Assembly: GCF_000763385.1 (NCBI RefSeq)
Contig: NZ_JQFA01000004.1
Coordinates: 682,001 to 746,000, forward strand
Origin: Leptolyngbya sp. KIOST-1
Lineage (GTDB): Bacteria > Cyanobacteriota > Cyanobacteriia > Phormidesmidales > Phormidesmidaceae
Length of the DNA stretch: 64,000 nucleotides
Direction: 5' to 3'
The notes beneath the pieces were generated by a model, which was given only the letters and a program-made list of their open reading frames with translations, was not told where the DNA came from and searched no databases. Below are positions 1 through 64,000 of this stretch, piece after piece (position 1 is the stretch's first letter; each line of letters opens with the position of its first letter). Made by a program: the position numbers and the translations under genes.

Positions 1-701
1 AACTGCGGCAGTACACCGGGCTTGGCACTCAGGGTTTCATTGGCCTTGCGCAGGTAGGTTGGCGACAGGTCAACGCCGTACAGCGACGCCTTGGGCAGAG
101 CATCTCGAACCATGCCCAGGGTACGCCCGGTGCCGCAGGCCACATCCAGCACCTTGGCCCCTGACCCAACGCCAGCGGTGGCCAGCCCCTGCTTGAGGGG
201 AGCCAGAATGCGCCGCCGCATGGGATCAGCGGTGCCGTTAAACAAAATTTCCACCTGGAGGTCGTACAGGTTGGCCGACAGGTCGCTCAGGTAGCCATTG
301 GTCTGATGGTGGAAGTTTTGCAGGTAGTACTTGGGGTAGCCATCGGTGTCCACATCCTCGGTAAAGGTGTGATAGTCGCGCTTGTTGAGCCGGTCCCAGA
401 TATTGGGCAAATCCAGGCAAACCAGCGGATAGAACCGGAAGAAGTCATCCCAGGGGTTGTCGAACAACAGCTCTTTTGGGTAAATTCCAGCCTCGGCATC
501 CTGCCAGTCACGCTCCAGCAAAGCGCTCATCCGCTGCTGCAGCAACTGCAAATCTTTGACATCTAGGGGCTTGGTTTGAATGTGTTTGGGCGGGTTGACC
601 GCCTGCATAACCTGCGTGGTGACAGTTTTGTGGGCCAGCCCAAAGTAACTCTTACCCTGTTGGAAGGCTTGGTAGGCCAGTTTTGTGATGGTGTCAGGCA
701 T
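1..701 (-). CDS. Class I SAM-dependent methyltransferase, partial (3' end outside window)
   Basis: The frame starts at an ATG whose first base is 701 and runs left off the window without a stop, giving 233 visible residues. Residues about 186-197 (VLDVACGTGRTL) are the glycine-rich motif I of class I SAM methyltransferases, followed by an acidic motif II (YGVDLSP) that would hold the SAM ribose. The roughly 180 residues in front of motif I are a long N-terminal region rich in aromatic residues (FFRFYPLVCLDLPNIWDR) of the sort seen in uncharacterised cyanobacterial methyltransferases. The substrate cannot be told from the sequence. No good Shine-Dalgarno precedes the start. The gene stands alone, with 630 bases without genes upstream of it. 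Confidence 0.75.
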   Translation of the reverse strand, partial: MPDTITKLAYQAFQQGKSYFGLAHKTVTTQVMQAVNPPKHIQTKPLDVKDLQLLQQRMSALLERDWQDAEAGIYPKELLFDNPWDDFFRFYPLVCLDLPNIWDRLNKRDYHTFTEDVDTDGYPKYYLQNFHHQTNGYLSDLSANLYDLQVEILFNGTADPMRRRILAPLKQGLATAGVGSGAKVLDVACGTGRTLGMVRDALPKASLYGVDLSPTYLRKANETLSAKPGVLPQ

Positions 702-1332
702 ACGACCAGCAATAAATTATTTATTGGGCGAAGGATATTCTATCGGTGTAAAAGATTGTAACGAAATCTTAGGGGCTATGTGTTCCCCACAGGAGGGGAA
801 CCTGAGGGGAATCCCCAAGGTTCGAGCGGGCGGCAAACAGGTTCACTACCTCTGCAGATACAAGGGGCAAACGGCCGTTTGCCCCTACGAGATGCGCTGA
901 TTTTTTGATGGTACTTGCGTTCAGCAGCGCTCCTGCGGCTAAAGCAGGGATCGACCCCCTACAGGCACATGGATTTCTTGCCGAACCGTCGGTTTAGGCA
1001 TTCCCAGCGCAGCAATGTCCCGCCCTAGAGCGTCGGTACAGTATCTGTTTTGCAGCGAGGCTAGGGGCATGCGAGCCACAACTTCGGCGGTAAGCCAAAG
1101 GTGCTACTGGGGCCATTTCGCTGGCCCCAGACCCCCCGCTTCGCACGGCCTTTGGCCTACGACCAGGGGCGTCGCCCCTACTGGGGCGCAAAGGCAGCTG
1201 TTGGCCGCCCTGGACCCGACGGAAAGGAGCGATCAATCATCGGTTTGAACCTTTGTGCGGCCAAGGAATCGGTAGGAATCTGTAGACCCTGCAATGGCAG
1301 ATGCGAGATCGCAGCCATACTGAATCGGTGCT
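702..1332. other. Gene-free interval with GC-rich palindromes
   Basis: This 631-base stretch lies between the divergent-side start of the methyltransferase and the 3' end of hisS. No reading frame here looks like a protein. It holds several hairpins: GGGGCAAAC/GTTTGCCCC at 864-885, a perfect 9-bp stem CTGGGGCCA/TGGCCCCAG at 1107-1130, and AGGGGCG/CGCCCCT near 1165-1181. The first is shared with 52459-52479, so it belongs to a dispersed palindrome family. Confidence 0.5.
864..885. repeat. Dispersed palindrome GGGGCAAAC-ggcc-GTTTGCCCC
   Basis: A perfect 9-bp inverted repeat around a GGCC core, followed by TACGA. The same arms, with an AACC centre, occur at 52459-52479 and are also followed by TACGA. 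A half-site (GTAGGGGCAAACG) is at about 52389. Such GTAGGGGC... palindromes are common between genes of filamentous cyanobacteria. Their role is unknown. Confidence 0.55.
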
Positions 1333-2646
1333 CTAGGCGCGAGCGCTCTGAATTTGCTGCAAAAGCCCGTCGATGTCGCTGAGCAGAGCGGCCTGGGAGA
1401 GGCTGGTTTGCTCGCCGGAGCCGAGCCACTTAATCTGCACGGTGCCCTGGGCCGCCTCATCGTCGCCCAGGATCAAGCAGGCGGCAGCACCGCTGCGATC
1501 GGCCCGCTTAAACTGTTTGCTGAAGGCGGCACCGCTGAGGTCCAGCTCCACGGCCAGGTTTTGGTGACGCAGTTTTTGGGCGAGCTGGAGGGCGTTGGCT
1601 TCGGCCGCTTCCCCCCGGGAAACCAGGTAGAGATCCGGGGTTGTGGGAGCGGAGGGCTGGAGGGTCTCCAGCAGCAGGGTGAGGCGCTCCAGGCCGATCG
1701 CCCAGCCCACGGCTGGGGTAGCGGGGCCGCCCAGTTCCTCCACCAGGCTGTCGTAGCGACCGCCGCCGCATACGGTCGCCTGCGCCCCCAGGTCCTGGGA
1801 CTGAATTTCAAAGGCGGTGTGGGTGTAGTAGTCTAGCCCCCGCACCAGGCGCGGGTTGAGTTCAAAGGCGATGCCCAGGGCGCTGAGCTGAGCCAACACC
1901 TGATCGAAGTGACGCTTCGACTCGGGGCCAAGGTAGTCCAGAATGCTGGGTGCGGAGGCGGTAATGGCCTGGGTTTGCTCGTCTTTGCTGTCGAGAATGC
2001 GCAGGGGGTTACGGCTGAGGCGATCGCGCGAGTCGGCATCCAGATCTGCCGCGTAGGGAGTCAGGTAGTTGACCAGGGCTTCGCGGTAGCGGGCGCGATC
2101 GCCCCTGTCGCCCACCGAGTTCAGGTAAAAGGTCAGGTTCTGGAGGCCCAGGGCCTGCAAAATGTCGGTGGCCAGGGCAATCACCTCCACATCGGCGCGG
2201 GGGTCGGCGCTGCCCAGCACCTCCACCCCAAGCTGGTGAAACTGCCGCTGGCGGCCCTTTTGGGGGCGCTCGTAGCGAAACATGGGCCCGGTGTACCAGA
2301 GCCGCTGCACGCCGCCCTGGGCATAGAGGCTGTGCTGAACGTAGGCCCGCACCACCCCGGCGGTGTTCTCGGGTCGCAGGGTGCAGCCGCGATCGCCCTT
2401 GTCTTTGAAGCTGTACATCTCCTTGCCCACCACGTCGGTGGCCTCGCCGATGCCCCGCTCAAACAGGGCGGTGGCCTCAAAGGTGGGGGTGCGGATTTCG
2501 CGGTAGGCGGCTCGGCCCAGTAGCTCGCGCGCCGCCGCCTCCACCCGCTGCCAGGTGTGAATGTCGGCCACCTTGATGTCCTGGCCCACAAACTGCGCCT
2601 TGGGCAAAATGTCTTCGGTTCCGGGTAGGGATTGAATTGGCTCCAT
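1333..2646 (-). CDS. hisS: Histidyl-tRNA synthetase
   Basis: Class II aminoacyl-tRNA synthetase that charges tRNA-His. The protein of 437 residues begins MEPIQSLPGTEDILP, where GTEDILP matches the conserved start of HisRS, so the ATG at 2646 is preferred to a start 27 bases further upstream. Motif 2 (TLRPENTAGVVRAY), the histidine-binding HisA loop (LVRGLDYYTHTAFEI) and the HisB loop (VCGGGRYDSL) are all present. The last 100 residues are the anticodon-binding alpha/beta domain (DLYLVSRGEAAEANALQLAQ). Length is normal. It reads toward the methyltransferase; the PedR-like gene ends 66 bases upstream of its start on the same strand. Confidence 0.95.
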   Translation of the reverse strand: MEPIQSLPGTEDILPKAQFVGQDIKVADIHTWQRVEAAARELLGRAAYREIRTPTFEATALFERGIGEATDVVGKEMYSFKDKGDRGCTLRPENTAGVVRAYVQHSLYAQGGVQRLWYTGPMFRYERPQKGRQRQFHQLGVEVLGSADPRADVEVIALATDILQALGLQNLTFYLNSVGDRGDRARYREALVNYLTPYAADLDADSRDRLSRNPLRILDSKDEQTQAITASAPSILDYLGPESKRHFDQVLAQLSALGIAFELNPRLVRGLDYYTHTAFEIQSQDLGAQATVCGGGRYDSLVEELGGPATPAVGWAIGLERLTLLLETLQPSAPTTPDLYLVSRGEAAEANALQLAQKLRHQNLAVELDLSGAAFSKQFKRADRSGAAACLILGDDEAAQGTVQIKWLGSGEQTSLSQAALLSDIDGLLQQIQSARA

Positions 2647-2712
2647 AGCTGAACAGGCGCTCTCAGTGGGCAATTACAGAATCCCCATCATAGCCCCTGT
2701 TGGGGGCAGGCC

Positions 2713-3000
2713 TCAGGCCTCCTGGCTTTCGGGTTTGGCTTCGGGCAGCACGCAGCAGTTGACCTCATCGATGCAGACCTTGCCCGACTGCAGGGCCCAG
2801 CGAAACAGCGCCACCCGATTGCCCGTCGCGGTCTTGGTCAAAATGTTGCTGATGTGGTTGTCCACCGTGCGCTTGCTGATCTCAAGCTGTTCAGAAATTT
2901 CCTGGTTGGTTAGCCCCGATGCCACTAGCTCCACGATCTGTAGCTCCCGATCAGAAAGGCTTCCCTGACCGGGCACCGGAGACATCTCATCGCTTGCCAT
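2713..3000 (-). CDS. pedR: Small LuxR-type HTH regulator, PedR-like
   Basis: A 95-residue protein that is almost nothing but a LuxR/GerE helix-turn-helix (residues 14-72: LSDRELQIVELVASGLTNQEI, then SKRTVDNHISNIL). There is no receiver or ligand domain. After the HTH come three cysteines (Cys76, Cys82, Cys83, in VCIDEVNCCVLPE). This size and cysteine pattern match PedR (Ssl0564 of Synechocystis), a small regulator whose activity is set by thioredoxin-dependent disulfide state in response to photosynthetic electron flow. The match is from memory of the family. The start codon overlaps the reading frame of the divergent DUF4168 gene's untranslated leader, so the two share an upstream region. 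Confidence 0.7.
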   Translation of the reverse strand: MASDEMSPVPGQGSLSDRELQIVELVASGLTNQEISEQLEISKRTVDNHISNILTKTATGNRVALFRWALQSGKVCIDEVNCCVLPEAKPESQEA

Positions 3001-3106
3001 GGCGGTCTATGTCCTTTGTCGTTATGTATATATGCCTATGTCTACTACCACTATAGGCGATCTGGTTTCGGGTAGGCTCTTAGAACGCGTTCTTGGCAGG
3101 GCTGTT

Positions 3107-3547
3107 ATGAATTACGGTTGGACGGCGATCGCGGCCCGTCTGTTGCGGCGGTGGCAACAGGGTTTGATTGGCGGCCTGGTGGCAATTCTGCTGCTGACTG
3201 GCCTTCCCGCCGCGGCCGTAGCCGTTCCCATACCCGACGAGCCTGTCCCCCTCACCACCCCGGCCGCCCCCGATGCCAGCGACATTCCCTCGGAGACCGT
3301 CAGCCGCTTTGTCAGAGCCTATATCGCCGTAGTTAAGCTAATCGAATCCCGCGAGCTGAGTCTCCAGCGGGTCGAAACCGATACTGAATCGCGCCAGATG
3401 CAGCAGGAAATTCAGGCCGCTGCCCTGGAGTTAATTCAGGCCAACGGGCTGACCCTGTCGGCCTACTGGGAACTGCTGGGACTGGCCAACAGTGACCCAG
3501 AATTTCGCGATCGCGTCCTGGCCCAGATCGACGAAGCCAGTACCTAA
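3107..3547 (+). CDS. DUF4168-like exported protein
   Basis: The frame is open from 2999, but the ATG at 3107 gives a protein (146 residues) that opens with a typical export signal: basic residues (ARLLRRWQQG), a hydrophobic run (LIGGLVAILLLTGLPAAAVA) and then a Pro-rich mature start. The mature part (SETVSRFVRAYIAVVKLIES ... ANGLTLSAYWELLGLANSDP) resembles DUF4168, a family of small helical exported proteins common in cyanobacteria and proteobacteria with no firm function. It is divergent from the PedR-like gene and converges on the penicillin-binding protein gene, whose stop lies 10 bases away. Confidence 0.6.
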   Translation: MNYGWTAIAARLLRRWQQGLIGGLVAILLLTGLPAAAVAVPIPDEPVPLTTPAAPDASDIPSETVSRFVRAYIAVVKLIESRELSLQRVETDTESRQMQQEIQAAALELIQANGLTLSAYWELLGLANSDPEFRDRVLAQIDEAST

Positions 3548-3557
3548 TCCCAAGCCC

Positions 3558-5486
3558 TTACGGCTGCACAAACTCCGACGGTCGGCGGAAGTTCTCCACC
3601 GGCACATTGACGAGCGCCCGCTGCATGAAGTCCTTCCACACCGGGGCTGCGTAGGTTCCCCCCGTGGTTCCCCCCCGCATCGGTCTGTAGTTGTCGTTGC
3701 CGATCCACACCGCCGTCGAGAGCTGGGGCACATAACCCACAAACCACACGTCCCGCTGGGAGTCGGTGGTGCCGGTTTTACCGGCAGCGGGGCGGCCAAT
3801 CTGGGCGGCGGTACCCGTACCTCGGGCAATCACCCCCTGCATGACGTCGGTCAGCGAAGCCGCAGCCCAGGGATCCAGCACCAGCTGGGGCTGGGGCGTA
3901 TTGTCCAGCAGCACGTTGCCGCTGCTGTCGCTCACCTGCACAATAAAGGTCGGCTCAGAGTACCAGCCATTGCTGGCAAAGGTGGCATAGGCTCCGGCCA
4001 TCTCCATCGGCGTCAGGTCTACCGCGCCCAGGGGCAGTGAGGTGACGGGCTGCATGGGGCTCTTGATGCCCAGGGTGCGGCACAACTCAATAATTTGGTT
4101 GACCCCGACGGCCTGGCCCAGCTTCACCGCCGGCACATTGCGCGACACCTCCAGGGCGGTGCGAATGGGAATGTTGCCCATAAAACCACCGTCGTAGTTT
4201 CTGGGGCTGTAGTAGCGATAGCCGTCAGGATAGCTCACGGGTGTATCGGCAATGGAGCTGGCGGGCGTGTAGCGACCGGTGGCAAACGCGACGTAGTAGA
4301 CAAAAGGCTTAAAGGCCGATCCCGGCTGCCGATAGGCCTGAATAGCCCGATTGAACTGGCTTTGCTGGTAGTCGACCCCGCCCACCATCGCCTTCACGAA
4401 GTGGGTGCGGGGGTCAATGGCCACCAGGGCCATCTGGTCGGCCACGTGGCGGATGCGGGCATTGTGCCGCTGCACGGTTTCCTCGGCCATCTGCTGCATG
4501 GCCAGGTCAACGGTGGTCTGCACGCGCATACCGCCCTTCAACACTGCCTCGTTGCCGAAGCGCTGCTTCAGCTCCTGCACCGCCGCATCTGTCACGTAGG
4601 GGGAGATGCTGTTGCGGAACGATTTGACCTCACCGATCAGCAGGGGAGCCTCGCGGGCCGCCAGCTCCTCCTCAGGGGAAATCCAGCCCAGCTGCCGCAT
4701 CCGGTTGAGCACAATCGCCTGGCGCTCTTTGGTGGCCTGGTAGTTTTGGAAGGGGCTGTAGTTCTCCGGTGCCTGAATCAGCCCTGCGATCATGGCCGCC
4801 TCGGGCAGGGTCAGGTCTTTGGCCGACTTGTTGAAGTAGCTCTGGGCCGCGGTTTCGGCCCCATAGTTGTTGTGCCCCCAGTACACCTGGTTGAGGTACA
4901 TCTCCAGAATTTCGTCTTTGCTGAAGATCTGCTCCAGGCGCAGGGCCAGCACCGCTTCGGCCACCTTGCGGCTAATGGCGCGCTCGGGGGTCAAAAACAG
5001 GTTTTTCACCAGCTGCATGGTGATGGTGGAGCCCCCTTCCACCGTCGAGCCCGCCGCAACGTTGGCCAGCATAGCCCGGCCCACGCTGCTGGGGTTAATG
5101 CCGTTGTGGGAGTAGAAATAGCTGTCCTCCACCGCCAGTACGGCCCGCTTCAGGTGGGGAGACATGTCATCAATATCGATGACTTCGCGATTGGCCTCAT
5201 CGTGGAGGCTGTGGAGCAGGGTGCCGTTGATGTCGTAGATGTAGCTGGTTTCGCTGGGGACGTAATTGCGCAACACCCGCACATCGGGCAGGTTACGAAA
5301 GCTGATGGCCAGTCCCACCAGTCCGCCCGCCAGCACGGAACTGGCGATCATGGTAGTGCCCAGGAGCGCCGCGGCGGCTACCTGGCCCACATCCTGCACG
5401 TACTTGAGCACGTGGGGAGCCTGGCGCAGGGGCTGCGGCTGAGATCGGCTTTTGTGGCTTTTATGGCGAAGGGTGTTGGTTGACAC
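3558..5486 (-). CDS. Class A penicillin-binding protein (PBP1A family)
   Basis: Bifunctional peptidoglycan glycosyltransferase/transpeptidase of 642 residues, anchored by one N-terminal membrane segment (about residues 32-58) after a basic cytoplasmic tail. The GT51 domain shows the catalytic glutamate in AVEDSYFYSHNG, then GGSTITMQLVKNLFL and EIFSKDEILEMYLNQVYWG-type motifs. The transpeptidase domain has the nucleophile motif SxxK (PGSAFKPF), SxN (SRNVPAVK) and KTG (GKTGTTDSQRDVWFVG). All catalytic motifs are intact. It builds glycan strands and crosslinks them in the periplasm. Length is slightly short for the family, as in other cyanobacterial PBPs without C-terminal extensions. Confidence 0.93.
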   Translation of the reverse strand: MSTNTLRHKSHKSRSQPQPLRQAPHVLKYVQDVGQVAAAALLGTTMIASSVLAGGLVGLAISFRNLPDVRVLRNYVPSETSYIYDINGTLLHSLHDEANREVIDIDDMSPHLKRAVLAVEDSYFYSHNGINPSSVGRAMLANVAAGSTVEGGSTITMQLVKNLFLTPERAISRKVAEAVLALRLEQIFSKDEILEMYLNQVYWGHNNYGAETAAQSYFNKSAKDLTLPEAAMIAGLIQAPENYSPFQNYQATKERQAIVLNRMRQLGWISPEEELAAREAPLLIGEVKSFRNSISPYVTDAAVQELKQRFGNEAVLKGGMRVQTTVDLAMQQMAEETVQRHNARIRHVADQMALVAIDPRTHFVKAMVGGVDYQQSQFNRAIQAYRQPGSAFKPFVYYVAFATGRYTPASSIADTPVSYPDGYRYYSPRNYDGGFMGNIPIRTALEVSRNVPAVKLGQAVGVNQIIELCRTLGIKSPMQPVTSLPLGAVDLTPMEMAGAYATFASNGWYSEPTFIVQVSDSSGNVLLDNTPQPQLVLDPWAAASLTDVMQGVIARGTGTAAQIGRPAAGKTGTTDSQRDVWFVGYVPQLSTAVWIGNDNYRPMRGGTTGGTYAAPVWKDFMQRALVNVPVENFRRPSEFVQP

Positions 5487-5959
5487 GTCGGCTATTCAGG
5501 TCTGCTAAAGATGATTGGGCTGCGTAATGATAGATGCTGGAAGCGACTTTTTAACGGGACTGCTTTTAAAGCGTGGGTAGGCAGCGGCTGGTGACAGTTA
5601 GGCCATTATAATGACCCTCTAGGCAAGTGAACCTGCCTCTGGGCTGACGCTCTATATTAAATGGCCTACGACAGACGGCTGGGGGGAATCGGCTGAGGGC
5701 GATAACCCAGGCCGTCAGCCGGCAGCGATGCCGAGGACGGGCTCGGCGGTCGGGCTCAAAGCGTCGTTTACCCTATTACCCGTTGCCCAGAGTTAGCGAT
5801 CGCAGGCACGCTTATCCTAGCCTCGCAGGTGGTTATAAGGAGAAGCTAAGGGCCAGTTTTGCCAAAATCTATAACATTTGGCCGCGATCGCCCCACCTCT
5901 GCCCCAACTGTCCAGCTCACCCACCCTTCTGCCCACCGATCAACTCGTCTGTACTCACC
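5487..5959. other. Divergent intergenic region between the PBP gene and tyrS
   Basis: 473 bases with no convincing gene. It should hold the promoters of both flanking genes. A TATAAT box is at 5607-5612, but no matching -35 box is visible at the usual distance. An inverted repeat CGGCTGA/TCAGCCG with an inner GGG/CCC pair lies around 5691-5722 and may form a leader hairpin in the tyrS transcript. No T-box was recognised, and none is expected in cyanobacteria. Confidence 0.4.
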
Positions 5960-7192
5960 ATGCCCCAGGCCCACCCCAACCTTCCCCCGGCTCAGTTTGA
6001 GAGCATCTACCGGGGCATTAGCGAGGTCTTCCCGGATCAGCCCAGATCCAGCGACCCTGAGCAAAACCTGGTTCAGCGGCTGCTCCAGAGCGATCGCCCG
6101 CTGCGGGTCAAGCTGGGCATCGATCCCACCGGGGCCGAAATCCACCTGGGCCACAGCATTCCGGTGCGCAAGCTGCGAGCTTTCCAGGATGCGGGCCACA
6201 CCGCTGTGCTGATCATCGGCGACTTTACCGCCCGCATTGGGGACCCCACCGGCAAGTCGGAGGTGCGCCGCCAGCTCAGCGAAGCCGACGTCCAGGCCAA
6301 TGCCAAAACCTACCTGGAGCAGGTGCGCCCCATTCTCGATTTTGATACCCCAGGGCGGCTGGAGGTGCGCTACAACTCCGAGTGGCTTTCGAGCCTGGAT
6401 CTGGGCAAAATTCTGGAGCTGCTCAGCACCATGACCGTAGGGCAGATGCTGGCCAAGGAGGGGTTTTCCGAGCGCTACGGCAAGGGCGACCCGGTGTTCC
6501 TCCACGAGTTTCTCTATCCCCTCATGCAGGGCTACGACTCGGTGGCGGTGCAGTCGGATGTTGAGCTGGGCGGCACCGACCAGAAATTTAACATTGCCGT
6601 TGGCCGCGATCTACAGCGGCACTTTGGCCTGCGGCCCCAGTTTGGCCTGCTGCTGCCCCTGCTGCTGGGCACCGACGGCAGCCAAAAAATGTCAAAGTCC
6701 CTGGGCAACTACGTGGGCCTACAGGAAGACCCGCTCAGCATGTACTCCAAGCTCGAAAAAGTGCCCGATGCCCTGATTGGCGACTACGTTGAGCTGCTGA
6801 CCGCCTTTGACCTCGCCACGCTGCCCGAAAATCCGCGCGATCGCCAAAAGATGCTGGCCCTGGAGGTCACTCGTCAGTTCCACGGGGCGGCGGCGGCCCA
6901 GCAGGCCCAGCAGGCCGCCATCAGCCTGGTGCAGGGAACCGGCGAAACAGCAACCGGCGTACCCGAGTTTTCCCTGGCCGGGATCAACTTCCCGGCCAAG
7001 CTGTTTTACCTGGTGGGGGCCACCGGGCTGTGTGCCAGCAGCAGCGAGGCCCGCCGCCAAATTCAGGGAGGGGCGGTCAAACTGGATGGGGAAAAGGTGA
7101 CCGACCCCAACCAGGAACTGGCCGACCCCGAGGCCCTGGTGGGCAAAGTGGTGCAGGTGGGCAAGAAAAAGTTTGCCCGGCTGGTTCCCTAG
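5960..7192 (+). CDS. tyrS: Tyrosyl-tRNA synthetase
   Basis: Class I aminoacyl-tRNA synthetase of 410 residues. HLGH at residues 62-65 is the HIGH signature, QKMSKSLGN near residue 242 is the KMSKS loop, and the C-terminal 70 residues ([22 protein letters not shown]) are an S4 RNA-binding domain. The frame is open for 59 codons upstream, but that part is Pro/Cys-rich and unlike any TyrRS, and the conserved protein begins at the ATG at 5960. The stop codon TAG lies inside the CTAG end of a 59-bp inverted-repeat element, so the element sets the last bases of the gene. Confidence 0.95.
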
Positions 7193-7247
7193 GGGCTGTC
7201 ATCAATTGGCTTTGAGAAGTCCCAGCACTAACCGTTACAGCCCCTAG
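7189..7247. mobile_element. 59-bp MITE-like element, copy A
   Basis: The element runs CTAGGGGCTGT ... ACAGCCCCTAG, with 11-bp perfect terminal inverted repeats including a CTAG at each end. A second element of exactly 59 bp with the same ends is at 34631-34689 in the opposite orientation. The first 19 bases (CTAGGGGCTGTCATCAATT) are identical and the middle differs. CTAG fits the YTAR target duplication of IS5-family transposons, so these could be IS5-related MITEs; that is inference. The tyrS stop (7190-7192) and the linker gene stop (7244-7246) both fall in the CTAG ends. The stem could also act as a bidirectional terminator. Confidence 0.6.
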
Positions 7248-7981
7248 CGGGCGGGCTGCATCAGCAGATGGCGGAGCTTGTCGCGATCGGCGACGGAGAG
7301 CGTGGAGGCAAATTTTTCTAAGTCCTGGGGTCCCATGGTGCTCAGCACCTGGTGCAGCGCGTCTAGCCCCGGAGTCGCTGCCGAGGACGCAGCAGTGGAG
7401 CCAGGTAAACTACAGCTGCCGCCATCGCAGTTCAGCCTCAGATCGTGCCAGATCATCGTGGGGACAATCCAGCCCCGCCGTCCGTGCAGCTCGTGGAGCA
7501 ACACTTCGGTTTCCCAGAAGGTTTTGGGTGAGGGATAGCTTTCCTCGGCCCAGGCGTGGGGCACCGTGAAGCAGCCGAAGTGGCGCAGGTAATCCTCAGA
7601 ATCGAGCAGGGCCGTAATCATGGCTTTTACGCCCTGGCGCATCAAAATGTCGCAGTAATCGTGCATTTCATTCTGGCCGCTGGGAGCACGGCCAATAAAG
7701 TGTTTGAAGCAAAGCTCGATAAATTTAGGGTTTGAAGAGTTGTAGTAAAACTCGTTGAGATAGACCTCGGAATGGCCCAGTTCGCGCAGAAACCGCTTGA
7801 CGCCAATTTTATTGCGCAGAAATTCCGATTCAATTTTGGCCAACTGCTTACGCTCAAATCCGTAGGGCTGCCGTTCTAAAACCTGGGCGTAGATCTGGTG
7901 CAGAGCCGCCTGGCGTTCTTCCCCCGCAGACTGCCGACTCACCGTAATTTCTCTAATTGAAAACTCATCGTTAGACGTCAT
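7244..7981 (-). CDS. Phycobilisome linker-domain protein
   Basis: A 245-residue protein whose residues about 25-160 are a PBS linker domain (PF00427): ALHQIYAQVLERQPYGFER, FLRELGHSEVYLNEFYY, FIELCFKHFIGRAP and DSEDYLRHFGCFTVP are the recurring blocks of the fold. Such domains hold phycobiliprotein hexamers or core cylinders together. The N terminus lacks the usual CpcG opening, and the last 70 residues, with a Ser/Ala linker followed by a short helical end, match no rod or core linker I know. It is therefore called by domain only. The stop TAG lies in the end of the 59-bp element it shares with tyrS. Confidence 0.8.
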   Translation of the reverse strand: MTSNDEFSIREITVSRQSAGEERQAALHQIYAQVLERQPYGFERKQLAKIESEFLRNKIGVKRFLRELGHSEVYLNEFYYNSSNPKFIELCFKHFIGRAPSGQNEMHDYCDILMRQGVKAMITALLDSEDYLRHFGCFTVPHAWAEESYPSPKTFWETEVLLHELHGRRGWIVPTMIWHDLRLNCDGGSCSLPGSTAASSAATPGLDALHQVLSTMGPQDLEKFASTLSVADRDKLRHLLMQPAR

Positions 7982-8125
7982 GGCAAACCTTCCTGCAACA
8001 GAAAAACATCAACCAACCTGTGGCTTACTCCCAGACTGCCCAGGTATAAAATCATGCCAAAGGTTTTGATGTTTTTCTTAACTAAAGCCTGAAGGCTGAT
8101 ACCGCTGGGGCAGAATACAAAACGT

Positions 8126-8166
8126 AAAAATCTTAGCCGTTCAGGGTCTCAAGCGTCCTGAACGGC
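8126..8166 (-). terminator. Rho-independent terminator of rph
   Basis: Read on the minus strand, a perfect 10-bp stem GCCGTTCAGG/CCTGAACGGC (arms 8136-8145 and 8157-8166) with an 11-base loop is followed by TAAGATTTTTACG. It lies just after the rph stop and ahead of the linker gene, so it should separate the two transcripts. Confidence 0.6.
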
Positions 8167-8268
8167 AGGCTTCTCTCCACCGTGCGGCCCTGGTTCGCTT
8201 TGGCCGACGGGCCGAGTCTGCGCTGGGCGGTGGAGGACAGGGCGGGCGATCGCAGCCGTTCCGGACGT

Positions 8269-8985
8269 TTACAGAAATGCGGCCTGCTGGGCCGCCAGCA
8301 GTTGTTTTACGCCTCGTTCACCCACCTCTAAAATCTGGTTCATCTGCTGACGGCTAAAGCTGCCTTCCTCGGCGGTGCCCTGCACTTCAATGATGCTGAG
8401 GTTCTCGTTCAGCACCAGGTTGAAGTCCACTGCCGCCGCCACGTCTTCGTCGTACTGCAGGTCGAGAAAGACCTCGTCTTCAATCAGGCCTACAGAAACG
8501 GCGGCGACGCCGTGCACCAGGGGCGATCGCGCCAGGGTTCCCTGGGCGACCAGGCTCTCTACGGCGTCCTTGAGCGCTACGTAACCGCCGGTAATGGAAG
8601 CGGTGCGGGTGCCCGCATCGGCCTGAATCACGTCGGCATCCACCAGCAGCGTCCGCTCGCCCAGCAGCTCAAAATCCAGGGTCGATCGCAGGCTGCGCCC
8701 GATCAGCCGCTGAATTTCCTGGGTGCGGCCTGACAGTTTGATCAGCTCACGGGGCTGGCGCTGGGGGGTAGCACCGGGCAGCATGCGGTACTCCGCCGTC
8801 AGCCAGCCCCGGCCCGACCCCTGCAAAAAGCGCGGTACGCCCTCTTCGATGGCAACGGTACACAGCACCTGGGTATGGCCGCACCGGGTCAGCACCGACC
8901 CTGCTGAAAAGGTCGTAAACTGGCGCTCAAAGCTCACAGGCCGCAGTTGCTGCGGGTGCCGACCGTCTGGACGTTGCCAAGCCAT
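8269..8985 (-). CDS. rph: Ribonuclease PH
   Basis: Phosphorolytic 3'-5' exoribonuclease of 238 residues that trims tRNA 3' ends. It opens [19 protein letters not shown], with the family's R-x-D-G-R-x-x-x-x-LRP start, and carries the conserved [18 protein letters not shown] and [18 protein letters not shown] blocks that form the phosphate and RNA site. Length is that of the family. The start ATG at 8985 places the conserved first motif within six residues of the N terminus. A strong terminator follows on the same strand. Confidence 0.95.
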
Positions 8986-9303
8986 ACAAGGTGCCTAACA
9001 TAGATACTGAGGTGCCCGGTTGCCAACCCCGTGTGCCACCAGAATACAGCAACCGACTGCGGCTGGCCTGGTTTTTCAGCTTCCCTCCAGATTGATCCCG
9101 GGGGCAGGGCGCGATCGCCTTCCCGCTCGAAGTACGCCCGTACTCTGCAATACATATAGAGTAATTTGACGATTCATCTCCGGGAAATCACGCTATATTT
9201 AGCCCAGCCATCACGGCTGCCCAACATCCTTGCTCTGCTCCAGGCTATTCCCATGCGGGTAGTTTAGGGCGGTCACCTTTCCTGGCCTCTGCTGTAATTG
9301 CCC
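8986..9303. other. Divergent intergenic region, rph / CobO-like gene
   Basis: 318 bases between two divergently read genes. It includes a TTGACG (about 9167) and a TATATT (about 9195), but they are 22 bases apart, too far for a standard promoter. A small hairpin CAGCC/GGCTG lies near 9206. No gene is seen. Confidence 0.4.
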
Positions 9304-9858
9304 ATGGTCTCTCAGCTCAAACCCGTTTCCCTCAGCTCAGCTCCTGCCTCCCTTGTGCGCCATCCCCTACTGCAAACGGTGGAGGGGACGGTCCAGGTCT
9401 TTACCGCCGTCCACCGCAATTTTTTTACCAACGTCATGGTGCAGGCCCTGCGCATTGCCGATCAGGGAAAAGCCGTGCTGATTGTGCAGTTTCTCAAGGG
9501 GGGCATTCACCAGGGGCCGAATCAGCCCATGCAGTTTGGCCAGAACCTGGACTGGATTCGGGCCGACATGCCCCGCTGCATCCACGACCCGGCGGTGAGC
9601 CCCAGCGAGGGGGAGGCGATTCGAGAACTGTGGGCTCATACCAAAGGGGCGATCGCGCGGGGGCGCTACGGTCTAGTGGTTTTAGATGAACTCAGTCTGG
9701 CCGTCAACTACGGCCTCATCCCCACCCAGGAGGTGGTGGAGTTTATTCAGCAGCGCCCGCCCCAGGTGGATGTGATTCTGACTGGGCCTGATATGCCCGA
9801 CGCGCTGCTCAACGTGGCCGACCAGGTGACCGAATTTCGTCGTAATATTTTGCCCTAA
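9304..9858 (+). CDS. CobO/BtuR-family protein lacking the Walker A loop
   Basis: The last three quarters of this 184-residue protein follow ATP:corrinoid adenosyltransferases of the BtuR/CobO/CobP family: VLIVQFLKGG after the first helix, LVVLDELSLAVNYGL as the Walker B region, VDVILTGPDMP, and an ADQVTEFR-type end. These enzymes transfer the adenosyl group to cob(I)alamin. However, the place where the family has a GNGKGKTT P-loop reads TAVHRNFFTNVM, with no glycine-rich loop or Lys-Thr. ATP binding in the usual way is therefore unlikely. The ATG at 9304 is preferred to the TTG two codons upstream. dcd follows 20 bases after the stop, so the two are probably co-transcribed. Confidence 0.7.
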   Translation: MVSQLKPVSLSSAPASLVRHPLLQTVEGTVQVFTAVHRNFFTNVMVQALRIADQGKAVLIVQFLKGGIHQGPNQPMQFGQNLDWIRADMPRCIHDPAVSPSEGEAIRELWAHTKGAIARGRYGLVVLDELSLAVNYGLIPTQEVVEFIQQRPPQVDVILTGPDMPDALLNVADQVTEFRRNILP

Positions 9859-9878
9859 CTCCTCAAGCACCCACTGCC

Positions 9879-10478
9879 ATGATTAAAAACGACGCCTGGA
9901 TTGCCAAAATGGCCGACGCGGGCATGATTGAGCCCTTTCAGCCCTCCCTGGTGCGCCAGCTAGAGCCCGGCGAAAAGGGGCTGGGGCAGCCGGTCATCAG
10001 CTACGGGCTATCATCCTACGGCTACGACATTCGCCTCTCTCCGGCCGAGTTTAGAATTTTTCGCCACATCCCTGGTACCGTGGTCGACCCCAAAAACTTC
10101 AGCCCCGCCAACCTGGAGCGCACGGAGATCAAGACCGACGATAGCGGCAGCTACTTCATTCTGCCGGCTCACTCCTACGGGCTGGGGGTTGCCCTGGAAA
10201 AAATTTCGGTGCCCAACAACATCAGCGTGATCTGTATTGGCAAGTCCACCTACGCCCGCTGTGGCATCATTGCCAACCTCACCCCCGCCGAGGCCGGCTG
10301 GCGAGGGCACCTCACCCTGGAGTTTTCCAACTCCTCCAGCGCCGACTGCCGCATCTACGCTGGCGAAGGCGTCGTGCAGCTGATCTTCTTTGAGGGCGAG
10401 CCCTGTCAGGTCAGCTACGAAGCCCGGCGTGGTAAGTACCAGGACCAGGCCGAACAGGTTACCCTGGCCCGAGTCTAG
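9879..10478 (+). CDS. dcd: dCTP deaminase
   Basis: Trimeric enzyme of 199 residues that converts dCTP to dUTP, feeding dTMP synthesis. The family blocks are intact: SSYGYDIRL near residue 45, ISVICIGKSTYARCGI (residues about 108-123, with the conserved SxxAR nucleotide-binding stretch), TPAEAGWRGHLTLEFSN with the catalytic glutamate, and AGEGVVQLIFFEGE. Length fits the bacterial Dcd family. It starts 20 bases after the CobO-like gene and converges on the DUF2165 gene. Confidence 0.92.
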   Translation: MIKNDAWIAKMADAGMIEPFQPSLVRQLEPGEKGLGQPVISYGLSSYGYDIRLSPAEFRIFRHIPGTVVDPKNFSPANLERTEIKTDDSGSYFILPAHSYGLGVALEKISVPNNISVICIGKSTYARCGIIANLTPAEAGWRGHLTLEFSNSSSADCRIYAGEGVVQLIFFEGEPCQVSYEARRGKYQDQAEQVTLARV

Positions 10479-10509
10479 GTGGGGGAAGGCTGGGTTTTCC
10501 CCAGGCAGG

Positions 10510-11007
10510 TCAAGCGGCCAGATCGCTGTCGTTTAGGCTGAGGTAAATCAGCACCAGGCCGACGCAGCCGATGAAGCGAAAGGCGGGCTGCTGCCCGTTC
10601 CAGTCCAGGGACTGCCACATGGTAAACCACTCGCCAGCCACCACCATAAAGCCCACAAACCAGAACAAAAAGGCTAGGGTCAGCCCATAGATCGCGGTGG
10701 CCTTGGCCCGGTTGAAGGCGTCCCCACTGCTCCCCAGATCCTGAGCTAGCCGCACCGCCCCCAGCAGGCACAGGAGCGCGATAGCAAATTCTGTGGAGAT
10801 GATAATGGCGTAGACCGCCCTTTGCAGCGGGGAGGAGGTGATCGCCCGCCAGGTCAGTTGGCTATCGGCAAACACCGTATCCATGCTCATCACGTGCTGA
10901 ATGTACTGGAAGTTGGCGTTGTAGTCCGTCAGGTTGTTGAGCACAATCACCAGCGCCAGCAGGCCAATGGAGCCCACCAGCAGGGTTTTCGAGATCCGTA
11001 CCGCCAT
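10510..11007 (-). CDS. DUF2165-family integral membrane protein
   Basis: A 165-residue protein with about four membrane segments: residues 8-25 (LLVGSIGLLALVIVLNNL), 62-85, 103-124 (IYGLTLAFLFWFVGFMVVAG) and 142-158. The pattern NNLTDYNANFQYIQHVMSMDT followed by EWFTMWQS-type aromatic residues is that of DUF2165, small inner-membrane proteins of unknown function. It is divergent from nanE with about 60 bases between the start codons, and its stop faces that of dcd. Confidence 0.75.
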   Translation of the reverse strand: MAVRISKTLLVGSIGLLALVIVLNNLTDYNANFQYIQHVMSMDTVFADSQLTWRAITSSPLQRAVYAIIISTEFAIALLCLLGAVRLAQDLGSSGDAFNRAKATAIYGLTLAFLFWFVGFMVVAGEWFTMWQSLDWNGQQPAFRFIGCVGLVLIYLSLNDSDLAA

Positions 11008-11066
11008 AGAATGAGATCAGATTTGGGTCAACGCTCAGGTGAGCACTACTGTAGGAGCACTTTCCA

Positions 11067-11756
11067 TTGAAAACGATTCTGAAGGCGTTGCAGGGTGGAC
11101 TGGTGGTGTCCTGTCAGGCACCGGCAAATTCCCCCCTGCACGATGCCGAGGTGATCGCGGCGATCGCCGCTGCCACCCTCAATCGAGGAGCCGTTGGGGT
11201 GCGCATCGACAGCCCTGGGCATATTCTGGCGGTGCGATCGCGCTGTAGCAGCCCCATCATCGGCCTGTGGAAACAGGTCATGCCGCCCTCACCCGTCTAC
11301 ATCACTCCGCAGTTTCACCACGCCGAAGCCGTGGCCCAGGCCGGTGCCGACATCATTGCCGTCGATGCCACCCAGCGGCCCCGCCCCGGCGACGAAACCC
11401 TTTCCCTGCTTATCCACCGCATTCGCGAACAATTGGGAAAACCGGTCATGGCCGACGTTGATACCCTCGATAACGCTCGCCAGGCCGTAGCGGCCGGGGC
11501 AGACTGCGTCGGGACCACCCTGTTCGGCTACACCGAAGCCACCGAGAACCAAACCCCACCAGGGTTTGACCTACTCCGAGCCATGGTCGCCGAATGCCCG
11601 GTTCCCGTCATTTGCGAAGGGGGCATTGCCTCCCCCGCCCAGGCCCGGCAGGCGCTGGATCTAGGGGCCTACGCCGTGGTGGTGGGAACGGCCATTACCG
11701 GCATCGATAGCCTGGTCATGAGCTACCTGCAGGCCGTTAAAACGTCTGACACTTGA
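11067..11756 (+). CDS. nanE: N-acetylmannosamine-6-phosphate 2-epimerase
   Basis: TIM-barrel epimerase of 229 residues interconverting ManNAc-6-P and GlcNAc-6-P. The family blocks are seen in order: GGLVVSCQAPANSPL, GAVGVRIDSP, IIGLWKQVMP, ADIIAVDATQRPRP with the catalytic lysine/glutamate regions, VMADVDTLDNARQA, and VICEGGIASPAQARQAL ending in the phosphate-binding VVVGTAIT. The start is TTG at 11067, with GTAGGAG eight bases upstream. No other sialic acid gene is nearby, so a role in amino-sugar recycling is more likely than sialate catabolism. It converges on psbJ. Confidence 0.88.
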   Translation: MKTILKALQGGLVVSCQAPANSPLHDAEVIAAIAAATLNRGAVGVRIDSPGHILAVRSRCSSPIIGLWKQVMPPSPVYITPQFHHAEAVAQAGADIIAVDATQRPRPGDETLSLLIHRIREQLGKPVMADVDTLDNARQAVAAGADCVGTTLFGYTEATENQTPPGFDLLRAMVAECPVPVICEGGIASPAQARQALDLGAYAVVVGTAITGIDSLVMSYLQAVKTSDT

Positions 11757-11761
11757 CCCCT

Positions 11762-11802
11762 TAATAAAAATAGGGGTAACCCAGGTCAACCGGCTTACCC
11801 CC
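11762..11802 (-). terminator. Terminator of the psbEFLJ operon
   Basis: On the minus strand GGGGTAA/TTACCCC arms (11795-11801 and 11773-11779), extended by a CC/GG pair inside, are followed by TATTTTTATTAA. It is directly downstream of psbJ. The T-run is only on this strand, so it does not serve nanE. Confidence 0.65.
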
Positions 11803-11831
11803 ACTGTTCAAACCTGAGTGCTGCAACCGCA

Positions 11832-11951
11832 CTACATGGCCGAGCCTACGCCCGCATAGGCCCCGTAGAAAAATAGGCCAACCACCACCAGCACACCGGT
11901 ACCAGCAACGGTAGCGACAATCCACAGCGGAATCCGTCCACTCTGAAGCAT
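11832..11951 (-). CDS. psbJ: Photosystem II protein J
   Basis: A 39-residue one-helix thylakoid protein, starting [17 protein letters not shown] and ending [13 protein letters not shown]. It belongs to the low-molecular-mass PSII subunits next to cytochrome b559 and helps plastoquinone exchange and the acceptor side. It is last in the conserved order psbE-psbF-psbL-psbJ; the start follows the psbL stop by 82 bases, with GTAGGAGG ten bases ahead of the ATG as ribosome site. Confidence 0.93.
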
Positions 11952-12033
11952 GATCTCAACCTCCTACTAATCTGGTAAAGAACTCAACACAGCCTGAGCA
12001 CACGGCTAGCGCCGCTTCAGCAAAATGCCCAGC

Positions 12034-12153
12034 TTAGTTAAAGAAGTAGCTAGAAAACAGCAGACCCAGCACAAAAACGCAAAGCAGGCCCAGGTATAGG
12101 GACGTGCGATTGAGTTCTACGGGCTGCTTATTGGGATTTGGAGTACGGTCCAT
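12034..12153 (-). CDS. psbL: Photosystem II protein L
   Basis: A 39-residue PSII subunit ([20 protein letters not shown] ... LLFSSYFFN), with one membrane helix ending in the conserved aromatic SSYFFN tail. It sits at the PSII monomer interface and supports QA function. It follows psbF by 9 bases on the same strand, in the invariable psbEFLJ order. Confidence 0.93.
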
Positions 12154-12162
12154 GGGTTTCTC

Positions 12163-12297
12163 TTATCGTTGAATAAACTGCATTGCCGCGATCGCCCCTA
12201 GGAAAAACACGCTGGGCACTCCCAGGGTATGGACAGCCAGCCAGCGCACGGTGAAGATCGGGTAGGTAATCTGCTCGTTAGGAGAATTGCTTTGCAT
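12163..12297 (-). CDS. psbF: Cytochrome b559 beta subunit
   Basis: A 44-residue protein ([20 protein letters not shown] ... FIQR) with one membrane helix. The histidine in [11 protein letters not shown] is the heme ligand that pairs with the histidine of PsbE to form cytochrome b559, which protects PSII from photodamage. It starts 32 bases after psbE and ends 9 bases before psbL. Confidence 0.94.
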
Positions 12298-12329
12298 AGG
12301 TTCAATCAAACGTTGGAATAACTAAAGCC

Positions 12330-12578
12330 TTATCGATTGGAGAACATGTCGATCTGATCCTTCGCCTCAAAGCGATCGGTCACAATCGGCAGCTGCATTT
12401 GGTTATCGGGATAATAATCGTTGGGTCGGGGCGTCCCAAAGGCATCGTAGGCCAGACCGGTACTGACAAACAGCCAGCCCGCAATGAACAACATGGGAAT
12501 AGTGATGCTGTGAATAATCCAGTAGCGAATACTGGTGACAATGTCGCCGAAGGGGCGCTCCCCTGTAGTACCTGCCAT
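12330..12578 (-). CDS. psbE: Cytochrome b559 alpha subunit
   Basis: An 82-residue protein starting [20 protein letters not shown]. The histidine in [11 protein letters not shown] is the heme ligand, followed by the membrane helix and a lumenal tail rich in Asp, Pro and Tyr ([15 protein letters not shown]). A clear ribosome site GAGGAG precedes the ATG. It is the first gene of psbEFLJ, 96 bases downstream of ycf48 on the same strand. Confidence 0.96.
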
Positions 12579-12674
12579 ATCAACGTCTCCTCTCTGAACA
12601 CGAAGAATCTAATTCAATCATAGAGAACCCCGGAAACCCTAACAAGCTATTTCAGCCAAGATCTCCGATTTTTC

Positions 12675-13679
12675 TTAGGCAGTTTCAGGCCTGTATCTGA
12701 GAATAGTGCCCTGCTGCCCTAGAATGAAGCCCTTCTCAGGACCGACAAACTTCACTTTATAGAAGTTAGACGGCACATCCTCCACAGCCTTGTCCTTGTA
12801 CCAGGTCTGACCACCGTCAAAGCTACAGAGCAGATTGCCCCCGCCCCCAGTCACCCAAACCTCATCGGCGGTGCGGAAAGCCATATCCAGCAGCCCCCAA
12901 CTGGTCCCAAACTCAGGGTTGAGCGCCTCAGTGAAGTCGTCAGAAGCCCGGGAGTTAGAAAACCGTACCTGGCCACCTCGAGCAATCACCCAGAGCTTCC
13001 CATCCTTGTCAAAGCCCATGTTTTGAAGGCGTCTGGAGTTCTGGCGATTGTGGGGGATCCACTGATCCTGGCCCAGAGCCCAGGTCGAGTAAAAGTTGCC
13101 TCGCGAAGACACCGCCACATAGCGGCCATCCTCAGAGCGCACCATATTTCGCACCACCCCCACAGCCCCCTGCACGAGAGCTTTCCAGGTTCGTCCACCA
13201 TCCTCAGTACGATAGATCGCGCCAATGTCAGTGGCGAGTTCAGCTGCATTAGAGCCAGTTGCCGTAATCAAAAAGGGCGAACCTGGCAATTCCTTGCTCA
13301 AAGGCACATTTTCCCAAGTCTTACCCCCATCACCGGTGTGCAAAAGCAAGGTCGGAATACCCGTCACCCAACCCTCATTGCCTGCAAAGTCAATGGAGGT
13401 AAAGGTATAGGGCTGATCCCCTAGCGCCAGCTCTCGCACTTGCCACGTATCGCCGCCATCCTGAGTCTCCAGAAGTGTATTGCGGCTGCCCACGATCCAA
13501 CCGTGACTGGGGTCCTGGGTAAAGGCCACGTCCGATAGGGTAGACTCAACCGGCACCTGGATGGTCTCCCAGGGATGCACCTCTGCGTCCGCCAAAAAAT
13601 AACCAGAACAACTGGTTGCCAGGGCCATGACCACCAGCATCACCAGTCCTCGCTTTAACCAGTCAAACGCAGCATGCAT
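12675..13679 (-). CDS. ycf48: Photosystem II assembly factor Ycf48 (HCF136)
   Basis: A lipoprotein of 334 residues. It has an N-terminal signal with a lipobox (LATSC, Cys near residue 24) and then a seven-bladed propeller built from repeats carrying GGxTW: TQDGGDTW, TGDGGKTW, TEDGGRTW and SFDGGQTW are visible. Ycf48 binds precursor D1 in the lumen and is needed for early PSII reaction-centre assembly and repair. Its place between rubA and psbE is the conserved cyanobacterial arrangement. Confidence 0.95.
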   Translation of the reverse strand: MHAAFDWLKRGLVMLVVMALATSCSGYFLADAEVHPWETIQVPVESTLSDVAFTQDPSHGWIVGSRNTLLETQDGGDTWQVRELALGDQPYTFTSIDFAGNEGWVTGIPTLLLHTGDGGKTWENVPLSKELPGSPFLITATGSNAAELATDIGAIYRTEDGGRTWKALVQGAVGVVRNMVRSEDGRYVAVSSRGNFYSTWALGQDQWIPHNRQNSRRLQNMGFDKDGKLWVIARGGQVRFSNSRASDDFTEALNPEFGTSWGLLDMAFRTADEVWVTGGGGNLLCSFDGGQTWYKDKAVEDVPSNFYKVKFVGPEKGFILGQQGTILRYRPETA

Positions 13680-13779
13680 AGGTTACTCAAATCCGTACTT
13701 GCAAAACAACACTACAAATCCTAAAAGACCAATGGGATGGTCAGATCGGGAATAGGCCAAGGGCAGCGCAGCAATCCCT

Positions 13780-13809
13780 ACCTCAAGCCTCGGTACCTCA
13801 AGCCTCGGT
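13780..13809. repeat. 15-bp perfect tandem repeat
   Basis: The unit ACCTCAAGCCTCGGT occurs twice back to back in the gap between rubA and ycf48. No function is evident. Confidence 0.6.
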
Positions 13810-13833
13810 GTGCCTGGCCTGAGCACTATACCC

Positions 13834-14262
13834 CTACTTCAGCCCATACAGACTGATGAAAAACAAGAAGCCAAGACCTAGGGCGCTAAAAATCAAAATA
13901 TTCTTTTGAGCAGGCGTTAAACGATTAACCCCTAAGCCGTAGTTCAAGTTTTCCTTAAATCCCGAAGGAGCCCCGGCAGGCCCAATATTGCTAAACCGCT
14001 TCTTCGGGGCACTACACACCGGACAACGCCAATTGACAGGCAAATCTTCAAAAGCAACCCCCACAGGAATCCTGGCCTGGCTATCTCCTTTGGTCGGTTC
14101 GTAGGAGTAGCCACAGGCCAGACACTCGTATCGATCCATCTCTTGAGGCGTTAGCTCTACTACCTCAGTAGATTCGCCCTCAGACGCTACATCTGAGCCT
14201 TGAGCAATCCTTGCATCCACTGGCTCCGGCGAGTTAGCTGTAGGCTCCGATTCAGCGCTCAT
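13834..14262 (-). CDS. rubA: Membrane-anchored rubredoxin
   Basis: A 142-residue protein with an acidic N-terminal extension of about 45 residues. It carries a rubredoxin fold with two iron-binding pairs, CLACG (in YECLACGYSYEP) and CPVC (in WRCPVCSAPKKRF), and ends in one membrane helix (NILIFSALGLGFLFFISLYG). RubA is needed for PSII reaction-centre assembly in oxygenic phototrophs and is encoded next to ycf48 and psbEFLJ. The ATG at 14262 is chosen over a TTG ten codons upstream. The N-terminal extension is longer than in the best-known RubA proteins. Confidence 0.92.
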   Translation of the reverse strand: MSAESEPTANSPEPVDARIAQGSDVASEGESTEVVELTPQEMDRYECLACGYSYEPTKGDSQARIPVGVAFEDLPVNWRCPVCSAPKKRFSNIGPAGAPSGFKENLNYGLGVNRLTPAQKNILIFSALGLGFLFFISLYGLK

Positions 14263-14557
14263 AGACTTAAAGCCCCTAAAATCATCAAACAAACATCAGG
14301 GCAATCAGCACTAACCCCGTAGATCCAAGCAGCCCTTACCCTAACGGGAATGGAAAGCTTGTTGTAAATAATTATGACACAGTCAGGTCATCACTCTCAT
14401 ATTCCACGTCTACGCGCCTGAAATGCTGCTGGCCTCCTTTGCTATGCCCAATCCCTCCCCTTGCACCAGTTTTTCCGTTAAAGTGACGTAAGATAACACC
14501 TGTAAACTTGACTGCTCGGGTTAATACCCGTGTACCAGCCTTTCCCGGAGTCAGCTT

Positions 14558-14920
14558 GTGTTCGTTTTATCCGGCTATGAGTACTTTCTAGTCTTCCTGT
14601 TGGTGTCCTGTCTGGTGCCAGTAGCTGCCTTGACAGCCTCTAAGCTGCTGCGTCCAGTTACTCGGGGTCCAGCTCGTAGAACCACTTACGAGTCGGGCAT
14701 GGAGCCCATCGGCGGAGCCTGGATTCAGTTCAACATTCGCTACTACATGTTCGCGCTGGTCTTTGTTATTTTTGACGTAGAGACCGTATTTTTGTACCCC
14801 TGGGCAGTAGCTTTTAATCAACTGGGCCTGTTAGCTTTTGTTGAGGCGCTGATCTTTATTGGCATCCTGGTGGTTGGTCTTGTGTACGCTTGGCGTAAAG
14901 GAGCCCTGGAATGGTCGTAA
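14558..14920 (+). CDS. ndhC: NDH-1 subunit NdhC (subunit 3)
   Basis: A 120-residue membrane subunit of the photosynthetic NDH-1 complex, with three hydrophobic segments and the signature [12 protein letters not shown] loop that joins the membrane arm to the peripheral arm near the quinone site. The start is GTG at 14558. The last ten bases overlap the start of ndhK, a sign of coupled translation. The complex takes electrons from ferredoxin to plastoquinone and works in cyclic flow and CO2 uptake. Confidence 0.94.
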
Positions 14921-15654
14921 ACCCCGCTACAGCTAGCGATAAATTTTCCCTGGCACCTGGAGAAAAACTGCTCCATCCCTCAGCCCCTCCTGCCGTTACC
15001 CATGGGCTGTCGGAAAATGTCATCTTGACAACCGTAGACGATCTTTATAACTGGTGTCGCCTGTCCAGCTTGTTTCCTTTGCTGTACGGTACCGCCTGCT
15101 GCTTTATCGAGTTCGCTGCACTAATTGGTTCTCGATTCGATTTTGACCGCTTTGGTCTGTTACCCAGGGCTAGTCCTAGGCAAGCCGATCTGATTATTAC
15201 GGCTGGCACGATCACGATGAAGATGGCTCCAGCCCTGGTACGCCTCTACGAACAGATGCCTGACCCCAAGTACGTCATCGCCATGGGTGCCTGCACCATT
15301 ACTGGCGGTATGTTTAGTAGCGACTCCCCCTCTGCTGTGCGGGGGGTTGATAAGCTAATTCCCGTAGATGTTTACATCCCTGGCTGTCCACCTCGGCCTG
15401 AAGCCATCATTGATGCCATCATCAAGTTGCGCAAAAAGGTTTCTACAGAATCCATGCAGGATAGGGCTTACACGCTGCAGACCCATCGCTTTTATGAGCG
15501 CAGCCATGCCCTTAAGACAGTACCCCCGATTCTAACTGGGCAGTACCTGCAAACTGGAGCCCACGTCTCCCCACCCAAAGAACTGATGGAGGCTATGGGA
15601 ATACCAGTTTCAGAAACGGTTGCCGAACTTGCACCTGAAGAGAAGGAAGTTTAG
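14911..15654 (+). CDS. ndhK: NDH-1 subunit NdhK
   Basis: A 247-residue peripheral-arm subunit binding the terminal [4Fe-4S] cluster N2. The adjacent cysteines in [10 protein letters not shown], the cysteine in MGACTITGG and that in [10 protein letters not shown] are the four ligands. The 35-residue N-terminal tail and the 45-residue tail after the fold are typical of cyanobacterial NdhK. It overlaps ndhC by ten bases and is followed two bases later by ndhJ. Confidence 0.95.
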
Positions 15655-15656
15655 CC

Positions 15657-16208
15657 ATGTCAGAAGCAGACTCTAAGCCTTCTCCCGATCAAGAGCCGAT
15701 GTCAGATGCAGAAACTGGTGCCTCCTTGGCAGAAGCCGGAGCTGTGTCAACTTGGCTGACAGAGAATGGGTTCGACCACCAATTGGAACCCCGCGATCAC
15801 CTGGGTGTCGAGATTATCTCCGTGGCGCCGCAGTTTCTGATTCCGATTTGTACAGCCCTGTATGCCTACGGATTCAATTATCTCCAGTGTCAGGGTGCCT
15901 ACGACGACGGACCAGGCAAAGATCTGGTGAGCTTTTACCATCTGATCAAGCTGGACGACAACGTCGATAGGCCAGAAGAGGTTAGGGTAAAAGTCTCTCT
16001 GCCCCGCGCCAACCCTCGCGTGCCCTCCGTTTACTGGATCTGGAAAGCGGCTGACTGGCAGGAGCGGGAAAGCTACGATATGTATGGCATCATCTACGAA
16101 GGGCACCCCAACCTTAAGCGTCTGCTGATGCCGGAGGACTGGGTGGGTTGGCCCCTCCGCAAAGACTACATTTCCCCCGACTTTTACGAACTCCAGGACG
16201 CCTATTGA
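15657..16208 (+). CDS. ndhJ: NDH-1 subunit NdhJ
   Basis: A 183-residue peripheral-arm subunit of the 30-kDa (NuoC) family. The family signature is seen as [20 protein letters not shown] followed by [14 protein letters not shown]. The first 30 residues are an acidic, variable extension. It is the last gene of ndhCKJ and is closed by a strong terminator. Confidence 0.94.
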
Positions 16209-16232
16209 CACTGATCTGTCGTCCTACCTGGT

Positions 16233-16292
16233 GAAAAGCTAACCAAATGAGTTGACCATGTATAGTTGACTTGTCTGGTTAGCTTTTCTTTT
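16233..16292 (+). terminator. Terminator of ndhCKJ
   Basis: Perfect 13-bp arms GAAAAGCTAACCA (16233-16245) and TGGTTAGCTTTTC (16276-16288) with a 30-base loop, followed by TTTT. It begins 25 bases after the ndhJ stop. Confidence 0.75.
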
Positions 16293-16890
16293 AAGGGATT
16301 GGCTTTCCTGGGACGGGGTTTATCATGGAGTCGAGCATTATGCCGAGCCAGGCCTGGGATTTGCGAGTGCGATCGCAACATCCAGCAGACGCTTACTGCT
16401 GCTGAGCTATCTCCTACACAGCCAGTGCGGGAACGCTCCGCTGCATCCACCCAGCAAGAATCCTAAGTTTTGGGTTGCTGCTGCACCAAAAAGTTTCTTT
16501 CAGCTGCTGTGTATGGCTGCTGTCCTCACCTGGGTACCCTGGTGTTTTAAGGAGCGCTTCTTTCAAATATCACAGAAACGTCATTATTGTTAAGACAAGG
16601 CTAGGTGATTCCACGAGCTTCCCCTGCTCTCGCGTTCATAAGATATGCTGACCTAAAGGTTGTGCATCTACATTAAATTAGACAGACAGTACACAAGTCT
16701 TTGACTCATATTTGATCTCTACCTGCCATTCACCTATTTGCAACGGGGAAATCTGGTCAAGGCTTACCCACTGATGCTTTCGAGCAAGCTTCGGGGCACT
16801 GCCAGAGCAGACCTAGGCAAGTTGGACCTCCCAACCCCGCCGTCGTAAGCAGACAGACCGTTCTCAGGCGTATTTCATTTCTACCCGTCT
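16293..16890. other. Leader region of the exopolysaccharide cluster
   Basis: Nearly 600 bases with no believable gene. Base composition falls from GC-rich to AT-richer at about 16.5 kb, where the exopolysaccharide genes' composition begins. Promoter(s) of the cluster must lie here, but no pair of boxes stands out. Confidence 0.4.
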
Positions 16891-19095
16891 ATGACTAACA
16901 AGACCTACCAAGACTACGTTGAAGAAATTGACCTGCAACGCTACTGGCTGGTACTCAAACGGCGGTGGCTGCCAGCGACTCTTGTGCTAGGTACCTGTGT
17001 AGCAGGTTCGGTATTATATGCCATAGCACGGACGCCATCCTTTGGCGCTACAGGTACTCTACTAGTCAGGCCAGACCTGACGCCAACGCTCACTGGAGTC
17101 GGTAGAGACCTGCGCGAATTACCGATCTCCATAAACAATCTGCAAAACCAAAGCTCCGTTGTATTGTCAACCGCAGTTATGCAATCTGCCATTGACAATC
17201 TAAACCTTACCGATGATGACGGCTTGCCGCTTAAGCCATCAGCACTAAGTAGCATGATAGAAGTAGAACCTGCGGAGCAGGCAGATATTTTACAGGTTTC
17301 TTACCGCTCAAATAATCCAGAAGAAGCTGCGGCCATTGTCAATGCGGTAATGGATTCCTATCTAGCTAGGGATGTTCTCAGCAACCGTCTGAAGGCGGCC
17401 ACAGCCCGCGAATTTATTGAGCGGCAGCTTCCTATTGCTGAGGCCGACCTCGATCGGGCCGCTGCTGCACTTCAGCAATTTAAGGATGCTAATGGAATTG
17501 TTGCGCTTGAGAATGAAGCAAGTGTTGCAGTTGAGGAGATTGCTTTGCTAGATTCTCAAATTCGCACCGTGTCTTCAAATCTTGCCAGTGCTACCACTCA
17601 GACCAGTGAATTGCAAGGACAACTGGCCATTCCTTTACCTCAAGCTAGACAAATTGAGACATTAAGTCAATCTACGGCTGTTCAACAGGCTTTGGCAGAC
17701 CTGCAGTTAGCCCAGGCCGAGTTGGCCACCCAACGTAGCCTCTACCGGGAGACTCACCCTACGGTTATGAACCTGGAGCGCCGGGTTGAGTCGCTGCAAA
17801 ACCTCCTTAATACCCGAGTCGAGGAGGTTATTGGTACATCTGCTTTGGCCAGCATTGGCAACCTGCAGATGAGTCCCCTAGGGCAGCAGTTGACGACGGA
17901 GTTGGCTACCGCAGAAGTCAACCGCTCCAGTTTGGCCAGTCAACTTCAGAGCTTGGTTGAGTCGCGGAACCGTTATGCTGAAAGGATTCAAGCTTTCCCT
18001 GCCCTTGAAAAACGCCAGTTGGAGTTAACTCAAAGGCTACAGGCTGCTCAGTTGAACTATGACAACCTTCTAGCTGCCCTGCAACAAACTCAACTGGCTG
18101 AAAATCAGACTGTTGGTAGTGCTGAAATTCTGGAACGGGCAGAACCGGCTGGGGATGCTGGAAGTTTGCTAATCCCTGCTCTCATAGGTGGTATTTTTGT
18201 TGGGACTCTCCTTGGTGTTGCCTGTGCATTCTTCCTAGATCTAGTTGATAGATCCGTCAAGACAGCCAAAGACGGTGAGATGTTGCTTGGTTACACGCTG
18301 CTCGGTTTAGTACCTAAGTTTCGACCAAGAATGAGTAGTGACAGTCCTTTGTATCTATCAGATAGGCTGTCTTCTTCGGGTTTCTCTAGCTACATTCCTT
18401 CTCTAGATCGAGATCAACCCATGGTGTCTGCTGCTTTCCAGATGTTGCAGGCAAATTTAAAGTTCACTAGCCCAGACATTTCTCATCGCATTATTGCTAT
18501 CACTAGTTCTGTCTCTGAGGAGGGCAAGTCCGAGGTATCGGCTAATCTAGCAGCGACCTTGGCCTACTCAGGCAAAAAAGTTTTGCTGATAGATGCTGAT
18601 TTACGATCGCCATCTCAGCACCATCTGTGGAATGTAGTCAATCGAGCTGGACTGAGCCAGGTTCTTATTCGAGAGGAAACTCAGCAGGACGCAACTCATC
18701 AGGTCTTCGAAAATCTTACCGTGATGACGGCAGGGGCTCTGCCACCTAATCCTCTGGCCATTTTGGATTCTGAAAGGATGGCCGATCTGCTTCAGCAGCT
18801 AAAGCGACAGTACGATTACATCCTCATTGACACTCCTCCTCTTTTAGGAGCAGCAGATGCAGCGGTAGTCGGACGGATGTCAGATGGCGTTCTGCTTGTT
18901 TTACGGCCAAGAAAAGTAGACTCGTCTAGTGCTTTAGCCGCCAAGTCATTCCTAGAACGCTCCCAGGCAAATGTCTTGGGACTAGTTGCCAACGGAGTAG
19001 ATATCAACAACGAACACGGCGACTATGTATCGCGTATTCGAGCGGGTGAGTATGGCAAAGCCTCTATCTCAGAAATGCAAACAACGGCCCGGTAG
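16891..19095 (+). CDS. Exopolysaccharide chain-length regulator / tyrosine autokinase (Wzc type)
   Basis: A 734-residue inner-membrane protein with a Wzz-type periplasmic domain between two membrane segments (about residues 27-48 and 427-450) and long coiled-coil stretches between residues 180 and 400. The cytoplasmic C-terminal BY-kinase has a P-loop (SEEGKSEVSANLAA), Walker A' (LLIDADLRSP) and Walker B (YILIDTPPLLG). The tail has only a few tyrosines (DYVSRI, EYGKA) instead of a dense cluster. In this family, phosphorylation cycles control polymer length and export. It starts the polysaccharide cluster, 15 bases ahead of the export protein gene. Confidence 0.9.
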   Translation: MTNKTYQDYVEEIDLQRYWLVLKRRWLPATLVLGTCVAGSVLYAIARTPSFGATGTLLVRPDLTPTLTGVGRDLRELPISINNLQNQSSVVLSTAVMQSAIDNLNLTDDDGLPLKPSALSSMIEVEPAEQADILQVSYRSNNPEEAAAIVNAVMDSYLARDVLSNRLKAATAREFIERQLPIAEADLDRAAAALQQFKDANGIVALENEASVAVEEIALLDSQIRTVSSNLASATTQTSELQGQLAIPLPQARQIETLSQSTAVQQALADLQLAQAELATQRSLYRETHPTVMNLERRVESLQNLLNTRVEEVIGTSALASIGNLQMSPLGQQLTTELATAEVNRSSLASQLQSLVESRNRYAERIQAFPALEKRQLELTQRLQAAQLNYDNLLAALQQTQLAENQTVGSAEILERAEPAGDAGSLLIPALIGGIFVGTLLGVACAFFLDLVDRSVKTAKDGEMLLGYTLLGLVPKFRPRMSSDSPLYLSDRLSSSGFSSYIPSLDRDQPMVSAAFQMLQANLKFTSPDISHRIIAITSSVSEEGKSEVSANLAATLAYSGKKVLLIDADLRSPSQHHLWNVVNRAGLSQVLIREETQQDATHQVFENLTVMTAGALPPNPLAILDSERMADLLQQLKRQYDYILIDTPPLLGAADAAVVGRMSDGVLLVLRPRKVDSSSALAAKSFLERSQANVLGLVANGVDINNEHGDYVSRIRAGEYGKASISEMQTTAR

Positions 19096-19110
19096 GATTA
19101 TCTAAAGACT

Positions 19111-20223
19111 ATGAAACTAGATAAATGCTCGGTTGCAATTGTCTCGCTCTCAATTGCATTGACTCAACAGTCCTGGTTGGGTTTAGATATAGCAAAAGCA
19201 CAACAAAGTGCTCCACTGAATGCTCCATCGGCAACTGAAGTTCCACTAAGTACTCAAACGGCTGGGAACTATATCTTAGGTGCTGGTGATCAAGTTGCGG
19301 TTATTGTTTTTGGCTATGAGGAATTTACCGGCGCAAGAGTAATTCTGCCCGATGGCACCATTCCCTTCCCGTTCTTAGGGTCTATCCAAGCTGCCGGTAA
19401 GACCGTAGATACTTTGTCTAATGAAATTACCCAGGGGTTGGATGCCTTCTTGGTGAATCCAGTTGTAAATGTAAGCTTAACTGCTCTACGCCCAGTGGTG
19501 GTAGATGTGGCAGGGGAAGTTTATCGCCCCGGTCCCGTGCAGCTAAGTAGTTTAACCACAGCTGAAACACAACTTAATGTCAATGCAAGAATCACACAGG
19601 CCACAACTACGCCAACCCTTTCTGCAGCTTTAATTGCGGCAGGTGGGATAAGGCGTTCAGCAGACATTCGCTCGGTTGTTGTTAGACGACAGTTGCCCAA
19701 TGGTGTGGTTCAAGATGTCTCTGTGAACCTTTGGGATGCTATCGCCAATGCTGGACAGGGCAATAATCTTGTACTCAGAGATGGCGATGCCATTTTTGTG
19801 CCTAGAGCATTACCAGATGCTGAGATTGATCCCACTTTAATCGCAAGTTCGAGCATTGCTCCTGACAATGTTCGAGTGCGTGTGATCGGAGAAGGTGTGG
19901 TTCGCCCTGGAGAAGTGCAAGTCCAGCCGAATAGTTCTGTGTCTAGCGCGATTGCTGCGGCAGGGGGGCCAAACTCTGACGCAGCCCTTGGCGAAGTTCG
20001 TCTCGTTCGACTTACAGAAACTGGACAAGTAGAAGAGCAAAGGGTTGATCTGTCCAGCTTGGTAGATAGCTACCAAATTCAAGATGGGGATGTAATCTTA
20101 GTGCCGAAGAAAGGCTATTTAGTAGGCATTGACAATATTGGGCGCGCTCTAACACCAATTCTTGGCCCGTTTGGAGCCATTCTCAACATCTTAGACGTTT
20201 TCAACATATTTGATAATAATTAG
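19111..20223 (+). CDS. Polysaccharide export protein (Wza-like, SLBB domains)
   Basis: A 370-residue exported protein with a signal sequence, a polysaccharide-export domain (YILGAGDQVAVIVFGYEEFTG, then PDGTIPFPFLG) and two SLBB domains (VVVDVAGEVYRPGPVQL and VRVIGEGVVRPGEVQVQ, each ending in a DGD(AV)I(FL)VP motif). It should form the outer-membrane channel that takes polymer from the Wzc-type partner encoded just upstream (15-base gap, with GTAGGA before the ATG). It ends in a hydrophobic, Asn/Asp-rich tail. Confidence 0.88.
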   Translation: MKLDKCSVAIVSLSIALTQQSWLGLDIAKAQQSAPLNAPSATEVPLSTQTAGNYILGAGDQVAVIVFGYEEFTGARVILPDGTIPFPFLGSIQAAGKTVDTLSNEITQGLDAFLVNPVVNVSLTALRPVVVDVAGEVYRPGPVQLSSLTTAETQLNVNARITQATTTPTLSAALIAAGGIRRSADIRSVVVRRQLPNGVVQDVSVNLWDAIANAGQGNNLVLRDGDAIFVPRALPDAEIDPTLIASSSIAPDNVRVRVIGEGVVRPGEVQVQPNSSVSSAIAAAGGPNSDAALGEVRLVRLTETGQVEEQRVDLSSLVDSYQIQDGDVILVPKKGYLVGIDNIGRALTPILGPFGAILNILDVFNIFDNN

Positions 20224-20535
20224 GATAGCCAGAAATTCCTTGGACCAATTATGTTTTCAGAAATTGGAGGTGAAATTGGATCAGTTTAACCCATGCTGCT
20301 TACTAGGCATGAAAGTAGATAAGAATAACGCTAGGGACTAGTGGCCTGTCAAGTTCGAATTTGTGAGTGCTTTGATCTTGTGATCGACTGCCAGCAATGC
20401 TCTCAAAAGTAAGTCATTTACACATAAAATCAAAGCTGACGAACCACTAGTAAACCAACTAAATTTGGCGATGTTTGAGCCTGTGAACCGCAGACTTGAA
20501 TATAAGACAAAACAAATGCTGGAGATTTGAGCTAA
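20224..20535. other. AT-rich gap within the exopolysaccharide cluster
   Basis: 312 bases with stop codons in all frames and no recognised element. The only usable signal is GGAG at 20521-20524 ahead of the next gene's GTG. Confidence 0.4.
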
Positions 20536-21606
20536 GTGGTTTTAAAGTCTACTGATGGAGATTCCAAGGCTAAATATAGCCTTCCTTATCCAGTTAACTT
20601 TGTGCTTAAGTATCCAGAGAAATGGCCTGAGCTATTTTCTACGTCAATTATTCCAGACCCCGCTTTATTACACTCACGAATTAAGACGAATGAGGATTGT
20701 TGGATAGTCACTACTTACCTGTATCTGAAGAGAAAGGGCCTTAACGTTTCAATTTCTGATAAATTTGTACCGGGTCAAATCAATGTAGTTAGCTCGTTGG
20801 ATTATAGTGCTAAAGATCTAGCCTTCAATTCTTTTGTAGTTGGGACTCGCAGTGATGGATTTCAACCACTTCTTTGCGATTTTGTAATAGTTCAAAACAG
20901 GTTCCAACTAGGTTCTGAGACGGACGCATTTATTCCCCACTGGCCTCAACCTGGCCTAATTCCTAGGAGGCAGGAAAGAGGCAATACAATTAGCAATATT
21001 GTTTTCAAAGGCAATGAAAAAAACTTGCATACCCCATTTCGTTCCTTTGAATTCAAAAAAGAATTAGAGAACGTTGGCCTAAAGTTTAGAATTAACATTG
21101 CTTCTGCAGAAGGGATTGTTGCTTGGAATGACTATAGTGCAGATGATCTGGTTTTGGCTGTTCGAAATCTTACTGAACAGGATATTTTGGTTAAACCTGC
21201 AAGCAAACTAGTTAACGCTTGGATCGCTGGGGTTCCGGCTTTACTTGGTCCCGAACCTGCTTTCCAGGATCTCAAATTGTCAGATCTTGATTACATTGAG
21301 GTTAGGTCTACGAAGGAGGCCATTGAAGCCATCCGACGACTTAAATCAAATCCTGAGCTGTACCGAAAGATGGTTGTCAATGGACTGAATCGGGCCGAAG
21401 ACTTCACGGTAGAAAACATGATCAAAAGGTGGGTTGAAGTGCTGGCAGGCCCTGTAGTTAAACAGTACAGTCAGTGGAGGAAAAGAACAAAACTTGAACG
21501 TGCAGCTAGTTTTTCATTGAAATTTCCTCGGCATAAACTTTCGATGAAGAAAGCAGCTTTTCATCGTTCCAACGGGAAATATATTATTCCAGATCACCAT
21601 ACGTAA
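20536..21606 (+). CDS. Glycosyltransferase-like protein of the exopolysaccharide cluster
   Basis: A 356-residue cytoplasmic protein starting at a GTG with GGAG eleven bases upstream. Residues about 220-260 (KPASKLVNAWIAGVPALLG followed by PEPAFQ) look like the donor-binding part of a GT-B glycosyltransferase, in which a Lys-Pro-x-x-K-x-x-N-A-W segment precedes an E-containing loop. The N-terminal half has no motif I recognise. It probably adds a sugar to the exported polymer, judged by its position between the export protein and the polymerase. The C-terminal 70 residues are strongly basic. Confidence 0.5.
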   Translation: MVLKSTDGDSKAKYSLPYPVNFVLKYPEKWPELFSTSIIPDPALLHSRIKTNEDCWIVTTYLYLKRKGLNVSISDKFVPGQINVVSSLDYSAKDLAFNSFVVGTRSDGFQPLLCDFVIVQNRFQLGSETDAFIPHWPQPGLIPRRQERGNTISNIVFKGNEKNLHTPFRSFEFKKELENVGLKFRINIASAEGIVAWNDYSADDLVLAVRNLTEQDILVKPASKLVNAWIAGVPALLGPEPAFQDLKLSDLDYIEVRSTKEAIEAIRRLKSNPELYRKMVVNGLNRAEDFTVENMIKRWVEVLAGPVVKQYSQWRKRTKLERAASFSLKFPRHKLSMKKAAFHRSNGKYIIPDHHT

Positions 21607-21958
21607 CTTATTATGCAGCGTTGGAAGAAAGGAAGTTGAAATTCTAAAGTTGTTCGGCTCTACGGGATTCACTATGATAGGAAGCTGCTCAAACTGGTTG
21701 AACCTCTTGCTCAGAGAGGCTTTTAGCCATTTTCACGTGTGCCAGCATACTAGATCCGGTAGAGCCAGTTGTTTTCAAGTCTTTAACGGGCAATTACAAT
21801 TGAGCAAAGTGCGCAGAACAGCCCAAGAAGGCACCACAGAGAATTAATATTAGCGCTACCTTAGCGGATTCGGCTCAAATACCCTATTGTTCAGCTATTG
21901 ATGTTATCTCACAACCTCTGAAGACTCTTACCACGCCTGCTCAACTTAACTTGTGTTT
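21607..21958. other. Possible gene remnant between the glycosyltransferase-like and ligase genes
   Basis: No intact gene. One frame from about 21642 reads VVRLYGIHYDRKLLKLVEPL before a stop at about 21723, which looks like decayed coding sequence, but the parent family is not recognised. An open frame of 65 codons in another register (21650-21847) has no protein-like features. Confidence 0.3.
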
Positions 21959-23233
21959 ATGGAAGCTCAAAATCTCGTCTTTGGCTTGGATAAAATTTCA
22001 TCGCAAAGTAGGCTTGGCTTTGCAGAGAAATCTTTTACAGTTTTTGCACTGCTCTTCTATATGGGGGCATTTGGTTTTGGGTTCGATAATGCTGAAACTG
22101 GTGTTCTTCCTTCTCAAGTTATAACCCTCATCAGGTACAGCACTTATGCAATGGTTCTGCTGCTCCTAGCCTTTCGCCCAACTAGTACGTTGAAGACAGC
22201 CTTGAGCAACAAGTGGGTCTTATATTTAATCGCCTTCCTTAGCATTTCATTCTTGTGGTCTCAGGACCAATCTACAACATTGGATCACGTTTGGAAAGAA
22301 CTCTTTCCAACGTTTTTGCTAAGTCTTTATATGGCATCTAGATTTACAATTGAACAGCAATTTAGCCTTACTGTTCAATCATTCATGATAGCTTTTCTTG
22401 TTAGTATGTTTTTGGCGTTTGCTATACCGGGTATAGGTATCGAACAATCTGGGGAAGCTGCAGGAAGTGTGATAGGGGTATTTGGTGATAAAAATAGATT
22501 CGGAGCAAGTGCTGCCACATTATTATTGACACTGTTTATGCTGGCAAATTATGCAGAGAAGAAGCAGAGGTGGGCGTTTATACTTTTGATATTTTGCTTC
22601 GCAACTCTAATAGCCAGTAGTTCTGTCACTGCCTTGGTTCTAGCTGTGGCAGGCCTAGTATTGATATTGCTTTTTCAAAAGTTTAAGTGGATTGGCAAAA
22701 AGAGCATGTTGTTGGTTAATCTTTCCATTCTAGTTGCAACATGTCTTTCCTATGTGCTCATAACCTATTGGATTGAAATTCTAACTTTTCTTGATAGAGA
22801 TCCAACTTTGACTGCCCGAACCCTCATTTGGAATTACACTATAAATACTAAAATTCCACCTCATTTGTTCTTCGGATACGGTAAGGCAGCCTTTTGGAGC
22901 TCGGAAAAGTTGACTGCTGGTTATAGATATGCTGCCCTTCATATCCCGGCTCATGCACACAATGGTTTCCTGGACTTAATCCTAGAGGCCGGACTAATCG
23001 GCTTCGCACTTTTTGTTATTGTATGGTCAGTGGCTTATATTAGAGCAGTCAGGCTGGCTTATAATTTCAAGAAAGCATCTTATTTATGGCCATCAATTTT
23101 TTTGTCGATGCTAGTTCTTTTCAACCTTTTTGAAAGTTACTTGGTTTTAGTTCCCAATACAAATTGGGTTATATTTCTATCGATAACCCTTTCCCTGAGC
23201 CAAAAACCTTTTTGCTTAAGAGCGTCGCATTGA
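21959..23233 (+). CDS. O-antigen ligase / Wzy-type polymerase
   Basis: A 424-residue membrane protein with about eleven hydrophobic segments. It has a large periplasmic loop before the last helices that carries the family signature around LTARTLIWNY and HAHNGFLDLILEAGLIGF (Wzy_C, PF04932). These proteins join or polymerise lipid-linked sugar units on the outer face of the inner membrane. The ATG at 21959 is taken; a GTG two codons earlier is possible. The ABC flippase gene follows by 64 bases, so repeat-unit export and polymerisation are encoded together. Confidence 0.85.
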   Translation: MEAQNLVFGLDKISSQSRLGFAEKSFTVFALLFYMGAFGFGFDNAETGVLPSQVITLIRYSTYAMVLLLLAFRPTSTLKTALSNKWVLYLIAFLSISFLWSQDQSTTLDHVWKELFPTFLLSLYMASRFTIEQQFSLTVQSFMIAFLVSMFLAFAIPGIGIEQSGEAAGSVIGVFGDKNRFGASAATLLLTLFMLANYAEKKQRWAFILLIFCFATLIASSSVTALVLAVAGLVLILLFQKFKWIGKKSMLLVNLSILVATCLSYVLITYWIEILTFLDRDPTLTARTLIWNYTINTKIPPHLFFGYGKAAFWSSEKLTAGYRYAALHIPAHAHNGFLDLILEAGLIGFALFVIVWSVAYIRAVRLAYNFKKASYLWPSIFLSMLVLFNLFESYLVLVPNTNWVIFLSITLSLSQKPFCLRASH

Positions 23234-23297
23234 ATATCGAATTTTACTAAAGAAGAATCCTGAAGTTGGCTTTGTTAGTAGTTTTGAGGGATGGATT

Positions 23298-25100
23298 GTG
23301 GCTCTCTTCCAAAAGTTTTTATATGTTTTTTCGGGTAATCGCCGTCAGCTAATTTTTTTGGTTTTCATTTTTTTGCTTACATCCATTCTGGAAGCTTTCG
23401 GAATAGGATTGCTTGGTCCTTTTCTGAATTTGGCGGGAAACCCCGAGAAAGTTGTTCGAGACAACTTCTTTTTCTCATGGGCCTATCAAGTTCTCGAACC
23501 GGCAATGCTTTCCAGTCTAGTGGTCTGGTTTGGGCTTTTTATCATTGTTATATTTATACTTAAGAGTATTATTTACTTCTTGAGTAAGCGTTACTCGTAT
23601 AAAATTCTCTTTTTTCAAGTGGCTGCTATTCAAGAGCGCTTGTTTGATACATATATTCTTGCCCCTTACGATTTTCATCTATCTAGAAACTCAGCAGATT
23701 ATACAAATAAGATTGCTGGTGAAGCGTCAAGATTCGGATTCATGTTTGCTTTTCCAATGGTGGAGTCTTTCTCTCACGTAATCTTGATTGCAACACTACT
23801 GGTGCTAATGGCAAGAACTAATATTCTGCTATTGGTTATTTCGATGCTTTCTCTCTTTCCTGCTTTCTTAGTCCTTTCTTTCCTAATGAAGCGGCTAAAA
23901 ACATGGGGGCGTCTGTCCACAATAGCTCGGGAAGAGACTATTAAGGCCGTCAATCATGGATTGGGAGGTATAAAAGAAACTCGAGTGTTTGGCTGTGAAG
24001 ATTACTTTCGGAAAGGCCTTAAGCAACACGTTTATCAAGAGGCAGAAGTCCAAGTTCTCTATCAAAGTGCCCAATTCGTTCCTCGAATTATGATCGAGGC
24101 TCTCTTGGTAATCGCAATTGTCGGCTTCGTATGTGCTTCGCAACTTACGCCAAATCAAGATTTTCAATCTACTCTTTCTAGCATGGGGGTTTTTGCTGTT
24201 GCATCATTGCGTTTGATTCCAGTCGCTAGTAATCTTGCCCAGTGCATTGGAAGTTTGCGCAACTCTTCCCATACCCTAGATATTGTTTATTTAGATCTCA
24301 AGGAGATTGAAGACGAGAACTGGAAGAAGCAAAAAGATTCCTTTGAAATTCGAAATCAGGTTGCTGATGCGTCAGGTCGGAATCGAACGCTAAGCTATTC
24401 CAAGGGTTTAGAGATCGCTGAAGTTTTTTATCAATATCCCAATTCCACAAAGCCTTCTTTAAAAGGTATTTCAATGGAAATCAAAAAGGGTGAGTCAATT
24501 GGTTTAATTGGAAAATCTGGAGCAGGAAAAACCACCCTGGTTGATGTCATCCTTGGTCTTCTGACTCCACAGCAGGGAGATATAAGAGTTGATGGTCAGT
24601 CTATCTACAAAAACCTCTCAGAATGGAGGAATTTGGTGGGCTACATCCCTCAAACTATTTTCTTGACCGATGATACTATTGAAAAGAATATTGCCTTTGG
24701 TGTACCTAGTGAAAAGATTGACCAGAGTCAATTATGGTACGCTATAAAGGCGGCTCAACTAGATTCTTTCATCGCAGATTTGCCCGACGGAATAAACACT
24801 AGCGTTGGAGAGCGCGGTGTACGATTGTCTGGGGGACAGCGACAACGCATTGGGATTGCCCGGGCTTTGTACCATCAAAGGGAAATTTTAGTATTAGATG
24901 AAGCAACATCCGCTTTGGATAACGAAACTGAGCAGTTAATTAGTAATTCGATTAGGGCATTGGCTGGATCTAAGACTCTGATTATTATCGCTCACCGGCT
25001 GTCTACCATTGAACATTGCGATCGCATTTACGTACTTGAGAAAGGCACCGTGGCTCGCTCTGGAACTTACGCTGATGTCGTCCTTGCTCCTCAAGCCTAA
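23298..25100 (+). CDS. ABC transporter, fused permease and ATPase (MsbA/PglK type)
   Basis: A 600-residue half-transporter: six membrane helices in residues 1-320 and a nucleotide-binding domain after residue 380. Walker A (GKSGAGKTTLVD), signature (LSGGQRQRIGIARAL), Walker B (EILVLDEATSAL) and the H-loop (IIIAHRLSTIE) are all intact. It probably flips lipid-linked oligosaccharide or glycolipid for the neighbouring ligase, as PglK does. The start is a GTG with GAGGG eight bases upstream. A hairpin terminator follows. Confidence 0.88.
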   Translation: MALFQKFLYVFSGNRRQLIFLVFIFLLTSILEAFGIGLLGPFLNLAGNPEKVVRDNFFFSWAYQVLEPAMLSSLVVWFGLFIIVIFILKSIIYFLSKRYSYKILFFQVAAIQERLFDTYILAPYDFHLSRNSADYTNKIAGEASRFGFMFAFPMVESFSHVILIATLLVLMARTNILLLVISMLSLFPAFLVLSFLMKRLKTWGRLSTIAREETIKAVNHGLGGIKETRVFGCEDYFRKGLKQHVYQEAEVQVLYQSAQFVPRIMIEALLVIAIVGFVCASQLTPNQDFQSTLSSMGVFAVASLRLIPVASNLAQCIGSLRNSSHTLDIVYLDLKEIEDENWKKQKDSFEIRNQVADASGRNRTLSYSKGLEIAEVFYQYPNSTKPSLKGISMEIKKGESIGLIGKSGAGKTTLVDVILGLLTPQQGDIRVDGQSIYKNLSEWRNLVGYIPQTIFLTDDTIEKNIAFGVPSEKIDQSQLWYAIKAAQLDSFIADLPDGINTSVGERGVRLSGGQRQRIGIARALYHQREILVLDEATSALDNETEQLISNSIRALAGSKTLIIIAHRLSTIEHCDRIYVLEKGTVARSGTYADVVLAPQA

Positions 25101-25167
25101 CCTTGCTTAACCCTGGATGCTAATAGGTGCATAGACACTGGGCTTAGTCAAAGGATGGTTCGGAATA

Positions 25168-25208
25168 GCCGGGGATTGTGCTTTGGGTGCACAGTCTCCG
25201 GCTTTCGC
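25168..25208 (+). terminator. Terminator at the end of the exopolysaccharide cluster
   Basis: Arms 25168-25181 and 25189-25202 form a 14-bp stem (two G-T pairs) with a 7-base loop, followed by TTTCGCT. The T-run is short, so it may be inefficient. It lies 67 bases after the ABC transporter stop. Confidence 0.5.
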
Positions 25209-25340
25209 TATTGCTAGAACCGCCTAGTACTCTGCGGCGTAAGTTGGTCAACCACTTCTGACACCTGGCACCCAATACCTACAGCAGGGGTTGTTATGTT
25301 TCTGCCCACCAATACTAGCAGTTTTGCGGCTGTCGACCCT

Positions 25341-26492
25341 TTATTCCGCTGGTTCTGCCAGTGGGTCTGATTCGGTGGTGCGAGACTGTAAAAGGGCTTC
25401 ACGACTGAGGCAGTTTTGGCTGTTGTAGTTGATCTCAACAACAACCTGATACAGGGTGTTGCTTGCCAGTGAATTGTTCTCCCGATTGGCCCGTTGCTGA
25501 AAGTCCTGTAGAGCCTGCTCGGCTGCCTGGTTAAGGAAGGGATAGCCTGTGCTCTTCAGGACTGTGGTCCAGAGTTTAAGGCCTTCAGTTTCATCGGGAA
25601 CTCCTACCATGCCGATGAGTCCATTAGAAGGCTCGGGGGCTAAACACAGGCGACCTGTATAGGGAACTTCAATGGTTAGGGGGGCTGGAGCCTCAGCGAC
25701 GGTATCTCCTAGCTTGCTTCGCACGGTTTGCAGCCAGGCAGATTTCGCCGTTTCGACATCTGCAGCGCTGGTTTGCTCATCGCTAAACTCCACTCGAGCT
25801 AGCAACTCACTGGCTTGGTTTTGATTTGAAGCACTGGGGGCAGCCGAGCTGGAGGGATTTAATGGCGCGCTAGTGGCTGTGTTGTTCTGATTTCTATCCT
25901 GGCGCAGCTCCAGATCGGCGGCACTGGGTTGGTTGGTTCCATCTGGGGTTGAGGCTGTCGGGGTTGAGGCTGAGGGGGTGGAGTTTTCGGGAGTCGTTTC
26001 GGCCTGTTGCCCTAGGCTGCCGGTACTGGGTCTGCCGGGCAAGTTAGAGGTTCGGGGAGACAGCCTAATCGTTGAACTGCCAGGAGAAATGTATGGAGAA
26101 ATTCTGCTTGAAAAAGAACTGGAGGGGAGTTGAGGAGTCGGGATTTTGATCGATGCGCCAAAGTCTGAGCCTGGCTCTAGGGGCAGACTGTTGCCTGAAG
26201 GTGGAAACAGGCTAAATAAATCGTCGTCGTTGCCTGGCAGCAGCGAGTAGTTAGGAGCAGAAAAATCTGGAATGCGGTTTTGCTCCTCGGCTGTCAGCTC
26301 AATGAGTGGCACCCGGCGCTCTTCCAATTCGGGAGTTTGACCGCCTAAGGCCGTCATATTGAGGCTCGAAAAAGAGGGACCAGCGGCAAAAAGAGCCCCA
26401 TGAAAACCCAGGGACGCAATGGCGGCAATCCACTGAGGTTGACGAAGGGTGGTGAGCAACTGGCTGAGTTGGGGTGCAGTGAGTGGATTCAT
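25341..26492 (-). CDS. TonB-like protein with disordered linker
   Basis: A 383-residue protein with one N-terminal membrane segment (IAAIASLGFHGALFAAG). Residues about 80-235 are Pro/Ser/Thr/Asn-rich and surely disordered. The compact C-terminal domain is about residues 240-365, containing two cysteines (GRLCLAPEP and NSQNCLSRE). This layout (cytoplasmic N terminus, membrane helix, long spacer, small end domain) is that of TonB and related energy-coupling proteins of cyanobacteria, but I see no direct match to the TonB C-terminal fold. No ExbB/ExbD genes are nearby. Function is not assigned. Confidence 0.55.
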   Translation of the reverse strand: MNPLTAPQLSQLLTTLRQPQWIAAIASLGFHGALFAAGPSFSSLNMTALGGQTPELEERRVPLIELTAEEQNRIPDFSAPNYSLLPGNDDDLFSLFPPSGNSLPLEPGSDFGASIKIPTPQLPSSSFSSRISPYISPGSSTIRLSPRTSNLPGRPSTGSLGQQAETTPENSTPSASTPTASTPDGTNQPSAADLELRQDRNQNNTATSAPLNPSSSAAPSASNQNQASELLARVEFSDEQTSAADVETAKSAWLQTVRSKLGDTVAEAPAPLTIEVPYTGRLCLAPEPSNGLIGMVGVPDETEGLKLWTTVLKSTGYPFLNQAAEQALQDFQQRANRENNSLASNTLYQVVVEINYNSQNCLSREALLQSRTTESDPLAEPAE

Positions 26493-26558
26493 TGCGGGTA
26501 CGCGGCCTGCGGTGGACGTGGTGTTTTGACTTAACCCTAGGGGCTTGGGTTCCTAGTT

Positions 26559-27308
26559 CTAGGGTAGCGGATTTGCCCCTGACCTAATGACCATGAGACT
26601 GAAGTAGGGAAGATTGAGATGGGGATGGGGCGTGAGGGGACGATAGATGCGTTGGTTGGGCTGAGTGGCGTTGACGATGACCCAACTCTGCTCTAACAAC
26701 TGTCGCTGTTTCAGGAGTTGCCACACTTCGGAGTAGACCGACCCGACTTTCAGGAGTACAACGACATCGGCCCAGCCCAGAACCGTGTTAAGGTCGGCAA
26801 CAGCGTAGATTGCGGGCAGCACGACCAGCTTGTCGGACTGGACGGTGAGGGGAAGGCCCAGGGCGCTAACGGCGGCCATGGGCGAGCAAATGCCGGGAAC
26901 CCGATTGATGGATACCGTGGGATAGCGCCGTTCTAGGTCAAGGGCTAAATAGTTAAAGGTGCCGTAAAAACTCAGGTCTCCCTCGCAGGCAAAGACCACC
27001 TGCTGTCCCTGGTTCAGGTGCTGCCAGATGCGATCGCCGGCCTTTTGCCAGGCGCTGGCGAGTTCGTGCTGGTCTTGAACGTAGGGAAACTCCAGGGGCA
27101 GCAGTCGCTGGGTTCCCAGATGCGGCGTGACAATCTGCTGGGCCAGGCCAGGCTGCCCGTTGCGGCCCTGGGGAAAGGCAACCACATCGGCGGTTTGGAG
27201 GCATTTCAGAGCCTTGAGCGTCAGCAGATCAGGGTCGCCTGGACCAACACCAATCCCGGTGAGGGTGCCGAGGGGGTAGGCGTGGTCAGTGGGAGAGGGT
27301 GTAGACAT
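26559..27308 (-). CDS. cobI: Precorrin-2 C20-methyltransferase
   Basis: SAM-dependent tetrapyrrole methyltransferase of 249 residues, the step that commits precorrin-2 to the corrin ring of cobalamin. The N-terminal GTLTGIGVGPGDPDLLTLKA block, the CEGDLSFYGTF block and the RVPGICSPMAA block are the family signatures. The ATG at 27308 places the first block at residue 10; the frame is open to a GTG 48 bases upstream but without conserved sequence. It stands apart from other cobalamin genes in this window, apart from the divergent CobO-like protein at 9.3 kb. Confidence 0.9.
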   Translation of the reverse strand: MSTPSPTDHAYPLGTLTGIGVGPGDPDLLTLKALKCLQTADVVAFPQGRNGQPGLAQQIVTPHLGTQRLLPLEFPYVQDQHELASAWQKAGDRIWQHLNQGQQVVFACEGDLSFYGTFNYLALDLERRYPTVSINRVPGICSPMAAVSALGLPLTVQSDKLVVLPAIYAVADLNTVLGWADVVVLLKVGSVYSEVWQLLKQRQLLEQSWVIVNATQPNQRIYRPLTPHPHLNLPYFSLMVIRSGANPLP

Positions 27309-27499
27309 AGATTGCGGTTGCAGCCAGACAATTTGCGATCGCCCCAGGCCAGCCACCCGAGTATGGCTGGGCAGAGGTGGAACTACCGGTATTGGGGTAT
27401 CGGGTTCCAGGTTCCACGGATCAGAAATAACCGGTTGACTGATGCCATGAAGTACGAGTCTATTGGGACGGGGGGTGACGGTAGCGATCGCAGCCCAGC

Positions 27500-29542
27500 C
27501 TAAGCGTCGGGCGCAGTTTTGGCACTACCCTCAGACCGATCCTTACCATCCTTGGCGGCTGGCTCAGTCGCTGGCTCAGGGGTTCTCTTGATGGCGGCAG
27601 GGGCTGAACTGTTGGGCAGCACCGCGGCCAGATCCTCAGCCTCGGACGGTCGGCTTTGGGGGGGGCGGGGAATCGCCTCGACCAGGGGTACTGTTTCCAG
27701 GGTTAGGCGGGAGGGCTGAATGCCCCCGGCTAGCTGTTTGAGCAGTTTAGGCTTAGAGTCGTGCCACAGATAAATAATCCGATCGCCCACCTCCCAACCC
27801 TCGTGGTCTAGCACCACCCGCAGCCGGTCACCGCGTTCTACCAGCAGAGGCACCATGCTACCACTTTGCACAAGCGTGGCCAGATGCGTGATTTGCAGGT
27901 CGGTGTTCTCCGGCTGTAGACGGGTTTCGCCCAGGCGTACCTCGCCATCGCTGAGGTAAGTATTCCACTGTTTCAGGGAGACATATGGGGTTTGGGCCCC
28001 CTTGAGCTGGCCCTTGTTGGGCAGATCCCCCAGGCTCTTGTCCTGGGGGACTACGGCGATGACCCGGGCGGGTTGAAATTCCTCCAGGGCGCGCTGGGCG
28101 ACCACTGCATTGACCTCGCCGTTTTTAGTGATGGCTAAGAAGGTGCCCGCCTTGTCTAAACCAGCTTTTTCTAAGGCATCGCGATCGAGGGCACTGCTGA
28201 TCAACAGCTCAATACCTTCTTTCTCGGCCGCCTCGCCGGTTGACTCGTTGGTGTCGATCATCACCACCGGGTCGCCATACTCCTTGATCAGACGGGCAAT
28301 CAGCAGACTCAAGGGGCTGCATCCCACAATTACCGCACCCACAGCGTCGGCTTTGGTAATGCCCAGCCAGCGCGCTACTAGCCGTGCGGTCAACCCCTGA
28401 ACCAGCACCGTCAGAATGATGGTGAGAAAGACCAGCGCCTTGATGGCGTCCCCCCCGCTGATGCCGCGCTCGGTGAGCAAAATTGCAAACAGAGAAGCCA
28501 CGGAGGCGGAGACAATACCCCGGGGAGCGACCCAGCCCAAAAATAGCTTTTGTCGCCAATTGAGGTCACTGGAGCGAGTACACAGCCAAACGTTGATGGG
28601 CCGCACGATGACCATCAGCACCAGCACCGTTAACACCGCACCTCGGCCCAGGGCAAACACACTGGCAATGGAGAGGTCGGCGGCCAACAAAATAAACAAG
28701 ACCGACACGGCCAGCACAGTCAGCTGCCCCTTAAACCGGCGCAGTAGCCGTTCATCGGGAACCGACAGCCAGCGCACCATCATCCCGGCCACGACGGTGG
28801 CCATCAGCCCCGACTCACTGCGAATGCTCTGAGCCAGCCCAAACAGGCCCCACAGCCCTGCCAACACGACCAGATTGCGCAGATCTTCGCCCAAAAAACT
28901 GGCCCGCTTGAGCAGAAGACCGATCGCGCCACCGCCCACCACCCCAATCAGAGTGCCGATACCCAGCCGCAGAATCAGTCCGCCGACCACGGTGGTAGGA
29001 TCGGCATCCCCATTGAGAATAATGTCTAGCACCACCACAGCCAGAATAGCCCCAACGGGATCGATCAGCACCCCCTCCCCTTCCAGGAGGGTGGCAACTC
29101 TGCGATCGACCTCCACCTGGCGCAGCAAAGGGCTGATCACCGTGGGGCCTGTAACGACGACCAGGGAGGCGTAGAGAAAGGCCAGGGACCAGGGAAATTC
29201 CCCCAGCCAGTGGGCGGCCATGCCACCTCCGATCAGGGTGATGAAAATGCCCACGGTCACCAGGTTCCGGAGGCTATTGGAGACCTGGCCCAGCTCGCTC
29301 AACTCCAGGCTCAGCCCTCCCTCAAAGAGGATCAGGGCAACACTGAGCGCCACAATGACCTCTAAACCCACCCCCAGATCCTGGGGATGGAGCAGCCCCA
29401 GGCCGTCCGGTCCCAGCCCAATACCAAACATCAGCAGGAAAATAATGCTGGGAACCCTGGCGATCTCCCCAATCACCTGGGCCGTAACTCCGGCCAACAC
29501 CGTGAGTACGATCTGTAGGGTGAGGGCAAAGGAAGTGTCCAT
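27500..29542 (-). CDS. CPA1-type cation/proton antiporter with RCK domain
   Basis: A 680-residue membrane protein. Residues 1-395 hold about twelve membrane helices with antiporter features (LFEGGLSLEL, TGPTVISPLL, GVLIDPVGA, WVAPRGIVSAS). Residues about 405-520 form a TrkA-N/RCK nucleotide-binding domain (AVIVGCSPLSLLIARLI, VVMIDTN), in which the usual GxGxxG is changed to GCSPLS. The C-terminal 90 residues are Pro/Ala-rich and charged. It should exchange Na+ or K+ for protons, with gating by the RCK part. The ATG at 29542 is chosen; a GTG 18 bases upstream is in frame. Confidence 0.87.
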   Translation of the reverse strand: MDTSFALTLQIVLTVLAGVTAQVIGEIARVPSIIFLLMFGIGLGPDGLGLLHPQDLGVGLEVIVALSVALILFEGGLSLELSELGQVSNSLRNLVTVGIFITLIGGGMAAHWLGEFPWSLAFLYASLVVVTGPTVISPLLRQVEVDRRVATLLEGEGVLIDPVGAILAVVVLDIILNGDADPTTVVGGLILRLGIGTLIGVVGGGAIGLLLKRASFLGEDLRNLVVLAGLWGLFGLAQSIRSESGLMATVVAGMMVRWLSVPDERLLRRFKGQLTVLAVSVLFILLAADLSIASVFALGRGAVLTVLVLMVIVRPINVWLCTRSSDLNWRQKLFLGWVAPRGIVSASVASLFAILLTERGISGGDAIKALVFLTIILTVLVQGLTARLVARWLGITKADAVGAVIVGCSPLSLLIARLIKEYGDPVVMIDTNESTGEAAEKEGIELLISSALDRDALEKAGLDKAGTFLAITKNGEVNAVVAQRALEEFQPARVIAVVPQDKSLGDLPNKGQLKGAQTPYVSLKQWNTYLSDGEVRLGETRLQPENTDLQITHLATLVQSGSMVPLLVERGDRLRVVLDHEGWEVGDRIIYLWHDSKPKLLKQLAGGIQPSRLTLETVPLVEAIPRPPQSRPSEAEDLAAVLPNSSAPAAIKRTPEPATEPAAKDGKDRSEGSAKTAPDA

Positions 29543-29609
29543 AGGCGTATAGGGTAACACCCCTACTGTGGCAGACCAGGGGGATTATCGCCAGGTCGCG
29601 GTGAGGGGG

Positions 29610-30848
29610 TTAAGGGCGCAGCAGCAGATAGTATAGGCGCCCCGGGGTGTTGATGCGCCCAGCCAGTTCTCCCGCCTGGGGGCCCGTGCCAATGAACATA
29701 TCGACCCGGCCCGGGCCCAGGATCGCTCCGCCCGTATCCTGGTCGAGCACCAGGCGGGTAGTGGGCTGAGCGATCCAATCGCCCTGGGGCGTCGGCTGAG
29801 GAAGCGGCACCTGAATGATGGCGGCGGCTCCCGGAGGCAGTAGCGACTTGTCAGTGGCGATGGAGTAGCCTGCAGTTACCGGCACGCTGAGACTGCCTGT
29901 GGGCGGCCCACCGCTGCCCTCACGAAAGAAAATAAACCGCTCGTTCTGGGGCAGATACCGATCCAGATCCTCGGGATGGGCCTTAAAGTAGGCGATTAAG
30001 TTGGGCAGCGACAGCGTTTCTGGGTCGATTTTGCCGTCGTTTACCAGGGCGCGGCCAATGCTGGTGTAGGGATACTCGGTGCGGCCTGCGTAGCCCACCG
30101 ACAGCTCCCGACCATCGGTGAGCTGTAGCCTGGCGGACCCCTGCACCTGAACCAAAAAGGCTTCTAGCCGGTCGGCCAGCCACACCAGCTCCAGCCCTGC
30201 CAGGGGACCTTGGCTACCCGCCAACCCATCGCCCCCTTCCAGCTCCAGGCGAGTGGGGTGGGGCTGGGGCCAGCTCTCCAGGCCGGGCGGGCGGCGGTAG
30301 AGGGGATAGCGAAACTCGGCGGTGGGGACGAGGTTGGCCCGGTACTGGGGTTCAAAGTACCCCGTATAGGCAACGGTGCCGTTGCCGTCGGTACCGATGG
30401 ATTCGTAGAGGACAAATTCGCGTCGCAGGGCCGTTTGGAAGACCTGGCTGCTGGGACTGGTGGCGACCAGCTGGCGCAGGCGCTGTAGACTACGCCACAC
30501 GCGATCGCGGGTAATGCCCGGCACGGGGTGGTTCTGATAGTCCTGGGCAGCCTTGGGCGTGGCCAGGTAGGCCAGGCTGTGGTTAATGGCCTGGAGGAAC
30601 GCCTGGCGATCGCCGGGCAGCATGAGGGTGGGCCAGATGGCTTCCGCTGCGGTCGCCGCAACGGGGCGCAGGGGTACCTCGACTGGGGCCTGACTGGCCG
30701 CGATCGAGGTGTCCAGTGCGGACGGCTGATCTGCTCTAGCCAGGGCAGAGCGCGGCAGCACCCATCCGAGGGGGATCAGAGCTATGGCTGTGCCCAGGCC
30801 CACAGCCCAGGTCCACCCCCTGGCGCTAAGTTGAAATCTATTACCCAT
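29610..30848 (-). CDS. mltA: Membrane-bound lytic transglycosylase A
   Basis: A 412-residue exported protein with a signal sequence, an MltA barrel (YTGYFEPQYRANLV, YPYTSIGRALVNDGKI, IFFREGSGGP) and a C-terminal 3D domain whose three aspartates are seen in RLVLDQDTGGAI and GRVDMFIG. It cleaves peptidoglycan glycan strands between MurNAc and GlcNAc, forming anhydro ends. The ATG overlaps the stop of the small gene upstream (TGATG), indicating coupled translation. Bases 30579-30763, covering the signal-peptide end and first mature residues, are present again, unchanged, inside the psbA locus at 45328-45512. Confidence 0.92.
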   Translation of the reverse strand: MGNRFQLSARGWTWAVGLGTAIALIPLGWVLPRSALARADQPSALDTSIAASQAPVEVPLRPVAATAAEAIWPTLMLPGDRQAFLQAINHSLAYLATPKAAQDYQNHPVPGITRDRVWRSLQRLRQLVATSPSSQVFQTALRREFVLYESIGTDGNGTVAYTGYFEPQYRANLVPTAEFRYPLYRRPPGLESWPQPHPTRLELEGGDGLAGSQGPLAGLELVWLADRLEAFLVQVQGSARLQLTDGRELSVGYAGRTEYPYTSIGRALVNDGKIDPETLSLPNLIAYFKAHPEDLDRYLPQNERFIFFREGSGGPPTGSLSVPVTAGYSIATDKSLLPPGAAAIIQVPLPQPTPQGDWIAQPTTRLVLDQDTGGAILGPGRVDMFIGTGPQAGELAGRINTPGRLYYLLLRP

Positions 30849-31102
30849 CAAAACCGTTCAACGCTGGAGCTAAACACGGGCTCGACCCGAATGGCGCTAA
30901 TCCGAGAGGGGCGAACCACCATGTATTCGCCGGGATTAACTTTGGGCAGGGGCACCGTGATGAATTCGTCGGAGGTGGCTTTGGGCATGAGTTCACCGCT
31001 GTACCACTTCTGGAAATCCTGAATGGAGGAAAAGCGCACCTCTTCGTGGTGGCCGCCATCAAACAGCATGTGAATGATGTACTCACTGGGCGTTCTTGGC
31101 AT
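30848..31102 (-). CDS. Small conserved cyanobacterial protein upstream of mltA
   Basis: An 84-residue soluble protein (MPRTPSEYIIHMLFDGGHHE ... RVEPVF) with no known domain. The regular alternation of charged and hydrophobic residues suggests a small mixed alpha/beta fold. The sequence looks familiar as a conserved cyanobacterial hypothetical protein, but I cannot name a family. Its stop TGA shares a base with the ATG of mltA, so the two are translationally coupled, which hints at a role linked to cell-wall turnover. Confidence 0.6.
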   Translation of the reverse strand: MPRTPSEYIIHMLFDGGHHEEVRFSSIQDFQKWYSGELMPKATSDEFITVPLPKVNPGEYMVVRPSRISAIRVEPVFSSSVERF

Positions 31103-31217
31103 GGGAGATTGCGATCCTTCAGTTCATCGCCCCTATTATGGGCTGTTTGCCTCCCAAAACTACCACGGGCCCAGGCAGAATTTTGGGTTTACCATCGGGG
31201 ACTGGCCAGGGGCGCAC

Positions 31218-32126
31218 CTAGGGAATGGGCGTGGCATTTAGCAGGTCAGCCACCAGCCGCTGGGGTTGGTGGTGCCCCGCCGGGATTAACCGGTGGGCCA
31301 GCACGTGGGGGGCCAGTTGTTTGGCGTCGTCGGGGATGGCATAACTGCGCCCTTCCAGGTAGGCCAGGGCCTGAACGGCCCGGTAGAAGGCCACCGACCC
31401 CCGCGGGCTGACCCCGAGGGTAATCTCGCTGTGGCTGCGGGTCGCTCTGACGAGATCCAGAATGTAGCGCTGTAGAGACCCTTCTACGGTTACCTGGCTG
31501 CACTCCTGGCGCAGGGCCATCACTTCGTCCAGGGTGATGCAGGGTTGAATGGTCTGGGGAGAGGCGCTGCCCATCAGCCGTTGGAGCATGCTCAGCTCTT
31601 CGTCTGGGGTAGGGTACCCGAGGCTAAAGGACAGCGCAAAGCGGTCCATCTGAGCCTCGGGCAGCGGAAACGTTCCCTGGTATTCCACCGGGTTTTGGGT
31701 TGCGATCACAAAAAAGGGGTCGGGCACCGGACGCGATCGCCCGTCCAGCGTGACCTGATGTTCTTCCATTACTTCCAGCAGCGCCGATTGGGTCCGGGGG
31801 GTGGCCCGGTTAATTTCGTCGGCCAGCAGAATGTTGGCAAACACAGGTCCCGGCAAAAACTGAAACTCACCGTTGCTGGGGTTCCAGATATTGGTGCCGG
31901 TCACATCGGTGGGCAGCAGGTCGGGGGTGCATTGAATGCGCTGAAATTTGCCGTCGATGCAGCGGGCGAGGGACTTGGCCAGGAGGGTTTTGCCTACCCC
32001 TGGCACGTCTTCTAGTAGGGCATGCCCCCCCGAAAACAGCGCCACCAGCACGAGCCGAATTGAATCTGACTTGCCAACGACGGTCTTATTTAAATTCTGG
32101 ACTAGCGTTTCAATCCGCTCACGCAT
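31218..32126 (-). CDS. MoxR-family AAA ATPase
   Basis: A 302-residue AAA+ protein with Walker A (EDVPGVGKTLLAKSLAR), Walker B (ILLADEINRA), the sensor and the MoxR-specific stretches (ATQNPVEYQGTFPLPEAQMDRF, quoted in part). MoxR ATPases act as chaperones for metal or cofactor insertion, usually beside a vWA-domain partner. None is visible next to it here. In Aravind's scheme MoxR, vWA and vMAP proteins form conflict systems, and a vMAP-type NTPase is encoded 14 kb away, but no link between them is shown. Confidence 0.9.
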   Translation of the reverse strand: MRERIETLVQNLNKTVVGKSDSIRLVLVALFSGGHALLEDVPGVGKTLLAKSLARCIDGKFQRIQCTPDLLPTDVTGTNIWNPSNGEFQFLPGPVFANILLADEINRATPRTQSALLEVMEEHQVTLDGRSRPVPDPFFVIATQNPVEYQGTFPLPEAQMDRFALSFSLGYPTPDEELSMLQRLMGSASPQTIQPCITLDEVMALRQECSQVTVEGSLQRYILDLVRATRSHSEITLGVSPRGSVAFYRAVQALAYLEGRSYAIPDDAKQLAPHVLAHRLIPAGHHQPQRLVADLLNATPIP

Positions 32127-32228
32127 GCTGTTAATCCCTGCTATACCAAGTCCAAATCGAGGGTCATAGGTTTACAAACCATTCCAGACTATCGTTTACC
32201 CCTGGACTTGGCGGTGATCTGTGTAGGC

Positions 32229-33317
32229 TTATGATGCCCCGATCGCCCCCAGACTGCCTACAGGCGATCGCGCCAATTCTCCCAGAGCTTGCTGGCAGTC
32301 CTGTTGAATTTGAGATTTGAGGGCATCGAGGGACTCAAACCTTTGCTCTGGCCGCAAAAAGCTCTGTAAATGTACCTCCAGAGTTTTACCGTAGAGGTTT
32401 CCAGCCCAGTTCAGCAAATGGACCTCGGTGGTAAGGGCCACGCCTTTGACGGTGGGCCGCATGCCCAGGTTCATCACGCCGGGGACCAGATCGTAGGGGG
32501 TTTGGTTCGCCCCCTGCACCCAAACACTATAAACCCCTGTCTGAGGTAAAAACTTATCGGCTGGCAGCAGCAGGTTCGCCGTGGGAAAGCCCAGGGTGCG
32601 CCCCAGTTGCTCCCCCTGAACCACTCGGCCCACCAGGCTGTAGGGGCGGCCGAGCAGCGCCCTGACTGTTTTCAAGTCAGCGGTTGACAACGCCTGACGA
32701 ATCTGAGAACTGCTGATGCGATCGGTTCCCCAACAGGTTAGCGGGGCGACATGAACCGCTACGCCGTAGCGAGCAGCCAGGGTTTTTAGATCGTCAACGG
32801 TGCCCTGACGCCTGCGGCCAAAGCAAAAGTCTTTGCCGACGCTAATGCTGGTAACCCGCAGTTGCTCAATCAGCAGCGATTCCACAAACTCCTGGGGGGA
32901 GAGGCTGGCCAGCGCCTGGTCGAAGGGGAGCAGCACGAGTTGACCAATGCCCAGGCGGGCGATCTGGGCCGCTTTTTCGGGCAGGGGGGTCAGCAGCGGA
33001 CGAGCCTGCCCCGAAAAAAACTCCTGGGGGTGGGGGAAAAAGGTCATCACCGTGGGCATGGGGGTGACGGCTGCCCCGGCTGGCGGTCGGGCGATCTCAG
33101 CCCCGCCGCTCGGGTTCAGCCCCCGCTGGCGGGTGCTCAGGCCCTGTAGGGTGGCTTGGCTCCGGTTAGAGTCCGACGATGACGGCTGAACCGACGGCTC
33201 CACCACTGGAGCGATCGCGCCGATTACGGCCTGATGCCCCAGATGAACGCCGTCAAAGTTCCCCAAAGCAACGGCCGTTGGGGTAATCGCTGTCGTAAGA
33301 GAAGACGTAATCCACAC
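32229..33317 (-). CDS. ribF: Bifunctional riboflavin kinase / FAD synthetase with an insertion
   Basis: A 362-residue enzyme making FMN and FAD from riboflavin. The N-terminal FAD synthetase domain has GNFDGVHLGHQAVI, FFPHPQEFF and the ISSSQIRQAL region; the C-terminal kinase domain has GRTLGFPTANL and GVMNLGMRPT. The family is usually about 310 residues. Here about 50 extra residues, rich in Ser, Gln, Pro and Gly, lie between the HxGH motif and the next strand (about residues 36-85). The start is a GTG at 33317, with no ATG before the conserved first strand. Confidence 0.9.
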   Translation of the reverse strand: MWITSSLTTAITPTAVALGNFDGVHLGHQAVIGAIAPVVEPSVQPSSSDSNRSQATLQGLSTRQRGLNPSGGAEIARPPAGAAVTPMPTVMTFFPHPQEFFSGQARPLLTPLPEKAAQIARLGIGQLVLLPFDQALASLSPQEFVESLLIEQLRVTSISVGKDFCFGRRRQGTVDDLKTLAARYGVAVHVAPLTCWGTDRISSSQIRQALSTADLKTVRALLGRPYSLVGRVVQGEQLGRTLGFPTANLLLPADKFLPQTGVYSVWVQGANQTPYDLVPGVMNLGMRPTVKGVALTTEVHLLNWAGNLYGKTLEVHLQSFLRPEQRFESLDALKSQIQQDCQQALGELARSPVGSLGAIGAS

Positions 33318-33429
33318 GCTTTACATTTTTACACAGACTGCTGCCCTCGCGTGGGCAATCACGGCCTGGGCTACGGGACAGACCCCTGGCGCCTGGAGCA
33401 CTATAACCGATCGCCAGCCTGGAGCGTGC

Positions 33430-34320
<891 letters not shown>

Positions 34321-34710
34321 GAATCTCTCGGGATTGGAAAAGCATGGAACATCGGTCTAAAAAATTACAGATGCGCCTCGGGGTAGAGCATTGACCTGAG
34401 ATTCCTCTAATAGTAATGAACTCTCTTCGAAATCGTCACGATGGGTGGGCCACCTGATCTGCGGAATCTCGGCGTGGTACAAGCCGGAAGTAGCTTTAGT
34501 TTGCCCGGAAACGAGATCAGATTTCGCCTCCGACAATGTTCTTCGGTCTAAATTTTCCCTAGAGCGTGTCATCCATTACGGTCAAAAGCTCGGTATACCA
34601 AGCTTTGCCATGTCCGACCCAAACAACAGGCTAGGGGCTGTAGCCCTTAATTTTTGGGCATTTGGCAGCTAATTGATGACAGCCCCTAGTCTGAATTTCT
34701 GGGGCATGGA
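34321..34710. other. Gene-free interval with MITE copy B
   Basis: 390 bases between the MBL hydrolase start and the surE stop. Apart from the 59-bp element at 34631-34689, nothing is recognised. Short open frames here have no coding character. Confidence 0.4.
34631..34689. mobile_element. 59-bp MITE-like element, copy B
   Basis: It has the same length and terminal sequence as the element at 7189-7247, but is inverted relative to it. Read on the minus strand it begins CTAGGGGCTGTCATCAATT and ends ACAGCCCCTAG. The interior (about 28 bases) differs from copy A, being richer in A/T. It lies 22 bases downstream of the surE stop. Confidence 0.6.
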
Positions 34711-35538
34711 CTACTCTGGCAGCAGAGAGCGTCGCCCCTCGGCCAAATCTAGCAGATCGCCCACGGCGGTCAGGTTGTATTGCAGGGGTGTAACCGAAAT
34801 GTAGCGATCGTGAATGGCCTGGACGTCGGTGGGGATGGTGGCCAGGGACTGCTTGAGGGGCGGCGGCCAGCCCTGGTTAGGCAGGGGGTCTTCAATGTCG
34901 GCAATGGCCTCTCCGGCTAACCAGTAGTAGGTCTTACCCCGAGGGTCGAGGCGCTTTTCAAACTGATCAAAGTAGCGACGAATGCCCTGACGGGTGATTT
35001 TTGCTCCCCGGATGTCGCTGGCGGCGACCGCTGGCACGTTGATGTTGAGCAGTAGGGGGGCCGTAGCGGGAAAGCGATCGCGATCGGCCAGCAGGGCGCA
35101 AATGAAGTCAGCGGCGGGGGTAAAGCTGCCCTGGGTAAAGCTGGTCAGGCTGACGGCGATGGACGGGATGCCCTCCATCACCCCCTCCATCGCCGCCGAC
35201 ACCGTGCCCGAATAGACCACGTCGGTACCCAGATTGGCTCCGTGGTTGATGCCCGATACCACCACGTCGGGCAGACTGGGCATCAGCGCCCCCAGGGCTA
35301 ATTTGACGCAGTCAGCGGGCGTCCCAGAACAGCTCCAGGCTTGAATGTTGTGCTCAAACAGGGAGTCTATCAACTCGGCCCGAATCGGTTTGTGCATCGT
35401 CAGTCCGTGACCGGTGGCCGATCGCTCGCGATCGGGGCACACCACCGTGACCTGATGCCCGGCAGTCGCCAGAGCGGTAGCCAGAGTCCGCATACCCAGG
35501 GCAAAAATCCCGTCGTCGTTGCTGATCAGAATGTTCAT
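34711..35538 (-). CDS. surE: 5'/3'-nucleotidase SurE
   Basis: A 275-residue survival protein E, a metal-dependent phosphatase acting on nucleoside monophosphates. It opens [15 protein letters not shown] with the conserved NDDG metal site, followed by [26 protein letters not shown] and [21 protein letters not shown], all family signatures. It ends 22 bases before the 59-bp element. Confidence 0.95.
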
Positions 35539-35651
35539 GACTGTTCCCCCACCACACTAGAATAGTCAAAGTCTGGGGATGCCAAACGACCCGTTGGGAC
35601 CAACCTCAGCGGTTATTCCCCACCCCACTGTTGTTGCACAATACACCTAGA

Positions 35652-36653
35652 ATGACCTCCGCACCCACCCAGCTCGAAGCTGATTTGATCGCCATGAAGC
35701 AGGCGGCTCAGGGCGCGATCGCCGCGGCCACCACCCTCGACGAACTGGAACAGCTGCGGATTGGCTACCTGGGCAAAAAAGGCCAGCTTTCCAAGGTTCT
35801 GGGGGGAATGGGCAAGCTCTCCGCCGAAGACCGTCCCCGCATTGGCGGCCTGGCCAACGAGGTCAAAGACCTGATTCAAACCCAGCTAGACCAGGGCAAG
35901 GCCACCCTGGAAGCGGCCCGCATTGAGGCCCAGCTAGCGACTGAGACCCTGGATGTCACCATGCCGGGAATTTTTCAGCCCCAGGGGCGCGTTCACCCCA
36001 TCAACAGCATCATCGATCGCATCGTCGATATCTTTGTGGGCTTGGGTTACACCGTGGCTGACGGTCCCGAAATTGAAACCGACTACTACAACTTCGAAGC
36101 CCTCAACTTTTTGCCCGATCACCCCGCCCGCGACATGCAGGATACCCTCTACCTGCCCAACGGCCACCTGATGCGGACCCACACTTCCAACACCCAAATT
36201 CGCTACATGCAGGCCAACGAGCCCCCTCTACGGGCGGTGGCGATTGGGCGCTGCTACCGGCGCGATACCGTCGATGCCACCCACGCCGCCGTGTTCCACC
36301 AGATTGAGTTCTTTGCGGTTGATACCGACATCACCTTCACCGACCTGCGCGGCACCATCAAGGTCTTTCTGGAGGCCCTCTACGGCGATATCCCGGTCCG
36401 GTTCCGTCCCAGCTATTTTCCCTTCACCGAGCCCTCCGCTGAGGTAGATGTGCAGTGGCAGGGCAAATGGCTGGAGGTCTTGGGCTGTGGCATGATTGAC
36501 CCCAACGTGCTCAAGTCAGTAGGCTATGACCCCGAGGTTTATACCGGTTTTGCCGCTGGCCTGGGGGTGGAACGTCTGGCCATGGTGCAGCACCAAATTG
36601 ACGATATTCGCCGCCTTTACACCAGTGATCTGCGGTTTTTACGCCAGTTTTAG
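35652..36653 (+). CDS. pheS: Phenylalanyl-tRNA synthetase alpha subunit
   Basis: A 333-residue class II synthetase subunit. The N-terminal coiled-coil (about residues 1-85, [18 protein letters not shown]) is followed by the catalytic core with motif 1 ([20 protein letters not shown]), motif 2 ([20 protein letters not shown]) and motif 3 ([13 protein letters not shown]). The start at 35652 is the first ATG; the frame is open for seven codons upstream. pheT is not next to it, as is usual in cyanobacteria. Confidence 0.95.
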
Positions 36654-36925
36654 CAGGCTTCGGGCGGTGTAGCAGCGGCAAAGGCATTGGGGCTAGTGCT
36701 GCTACTCGGCGTTCGCAACGAAACGTTCAGAGTAAAGAATCGTTAGTGCGCCAGTAAGCCCTGTGGGGTTTGCTGGCGCGCCACGCAATCTACCAGTCTA
36801 GGATTGGCAGACCAGGAATCGTTCCGGGATAAACTCTGCAGGACATCTAGCCCGTAGCCCTTAACCGCCCCAACTCAGGCGCGGTCGCTGACTGTGGATG
36901 GTAGCTCCAGTTAAACCTTTGGCAG

Positions 36926-37056
36926 CAATATAGCCATCGCCAGAACGGTTAGGACAGAACCAATGCCCCTGAAGCGATGGCTATACGCCATTGCGCCGCC
37001 CCAGTTTTTGCCTTTGGAAGAGGCCAATGTCCTAAGCGCAATGGCCATCGCTATAA
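36926..37056. repeat. Nested inverted-repeat cluster
   Basis: TATAGCCATCGC near 36930 is complementary to GCGATGGCTATA near 36973-36984. GCCATTGCGC just after is complementary to GCGCAATGGC near 37036-37045, which itself is followed by CATCGCTATA. TTAGGACA and TGTCCTAA form a further outer pair. The whole can fold into one long branched hairpin and resembles a decayed palindromic transposable repeat. No transposase is nearby. Confidence 0.4.
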
Positions 37057-37103
37057 ATCTACAGCGGCACAGAAAGTTTTTTCGATACAAAATGCAGCCA
37101 AAA

Positions 37104-37131
37104 CTCTGTATACAATGGACTGTATGCAGAG
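37104..37131. promoter_or_regulatory. Operator-like palindrome upstream of the amidohydrolase
   Basis: CTCTGTATA and TATGCAGAG form a 9-bp inverted repeat with one mismatch, with a TGTATACA octamer at its left arm. TGTATACA-type sites are typical of GntR-family regulators. It lies 84 bases ahead of the ATG at 37215. No GntR gene is seen in the window, so the regulator is unknown. Confidence 0.35.
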
Positions 37132-37214
37132 ACATCACAGTTTATGATGGTCTGTAACGTTTTCTGGAGTCGACGTTTCATCTCTTCACTGTACTCCTCC
37201 TCAACTAAGCACCT

Positions 37215-38450
37215 ATGGCTCTCCTTCAAACCCTTAGCATCAATGGCAAGCGACTCAACCAAAGTATTGACGACCTGGCCCAGATCGGGCGATTGGAAAA
37301 CGGCGGTATCTGTCGGTTGGCCTTTAGCCCAGAAGATGTTCAGGGCCGAGAACTGGTGCGTCGGTGGATGGTAGAAGCGGGGTTGAGCACCTGTATTGAT
37401 ACCGCAGGCAACCTGATTGGCCGTCGTCCCGGCCGCCTTCATGCCCCGGCGATTGCCACTGGGTCCCATATCGATACAGTGCCCTGTGGCGGCAAATTCG
37501 ACGGCAATCTGGGCGTGCTGGCTGGCATTGAGGTCGCCCGCACCCTACAGGAGAATAATGTCATCCTCGACCACCCGTTTGAGGTAATCGTCTTCGCCGA
37601 TGAAGAGGACACCATGATTGGCGGGCGAGCCATGGCCGGAACGGCCTCCCTCAAGGCCAGCGACTACCATCGCAAAGATGGTCGCCCCATTGACGACTGT
37701 GTGAACGGGGCTGGCGGCAATTGGGACCAACTCGAGCTGTCTAGGCGCACCCGAGACGACATCTGTGCCTTTGTCGAACTCCATGTCGAGCAGGGCGGCG
37801 TGCTGGAAACGGCCAAAAAACAGATTGGTGTCGTGCAGGGCATCGTTGGTATGCAGCGGTACCAGATTCACATTACTGGGCGACCTAACCATGCCGGCAC
37901 CACGCCGATGGGACAGCGCCAGGACGCACTGGTGGCTGCCGCCCAGATTGTTCTGGCGGTCAACCGCCTGGGCATCCGCCCCCCTGGGCAGCAGGTGGCC
38001 ACCGTGGGCGCCCTACAGGTGTGGCCCAATGCCGCCAATATTGTGCCAGGTCAGGTGCAGTGCAGCCTTGACGTGCGCGACCTCAACCAAGCTGTGATCG
38101 ATGACCTGGTTCACGACCTGAAAGAAGAACTGGTGCTGATCGCCCGGTCAACAGATACCACCATTGAAATTGTGCCGCAGCTCAACGTGGCTCCATGTCC
38201 TGCCGCCCCTCACATTCAGGCCATGATCGCGGAGGTGAGCGATCGCTTTGGCCTCAGCCATATGCCCATGCCCAGTCGAGCGGGCCACGACGCCCTGGAA
38301 ATGGGCCGCTTCACCGATATGGGGATGATTTTTGTGCCCAGCGAGGGGGGCTTCAGCCATTCGGAGGTCGAGTACACCACTCCCGAGGAGTGTGTGAACG
38401 GGGCCAACGTCCTGCTGGAGACCGTTTTGCGCCTCGATCGCCACTACTGA
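37215..38450 (+). CDS. M20-family amidohydrolase (hydantoinase/carbamoylase type)
   Basis: A 411-residue zinc hydrolase of the group holding N-carbamoyl-L-amino-acid hydrolase, allantoate amidohydrolase and beta-ureidopropionase. Metal ligands are seen in TGSHIDTVPCGGKFDGNLG, FADEED and ELHVEQGG. The dimer-lid contact [15 protein letters not shown] and the C-terminal SRAGHDALEMGR are also present. It removes carbamoyl groups from ureido compounds, releasing ammonia and CO2; which substrate is not clear. Bases 37757-37981 of this gene are repeated exactly at 45103-45327 inside the psbA locus. Confidence 0.88.
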   Translation: MALLQTLSINGKRLNQSIDDLAQIGRLENGGICRLAFSPEDVQGRELVRRWMVEAGLSTCIDTAGNLIGRRPGRLHAPAIATGSHIDTVPCGGKFDGNLGVLAGIEVARTLQENNVILDHPFEVIVFADEEDTMIGGRAMAGTASLKASDYHRKDGRPIDDCVNGAGGNWDQLELSRRTRDDICAFVELHVEQGGVLETAKKQIGVVQGIVGMQRYQIHITGRPNHAGTTPMGQRQDALVAAAQIVLAVNRLGIRPPGQQVATVGALQVWPNAANIVPGQVQCSLDVRDLNQAVIDDLVHDLKEELVLIARSTDTTIEIVPQLNVAPCPAAPHIQAMIAEVSDRFGLSHMPMPSRAGHDALEMGRFTDMGMIFVPSEGGFSHSEVEYTTPEECVNGANVLLETVLRLDRHY

Positions 38451-38555
38451 GTCACGACTGGCGATCGCTGATCTGGTAGGGGTATCCTCCCTGGGAATGG
38501 TTAGGGGGGTAGCGCTATATTTAGACAGTGCTCCTATACATATCGCAATCATCCT

Positions 38556-39221
38556 ATGGTCTTCTTTGGTTTAGGCAAAGGTAAAAAGTCAGAGATGCCC
38601 GCTGCTAGCGAGGCTCTGCCCGGGCGGGCTACGGCCATGTCCGTGCCCGATAAACACTACGTCAACGGCAATCCGCTCACGCCCCCTTTCCCTGACGGTA
38701 TGGAACGGGCTCTCTTTGGCATGGGCTGTTTTTGGGGAGCGGAACGCAAGTTTTGGCAGCTAGACGGCGTGTACTCTACGGCCGTAGGCTATGCCGCTGG
38801 CTACACTCCTAACCCAACCTATCAGGAGGTTTGTTCCGGTCTAACTGGCCACAATGAAGTGGTTCTGGTCCTTTTTGACCCGGCGGTGGTTACCTACGAC
38901 CAACTGCTCAAAACCTTTTGGGAAAACCACAACCCTACCCAGGGCATGCGCCAAGGCAACGACGTTGGGACTCAGTACCGATCGGGCATATACACCTACT
39001 CCCAAGCCCAGCATCAGGCCGCAGAAGCTTCCCGTCGGGCCTACCAGGAAGCCCTCAACCAGGCGGGCTATGGTTCTATTACTACTGAAATTCTAGACGC
39101 TTCAGAGTTTTACTACGCGGAGGCGTACCACCAGCAGTACCTGGCCAAAAACCCCGGCGGCTATTGTGGTCTAGGCGGCACCAACGTGGCCTGCCCGGTA
39201 GGGTTGTCGGTAGAACATTAA
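38556..39221 (+). CDS. msrA: Peptide methionine sulfoxide reductase A
   Basis: A 221-residue enzyme repairing Met-(S)-sulfoxide in proteins using thioredoxin. The catalytic cysteine is in [13 protein letters not shown], followed by [19 protein letters not shown] and [13 protein letters not shown]. The C-terminal [16 protein letters not shown] has two resolving cysteines. The first 45 residues are an extension not needed for catalysis. Its stop overlaps, on the opposite strand, the stop of the glycosyltransferase gene (shared bases 39218-39221). Confidence 0.94.
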
Positions 39222-40342
39222 CCAACGGTAACCTGCTCTGGCAAAGCAGGTGTCTGATCACCAATTGCTTGAAAGAACGCGTAGTATTGCTTGGCCAGAG
39301 CTAGCCAAGAATAGCGGCGATTGACCAAGTCCCGCCGTTTCTGAACATCGTCTGATGTTTGATACTTAAGGGCGGCGGACAGCGCATTCGCTACGGCGGC
39401 TTCATCGGTGGTATCAACTAGATAAGCTTGATCCTCTAAGGTCCAGCGGGTGACGCGACGATCATGAGTAACAATGGGCAGACCCGTGGCCAATGCCTCG
39501 ATGTAGACATTGGCTGACGGCTCGTCAAGGCTCATGTGCAAAAACGTATCAGCACAGCGATACAGCTCTGGCATATTCTCTCTTGGCAGCTTTAGCAAAT
39601 GAAAGCGATCGCCTAAAAGCTCATGCCCCAATGCCTGCACCTGATCCCGCAGTTCACCGTCTCCAGCAATAGCCAGGTGTAACCCTTCGACTTTCCCAAC
39701 ACAACGAATGCCCTCCAGCACTCGCTTGCTAGGAATGAGAGCGCTTACCATTACCGCCAGTGGCACATTACTCGGAAGGTTGAATCTGCTGCGATCTCCC
39801 TCACCGGGGGCAAAAACTTCAGGATCTACACCGTTAGGGATCAACACCGTTGGAAAATTATCTTTGTTGTTGTCAAAATATTCAGGGTTAGTACAGACCA
39901 GGCCGTCGCAGGAAAAGTGCTTATACTCTGAATTTTTTTTCGTGCACATCCAATCTCCGTTTTGAGTAACGAAAATGTGTTTCGGCCTTGTTTTTTGGCT
40001 CTTTGCCCGTAGAGTCCAGTTTGTGTAGGGGTAACTGCACGTAACCGTTACATCATATTTTTCGGGCTGATAGGTCCGCATCAATCCCGGTAGAAACGTT
40101 AGTTCTTCATAGACATAGTGCCCACGCAGATACGGAAACGCAGGCCATTTTTCAAACTTTTCGCGAGCAATACAGGGTACATGAAGAAAATTATAGGGAG
40201 AATCAACCTTGGGATGACCTGAGCCCATGAGCGTCACCTCGCACCCAGGCATTAGCGCAAGTTTCTTTGCCAACTCTTCAAATGCTACCTCTGCTCCCCT
40301 TAAAACCCTATGCAAGCCGGGCAGTACGATTAGAATGCGCAT
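39218..40342 (-). CDS. Glycosyltransferase family 4
   Basis: A 374-residue GT-B glycosyltransferase. It opens [20 protein letters not shown], has the inter-domain [15 protein letters not shown] stretch, and carries the nucleotide-sugar site [18 protein letters not shown] with the ExxxxxxPIV pattern of family 4. The acceptor is unknown; surface glycan or glycolipid is likely given the neighbouring divergent glycosyltransferase. The ATG at 40342 gives the canonical start; a TTG two codons upstream is in frame. Confidence 0.87.
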
Positions 40343-41262
40343 AATCAAAACACGAAGATCTTTGAAGAACTGAAAAAACTGAACTTAGTTTTGAATAAAA
40401 AGGCTAGCTTTACCCAGTACTTAAATTACATAAAATTGAGCGTTCAGAAGCTCGAAATTCTTTGGGCTTAAAATTAAAACACTGAATCAAGCTTGTTTTA
40501 AGAAATTATTGTCAAATAACTATTTAGCATGACTTGACATTTTGTTCACGGATTAATGTATTGATCTTGCTGAATCCTTTCAGAGCTTATTAACCTCTTG
40601 TTAACCCTAAGACCTGATATTTGTCTCAAGATTTAAGAGCTGGATAGTGATAGTCAGCATATCATGAACTTAAGGGCGAAGAAAAGCAGACTTATTCCAG
40701 TGATGCCGCTCTCACCCCAGCCCTCTTATTCCCTAAGAGAAAGCTGTCTGGGAATAAGGATTTTGCGGCTTCGACTCCTCTTCTTTGTTGGAAAGAAGAG
40801 TCTCGACAATACAGCTCGCTTCTCGGTGGTCAAAATACAAGTTAGCTCTTCAGGCATCAATGCAACCGAAAATATACTAAGATACGCTAATTATTCTTAT
40901 CACTTGCATATAAACGTACCCGAAGCGGTGCTCTTTGGGCTGACCTAGGCCCCAAAAAACTTCTGGCCTAAATGTTTGGTGGTCTTTGTGTAAAGCTTTT
41001 ATAAAAATCAAGGTAGCTTGTTCAATTGAAAAACTGTCGGACAACTGGCGGTCCTGGTGCTGACTGCAATCTTACTTCAGACCCTGCAAAGGTAAACCTA
41101 TGTTCCCACCTGGCAGGGTAGATTTTGGCTTGGTGGCAACCAGCTTTAGGCTTGGTTAAGCCTTGGCAAACAAACTAGAATGATGCATATTAGTTGCTTT
41201 AAGGTCTAAATATTTAACCCTGGAGCCTTAAGCTGAAAAGTAGTTAGGAACTTAAGCGAGCC
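40343..41262. other. Long AT-rich divergent region between two glycosyltransferase genes
   Basis: 920 bases, clearly richer in A/T than its surroundings. A 94-codon open frame (40664-40948) has no protein-like features and is not called. A TTGACA (40534-40539) and TGTATT (40557-40562) are 17 bases apart and could be a promoter on the plus strand, but lie about 700 bases before the next gene. A hairpin ATTCCC/GGGAAT is near 40727-40757. It may have lost genes. Confidence 0.4.
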
Positions 41263-42264
41263 ATGGATCAGATTGGCGTTGTGACGATAGGCCGCAATGA
41301 AGGAGAGCGTCTTATTCGCTGTCTAAGGTCTTTACAGGAACACGTACCTGCAGGTAGCCCTATCGTCTATGTAGACTCGGGTTCCACCGATGGCAGTGTG
41401 GCTCAAGCCCGCGCCATGGGCATTCATGTCGTAGAACTTGATATGTCTGTGCCTTTTACAATGGCCAGAGGGCGCAACACAGGGTTTCAATACCTGGTTG
41501 ATAATTTCCCTGATCTGACCTACGTGCAGTTTGTCGACGGCGACTGTGAACTGCTGCCTGGCTGGATCGATCGCGCCATCACGGCGCTCAGCCAGTCGGA
41601 GGCCCTGGCGATTGTGTGTGGACGGCGGCGAGAGCGGTTCCCCGATGCGTCTCCCTACAACCGCCTGGCCGACATGGAGTGGAATACTCCAGTGGGAGAG
41701 GCTAAGGCCTGCGGAGGCGATATGATGGCTCGCGTCGAGGCGATCAAAGCCGTCGGTGGCTTTAATCCCAGTATGATCTGCGGAGAAGAGCCGGAGATGT
41801 GCATTCGCCTGCGGCAGAAAGGTTGGAAAATAGAGCGCATTGAGGCTGATATGACCCTTCACGATGCCGCCATGACTCGCTTTGGCCAGTGGTGGAAGCG
41901 TTCGATTCGAGGGGGATGGGCCGTTGCAGAGGGCAAGGCGATGTACGGCGAGCCGCCGGAGTCTTATATGGTGAAGGAAAATAAGAGCGGTTGGCTTTGG
42001 GGGGTGCTTATTCCTTTAGTCGCCTTGACCTTCGCCTGGCCAACCCGTGGCTTGAGCCTGCTGCTGCTGTTGGGCTATATGCTGTTGGGATGGCGAATTT
42101 ACAAGTATCGCCAGGGCCGGGGGGATGTGCCGGGGCATGCCCGCCTCTATGCCTTTTTCTGTACGTTGTCAAAACTGCCCCAGGCGCTGGGTCAGGGACG
42201 CTACTGGATCAATCGCTGGCGGAATAAGCCCCCTGAGCTAATCGAATATAAGCTGGTTCAGTGA
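41263..42264 (+). CDS. Glycosyltransferase family 2, membrane-bound
   Basis: A 333-residue GT-A enzyme. The donor site is seen in VVTIGRNEGERLIRCLRSL, YVDSGSTDGSV and the metal motif FVDGDCE (DxD type), and the acceptor side in ICGEEPEMCIRLRQKGW (ED-x-x-R type). Two hydrophobic segments (WLWGVLIPLVALTFA and LSLLLLLGYMLLGW) near residues 245-285 hold it at the membrane. It likely works with the divergent family 4 enzyme in assembling a cell-surface sugar. Confidence 0.88.
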   Translation: MDQIGVVTIGRNEGERLIRCLRSLQEHVPAGSPIVYVDSGSTDGSVAQARAMGIHVVELDMSVPFTMARGRNTGFQYLVDNFPDLTYVQFVDGDCELLPGWIDRAITALSQSEALAIVCGRRRERFPDASPYNRLADMEWNTPVGEAKACGGDMMARVEAIKAVGGFNPSMICGEEPEMCIRLRQKGWKIERIEADMTLHDAAMTRFGQWWKRSIRGGWAVAEGKAMYGEPPESYMVKENKSGWLWGVLIPLVALTFAWPTRGLSLLLLLGYMLLGWRIYKYRQGRGDVPGHARLYAFFCTLSKLPQALGQGRYWINRWRNKPPELIEYKLVQ

Positions 42265-42492
42265 TGTCCTGTCAGGGTTGAGGTGAGTCAGGATGTTGGA
42301 GATTTGCCCCAGTTCCAATTTGGCTCGAGAATGCTACCTTGCTCTCGATGTGATAGCTGTAATGGGGTCTATCACCGCATAGCAGGTTAGGAAACAGCAA
42401 TATCACACCTCGATCAAAGGTTTCCTAGCTCTGCTCTCCTGGGAGTGGATGAGTACCGGAAGCATTTCCCTCATCACTATGAACCCCTCACC

Positions 42493-42744
42493 ATGAAAAT
42501 TACCCTTCATATTCCAGATGAGATCAGCCAGGAGCCTACCTTTTCTAGGGCTAACTGGCTCCGGGAGATTGCCATCGCTCTATTTGAGCAGGAGCACGTC
42601 ACCCTAGAGGGTGCCAGCCAAATTGCTGATATGCACCTGATGGAGTTCCAGAAATGCCTGGGCAATCGTGGCAACTGTATTCATTACGACATGCAAGAGT
42701 TTGACGAAGATATTCAAAATCTGCGCAGCCGGGGTTGGCTATGA
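42493..42744 (+). CDS. UPF0175-family antitoxin
   Basis: An 83-residue protein starting MKITLHIPDEISQ. A strand is followed by a helix-turn-helix-like region (LREIAIALFEQEHVTLEGASQ, quoted across the helix, then IADMHLMEFQKCLGNRG). This is the UPF0175 family, the usual antitoxin partner of DUF3368 PIN-type toxins. The GTG 48 bases upstream is in frame but the family starts at this ATG. The stop overlaps the start of the next gene (ATGA). Confidence 0.85.
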   Translation: MKITLHIPDEISQEPTFSRANWLREIAIALFEQEHVTLEGASQIADMHLMEFQKCLGNRGNCIHYDMQEFDEDIQNLRSRGWL

Positions 42745-43229
42745 TTTTGGTAAGCGATGCCTCGTCATTAGGCAGTTTCGCGTTGATTGATCATCTTTGG
42801 TTGCTGGAGTCCATCTACAGTGCCGGGATTATTTCAGAGGTGGCCGCCAGGGATTTAGCCACCGCTAAAAGTGCCCGTATTCAAGCAGTGCTCTCCTCTG
42901 GCTGGATTCACGTGCAGGCTCCGACAGCGTCGGCGATCGCCAGAGTTGTGCAGTCGGGCAAGCAGCTGGATCTGGGTGACACCCATGCGATCGCCCTGGC
43001 GTTGCAGCTCAAAGCCGACGAGCTACTGATGAATGAACGCCGGGGACGACAGTTGGCCCAGGAGCTGGAGCTATCGGTAATTGGCCTGTTTGGCGTCATT
43101 ATTCTGGCTAAAAAAAGGGCGCTGATCCCCAGCGTACGGCGGTTGATGGATACTCTGGTGGAGCAGGCGGGCTTTCGGATCAGCAACCGGCTGTACCAAA
43201 AGATTCTGAGGTTTGCCGACGAAATTTAG
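42741..43229 (+). CDS. DUF3368 PIN-like toxin
   Basis: A 162-residue protein of the DUF3368 group of PIN-like nucleases. The acidic residues expected of the fold are visible in LVSDASSLG near the start, LDLGDTHAIALAL in the middle and LLMNERRGRQLA after it. It should cleave RNA when free of its antitoxin. It overlaps the UPF0175 gene by four bases (ATGA), the standard layout of such a pair. It lies next to the rearranged psbA locus, whose terminator it may share. Confidence 0.85.
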   Translation: MILVSDASSLGSFALIDHLWLLESIYSAGIISEVAARDLATAKSARIQAVLSSGWIHVQAPTASAIARVVQSGKQLDLGDTHAIALALQLKADELLMNERRGRQLAQELELSVIGLFGVIILAKKRALIPSVRRLMDTLVEQAGFRISNRLYQKILRFADEI

Positions 43230-43369
43230 ACCGCTGGGCAATATCAACTAGCTTCTTCAGCTCATGGGTTAAGCCCAACAGGGAGCTGATCCTGAATCCT
43301 GTCTCATTCCCCCCGATTCCCCAGGGCTAATCATCGCTCGCCCCCACAGATTGAACCCCTGCCAACAAC

Positions 43370-43400
43370 AAAAGCGCCCCCGGTCGGGGGCGCTTTTTCT
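43370..43400. terminator. Bidirectional terminator between the toxin gene and psbA
   Basis: A perfect 12-bp stem AAAGCGCCCCCG/CGGGGGCGCTTT (43371-43382 and 43385-43396) with a 2-base loop. On the minus strand it is followed by TTTTGTTGTTGG and on the plus strand by TTCTC. It lies 22 bases past the psbA stop. Confidence 0.75.
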
Positions 43401-43424
43401 CAATCAATGGACTAGCAGAGACTA

Positions 43425-45102
<1,678 letters not shown>

Positions 45103-45108
<6 letters not shown>

Positions 45109-45327
45109 CTGTGCCTTTGTCGAACTCCATGTCGAGCAGGGCGGCGTGCTGGAAACGGCCAAAAAACAGATTGGTGTCGTGCAGGGCATCGTTGGTATGC
45201 AGCGGTACCAGATTCACATTACTGGGCGACCTAACCATGCCGGCACCACGCCGATGGGACAGCGCCAGGACGCACTGGTGGCTGCCGCCCAGATTGTTCT
45301 GGCGGTCAACCGCCTGGGCATCCGCCC
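45103..45327 (+). repeat. Exact 225-bp copy of the amidohydrolase gene inside psbA
   Basis: Same strand and same sequence as 37757-37981, 7346 bases away. At its left end only one base (A) could be shared with psbA; at its right end it meets the mltA fragment without shared bases. It lies antisense to the psbA frame. Confidence 0.92.
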
Positions 45328-45512
45328 GTGGTTAATGGCCTGGAGGAACGCCTGGCGATCGCCGGGCAGCATGAGGGTGGGCCAGATGGCTTCCGCTGCG
45401 GTCGCCGCAACGGGGCGCAGGGGTACCTCGACTGGGGCCTGACTGGCCGCGATCGAGGTGTCCAGTGCGGACGGCTGATCTGCTCTAGCCAGGGCAGAGC
45501 GCGGCAGCACCC
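45328..45512 (+). repeat. Exact 185-bp copy of mltA inside psbA
   Basis: Same strand and sequence as 30579-30763, 14,749 bases away. At the right junction four bases (ACCC) are common to mltA and psbA; the left junction with the amidohydrolase piece has none. Confidence 0.92.
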
Positions 45513-45600
45513 CGAACCAGCCCACGTACAGGCGGTTCTCGGTGCTGGTGACCCACTGGCAAAACTGCTCCCACAGGGAGGCAGATTGTTGACGTTGTAA
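45509..45600 (-). repeat. 92-bp psbA 5' duplication, outer copy
   Basis: Copy of 45011-45102 connected to the native start codon, leader and promoter. The two copies bracket the inserted mltA and amidohydrolase fragments. Confidence 0.9.
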
Positions 45601-45644
45601 GGTCGTAGTCATGATGGAAATAAGTGCAACTAGGTTTACTAGGT

Positions 45645-45665
45645 GCTCATCCCCAAGGGGTGAGC
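45645..45665 (-). promoter_or_regulatory. Hairpin in the psbA 5' leader
   Basis: GCTCA-(T)-CCCC and GGGG-TGAGC pair with one bulged base and a 2-base loop. It lies within the predicted leader (about 45613-45675). Structures in psbA leaders can affect message stability and translation; that is known of other cyanobacteria, not shown here. Confidence 0.4.
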
Positions 45666-45681
45666 GGGTATGTATGTCATT

Positions 45682-45710
45682 ACATTAACCGCAATATTTC
45701 GTTTTGTAAA
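45682..45710 (-). promoter_or_regulatory. psbA: psbA promoter
   Basis: On the minus strand TTTACA (45705-45710) and TAATGT (45682-45687) are separated by 17 bases, a good sigma-70 type pair. Transcription should begin at about 45675, giving a leader of about 63 bases. The boxes lie just 34 bases after the stop codon of the upstream STAND gene, with no terminator between. Confidence 0.6.
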
Positions 45711-45743
45711 CCTTTCTTGGAGCAGAGATGCCGAGTTTGGAGT

Positions 45744-48257
45744 TCAGGGATCAGCGGCTGCGATCGCCTGCTGCCAAATATTTTGGATTCTAACGATCTG
45801 CTGAGGGGCGGGGATAGCCCGAAACAGGTCCAGGGCTTTGTAAAGATAAGTCTCGGCCTCGGCGGCCTGCTCAGGCTGACTGGCCAGGGTGAGGGCGGAT
45901 TGCAGGTAGGCGGTCGCCAGGTCCCCCTGGGCACCGACTTCATTCAGCAGGGCGATCGCCTGGCGATAGTCCAGAGCGGCCTCGGTCATGTCCCCCCGCT
46001 GGTGCTTGAGCCGTCCCAGGCCCACCAAAGCATTGGCTTTAATTTGCAGATAGTGGCCCGCTTCCGCCGCCTGAATAGCCTCAGTTAATAGAGCAGCGGC
46101 GGTATCCGGTTCTCCCACATTGAGGTAGGTGTGCCCCAACAGCTGCACAAAGAAGGCGTAGCGACCGCTCTGTCCGCCGGTCTGCATCTGCCTCAGGGCC
46201 TTGTCTGCAAGGTCTTTAGCTGTTTCGCGATCGCCCTGATGGGAGCGCACCAGGGCCAGGCAGATGGTCGCTTTGTCGGCCCATGGCTGGTGGCGGGTGC
46301 CAGCGGCGGTGGCCATCACCTGGCTAAACCCAATGGCGGCCGTCTCCAGGTTCCAGAGATCTAGATGGTAGAGGCCGAGACTGAGCTGGGAGTCAACCGC
46401 CAGCATGGTGAGGTAGTACCAGCGGTGGGTGGTTGGGGCAGGCACTTCGGCTTCTAGGTGGGTGAGGGCAATGGTGAGGGCATTCTGCTGACAGGCGGTC
46501 GCCTCCGTCAGGCGGCCCTGAATCCAGTACAGGTCGCCGAGAATATTGGATAGCTCACTAACGTCGACGTTGGTGGGCGAGAGGTGGGTGAGGATGGCGG
46601 TGATGGCATCGGTAAGCGGCTGCACCAGCCCCATGCGGTAGAGGGTGCTGCCCAGGGGCAAAAACTGCTGCCACTGGTTGTCTCGGCTGTGCAAAATGAC
46701 CCGGGCGGCGGCGGCGAAATCCTGGATGGCGACGTAGTGGTAGTAGGCTTCGAGCGCCTGGAGGGCGTCGTCAAGGCTGCAAATACGCTGGATGCTGTCG
46801 CTCCAGCAGCGGGCGGCGGCGCGGTGGGCCGACTCCCAATCGGCGGCACCCTCTGGGTGAGCGGCAAGCTGAGCCAGAGCCCCGGCTCGCACCGCCGAGT
46901 GCAGCCAGTAGCGACCCTGGCTGCACTCCAGCAGCGATCGGTTGCGCAGGGAGGTGACGATCGCCTGGTGACGCTGGGGAGGGATATCGGCCATCAGGCC
47001 GTGGACGGCCTCCCAGGGAATGGTGGGCACGTCCTGGTAGCGGTAGACGCCGAGGCGACAGAAGAGGCGATAGGCGTCTGGGTCAAGGGACCGCAGGCGA
47101 TGAATCTGGCTTTCGACCAGGTTTTTGAGATCCACGGGCCTGAGTAGATCCTGGCTGTGGGCCTGCCAGTAGGGGCCGAGGTGGCCCTCAAAGTCGGCCT
47201 GAACCACCCCGGCTAAAATTTCCATCGCTTTGGCGTTGCCGCCGTAGGCACTGTGCATGGCGGCCAGCCCATCGCCGCCATCAACGATGCCCCGATGGGC
47301 GAAGTAGGTGGCCCAGGCGGGGAGCCCCAACCCCGGCAGGCGGTAGTGGGTGAGGGGCAGGCCAGGTTCGCAGAGGCGATCGCGGCTGGTGATCAGCGTC
47401 AGCGTCTGCCCCCGGCTGTGGGCCAAAACCCTGAGCAATTCGCCGTAGCGGCGGTGGGGGCCAAGGAACTGGCCCTGGGCATCGAGGGCGGGTTCCAGGT
47501 TGTCGATCAGGACGGCGACGCGACGCTGGCGCAAATGTCGACGCAGGCGATCGAGGGTGACGCCAAACTCGCGCCCCGGCTCCACGCCGAAGTCCTGGCG
47601 CAGCCATTCTTCGACCACCCACTCCACCGGGGTAATGTCGGCAGGATCTTTTGCCATCAGCAGTTCGAGGGTGAGATCGACCCGCTGTTGAGCGATAAAG
47701 TGCTGGGCTAGGGTAGTTTTGCCCAGGCCCCCTTCTCCCTGAATAACGAGGGTGCGGTGGCCCTGGGCGATCAGACCAGTGAGGTGTGCGATCGCCTCCT
47801 GACGCCCCACGAACTGCGGGTTGAGCGGGGGACTGAAGGCCAGGGATGCCCCTGGTCTGCGATGCCCTAAATCCTCCCGACCTGGGGACCCTTGAGGGTT
47901 CGTAGAACCCCAGTTGTGAGAGGCTAGGGAGGGCTCCGGCCGCCCCGCTCCGCCCCCAATCCCCAGATCAGCGGTGGCGGCCGAGACATCGATACCGAGC
48001 TGGAGCAGCGATCGCTTCAGGACTGACTTGAGGGTCGATTTGGTCACCTTCTCCCCGGTCACCTTCGACAGCAGTCGCCATAGCTGGTAGGCCACGTCCT
48101 TGATGTGGCCCTCGGTGTAGCCAGCGGCGGTGGCAATGTCGAGATACTTTTGGCCCTGCCACACCTGCTGGAGGATGGTGCGCTGCAAATCGTTCAGATG
48201 CCGTCCGGTGACGGTGAAGACAAGCTTGTCTGCCAGTTCTACCGCATCTGGTGCCAT
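45744..48257 (-). CDS. STAND NTPase with vMAP-type N-terminal HTH, NB-ARC and TPR repeats
   Basis: An 837-residue signalling NTPase. Residues about 5-85 (FTVTGRHLNDLQRTILQQVW, WQGQKYLDIATAAGY, GHIKDVAYQLWRLLS) are the HTH domain found at the start of cyanobacterial vWA-MoxR-associated proteins (vMAP). After a Gly/Pro-rich linker an NB-ARC NTPase follows with P-loop GEGGLGKTTLAQ (about 174-185), Walker B VAVLIDNLEP (about 247-256) and the TSRDRL arginine segment. Residues about 480-830 are TPR-like helical repeats. STAND proteins switch on when ligand binds the repeats and often act in immunity or conflict. No effector, vWA or MoxR gene is adjacent. Confidence 0.82.
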   Translation of the reverse strand: MAPDAVELADKLVFTVTGRHLNDLQRTILQQVWQGQKYLDIATAAGYTEGHIKDVAYQLWRLLSKVTGEKVTKSTLKSVLKRSLLQLGIDVSAATADLGIGGGAGRPEPSLASHNWGSTNPQGSPGREDLGHRRPGASLAFSPPLNPQFVGRQEAIAHLTGLIAQGHRTLVIQGEGGLGKTTLAQHFIAQQRVDLTLELLMAKDPADITPVEWVVEEWLRQDFGVEPGREFGVTLDRLRRHLRQRRVAVLIDNLEPALDAQGQFLGPHRRYGELLRVLAHSRGQTLTLITSRDRLCEPGLPLTHYRLPGLGLPAWATYFAHRGIVDGGDGLAAMHSAYGGNAKAMEILAGVVQADFEGHLGPYWQAHSQDLLRPVDLKNLVESQIHRLRSLDPDAYRLFCRLGVYRYQDVPTIPWEAVHGLMADIPPQRHQAIVTSLRNRSLLECSQGRYWLHSAVRAGALAQLAAHPEGAADWESAHRAAARCWSDSIQRICSLDDALQALEAYYHYVAIQDFAAAARVILHSRDNQWQQFLPLGSTLYRMGLVQPLTDAITAILTHLSPTNVDVSELSNILGDLYWIQGRLTEATACQQNALTIALTHLEAEVPAPTTHRWYYLTMLAVDSQLSLGLYHLDLWNLETAAIGFSQVMATAAGTRHQPWADKATICLALVRSHQGDRETAKDLADKALRQMQTGGQSGRYAFFVQLLGHTYLNVGEPDTAAALLTEAIQAAEAGHYLQIKANALVGLGRLKHQRGDMTEAALDYRQAIALLNEVGAQGDLATAYLQSALTLASQPEQAAEAETYLYKALDLFRAIPAPQQIVRIQNIWQQAIAAADP

Positions 48258-48455
48258 GCCTTTGGAATGCTCCTTCGGCCAACTACTCTAGCCGAGATTA
48301 AGGGGAGATACATCCCCAAAGCTGCGGATTCCGACTTTTTCCGCCCGCTGGGACTCACCGGGGTTGCCCCAGACCCGACTTTGCCCGGCTGACCCCAGTC
48401 CTCGGAAAAACTACAGTGAATTTACTCGACCGTGCGCATTCAGAGCATACCAACT

Positions 48456-49448
48456 ATGACAGCTACTTCCGTTCATTTACCCGCCGCCGGAGACGACCTG
48501 GCGGGACCGTGGTGGCCTGCCCCAGGTTTAGTTCAAACGAACCACCGCATTGCAACCCTAACCCGGCGGTATGTGACGGCGGAGCACCTGTGCGATCGCC
48601 TCAACGACCTGCCCCGTCAGTTCCAAACCCCCCAGCCTCGCCGCTGGCCCCGGATCGCCTGGGGCACCCTGCACCCGGACCAGGTGAGCGGCATTTGCCT
48701 CGATACTTTCTGCGCCATTCTGCTCGGCACCATCAACACTGAGGCCCCGATTCGCGGCTACACCCAGGCCAGTCGCCAGTACCTGGAGCAGTTCTATCCC
48801 CAGATGGCGCAGTTTGTGGGGGGCACGGTGAATGCCGATGGCCAGGTGCTCGCCCCTGGCCTCTGGGAGCGCGAAGAAAAGCGTCACACCCCTGTACTGA
48901 GCCTGCTCTACCAGCGCCTGAGCGGGGAACCGCCCCAATCCGTACCCCACACCGCCCGGCCCTACACGCCCAGCGACGACCCCAGAGCCGACCTCTACCG
49001 CCACGGGCTGCACCGCATCGCCACTGAGTACGGGGCCGCCTGCCTCTACCTGTGGATGATGGCCTACACCACGGGCCCGCTTCAGGCCGTACTGGGGGAA
49101 CTGCTGATTGACGAGATTAACCACATGACTAAATTTTGGGGCTTTGGCCGCTGGGCCTATGGGGAAACCAATGTGGGGATGATAGCCAGCACCCTGGCCC
49201 AGGCAATGGTGCAAAAGTGGCGACAGCCGAATCTCCAGGGCAGCTTGATTCACACCCTGCGGCGCATGACGGCGGAACTGGCCTGGGACCAGTGGCATCT
49301 CCGCCATCGGCTCACCTTGCTCTACGCCTTTGATCAGGTGATGCGGGTGCTGTGGCGATGGGATCAAACCCTGACACCGACCTACCTGACCAACCTATTT
49401 GGCCCCAACCCGCCCACAGGTAGGGGCGATCGCAGCCCCAGCCGTTAG
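48456..49448 (+). CDS. Ferritin-like diiron protein, acyl-ACP desaturase-like
   Basis: A 330-residue helical protein with two ExxH pairs: EREEKRHTP near residue 145 and IDEINHMTKFW near residue 223, plus an extra glutamate in IATEYGAACLYLW between them. This spacing and the EE-x-x-H context resemble the diiron centre of acyl-ACP desaturases and related ferritin-like oxygenases. The native substrate is not apparent. The ATG at 48456 is chosen; a GTG eight codons upstream is in frame. It is divergent from the STAND gene with about 200 bases between starts. Confidence 0.55.
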   Translation: MTATSVHLPAAGDDLAGPWWPAPGLVQTNHRIATLTRRYVTAEHLCDRLNDLPRQFQTPQPRRWPRIAWGTLHPDQVSGICLDTFCAILLGTINTEAPIRGYTQASRQYLEQFYPQMAQFVGGTVNADGQVLAPGLWEREEKRHTPVLSLLYQRLSGEPPQSVPHTARPYTPSDDPRADLYRHGLHRIATEYGAACLYLWMMAYTTGPLQAVLGELLIDEINHMTKFWGFGRWAYGETNVGMIASTLAQAMVQKWRQPNLQGSLIHTLRRMTAELAWDQWHLRHRLTLLYAFDQVMRVLWRWDQTLTPTYLTNLFGPNPPTGRGDRSPSR

Positions 49449-49503
49449 ATGGTAATTCTGGTCGCAAATGCAACCCGCCGAAGTCTTTATAGGAGTTTGA
49501 CCT

Positions 49504-50277
49504 ATGGTTCAGTCTAACCATGCTTCCCCCCTGCCTGCCGATCTGCACCCCGAGGCTTTGCCTGCCCACGTGGCGGTGATCATGGATGGCAACGGCCGCT
49601 GGGCCACCCGGCGGGGGCTGCCCCGGGTGGCGGGCCATCGCCAGGGCGCCAAAACGGTGAAGGACCTGCTGCGCTGCTGCAAAGACTGGGGCATTGGGGC
49701 GCTGACGGTCTACGCCTTTTCGACGGAGAACTGGCGGCGACCGCTGGAAGAAGTCACCTTTTTACTGCGCCTGTTTGACCGACTGCTGCACCGCGAACTG
49801 GCCGAAATGCAACGAGAGGGCGTGCGAATTCAGTTTTTGGGTGATCTGTCGCCCCTGCCCGAGCGGCTACGGTTGCTAATGCAGGAGGCGATGGCTGTGA
49901 CCGACGCCAACCAGCGGGTGCATTTCAATGTGGCGGTGAACTACGGCGGCCGGCAGGAACTGGTGGCGGCCACCCGCCAGATTGCCCGGCAGGTGGCCGC
50001 CGGCGCTATCTCCATTGATGAGGTAGACGAAGCCGCTCTGTCTCGCGTACTGCGGACGTATCCCCTGCCTGATCCGGACTTGCTGATTCGCACCAGTGGC
50101 GAGCAGCGGCTGAGCAACTTTCTGCCCTGGCAGCTAGCCTACACGGAACTGTACTTTACCGATGTGCTCTGGCCTGAGTTCGATCGCGCGGCGTTTCACC
50201 AGGCCTTGCAGTGGTACCAACAGCGCCAGAGACGGTTTGGCGGGCTGACGCCAGCGCCTGTGGCCCAGGGCCTCTAG
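49504..50277 (+). CDS. uppS: Isoprenyl transferase (undecaprenyl diphosphate synthase)
   Basis: A cis-prenyltransferase of 257 residues making the lipid carrier for cell-wall and surface sugars. The catalytic start VAVIMDGNGRWATRRG, the LTVYAFSTENWRRP block, NVAVNYGGRQEL and the C-terminal DLLIRTSGEQRLSNFLPWQ are complete. AGGAG lies ten bases before the ATG. It ends 13 bases from the convergent beta-helix gene. Confidence 0.95.
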   Translation: MVQSNHASPLPADLHPEALPAHVAVIMDGNGRWATRRGLPRVAGHRQGAKTVKDLLRCCKDWGIGALTVYAFSTENWRRPLEEVTFLLRLFDRLLHRELAEMQREGVRIQFLGDLSPLPERLRLLMQEAMAVTDANQRVHFNVAVNYGGRQELVAATRQIARQVAAGAISIDEVDEAALSRVLRTYPLPDPDLLIRTSGEQRLSNFLPWQLAYTELYFTDVLWPEFDRAAFHQALQWYQQRQRRFGGLTPAPVAQGL

Positions 50278-50290
50278 GTTTCCGCTGCCC

Positions 50291-50881
50291 CTAAAACCGG
50301 GCACACTGGTCTTCTTTGTTGCCGCGCACCATGTTGCCGTTGCCGCTGGGGGTGGGGCTGTTCTCTTTGCACTGCAGGTTGCCATTGATGCGGTTGCTGA
50401 CCACCCGCAGACCGCCGTCGTTTTCAAAGGCCTGGAGGTTGCCGCCAATGGTGTTACCCTGGCTGAGCAGCGATCGCCGATTTTCCTCAAACTGCAGGTC
50501 GCCACCGATGCGCGAGTCGGCCACCATCGCCCCACCGGACTGCTTGATCTGAATATTGCCATCCACCGTAGAGCGGGCGTTGACCGTCACCTGCGCCGCA
50601 TTCTCCGCCTGAATATTGCCCTCGACGCGGATACTGCGAGCGATCAGGGTGGCTCCCGACTCGACCTTGATGTTGCCCTCGACGCGGGTGCCATTGAGGG
50701 TGCAGGTGGCCCCGCTGGGCACGCGCAAATTGTCTACGGTGACGTTGCTCAGGTTGCCCCGGCAGGTGAACTCGTCAGCTCGGCCTGGAGTCGGGAGGGC
50801 GATCGCGCCAGATAGCCCCACCACCCCCGCCCAAAAAATCGTTGCCACTCTCATCGGTGCCCGCCCTCTCAGTAGTTTCAT
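50291..50881 (-). CDS. Secreted beta-helix repeat protein
   Basis: A 196-residue protein with a signal sequence (cleavage probably after ALPTPGRA near residue 35). It then has about six repeats of near 20 residues with the pattern [VI]xGN[IL]Q: VEGNIKVESG, VEGNIQAENA, VDGNIQIKQS, IGGDLQFEEN, IGGNLQAFEN and INGNLQCKEN. Such regular hydrophobic spacing predicts a right-handed parallel beta-helix. Four cysteines (two near each end) could cap it with disulfides. No family is recognised; a surface or periplasmic binding role is a guess. Confidence 0.6.
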   Translation of the reverse strand: MKLLRGRAPMRVATIFWAGVVGLSGAIALPTPGRADEFTCRGNLSNVTVDNLRVPSGATCTLNGTRVEGNIKVESGATLIARSIRVEGNIQAENAAQVTVNARSTVDGNIQIKQSGGAMVADSRIGGDLQFEENRRSLLSQGNTIGGNLQAFENDGGLRVVSNRINGNLQCKENSPTPSGNGNMVRGNKEDQCARF

Positions 50882-50996
50882 GCAAACTACTTCGAAAGAC
50901 GTACGGAGTGAACCATTTGTTGCGGAGACCGACGGGGTTAACAGGTTGGAGTGTCGGCCAAATCAGCCTTGGGAAACGTCGATTCAAGACGGGAAC

Positions 50997-51030
50997 CTTG
51001 TAGGGGCGTAGCAGGCTACGCCTCTACAAG
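50997..51030. repeat. 16-bp inverted repeat
   Basis: CTTGTAGGGGCGTAGC and GCTACGCCTCTACAAG pair perfectly except for one G-T, with a 2-base loop. It is of the same GTAGGGGC palindrome type as those at 864 and 52459. It follows the OYE gene stop on the minus strand but has no T-run. Confidence 0.5.
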
Positions 51031-51098
51031 AGGATAGCAGGCAGGATTAAGTATAAAAACCTGCCCACCGCCAGGGCTAACCGCTGCTCGGCTTAGCC

Positions 51099-52193
51099 CT
51101 AGGCCGCCTCGGCCAGGGCGGGGTAGTCGGTGTAGCCTTCGGCCCCGCCGCCGTAGAAGGTGTCGGGGTTGGGCTCGTTCAGCGGCGCATTTTGGGCAAA
51201 GCGCTGGGGCAGGTCGGGGTTGGCGATGAACAGCTTGCCGTAGGAGACCAGATCGGCATTGCCGCTGGCGATCGCCCGATTCCCCGATTCCTGGTCGTAA
51301 TCCCAGTTCACCATCAGCAGACCGTCGTAGAGCGGGCGAAACTCTTTCGTAGGGATGGCGGTACCGCCGTGGCGCAGGTCAGATTCGCTGGGTTCGAGCA
51401 GGTGCAGGTAGGCCAGGTTGAACTGATTCAGCGCCTGAATGGCGTAGCCAAAAGTGGCCCTGGGGTCAGAGTCGCTCATGTCGTTGAAGGTGCTGCTGGG
51501 GGACAGACGCACGCCGACGCGATCGCCGCCCAGCACCTCCACCACCGCCTCAGTCACCTCCAGCAGCAGGCGGGCGCGGTTTTCGACCGGGCCACCGTAG
51601 GCATCGGTGCGGTGGTTGCTGCCGTCGCGCAGAAACTGGTCGAGCAGGTAGCCGTTCGCCCCGTGCACCTCCACCCCGTCAAAGCCTGCCTCCAAAGCGT
51701 TTTTGGCCGCCTGGCGATACTGGTCCACAATGCCGGGGATTTCCTCTAGCTCCAGGGCCCTGGGAGTGACAAAGCGCTGCATGCCCTCGTAGGTCATGGC
51801 GTCGCCCTGGGGCTGAATTGCGCTGGGGGCCACGGGGGTTGCCCCATCGGGCTGCAGGGACGGGTGCGAAATGCGGCCCACGTGCCACAGCTGCAAAAAG
51901 ATGCGGCCCCCTTTGGCGTGGACGGCCTCGGTCACCTGCTGCCACCCGGCGATCTGCTCGGCGCTGTGGATGCCGGGGGTGGCGGGGTAGCCCATGCCCT
52001 GGGGTGAAATCTGGCTGGCCTCTGTGATGATCAGCCCTGCCGAGGCCCGCTGCTCGTAGTAGGTCACGTTCAGCGGCTGCGGCACGTTGCCTTCCCCGGC
52101 CCGGTTGCGGGTGAGGGGAGCCATGGCAATGCGGTTGGGCAGTTCGTAGGCACCCAGCTTGATCGGCGTAAACAGGTTCTTTTCAGTGGACAT
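51099..52193 (-). CDS. Old Yellow Enzyme family alkene reductase
   Basis: A 364-residue FMN-dependent reductase of alpha,beta-unsaturated carbonyls. It begins LFTPIKLGAYELPNRIAMAPL. The substrate-binding histidine/asparagine pair is in FDGVEVHGANGYLLDQFL, with YGGPVENRARLLLEV as the family signature and a C-terminal GKLFIANPDLPQRF phosphate site. It detoxifies reactive electrophiles with NADPH. trxA lies upstream on the same strand and an ArsR-type regulator is divergent from trxA, as often seen near OYE genes. Confidence 0.92.
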   Translation of the reverse strand: MSTEKNLFTPIKLGAYELPNRIAMAPLTRNRAGEGNVPQPLNVTYYEQRASAGLIITEASQISPQGMGYPATPGIHSAEQIAGWQQVTEAVHAKGGRIFLQLWHVGRISHPSLQPDGATPVAPSAIQPQGDAMTYEGMQRFVTPRALELEEIPGIVDQYRQAAKNALEAGFDGVEVHGANGYLLDQFLRDGSNHRTDAYGGPVENRARLLLEVTEAVVEVLGGDRVGVRLSPSSTFNDMSDSDPRATFGYAIQALNQFNLAYLHLLEPSESDLRHGGTAIPTKEFRPLYDGLLMVNWDYDQESGNRAIASGNADLVSYGKLFIANPDLPQRFAQNAPLNEPNPDTFYGGGAEGYTDYPALAEAA

Positions 52194-52498
52194 GAGGGTT
52201 TCCTTTAGGTTGGTTAGGACTAAGTAATTCCGTAGAGGCGCACGGTTCCCACAGGGGCAAGTAGCATTCGCCCATGGGGGATCAGGCTGGCTTCGGAATG
52301 ACCGAACAACAACGTGGATCGTACAGGGATAAACCGCCTCTGCTTTCTCCCCAATGGGTGGTGGGCAGTGCCCCTCCTACGATGGCTGTAGGGGCAAACG
52401 ACATTGCCCTCAGAGAATTGAGCTAGGGGAAATCTATATAACGGTATGGATTGGGTAAGGGCAAACAACCGTTTGCCCCTACGAACGGCTATAACGGG
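52194..52498. other. Gap between trxA and the OYE gene with dispersed palindromes
   Basis: 305 bases. It carries a GTAGGGGCAAACG half-site near 52389 and the full palindrome GGGCAAAC/GTTTGCCC at 52459-52478. No gene is seen; the short minus-strand frame here is not coding. Confidence 0.4.
52459..52479. repeat. Dispersed palindrome, second copy
   Basis: GGGCAAAC-aacc-GTTTGCCCC followed by TACGAA; see the copy at 864-885. Confidence 0.5.
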
Positions 52499-52825
52499 TT
52501 AGCTCAGAAAGGGCTCGACGGCGTTAGCAAGGGTGGTCTTAGACACCGCCCCCACCATCTGCTCCATTTTTTCGCCGCCCATAAACACCATCAGCGTGGG
52601 AATGCTGCGAATGCCGTAGTGGGAGGCAATGCCGGGCTGCTCGTCGGTATTGACCTTGACCACCTTGAGCTGCCCGGCGTACTGCTGGGCCACCTCATCG
52701 ACAACGCTGGCGACCATGCGGCAGGGGCCGCACCAGGGTGCCCAAAAATCGACCAGCACAGGCACGTCACTTTGCAGCACTTCGGTTTGAAATGTTTCTT
52801 GGGTAATACTTGCGACTGCAGACAT
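52499..52825 (-). CDS. trxA: Thioredoxin
   Basis: A 108-residue thioredoxin with the redox motif [10 protein letters not shown], the conserved VDFWAPW strand, the cis-proline in [10 protein letters not shown] and a final helix. It reduces disulfides in target proteins. Its promoter region is shared with the divergent ArsR-type gene and contains an inverted repeat that could be the regulator's operator. Confidence 0.95.
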
Positions 52826-52855
52826 CGGAATACCTCCGCCAACCAGGCGAATTTC

Positions 52856-52880
52856 AATTATTCGAAAAAGTCGAACAATT
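52856..52880. promoter_or_regulatory. Putative ArsR-type operator
   Basis: AATTATTCGA-aaaag-TCGAACAATT is an inverted repeat with one mismatch and a 5-base centre. It sits between the divergent starts of trxA (52825) and the ArsR-type gene (52914), 31 bases from the former and 34 from the latter, placing it over likely promoters. Similar A/T-flanked palindromes are bound by ArsR dimers. Confidence 0.5.
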
Positions 52881-52913
52881 AAACTATAGCGTCTGCCGTG
52901 GCATAATGCAACT

Positions 52914-53225
52914 ATGCGACCTATTCATCATCCCAACTGTCAAGACATTGCCCTGGAAGGGGTTTTGTACGCCCTGGGCGACCCGGTGCGGCTCGAAATT
53001 GTGCAGCGGCTGGCCAGTAACGATGAGCTATCCTGCTCGGATCTCGATTTGGGGGTGGCGAAGTCAACCCTCTCCCACCACTTCAAAATTTTGCGGGAGG
53101 CCGGGGTGCTGCACTGCCGCAAGCAGGGCACCCAGCACATGAATTCCCTGCGCCGCGACGATCTGGAGGCAGCGTTCCCCGGCCTGCTCGACAGCATTTT
53201 GAAGGCAGCTCGGGCAAAGGTCTAG
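52914..53225 (+). CDS. ArsR-family regulator
   Basis: A 103-residue winged-helix repressor ([18 protein letters not shown] at the first helices, then [20 protein letters not shown] as the recognition region). The metal site of classic ArsR/SmtB proteins (ELCVC) is missing; instead single cysteines occur in HPNCQD, LSCSDL and VLHCRK. With thioredoxin and an OYE reductase nearby, sensing of electrophiles or redox state by these cysteines is more likely than metal sensing, but this is inference. Confidence 0.85.
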
Positions 53226-53270
53226 GGCCAGTGCTGAAGGCTGGATAGCTAAGACGGCTGTCCCATTTGG

Positions 53271-54356
53271 CTAAAGCGGCTCATGCCCCAGAACACTCTC
53301 TTGAAGGGCCTCGATCGCAGGTTCAGGCCTCGGTTCGCGCAGGGAGTCGGCGATCTTTTTGATGAAGCTGGCGGTGGGTACGGCCAGCAGCAGGCCCAGA
53401 AACCCGGCGAACTTGGCCCCAATCAGCAGCGCCAGGATGATGATCGCGGGGTTCAGGCCGGTGATGCCCCCCATCAGGCGTGGGGCCACCAGGTTGTCGT
53501 TGATTTGGCCCAGCACGATCGCTACCCCCAGCACCTTGAGCCCCAGCCAGACATTCTGGAACGCCAGCAGGGTGCTCACCCCCAGCACCGCCGCCGTGCC
53601 CCCAAAGGGAATGATGCTGACCAGGCCAATTACCAGACCAAACAGCAGGCCAAAGGGCACGTTGAGCAACATCAGAGCGGTGGATTGAGCGATCGCCAGG
53701 ATTAGTGCCAGGGTGGCCTGGCCCGAAAAGTAGCCCTGGAAGCTGGGCCGCAGCGACCTGCGGATCTGCGATCGCCAGGGGGGCGGCAGCCAGCTCAGCA
53801 GCCCTTCCCACAGCGGGTCGCCGTTGATCACCAGCAGAATGGCCAGGACGACGGTGACGAGCAGGTTAAGGGCGCTGTCAAGGGTGCTGAGGGTGACGCT
53901 GATCGCCTGGGTCGTGGTCGCTTGCAGAGCGTTGGTGATCTGGTTGGCGGCCTCTACCGTGAGCTGGTCGAGGTTGACGGGCAGGTTTTGAAAGAAGGGC
54001 CTTTCTTCTAGCAGCAGTAGCTGGGTGGTGGCGCGATCGATCCAGCCGGGCAGCCGCTCGGCAAAGTCGTTGAGCTGCTGCCACACCTGCGGCCCCAAAA
54101 AGATCACCAACACCGTGGTGAGGACAACGGCCACCAGTACCACCAGCGCCACCGCCAGGCTCCTGGCCAGGCCTCGCTTCTCTAGCCAGTCGATGGGGTA
54201 GTCGAGCAGAAAGGCGATCAGGCTGGCGGTGATCACAATGCTGGTGGCGGGCTGAAAAATGCCCGCCAGCCGATACAGCAGCCAGCCGTTGAGGCAGATG
54301 AGGGGGAAGGCCAGACCCGCGATCGCCCAGCGGGGCAGTTTTGAGAACGTGACCAT
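53271..54356 (-). CDS. AI-2E family (PerM-like) membrane transporter
   Basis: A 361-residue membrane protein with about eight hydrophobic segments. The family's central soluble part lies at residues 85-150 and the conserved C-terminal GLVSIIPFGGTAAVLG and GQINDNLVAPRLMGG, then GLNPAIIILALLIGAKFAG. Members have been proposed as autoinducer-2 exporters or Na+/H+ antiporters; substrate here is unknown. It follows the phosphohexomutase gene by six bases and should be co-transcribed. Confidence 0.87.
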   Translation of the reverse strand: MVTFSKLPRWAIAGLAFPLICLNGWLLYRLAGIFQPATSIVITASLIAFLLDYPIDWLEKRGLARSLAVALVVLVAVVLTTVLVIFLGPQVWQQLNDFAERLPGWIDRATTQLLLLEERPFFQNLPVNLDQLTVEAANQITNALQATTTQAISVTLSTLDSALNLLVTVVLAILLVINGDPLWEGLLSWLPPPWRSQIRRSLRPSFQGYFSGQATLALILAIAQSTALMLLNVPFGLLFGLVIGLVSIIPFGGTAAVLGVSTLLAFQNVWLGLKVLGVAIVLGQINDNLVAPRLMGGITGLNPAIIILALLIGAKFAGFLGLLLAVPTASFIKKIADSLREPRPEPAIEALQESVLGHEPL

Positions 54357-54362
54357 AGACGC

Positions 54363-55928
54363 CTACCCCTTCAACGCCGAAATATCCAGCTCGGTCAGAG
54401 TCGCCAGAAAGACGCTCAGACGTTCGGTGATCTTAGCCACCCCACCCGCCACATTCGACTCGACATTGAGCGGCAGCACCGGGTCGTGCAGCGACATCCG
54501 CACCATAAACCAGCCGTTTTCGTCAGGATTGGAACAGCTGACCCGCACCCCCTCGTAGCTGGGCTCGATTGCCCAGTCGGCCTGGGTAGCGACGAAACCC
54601 TTGAGCTGGTTCATCACCTCAGCGCCGTAGACCTGGGGCTCGGGGGCCAGAATTTTGAGCCGATACTCCTGGCTGGTGTGGGGGTCTTGTAGGGATGCGA
54701 TCAGGTCGGTGAGGCGCTTGCCCGAGCGGCGGGCTTTGGCCAGTTCAATCAGTAGTTTGCTGACCAGGTAAGCGCCATCGTCTAAAAAGTAGTTTTCTTT
54801 CATTGCCCCGTGGCCCGAGGCTTCGATCGCCAGCCAGCTGGGCTGGCCCGCCTCATTCAGGCGAATCGCTTCGTTGATCACGTTTTTGTAGCCCCGCCGA
54901 AAGCGGTGGTGAATGCCGCCCAGATCACCCTCAATAAACCGGGTCAGCCCGTCGGAGGTAGTCGAGTCGGTGACGATGGTGGTGCCGGGGTGCTCTTGCA
55001 GCACGATCGCCGAGATCAGCGCGATCAGCCGATTGCGGTTGAGTTCGCGCCCATCGGTGTCGACCGCAGCGCCGCGATCGACATCGGTATCAAAAATCAG
55101 GCCAAAGTCGGCCCCCTGGTTTACCACGGCCTGGCAGATCGAGGCGATCGCCACTGCATCCTCCGGGTTGGGCACGTGGTTAGGAAAGGTGCCGTCGGGG
55201 TCAAGGAACTGGCTGCCGCTGGTATTTGCCCCCAGGGGTTCCAGCACCTGGCTGGCGAAAAAGCCGCCCGCCCCATTGCCCGCATCGACAATGATTTTCA
55301 GCCCCCGCAGCGGCTGCTCAAAGTGGTCGGGGTGGTTGACCGCCTGGCGAATCTGCTGCACCAGCCCCGCCGCGTAGGCCCCAATCAGGTCGCGGCGCTC
55401 CACCGGGACAGGAGTCGTAGTGGCAAAGTGCCCCTGCTCGGCCAGCTCCAGAATGCGCGAAATATCCCCCTTGCCCAGCCCGCCCCGGCGAGTGAAAAAC
55501 TTGAGCCCGTTGCGGTTGAAGGGCAGGTGGCTGGCGGTCATCATAATCGCGCCCTGGCAGCCAAACTCGGGCAGCACCGTACTCATAAACATGGCCGGGG
55601 TCGAGGCCATACCCACATCCAGCACCTGACAACCCAAAGCGGCCATGCCCTCGATTACCGCCTGCATCAGGGTGGGGCCAGAGAGGCGGCTGTCGCGCCC
55701 CACAGCGATCGCCAATGCATCCACAGGTAGGTCCAATTCTGCCGCGAGCCAGGTGGCAAAGGCTTTGCCCAGGGTATTGACCACTTCAGGAGTGAGGTTC
55801 ACGGCCTGGTCCGGGACGCCTTCTAGGGCGACGCCGCGAATGTCAGAGCCGTTCTGCAATGCGGCCCAGTTGATGGTGGTGGATGGGGGCATGGGGGCGA
55901 TCGCTCCTGCTGTCGTCCCCTTCACCAT
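54363..55928 (-). CDS. Phosphomannomutase / phosphoglucomutase
   Basis: A 521-residue alpha-D-phosphohexomutase. The phosphoserine loop is MMTASHLPFNRNG (usual TASHNP with Asn to Leu), the metal loop is IFDTDVDRGA, and the sugar-binding loop is IEASGHGAMKENY. It isomerises hexose 1- and 6-phosphates for nucleotide-sugar supply. DTDVDR in place of DGDxDR and ASHLP place it in a cyanobacterial subgroup; all catalytic aspartates are kept. The start is at 55928. Confidence 0.88.
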   Translation of the reverse strand: MVKGTTAGAIAPMPPSTTINWAALQNGSDIRGVALEGVPDQAVNLTPEVVNTLGKAFATWLAAELDLPVDALAIAVGRDSRLSGPTLMQAVIEGMAALGCQVLDVGMASTPAMFMSTVLPEFGCQGAIMMTASHLPFNRNGLKFFTRRGGLGKGDISRILELAEQGHFATTTPVPVERRDLIGAYAAGLVQQIRQAVNHPDHFEQPLRGLKIIVDAGNGAGGFFASQVLEPLGANTSGSQFLDPDGTFPNHVPNPEDAVAIASICQAVVNQGADFGLIFDTDVDRGAAVDTDGRELNRNRLIALISAIVLQEHPGTTIVTDSTTSDGLTRFIEGDLGGIHHRFRRGYKNVINEAIRLNEAGQPSWLAIEASGHGAMKENYFLDDGAYLVSKLLIELAKARRSGKRLTDLIASLQDPHTSQEYRLKILAPEPQVYGAEVMNQLKGFVATQADWAIEPSYEGVRVSCSNPDENGWFMVRMSLHDPVLPLNVESNVAGGVAKITERLSVFLATLTELDISALKG

Positions 55929-55988
55929 AGAAGCCGCTCCCGGCTTCGGCCGATTTCTTCAGCTTTTTTGCGCCTGAGGCACGGGGCT

Positions 55989-58607
55989 CTACTTTGCTTT
56001 GGCCTCCAAAGTTTCTAGACGGCTCTTGAGTTCTTGATTAGATTTTTTGAGATCATCCAACTCCTGGCGCAGTTTTTCCACCGCTTTGTCTTTGCCGATC
56101 GCCTTTTGCACCTGCTGCACGGCTTCCTCGGCACGGCGGCGCACGCGACCGTCGGGGGTGTGGTCGGCTAAACTTTGCAGAACGCCGATCGCCCGCCCGG
56201 TCTCGATGCCGCTGAGAGCCGCCACTGCCGAGACCTGGGTGAGGAAGAACGACTCGCTGGCGATGGTCTCTAACCTGTCCAAGATGCGCTCTACGTTGGG
56301 CTTGCTCTGAGCCTTGGAGATCGCCCCCAGGGCGCGAATCGCCGCCAGCCGCAGGGCCTGGGGGGTGCCGGGTTCGGTGTACTTGAGCAGTAGGTCGAGC
56401 GCATCTTCAGACGATTTGAACTGGCTGAGGGCGGCGATCGCCCCTGACCGGATCACTTCGTTCCAGCCCTGGCGCTCTTCCAGGATGTTCTCCAGCAGCT
56501 TCAGGGTTTTTTTGTCCTGCGCTTTGCCATCGACATCGGCAGCGCCGACCTTGCCCAGGGACCGAATGGCGGCAGCTTCGACGTAGTAGCTGGGGTCGCC
56601 GTTCTCCGCAATGCCCTTGAGCGCCTTGTAGCTGGCGGCGGTTTTGATGTCGCCCAGGGACTCCACCACGGCGCGGCGCACCCGAGCCTCGGGGTCTTGC
56701 AGCCCCTTTAGCAGCCCCTCAACCGCCTGATTGAGCTTGACCGAGGCCAGCTGTTCCGCCACCTCGGCCCGCACGCCCCAGAAGGGTTCGTTCACCAGGG
56801 ATGCTGACAGAGCGGTGACGGCTTCCAGGTTGCCCTTTTTGGCCAGGGCGATCGCCGCCTCAATCCGCGACAGGGGGTCGGGGTCGTGCTGGAGCTGGGC
56901 CTTGAGTTCGGCTATGGGGTATTCCAGTTCCACGGTTTTGAGCACATGGTTGCCCACGTCAAAGCTGATCAAGTCAGGCTTTTTCTCCAGGGGAAAGAAC
57001 AGCGCCTGCTCCCGTTCGTGAATGCGCACGGTGAAGGATTTAACCTCGACCTGGGCAGAGTCTTCCGAACTCAGGTAGCCAAAGCCGATAGGGATTCTTA
57101 AATCAAACAGGCCGCTGCTGCTGCTGGTGTCGCCGTCTTTGGCCTGGGTTTGGGTAATGGTGAGCTTGGCCAGGTTGCTGTCGCCGTCCCAGCTGTAGGC
57201 GACTTTGTAGTCGGGGTGGCCGCCGCGCAGCACGTACTGATCAAACAGGGGCCGCAGGTTGCGCCCGGTAGCCTTGTCGATCGCCCGCAGCAGGTCGATG
57301 GTCTCCACGGTGCTGTGGGCGTTGTCCTGAACAAAGGTGTGGATCGCCTTCCAGAACAGGGCATCCCCCAGTTCGGCGCGGATCATGTGGTAGACGCAAG
57401 CGCCTTTTTCGTAGATGTGGCGGTCATACAGTTCAATCGCTTCGCGATAGACGTGCGTTACCATCGGTCGCCGGTAGCGGCTCTTGTCTTCGTCCAGGTA
57501 GCTGCGGGCCTCCCCCAGGCGATAGTAGGCGGCCTCGTCCGCGCCGTACTCCTGCTCGGTCCACATCACCTCGGAGTAGGTGGCCATGCCCTCCTTCACC
57601 CAGGCATGGCTCCAGTGGTTGATCACCAGCAGATCGCCAAACCACTGGTGGGCCAGCTCGTGGACGACCAGGGATTCAGAGCCGCGATTGTCCAGAGCGG
57701 CGCGCTCGTCCAGCAGACAGCGATCGGTGAGAATCGTCACCGAGGTATTTTCCATGCCGCCAAAGATAAAGTCGGCGGCGCACACCTGGGCGTACTTGGG
57801 GAAGGCGTAGCGGTAGCCGTACTTTTCGCTCAAGAATTCCACCATGCGGGGCGTTTTGCCCATGGTGATCTGGCCCTGGTCTTTGCGGCCTTTCTCCACA
57901 TAGTAGGTGACGGGGATGTTCTGCCACTGGTCTTGAATGACGTCGAACTCGCCTACGGCCAGGGCCATCAGGTAGGTGGGGTGCACTTGCTTTTGGTGCC
58001 AGTGGAAGATCTTGTGGTCGCCATCTGCCTGGGTGTCCACCAGCTCGCCGTTGGAGACGACCTGGTACATTCCCGGCACCCGCACTCGGATCTCCGACGT
58101 GGAGAGCATACCCGGATAGTCGAAGCAGGGAAACCAGAAGCGGGAGTCTTCGTCTTCCCCCTGGGTCCACACCTGGACGGGTTTGTCGGGGTAGTGCTGG
58201 TCGGGGCCGACGAAGTAGAGGCCGCGCTCGGGCTGCACCAGGCGATAGGCGATCGCAACGGTAAAGCGCTGTCCCGCCACCGTAGAGGTATTCAGTCGAA
58301 TGTGAAGCTGCTCGCCGTCGTAGCCAAAGGGCTGACTGTCGCCGTCTACCGTCACGGATTCAATCTGCTGGTTGACCGCATCCAGCGTCAGGCTCTCCAC
58401 GCCGTCGCGCACCGGGTTGATGGAAATTTTGCAGGTGCCCGCGCAGATTTGGTTCTCCAGATCCAGGCTCAGATTCAGGGCAATGTGTTCGACCTGGCCG
58501 GGGCGATCCGGGTTGTAGTGGGGTTTTGCCCCCGGCATTTCAAACGACTTGTGACCGTTGTTGTCGTCCAGGCTCTCGATTTGAAAAGCGCGGTGTGCGT
58601 TGGGCAT
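55989..58607 (-). CDS. pepN: M1-family aminopeptidase with HEAT repeats
   Basis: An 872-residue zinc aminopeptidase. The exopeptidase motif GGMEN and the zinc site HELAHQWFGDLL followed, 18 residues later, by a glutamate (KEGMATYSE) are complete. Residues about 1-190 are the N-terminal beta domain. Residues about 590-830 are HEAT-like repeats with regular ALA/RxAA helices (for example AIRSLGKVGAADVDG), replacing the usual C-terminal domain. It ends in a coiled coil of Leu/Lys/Glu (LRQELDDLKKSNQELKSRLE, quoted in part). It trims peptides from the N terminus. Confidence 0.9.
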   Translation of the reverse strand: MPNAHRAFQIESLDDNNGHKSFEMPGAKPHYNPDRPGQVEHIALNLSLDLENQICAGTCKISINPVRDGVESLTLDAVNQQIESVTVDGDSQPFGYDGEQLHIRLNTSTVAGQRFTVAIAYRLVQPERGLYFVGPDQHYPDKPVQVWTQGEDEDSRFWFPCFDYPGMLSTSEIRVRVPGMYQVVSNGELVDTQADGDHKIFHWHQKQVHPTYLMALAVGEFDVIQDQWQNIPVTYYVEKGRKDQGQITMGKTPRMVEFLSEKYGYRYAFPKYAQVCAADFIFGGMENTSVTILTDRCLLDERAALDNRGSESLVVHELAHQWFGDLLVINHWSHAWVKEGMATYSEVMWTEQEYGADEAAYYRLGEARSYLDEDKSRYRRPMVTHVYREAIELYDRHIYEKGACVYHMIRAELGDALFWKAIHTFVQDNAHSTVETIDLLRAIDKATGRNLRPLFDQYVLRGGHPDYKVAYSWDGDSNLAKLTITQTQAKDGDTSSSSGLFDLRIPIGFGYLSSEDSAQVEVKSFTVRIHEREQALFFPLEKKPDLISFDVGNHVLKTVELEYPIAELKAQLQHDPDPLSRIEAAIALAKKGNLEAVTALSASLVNEPFWGVRAEVAEQLASVKLNQAVEGLLKGLQDPEARVRRAVVESLGDIKTAASYKALKGIAENGDPSYYVEAAAIRSLGKVGAADVDGKAQDKKTLKLLENILEERQGWNEVIRSGAIAALSQFKSSEDALDLLLKYTEPGTPQALRLAAIRALGAISKAQSKPNVERILDRLETIASESFFLTQVSAVAALSGIETGRAIGVLQSLADHTPDGRVRRRAEEAVQQVQKAIGKDKAVEKLRQELDDLKKSNQELKSRLETLEAKAK

Positions 58608-58942
58608 GGGAACAGTAAACCTTTGCGTGACGTTTTCGCTCCAGAACCAGGGGTGGGGCCAGTGGACTCGACGGCCCCCGGCCTACCCTGACTGACCTAG
58701 AGCCATCCTACTCTGAATTCCCTAAAGCGTAGTCGCATTGACATTGCTTAAGCAAGGGGCTGCTGGGATTGGGCGGTTGGCGTTGGCCTTGGCTGGTGAG
58801 CAGCGGCGTGATCAAAGCCAGCAAAAAAGTAGAGAGAGCAGGAAATTCCCGGCATCCTGCCGCCGCGGCATCTTGGTTCTTCACAGGACCCCATCACGGC
58901 GTAAAATACAGACGACTGATGTAGAGAGCGCAAAAGGTAACT
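58608..58942. other. Divergent region between the M1 peptidase and psbQ
   Basis: 335 bases containing the predicted psbQ promoter (58880-58907). No gene is seen; short open frames are non-coding. Confidence 0.4.
58880..58907 (+). promoter_or_regulatory. psbQ: psbQ promoter
   Basis: TTCACA (58880-58885) and TAAAAT (58902-58907) are 16 bases apart and lie 35 bases before the ATG at 58943, giving a leader of about 29 bases. Confidence 0.45.
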
Positions 58943-59389
58943 ATGGGACGCTTTAGACCTGTTTTGGGAATTTTGCTGGCGATCGTGGCCACCTGCCTGG
59001 TGGCCTGCGGTGGCCCGGCGGCTAAAATCCCCACCACCTACACACCGGAAATTTTGCAGCAGGTAGAGCTGTATTCCCCCGGCGTGGCCTCTCTGCGCGA
59101 TCGCTTCCCCGAGCTAGAGGGCTACATTCAGACCAAAGACTGGGTCAACGTGCAGAGCTTTATTCACGGTCCCATGGGCGAACTGCGGGCGCGGATGAAT
59201 CGGCTGGCGGCGACCCTGCTGACCAAAGATCAGCCCCAGGCCCAGTCCCTGGCCAAGGAGCTGTATGTCCACCTGGAGCGGCTGGACGAGGCGGCGGCCA
59301 ACGGGCAGCAGGTGTTGGCCGGACAGGAGTACCGCAACGCCCTGGATGACTTTGACTCGTTCCTGGCCCTGGTGCCGACCTTTCAGTAG
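58943..59389 (+). CDS. psbQ: Photosystem II lipoprotein PsbQ (CyanoQ)
   Basis: A 148-residue lumenal lipoprotein: signal with lipobox LVAC (Cys22), then a four-helix bundle in which YTPEILQQVELYSPGVASLR, WVNVQSFIHGPMGELRARM and DALDDFDSFLAL-type segments match cyanobacterial PsbQ. It stabilises the PSII dimer and the oxygen-evolving complex. The FAD oxidase gene begins two bases after its stop, so they form one transcript. Confidence 0.87.
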   Translation: MGRFRPVLGILLAIVATCLVACGGPAAKIPTTYTPEILQQVELYSPGVASLRDRFPELEGYIQTKDWVNVQSFIHGPMGELRARMNRLAATLLTKDQPQAQSLAKELYVHLERLDEAAANGQQVLAGQEYRNALDDFDSFLALVPTFQ

Positions 59390-59391
59390 TT

Positions 59392-60528
59392 TTGCCTGAC
59401 CCCCAGGCGCACCTCCCTGACACGAATCCCTTGACACGAATCACGATCATCGGCTGCGGCGTAGTGGGAGCGGCGATCGCCTACGAACTTAGTCGCCGTG
59501 GGGGGCTTGAGGTCACCGTGTGCGATCGCGCTGCCCCCGGCCAGGGCGCGACGGCAGCGGCCCTGGGGGTGGCGATGGCGGTGATCAGCCACAAGGTGAA
59601 GGGGCGCAACTGGCGGCTGCGGGAGCAGAGCCTCAACCGCTACCAGACCCTACTGCCAGAACTGGAAGCGCTGACGGGACAACCCATTCAGCGCAATACC
59701 CAGGGCATTCTCAGCCTCTGCTTTGACGCGGAGGAGCTGCCCCGGTGGCGATCGCTGCAGCAGATTCGCCAGGGCCAGGGCTACCGGCTGGAGCTGTGGG
59801 AGCCAGAGCAGGTGCGCGATCGCTGCCCCCACCTACGAACTGACGGGGTCAGCGCCGGTATCTTCTCGCCCCAGGACTTTCAGGTCAACCCCACCGACCT
59901 GACCCAGGCGCTGGTGGCTGGGGCGGCGACCAACGGCGTGGACTTTCGCCTTCAGCAACCCGTGGTGGGGTTTGACACCGGGGCGGAGGGGCTCTGCACC
60001 GCCGTTCACACTCAGCAACAAACCATCCCCACCGATGCGATCGTGCTCTCGGCGGGCCTGGGCACCCTGCCGCTGACCACCACCCTGGCCCAGCCCACTG
60101 CCATTGGCCCGGTGCTGGGTCAGGGGCTGCGCCTTCATCTAGATTCACCGCTGGGCAAGCCCGACTTTCAGCCCGTGGTCAACGGCCACGACATTCACCT
60201 GGTACCCCTGGGTGGCGGTGACTACTGGGTGGGGGCGACGGTTGAGTTTCCGCCGGAAACCTCTTTGGACGAGGCGCTGGCCATGCAGCCTGAGGCCGAG
60301 CGACTGGAGCAGGTGCGGTTGGGCGCGATCGCCCACTGTCCGGCCCTGGCCACAGGCACGGTCACCGATCGCTGGGTTGGCCTGCGCCCCCGCCCCCAGG
60401 GCCAGGCCGCTCCGGTGATTCAGCCGCTGGCAGGGTACCGCAATATTTGGCTGGCTACCGGCCACTACCGCAACGGGGTTTTGCTAGCCCCGGCGACGGC
60501 GCTGGCGGTACGGGATTTACTGGTGTAG
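59392..60528 (+). CDS. FAD-dependent amino-acid oxidase-like protein (DAAO/ThiO type)
   Basis: A 378-residue flavoenzyme. The Rossmann FAD motif is ITIIGCGVVGAAIAYELSRRG near the N terminus (quoted in part as GCGVVGAAIAYELS), and a C-terminal WLATGHYRNGVLLAPATA closes the flavin site. The fold is that of glycine oxidase/ThiO and D-amino-acid oxidases. It starts at a TTG two bases after psbQ; a second TTG 13 codons in is also possible. ThiO would make the glycine imine for thiazole synthesis, but no thi gene is nearby, so the call is by family only. Confidence 0.8.
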   Translation: MPDPQAHLPDTNPLTRITIIGCGVVGAAIAYELSRRGGLEVTVCDRAAPGQGATAAALGVAMAVISHKVKGRNWRLREQSLNRYQTLLPELEALTGQPIQRNTQGILSLCFDAEELPRWRSLQQIRQGQGYRLELWEPEQVRDRCPHLRTDGVSAGIFSPQDFQVNPTDLTQALVAGAATNGVDFRLQQPVVGFDTGAEGLCTAVHTQQQTIPTDAIVLSAGLGTLPLTTTLAQPTAIGPVLGQGLRLHLDSPLGKPDFQPVVNGHDIHLVPLGGGDYWVGATVEFPPETSLDEALAMQPEAERLEQVRLGAIAHCPALATGTVTDRWVGLRPRPQGQAAPVIQPLAGYRNIWLATGHYRNGVLLAPATALAVRDLLV

Positions 60529-60620
60529 CCCACCGACCGCGATCGCCCCCCGAGCGCTTTGACGAGCACTTTGGGAGGGAGCGTTTTACACTAGCAGGGG
60601 TAATCTCCCTCCACCGACCG

Positions 60621-61991
60621 ATGACCCTGGCCTCTTCCACCACCGACTGGGATGCCCTGGCCCAAGCCTTTGGCTCCATCGAAACCATCCGCGACCCCAA
60701 CCAGCGCGAAAAGCTCTCCAAGGACTACTACTACTTCAGCCCCATTTTGCAGGGGCAACTGGGCGACCTGGTGGCCGACCTGGTCGTGCGCCCCACCAGC
60801 GAGGCCGAGGTGCTGAGGGTGGCTGAAATTTGCGTCGCCGCTCGGGTACCTGTGACCGTGCGGGGGGCGGGCACCGGCAACTACGGCCAGTGCATACCCC
60901 TGGAGGGTGGCGTGGTGCTCGATTTGAGCAAAATGAACGCGATCAAGCGGGTCGAGCCGGGGGTAGCCTGGGTGGAAGCGGGGGCCAAGCTCGCCGCCAT
61001 TGACCGAGTGACGCGGGAGAGCGGCTGGGAGCTGCGCATGTATCCCTCCACCTACCGCACCGCCACCATCGGCGGCTTCATCGGCGGCGGCAGCGGCGGC
61101 ATTGGCTCGATTACCTACGGACAGCTGCGCGATCGCGGCAACCTCAACGCCGTGCGCGTGGTCACCTTTGAAGACAATCCCCGCGTGATCGAGCTGCGGG
61201 GCGACGAGGTCCAGAAGGTGAACCACGCCTACGGTACCAACGGCATTATCACCGAGCTGGAGATTCCCCTCGGACCGGCCTACCCCTGGGCGGAGCTGAT
61301 TGTGACCTTCGACGACTTCATGGCCGCTGCCCGCTTTGGTCAGGCCCTGGGCGACGCCGACGGGCTGATCAAAAAGCTGATCAGCATTCACGCCTGGCCC
61401 ATCCCCAGCTACTTTGCGTCGCTAAAGCCCTACCTGAGCGAGGGCAAAGCGGCGGCGCTGCTGATGGTGGCTGAGCCGTCCCTGGAGCTGTTTGGCGAAC
61501 TGGTGCGCCCGTTTGGCGGCACCATCACTTACAACAGGTCGGCCCAGGACGCTAGCAAAGGTGCGCCCCTGGCGGAGTTCACCTGGAACCACACCACCCT
61601 CCACGCCCGCAGTGTGGACCCGTCGCTCACCTATCTGCAATCCCTGTTTCCCTACGACCCCAAGCTGGAGCGGGTGCAGCATTTCCATGAGCACTTTGGC
61701 GACGAGGTGATCATGCACCTGGAGTACCTGCGCATGGGCGGCAATACCATTCCCGCAGCGCTGCAAATTGTGCGCTATTCTACCCCGGAGCGGCTGGCTG
61801 AAATCATTCGTTACCACGAGGCCAACGGGGCGCTGATTGCCAACCCCCACACCTACCTGCTGGAAGACGGCGGCATGAAGCAGGTGGACACGGTGCAGGT
61901 GGCTTTCAAGGCGGAGGTAGACCCCTACGGCCTGCTCAACCCCGGCAAAATGCGCGGCTGGCTGGAACGCCAGGCGGCTCTGTCGGCCTAG
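60621..61991 (+). CDS. FAD-binding oxidoreductase (GlcD/FAD_binding_4 type)
   Basis: A 456-residue PCMH-type flavoprotein. The FAD-binding half has VVRPTSEAEVLRVAEICV, RGAGTGNYGQCIPLEGGVVL and SGGIGSITYGQL, and the end has the NPGKMRGW motif typical of glycolate oxidase GlcD relatives. It oxidises a 2-hydroxy acid or similar substrate; which one is not clear. The ATG at 60621 is used; the frame is open for 58 codons upstream, where it overlaps the preceding gene in another frame. The next gene follows by seven bases. Confidence 0.83.
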   Translation: MTLASSTTDWDALAQAFGSIETIRDPNQREKLSKDYYYFSPILQGQLGDLVADLVVRPTSEAEVLRVAEICVAARVPVTVRGAGTGNYGQCIPLEGGVVLDLSKMNAIKRVEPGVAWVEAGAKLAAIDRVTRESGWELRMYPSTYRTATIGGFIGGGSGGIGSITYGQLRDRGNLNAVRVVTFEDNPRVIELRGDEVQKVNHAYGTNGIITELEIPLGPAYPWAELIVTFDDFMAAARFGQALGDADGLIKKLISIHAWPIPSYFASLKPYLSEGKAAALLMVAEPSLELFGELVRPFGGTITYNRSAQDASKGAPLAEFTWNHTTLHARSVDPSLTYLQSLFPYDPKLERVQHFHEHFGDEVIMHLEYLRMGGNTIPAALQIVRYSTPERLAEIIRYHEANGALIANPHTYLLEDGGMKQVDTVQVAFKAEVDPYGLLNPGKMRGWLERQAALSA

Positions 61992-61998
61992 GGGAGGA

Positions 61999-62460
61999 AT
62001 GACTGTGACGATCGAACGTCCATTTACCGATGCAGACCGGGTGGAGTCGCTGAAGGCGGCGGTGCTGGCGGGTGCCACGGCGGGGATCGTTGCCGCGCTG
62101 CTGCTGCTGGTTCACCGGATTCCGCCGATGGGGGTCCAATCCGCCCTGGGGTCGATCGCCTCGGGCCTCAGCGGCAGCACCTTCTGGCTCAGCGCCGCGA
62201 TCGCGGGCCTCTCCGGCAGCCTCTTCGGCATCACCTACCGCTACGCCGTGCGCCAGGACGAGAATTCTCAGCTGAAGGCAGGGGTGGTGCTGGCCTTTAG
62301 CCTGGTGCGGGGGCTGGCCCTGGTGAACGTGGCGGCGGCGCTCAGCCTGCGGGGCTGGCCCTTTGCGGTGGCGATCGCCGAAAGCCTGCTCATGTTCGCC
62401 GCCGCTGCCCTTGTGTTGGAACTAGCCCAGGGGCAGGGCTGGATCACCGCCGTCAAGTAG
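61999..62460 (+). CDS. Small cyanobacterial membrane protein
   Basis: A 153-residue protein with four hydrophobic segments (AVLAGATAGIVAALLLLVHR, LSAAIAGLSGSLFGITYRY and two more near residues 95-115 and 118-140). No family is named with certainty. GGGGAGGA abuts the ATG at 61999, which is too close for a good ribosome site. A GTG two codons later (62005) sits at the ideal seven bases, so that may be the true start. Confidence 0.6.
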   Translation: MTVTIERPFTDADRVESLKAAVLAGATAGIVAALLLLVHRIPPMGVQSALGSIASGLSGSTFWLSAAIAGLSGSLFGITYRYAVRQDENSQLKAGVVLAFSLVRGLALVNVAAALSLRGWPFAVAIAESLLMFAAAALVLELAQGQGWITAVK

Positions 62461-62471
62461 ACCGCAGCGTT

Positions 62472-63890
62472 TCACCCTGTCCCTAGAATCTGCTGCGCCA
62501 GGGTCAGGGCCTGGGGGCGGCTCAGCTTGCCCTGGGCCGTCCTGGGCATAGCGCTGATCAAAATCCATCGCTTGGGCCGTTTGTAGGGCGCAAGCAGCGG
62601 ACTCAGTACGGCGGGCAGATCGCTCAGCCGCGCCGGGTATGTCAGCACCACCAGGGCGCAGAGCCGCTGACCCCAGCGATCGCAGGGCAGCCCCACCACG
62701 CAACCATCCTGTACACCCTCAACGCTCAGCAGCGCTGCCTCCACCTCTTCCGGGAACACATTCTCCCCGCCGGTGATGAGCTTGGTGCTGCGACGCCCGA
62801 CGATGTGCAGGTATCCCGAATCGTCGAAATAGCCGATGTCATCGGTAGCTAGAACCGCGGCAGTAGATTGCCCCGTAGGGTGGGCACTGCCCACCGCCAA
62901 CCCGCTTTCCCCATCCCATTTCCCCAAATATCCCCAAGCCAGCGCATGGGTCTGGACCGTCACCCGTCCCACCTCCCCCAGTGGCTGAGGCCGTCCCCCG
63001 TCATCGAGAATCGAGATCCTGACGTGGGGGAGGGGCCTGCCGCTGTTGCGGTGTCCGGCCAGGAATTCCTCGGGTCGCAGGGTGGCCACCTGGGCGGCGG
63101 TTTCGGTCATGCCGTAGGTGAGCGCCACCGGAATTTGGGCCGCCTGGGCCGCATCGAGCAGCGATCGCCCCGCAGGCGCGCCCCCCAGCAGCACCGCCCT
63201 AAAACTCCGCAACCAGGGAACATTCCCCTCCCAGGCCAGCAAGTCCTGAAGCTGCGTCGGCACCAAGGAGAGGAATCCACCGGGCGGTAAGCCCAGCTGC
63301 GCTCCCCGCTTGAGGTCGCCATAGGGTTGAATGGCCAGTTGCCCGCCGGTCGCCAGCACCCGCAGCACCTGCATCAGCCCGCTGACATGAAACAGCGGCA
63401 GCACGCAGTAGGCGTGGACGGTCTCGACCCCAAAGTGGGCGCAGAAGCCGCTGACTGAAGCCATGAGCGTTTCCCAGGTGTGGACCGCAAACTTAATCTG
63501 CCCCGATGAGCCACCGGTGGGAATCAGGATTTGCCCTGGTGCCGCGTCGGACACCTGGCAAGGATAGGTGCCTAACCCTGGCGCGGTCGGCGTGTTCCAG
63601 TCAGGATTCACCAGATCCGTCACCTGCTGCCGCTCCTGCTGGCCCCAGCGGGGATTGGCCAAAACGACGACGCAATCCTCGCTCCAGGCGGCCAGGCAGG
63701 CGATCAGAAATTGCAGCGGATCGGCTTCAGTGATTAAAACGTCAGCCCCCTCCGTAGCGCAGGATTTTTGGTAAGCCGCCAAAACGGGCCTCAGGTTGTC
63801 CAGCCGCTGCCAGAAGTCCGGGCTGCTGGGGCCGATCAGCCAGTCCTCGCCCCGGCGATCGCGCAGCACATCTCCCAGGGTTGGTCCCAT
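62472..63890 (-). CDS. menE: o-Succinylbenzoate-CoA ligase
   Basis: A 472-residue acyl-adenylate-forming enzyme that activates o-succinylbenzoate in phylloquinone synthesis. AMP-binding motifs are seen in ILIPTGGSSGQIKFA (P-loop like), TYGMTETAAQVATL, TDDIGYFDDSGYLHIVGRR and the C-terminal catalytic lysine in PRTAQGKLSRPQAL. The ATG at 63890 shares one base with the stop of the upstream menC (TGATG); an ATG five codons earlier (63905) is also possible. Confidence 0.88.
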   Translation of the reverse strand: MGPTLGDVLRDRRGEDWLIGPSSPDFWQRLDNLRPVLAAYQKSCATEGADVLITEADPLQFLIACLAAWSEDCVVVLANPRWGQQERQQVTDLVNPDWNTPTAPGLGTYPCQVSDAAPGQILIPTGGSSGQIKFAVHTWETLMASVSGFCAHFGVETVHAYCVLPLFHVSGLMQVLRVLATGGQLAIQPYGDLKRGAQLGLPPGGFLSLVPTQLQDLLAWEGNVPWLRSFRAVLLGGAPAGRSLLDAAQAAQIPVALTYGMTETAAQVATLRPEEFLAGHRNSGRPLPHVRISILDDGGRPQPLGEVGRVTVQTHALAWGYLGKWDGESGLAVGSAHPTGQSTAAVLATDDIGYFDDSGYLHIVGRRSTKLITGGENVFPEEVEAALLSVEGVQDGCVVGLPCDRWGQRLCALVVLTYPARLSDLPAVLSPLLAPYKRPKRWILISAMPRTAQGKLSRPQALTLAQQILGTG

Positions 63891-64000
63891 CAGAGTCGGT
63901 TCCATAGCTCGGCGGCGGTGAGGGTGTCCCAATCGTCGGCAAACCAGCCCTGGGTGCCAAACCCGAGCGCTGGAGCGGGTGTAGTGGCACAGCGCGATGC
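63890..64000 (-). CDS. menC: o-Succinylbenzoate synthase, C-terminal end only
   Basis: The last 36 residues (ending ALGFGTQGWFADDWDTLT, then AAELWNRL and TGA at 63890-63892) are in the window; the rest lies beyond the right edge. ALGFGT resembles the C terminus of cyanobacterial MenC, and the coupled position just ahead of menE supports it. The call rests mostly on context. Confidence 0.6.
   Translation of the reverse strand, partial: ASRCATTPAPALGFGTQGWFADDWDTLTAAELWNRL

Follow-up and report, generated by a model that had tools for sequence, protein, structure and literature searches.

The window, a 64-kb stretch of the genome of Leptolyngbya sp. KIOST-1 (hereafter the host), carries tyrS and a phycobilisome-linker-domain gene in convergent orientation, with a short repeat lodged exactly between their stop codons (Table 1). 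The site reads CTAG-GGGCTGTCATCAATT...TTACAGCCC-CTAG over positions 7189-7247. The first G of the repeat completes the tyrS stop and its last C completes the linker stop, so that the TAG of each CTAG end terminates one of the two genes, as an earlier note on this DNA had stated; the codons lie at 7190-7192 and in the complement of 7244-7246. The same note described two 59-bp elements, one here and one at 34631-34689, and proposed a genome-wide search with their ends, a comparison of the junction with relatives and a search for an IS5 transposase with matching ends. The sequences, coordinates and ends of the two stretches hold: both contain the 19 bases CTAGGGGCTGTCATCAATT and both are bounded by the 11-bp perfect inverted repeat CTAGGGGCTGT. 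The length assigned to the element does not, since the copy at 7189 is a left module only and the copy at 34.6 kb is a 125-bp element. The latter adjoins a gene which we take to be surE. Among 24 congener surE loci, the 400 bases following the gene held no end motif at up to 4 mismatches except in G004, where one weak match lies 383 bases after surE and outside the intergenic space (a 25th locus was left out because its sequence ends too soon).

Table 1. Coordinates of the genes and element parts at the two element sites of the window.
Feature	Position	Strand	Basis and remarks
tyrS (tyrosyl-tRNA synthetase)	5960..7192	+	Pfam tRNA-synt_1b 1.8e-76 and S4 domain; ends KKKFARLVP-stop; stop TAG 7190-7192
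Left TA of duplicated target, within tyrS stop	7190..7191		TA flanks family-wide
53-bp left module of MITE, without right module	7192..7244	+	Sequence; consensus layout of copies
Right TA, within linker stop (- strand)	7245..7246		Sequence
Phycobilisome-linker-domain gene	7244..7981	-	PBS_linker_poly 1.2e-37; ends MQPAR-stop; stop TAG 7244-7246
Full-length 125-bp MITE copy	34562..34686	-	Left end 34686, right end 34562; 92% to consensus
TA flanks of the full-length copy	34560-34561 and 34687-34688		Sequence
Second 59-bp stretch of the earlier note (covers the left module of the 125-bp copy and adjoining bases)	34631..34689	-	Sequence
surE-like gene adjoining the full copy	34711..35538	-	Name from sequence

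The window contains repeats of other kinds as well. A palindrome-containing repeat, GGGCAAACGGCCGTTTGCCCCTACGA, is present in two copies that are 92% alike (865-890 and 52459-52484), and direct repeats of 96-300 nt, perfect or nearly so, pair 43433-43732 with 44064-44363, 37756-37981 with 45102-45327, 30579-30763 with 45328-45512, and 45007-45102 with 45505-45600. Those near 43.4-45.6 kb join pieces of distant parts of the window, as would result from either gene-fragment duplication or an assembly chimera. Rfam gave no match in the 64-kb window at gathering scores.

A usual copy of the element consists of two hairpin modules within 16-bp outer terminal repeats, each module being bounded by a separate inverted repeat. 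Module 1 is GGGGCTGT...ACAGCCCC-TAG and module 2 comprises about 70 bases ending GGGCGTG...CACGCCC. The outer ends form the terminal inverted repeats expected of a MITE and yet differ from each other, with family forms GGGGCTGTCATCAATT on the left and GGGCGTGTCATCAATT on the right. A search of the 6.32-Mb host genome with the 16-base left end, allowing 2 mismatches, gave 195 matches (left and right ends together, many of them right), against 2 for a reversed-pattern control, and the end repeat is therefore not a product of chance; the right end has 88 matches at up to 1 mismatch. The genome-wide search thus finds further copies in quantity. We sorted 277 places with a left end into 208 full copies (67 in the host and 141 elsewhere) and two incomplete groups, 37 with the inner inverted end and no recognised right end, some of these being full copies whose right end is changed or distant, and 32 with neither. 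The length is exactly 125 bp in 108 of the 208 full copies, a set that includes a few palindromic double hits. Short, numerous and nearly fixed in length, the copies have the character of a MITE.

Within the genus, a consensus query matches 17 of 26 genomes and a left-end query 13 of 26, both counts including the host. The exact 18-base left end occurs in at least 120 stretches; among the 80 of these listed are records of Nodosilinea, Lyngbya, Kaiparowitsia, Stenomitos, Tildeniella, Leptolyngbya and other cyanobacteria. A plasmid collection gave no match. Some copies are joined to other repeats: in L004, L025 and L107 a second small repeat of the TATAGC / GCCATCGC type is nested inside the copy, bringing it to about 250 bp, and in L029, L100 and L111 the left module runs into another repeat with stretches like GGTTGGGTGGCGCGCTAGCAGAACCCAAC.

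TA flanks the element on both sides in 164 of the 208 full copies, that is in 131 of 141 copies elsewhere and 33 of 67 in the host. The targets rebuilt from these 164 (a count that again includes a few palindromic double hits) are CTAG in 110, CTAA in 43, TTAG in 7, GTAG in 2, TTAA in 1 and CTAC in 1. The 43 CTAA copies combine a left junction CTA|G with C|TAA on the right; in the 7 TTAG copies TTA|G on the left is paired with C|TAG on the right. Because the flanks of these copies are unlike, TA alone must be duplicated, and YTAR describes the target and not the duplication. The proposal that CTAG represents the 4-bp YTAR target duplication of IS5 elements is accordingly not supported.

These features lead us to read the 7189 feature as the 53-bp left module of a non-autonomous MITE, usually 125 bp long, whose insertion at the TA of CTAG rebuilds TAG stop codons (probability about 0.86). 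A transposase encoded elsewhere would spread the element through cyanobacterial genomes. Insertion is at the TA of CTAG, less often of CTAA or TTAG, with duplication of the TA only. CTAG reads TAG on both strands, and an element that begins with G and ends with C would convert it to C-TA-[G...C]-TA-G, with a TAG stop at each end. Insertion into the stop codon of a gene, or into the CTAG of two overlapping convergent stops, should then leave both proteins unchanged and allow the insertion to survive. The MITE-like mobile repeat suggested previously is in this respect borne out by the many copies, the CTAG-like target and the relatives that lack the element between tyrS and the linker gene. Against our reading stands the observation that only 33 of 67 host copies keep TA at both sides.

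The use of element ends as the stop codons of genes is a trait of the whole family and not of the tyrS/linker copy alone. For each end reading TAG, we measured the length of the open frame ending in that TAG and used the two out-of-phase frames as controls. A frame that stays open for 100 codons or more has its stop at one or both ends in 61 of 204 elements (23/66 in the host, 38/138 in others), compared with 10 and 11 in the control frames (5 and 6 in the host, 5 and 5 in others). The palindromic double hits are removed from this set and two left-only copies, both at stops, were added by hand (the tyrS/linker copy and L132); without these two the count is 59/202. Five of the 204 have stops of this kind at each end: the tyrS/linker copy, L022, L180, L189 and L312. 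Pfam domains were found in 25 of 28 scanned ORFs ending at an element, the 28 being a chosen subset, and some domains run close to the last residue (NadA to 331 of 334, FAA hydrolase to 261 of 265, DHOR to 485 of 485). In such cases the end of the gene coincides with the end of its protein family. In two cases, L177 with L180 (from G021 and G010) and L193 with L321, genes of different records stop at an element with almost identical final residues, which could reflect either shared old insertions or repeated ones.

We compared CTAG-target elements with unoccupied CTAG sites, retaining only CTAG targets with at least 480 bases of flank and dropping other targets and shorter flanks. Elements lie at stops in 8/16 cases in the host, against 66/389 unoccupied sites, and in 21/86 cases in others, against 164/1779, where the elements of the latter sample include congener loci and its background comes from genome-contig loci only. 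When sites open only in coding frames are removed, the 100-codon threshold gives p = 0.007 for the host and 21/82 against 164/903 (p = 0.07) for the others, and the 150-codon threshold gives 8/13 against 42/273 (p = 3e-4) and 21/84 against 89/1061 (p = 1.4e-5), respectively, with long open frames serving as a crude proxy for genes and copies being non-independent draws. In the wider sample the excess over non-coding CTAG is weak at 100 codons, which counts against our reading; it becomes clear at 150 codons, as it is in the host genome. A refinement towards which we lean somewhat is that the excess is purely passive and involves no transposase preference: CTAG is uncommon inside genes, insertions within genes would be lost, and stop codons would be what is left over. 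The weak excess at 100 codons fits this, as does the fact that CTAG by itself reads TAG on both strands, although the 150-codon comparison, for all the crudeness of its gene proxy, still places elements at stops more often than unoccupied CTAG.

The clearest case of filled and empty stop-codon sites is the gene pair encoding an FAA hydrolase and TIC20. In the host, a 125-bp element (consensus match C2:2659285-2659414) lies between the two genes and forms both stops. Of 21 congeners with both genes (four more were left out, having no TIC20 match), 11 show a four-base overlap of the stops (CTAG in 10, CTAA in 1) and 8 have stops 3-78 bases apart; in the remaining two, G017 and G007, the stops are separated by an element in the orientation opposite to that in the host. 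TIC20 ends ...AVHMQVR-stop in 22/22 genomes, host included. Filled and empty sites of this kind, together with the TA duplication in 164 of 208 copies, are as expected of a MITE. Compared with the other copies in the host, the element here reaches at most 91% identity (median 84%), and it shares 66% identity with its counterpart in G017 and 70% with that in G007, which are themselves 71% identical. Since these elements are dissimilar as well as opposite in orientation, the site has most likely been hit more than once, with an old inversion in place still conceivable as the source of the difference in orientation.

For the tyrS/linker junction we collected 30 linker loci, in 20 of which (the host and 19 congeners) tyrS lies convergent beside the linker gene. 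No element end was found between the two genes in any of the 19 congener loci at up to 4 mismatches. The stops overlap by 4 bases in G001, G014 and G015 and are 16-803 bases apart in the other 16. The host site was, we infer, once such an overlap. It tells against our reading that the closest congeners have 16-185 bp between the stops and that only these three more distant ones overlap.

These loci also bear on the interpretation given in the earlier note, in which the insertion made new stops and thereby set new C termini for both proteins. Each TAG does take one base from the element (G7192 and C7244), and the kind of stop may have changed, given that the three loci closest by linker identity (G017, G007 and G023) use TAA or TGA to end tyrS. 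The residues themselves refute it as far as the C termini are concerned: without any element, the linker protein ends MQPAR-stop in G017 and G007, at the same place as in the host, and TyrS ends FARLVP-stop in G017, G007 and G023, again as in the host. TAG, moreover, is already the linker stop in 15 of the 19 element-free loci and the tyrS stop in 11 of them. We therefore consider new C termini highly improbable and, to judge from these endings, the insertion at tyrS/linker left the residues unchanged.

How the 7189 copy came to lack its right module is a separate matter. The module was presumably lost by deletion between CCCTAG-like microhomologies, for which the inner CCCCTAG and the outer CCCTAG would serve, or else the left module moved alone. 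Deletion is favoured because a number of further left modules are truncated at different positions, as expected from decay. The converse view, that the 53-bp module is itself mobile and uses its inner inverted copy (ACAGCCCC-TAG) as a right end instead of being a remnant, is in our judgement unlikely. It would account for the perfect inverted ends and for the TA and rebuilt CTAG at both sides, and a second clean left-only copy, L132, is likewise at a stop codon, the gene in question encoding a tryptophan synthase alpha domain; clean left-only copies are, however, few beside 208 full ones. The inner TAG is found inside full copies too and so does not discriminate between the routes. The one candidate solo copy in a congener (G023) turned out to have a right end.

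We looked for a source of transposase among genes with suitable domains. The PF01609 (25 matches) and PF13340 (1 match) genes of the host, scanned as 26 loci, revealed no autonomous element with these ends, and no transposase between its own matching ends was found at 43 loci from five genomes, host included, carrying PF13358 (37 matches, 30 as loci) or PF13359 (13); this negative result tells against our reading. The IS5 transposase sought by the earlier note is accordingly missing from the PF01609, PF13340 and PF13359 loci examined, none of which has its gene between a pair of these ends. Element copies or remnants do occur near transposase loci L066, L071, L075, L085, L400 and L404. In L388 and L403 a DDE_3-type insertion sequence of the host lies inside an element copy (L228/L388 and L227/L403); that of L388, whose left flank is shared by L380, has its own TA-flanked inverted repeats inside the element ends. 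The 1324-bp insertion sequence of L403 was considered as a parent and rejected, because it recurs in L407 without element ends and so represents an independent insertion sequence. Elsewhere, open frames lie between pairs of ends spaced 0.3-4 kb apart, and by inspection none of these was recognised as a transposase.

Ends of the G-G-n-n-TGT type, as in this element, are IS5-like. The family nonetheless differs from IS5 in that no transposase gene of that kind was found between its ends at the loci scanned, and in that its copies do not show the 4-bp duplication which the earlier note gave for IS5. REP/RAYT repeats, which are single palindromes with a GTAG-type tag and a Y1 transposase, were also considered; the paired outer repeats and the TA duplication speak against them. 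The 2-bp TA duplication is shared with the IS427 group of the IS5 family, where Table 2 of PMC3281130 lists 2-bp direct repeats for most elements. Duplication of TA and a preference for CTAG are shared with IS630/Tc1-mariner elements and the MITEs they drive: ISY100 is reported to insert almost solely at TA, which is duplicated (PMC2170065), and a title cited there (Tenzen and Ohtsubo 1991) gives TA within 5'-CTAG-3' as the preference of IS630. The difference is that no IS630-type transposase was found with these ends as its own among the loci scanned. MITEPsy1 of Pseudomonas syringae, a 100-nt MITE, is described as inserting at CTAG or YTAA (PMC3189936), a similar target, whereas its duplication is of 4 nt, its ends are unrelated and the part of that source used here describes no association with stop codons. 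One copy of the 111-114 bp MITEAba12 of Acinetobacter, which makes 9-bp duplications, is reported to provide the stop codon of a gene (PMC6382973); it is thus also a short MITE supplying a stop, but it truncates the gene, whereas natural ends are kept here. No title or opening of an abstract found in our literature search describes MITEs that rebuild stop codons, which does not prove their absence from print, and a term search of the MITE review PMC10969869 found neither "stop codon" nor "CTAG".

The tyrS/linker copy has a strong hairpin on each strand (z = -3.1 and -4.2), and the element had been credited with forming a stem for termination. An intrinsic terminator combines a G+C-rich stem with a following T-run; here neither strand has a T-run following the stem, and a terminator scan scored no site there, so that this part of the earlier proposal is not sustained. 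That the element is kept as a bidirectional terminator between the convergent genes is improbable on these grounds and on account of the 19 congener loci with no element end between the same genes. The element may simply be tolerated, and we see no reason to assign it a function beyond that.

A stronger version of our reading, which we put forward tentatively and consider rather doubtful, is that of a mini-transposon that homes to stop codons, its ends and its CTAG targeting having been selected together. Repeated insertion, in either orientation, would then make the stops of packed and often overlapping convergent genes its regular safe harbour and would push such gene pairs apart. On our main reading, regeneration of the stop by target and ends together explains how a high-copy mobile element can spread through gene-dense bacterial genomes without damage, and offers a route, open to testing, for an intergenic spacer to arise between overlapping convergent genes. 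It also carries a warning, namely that element ends which serve as stop codons need not mean altered proteins.
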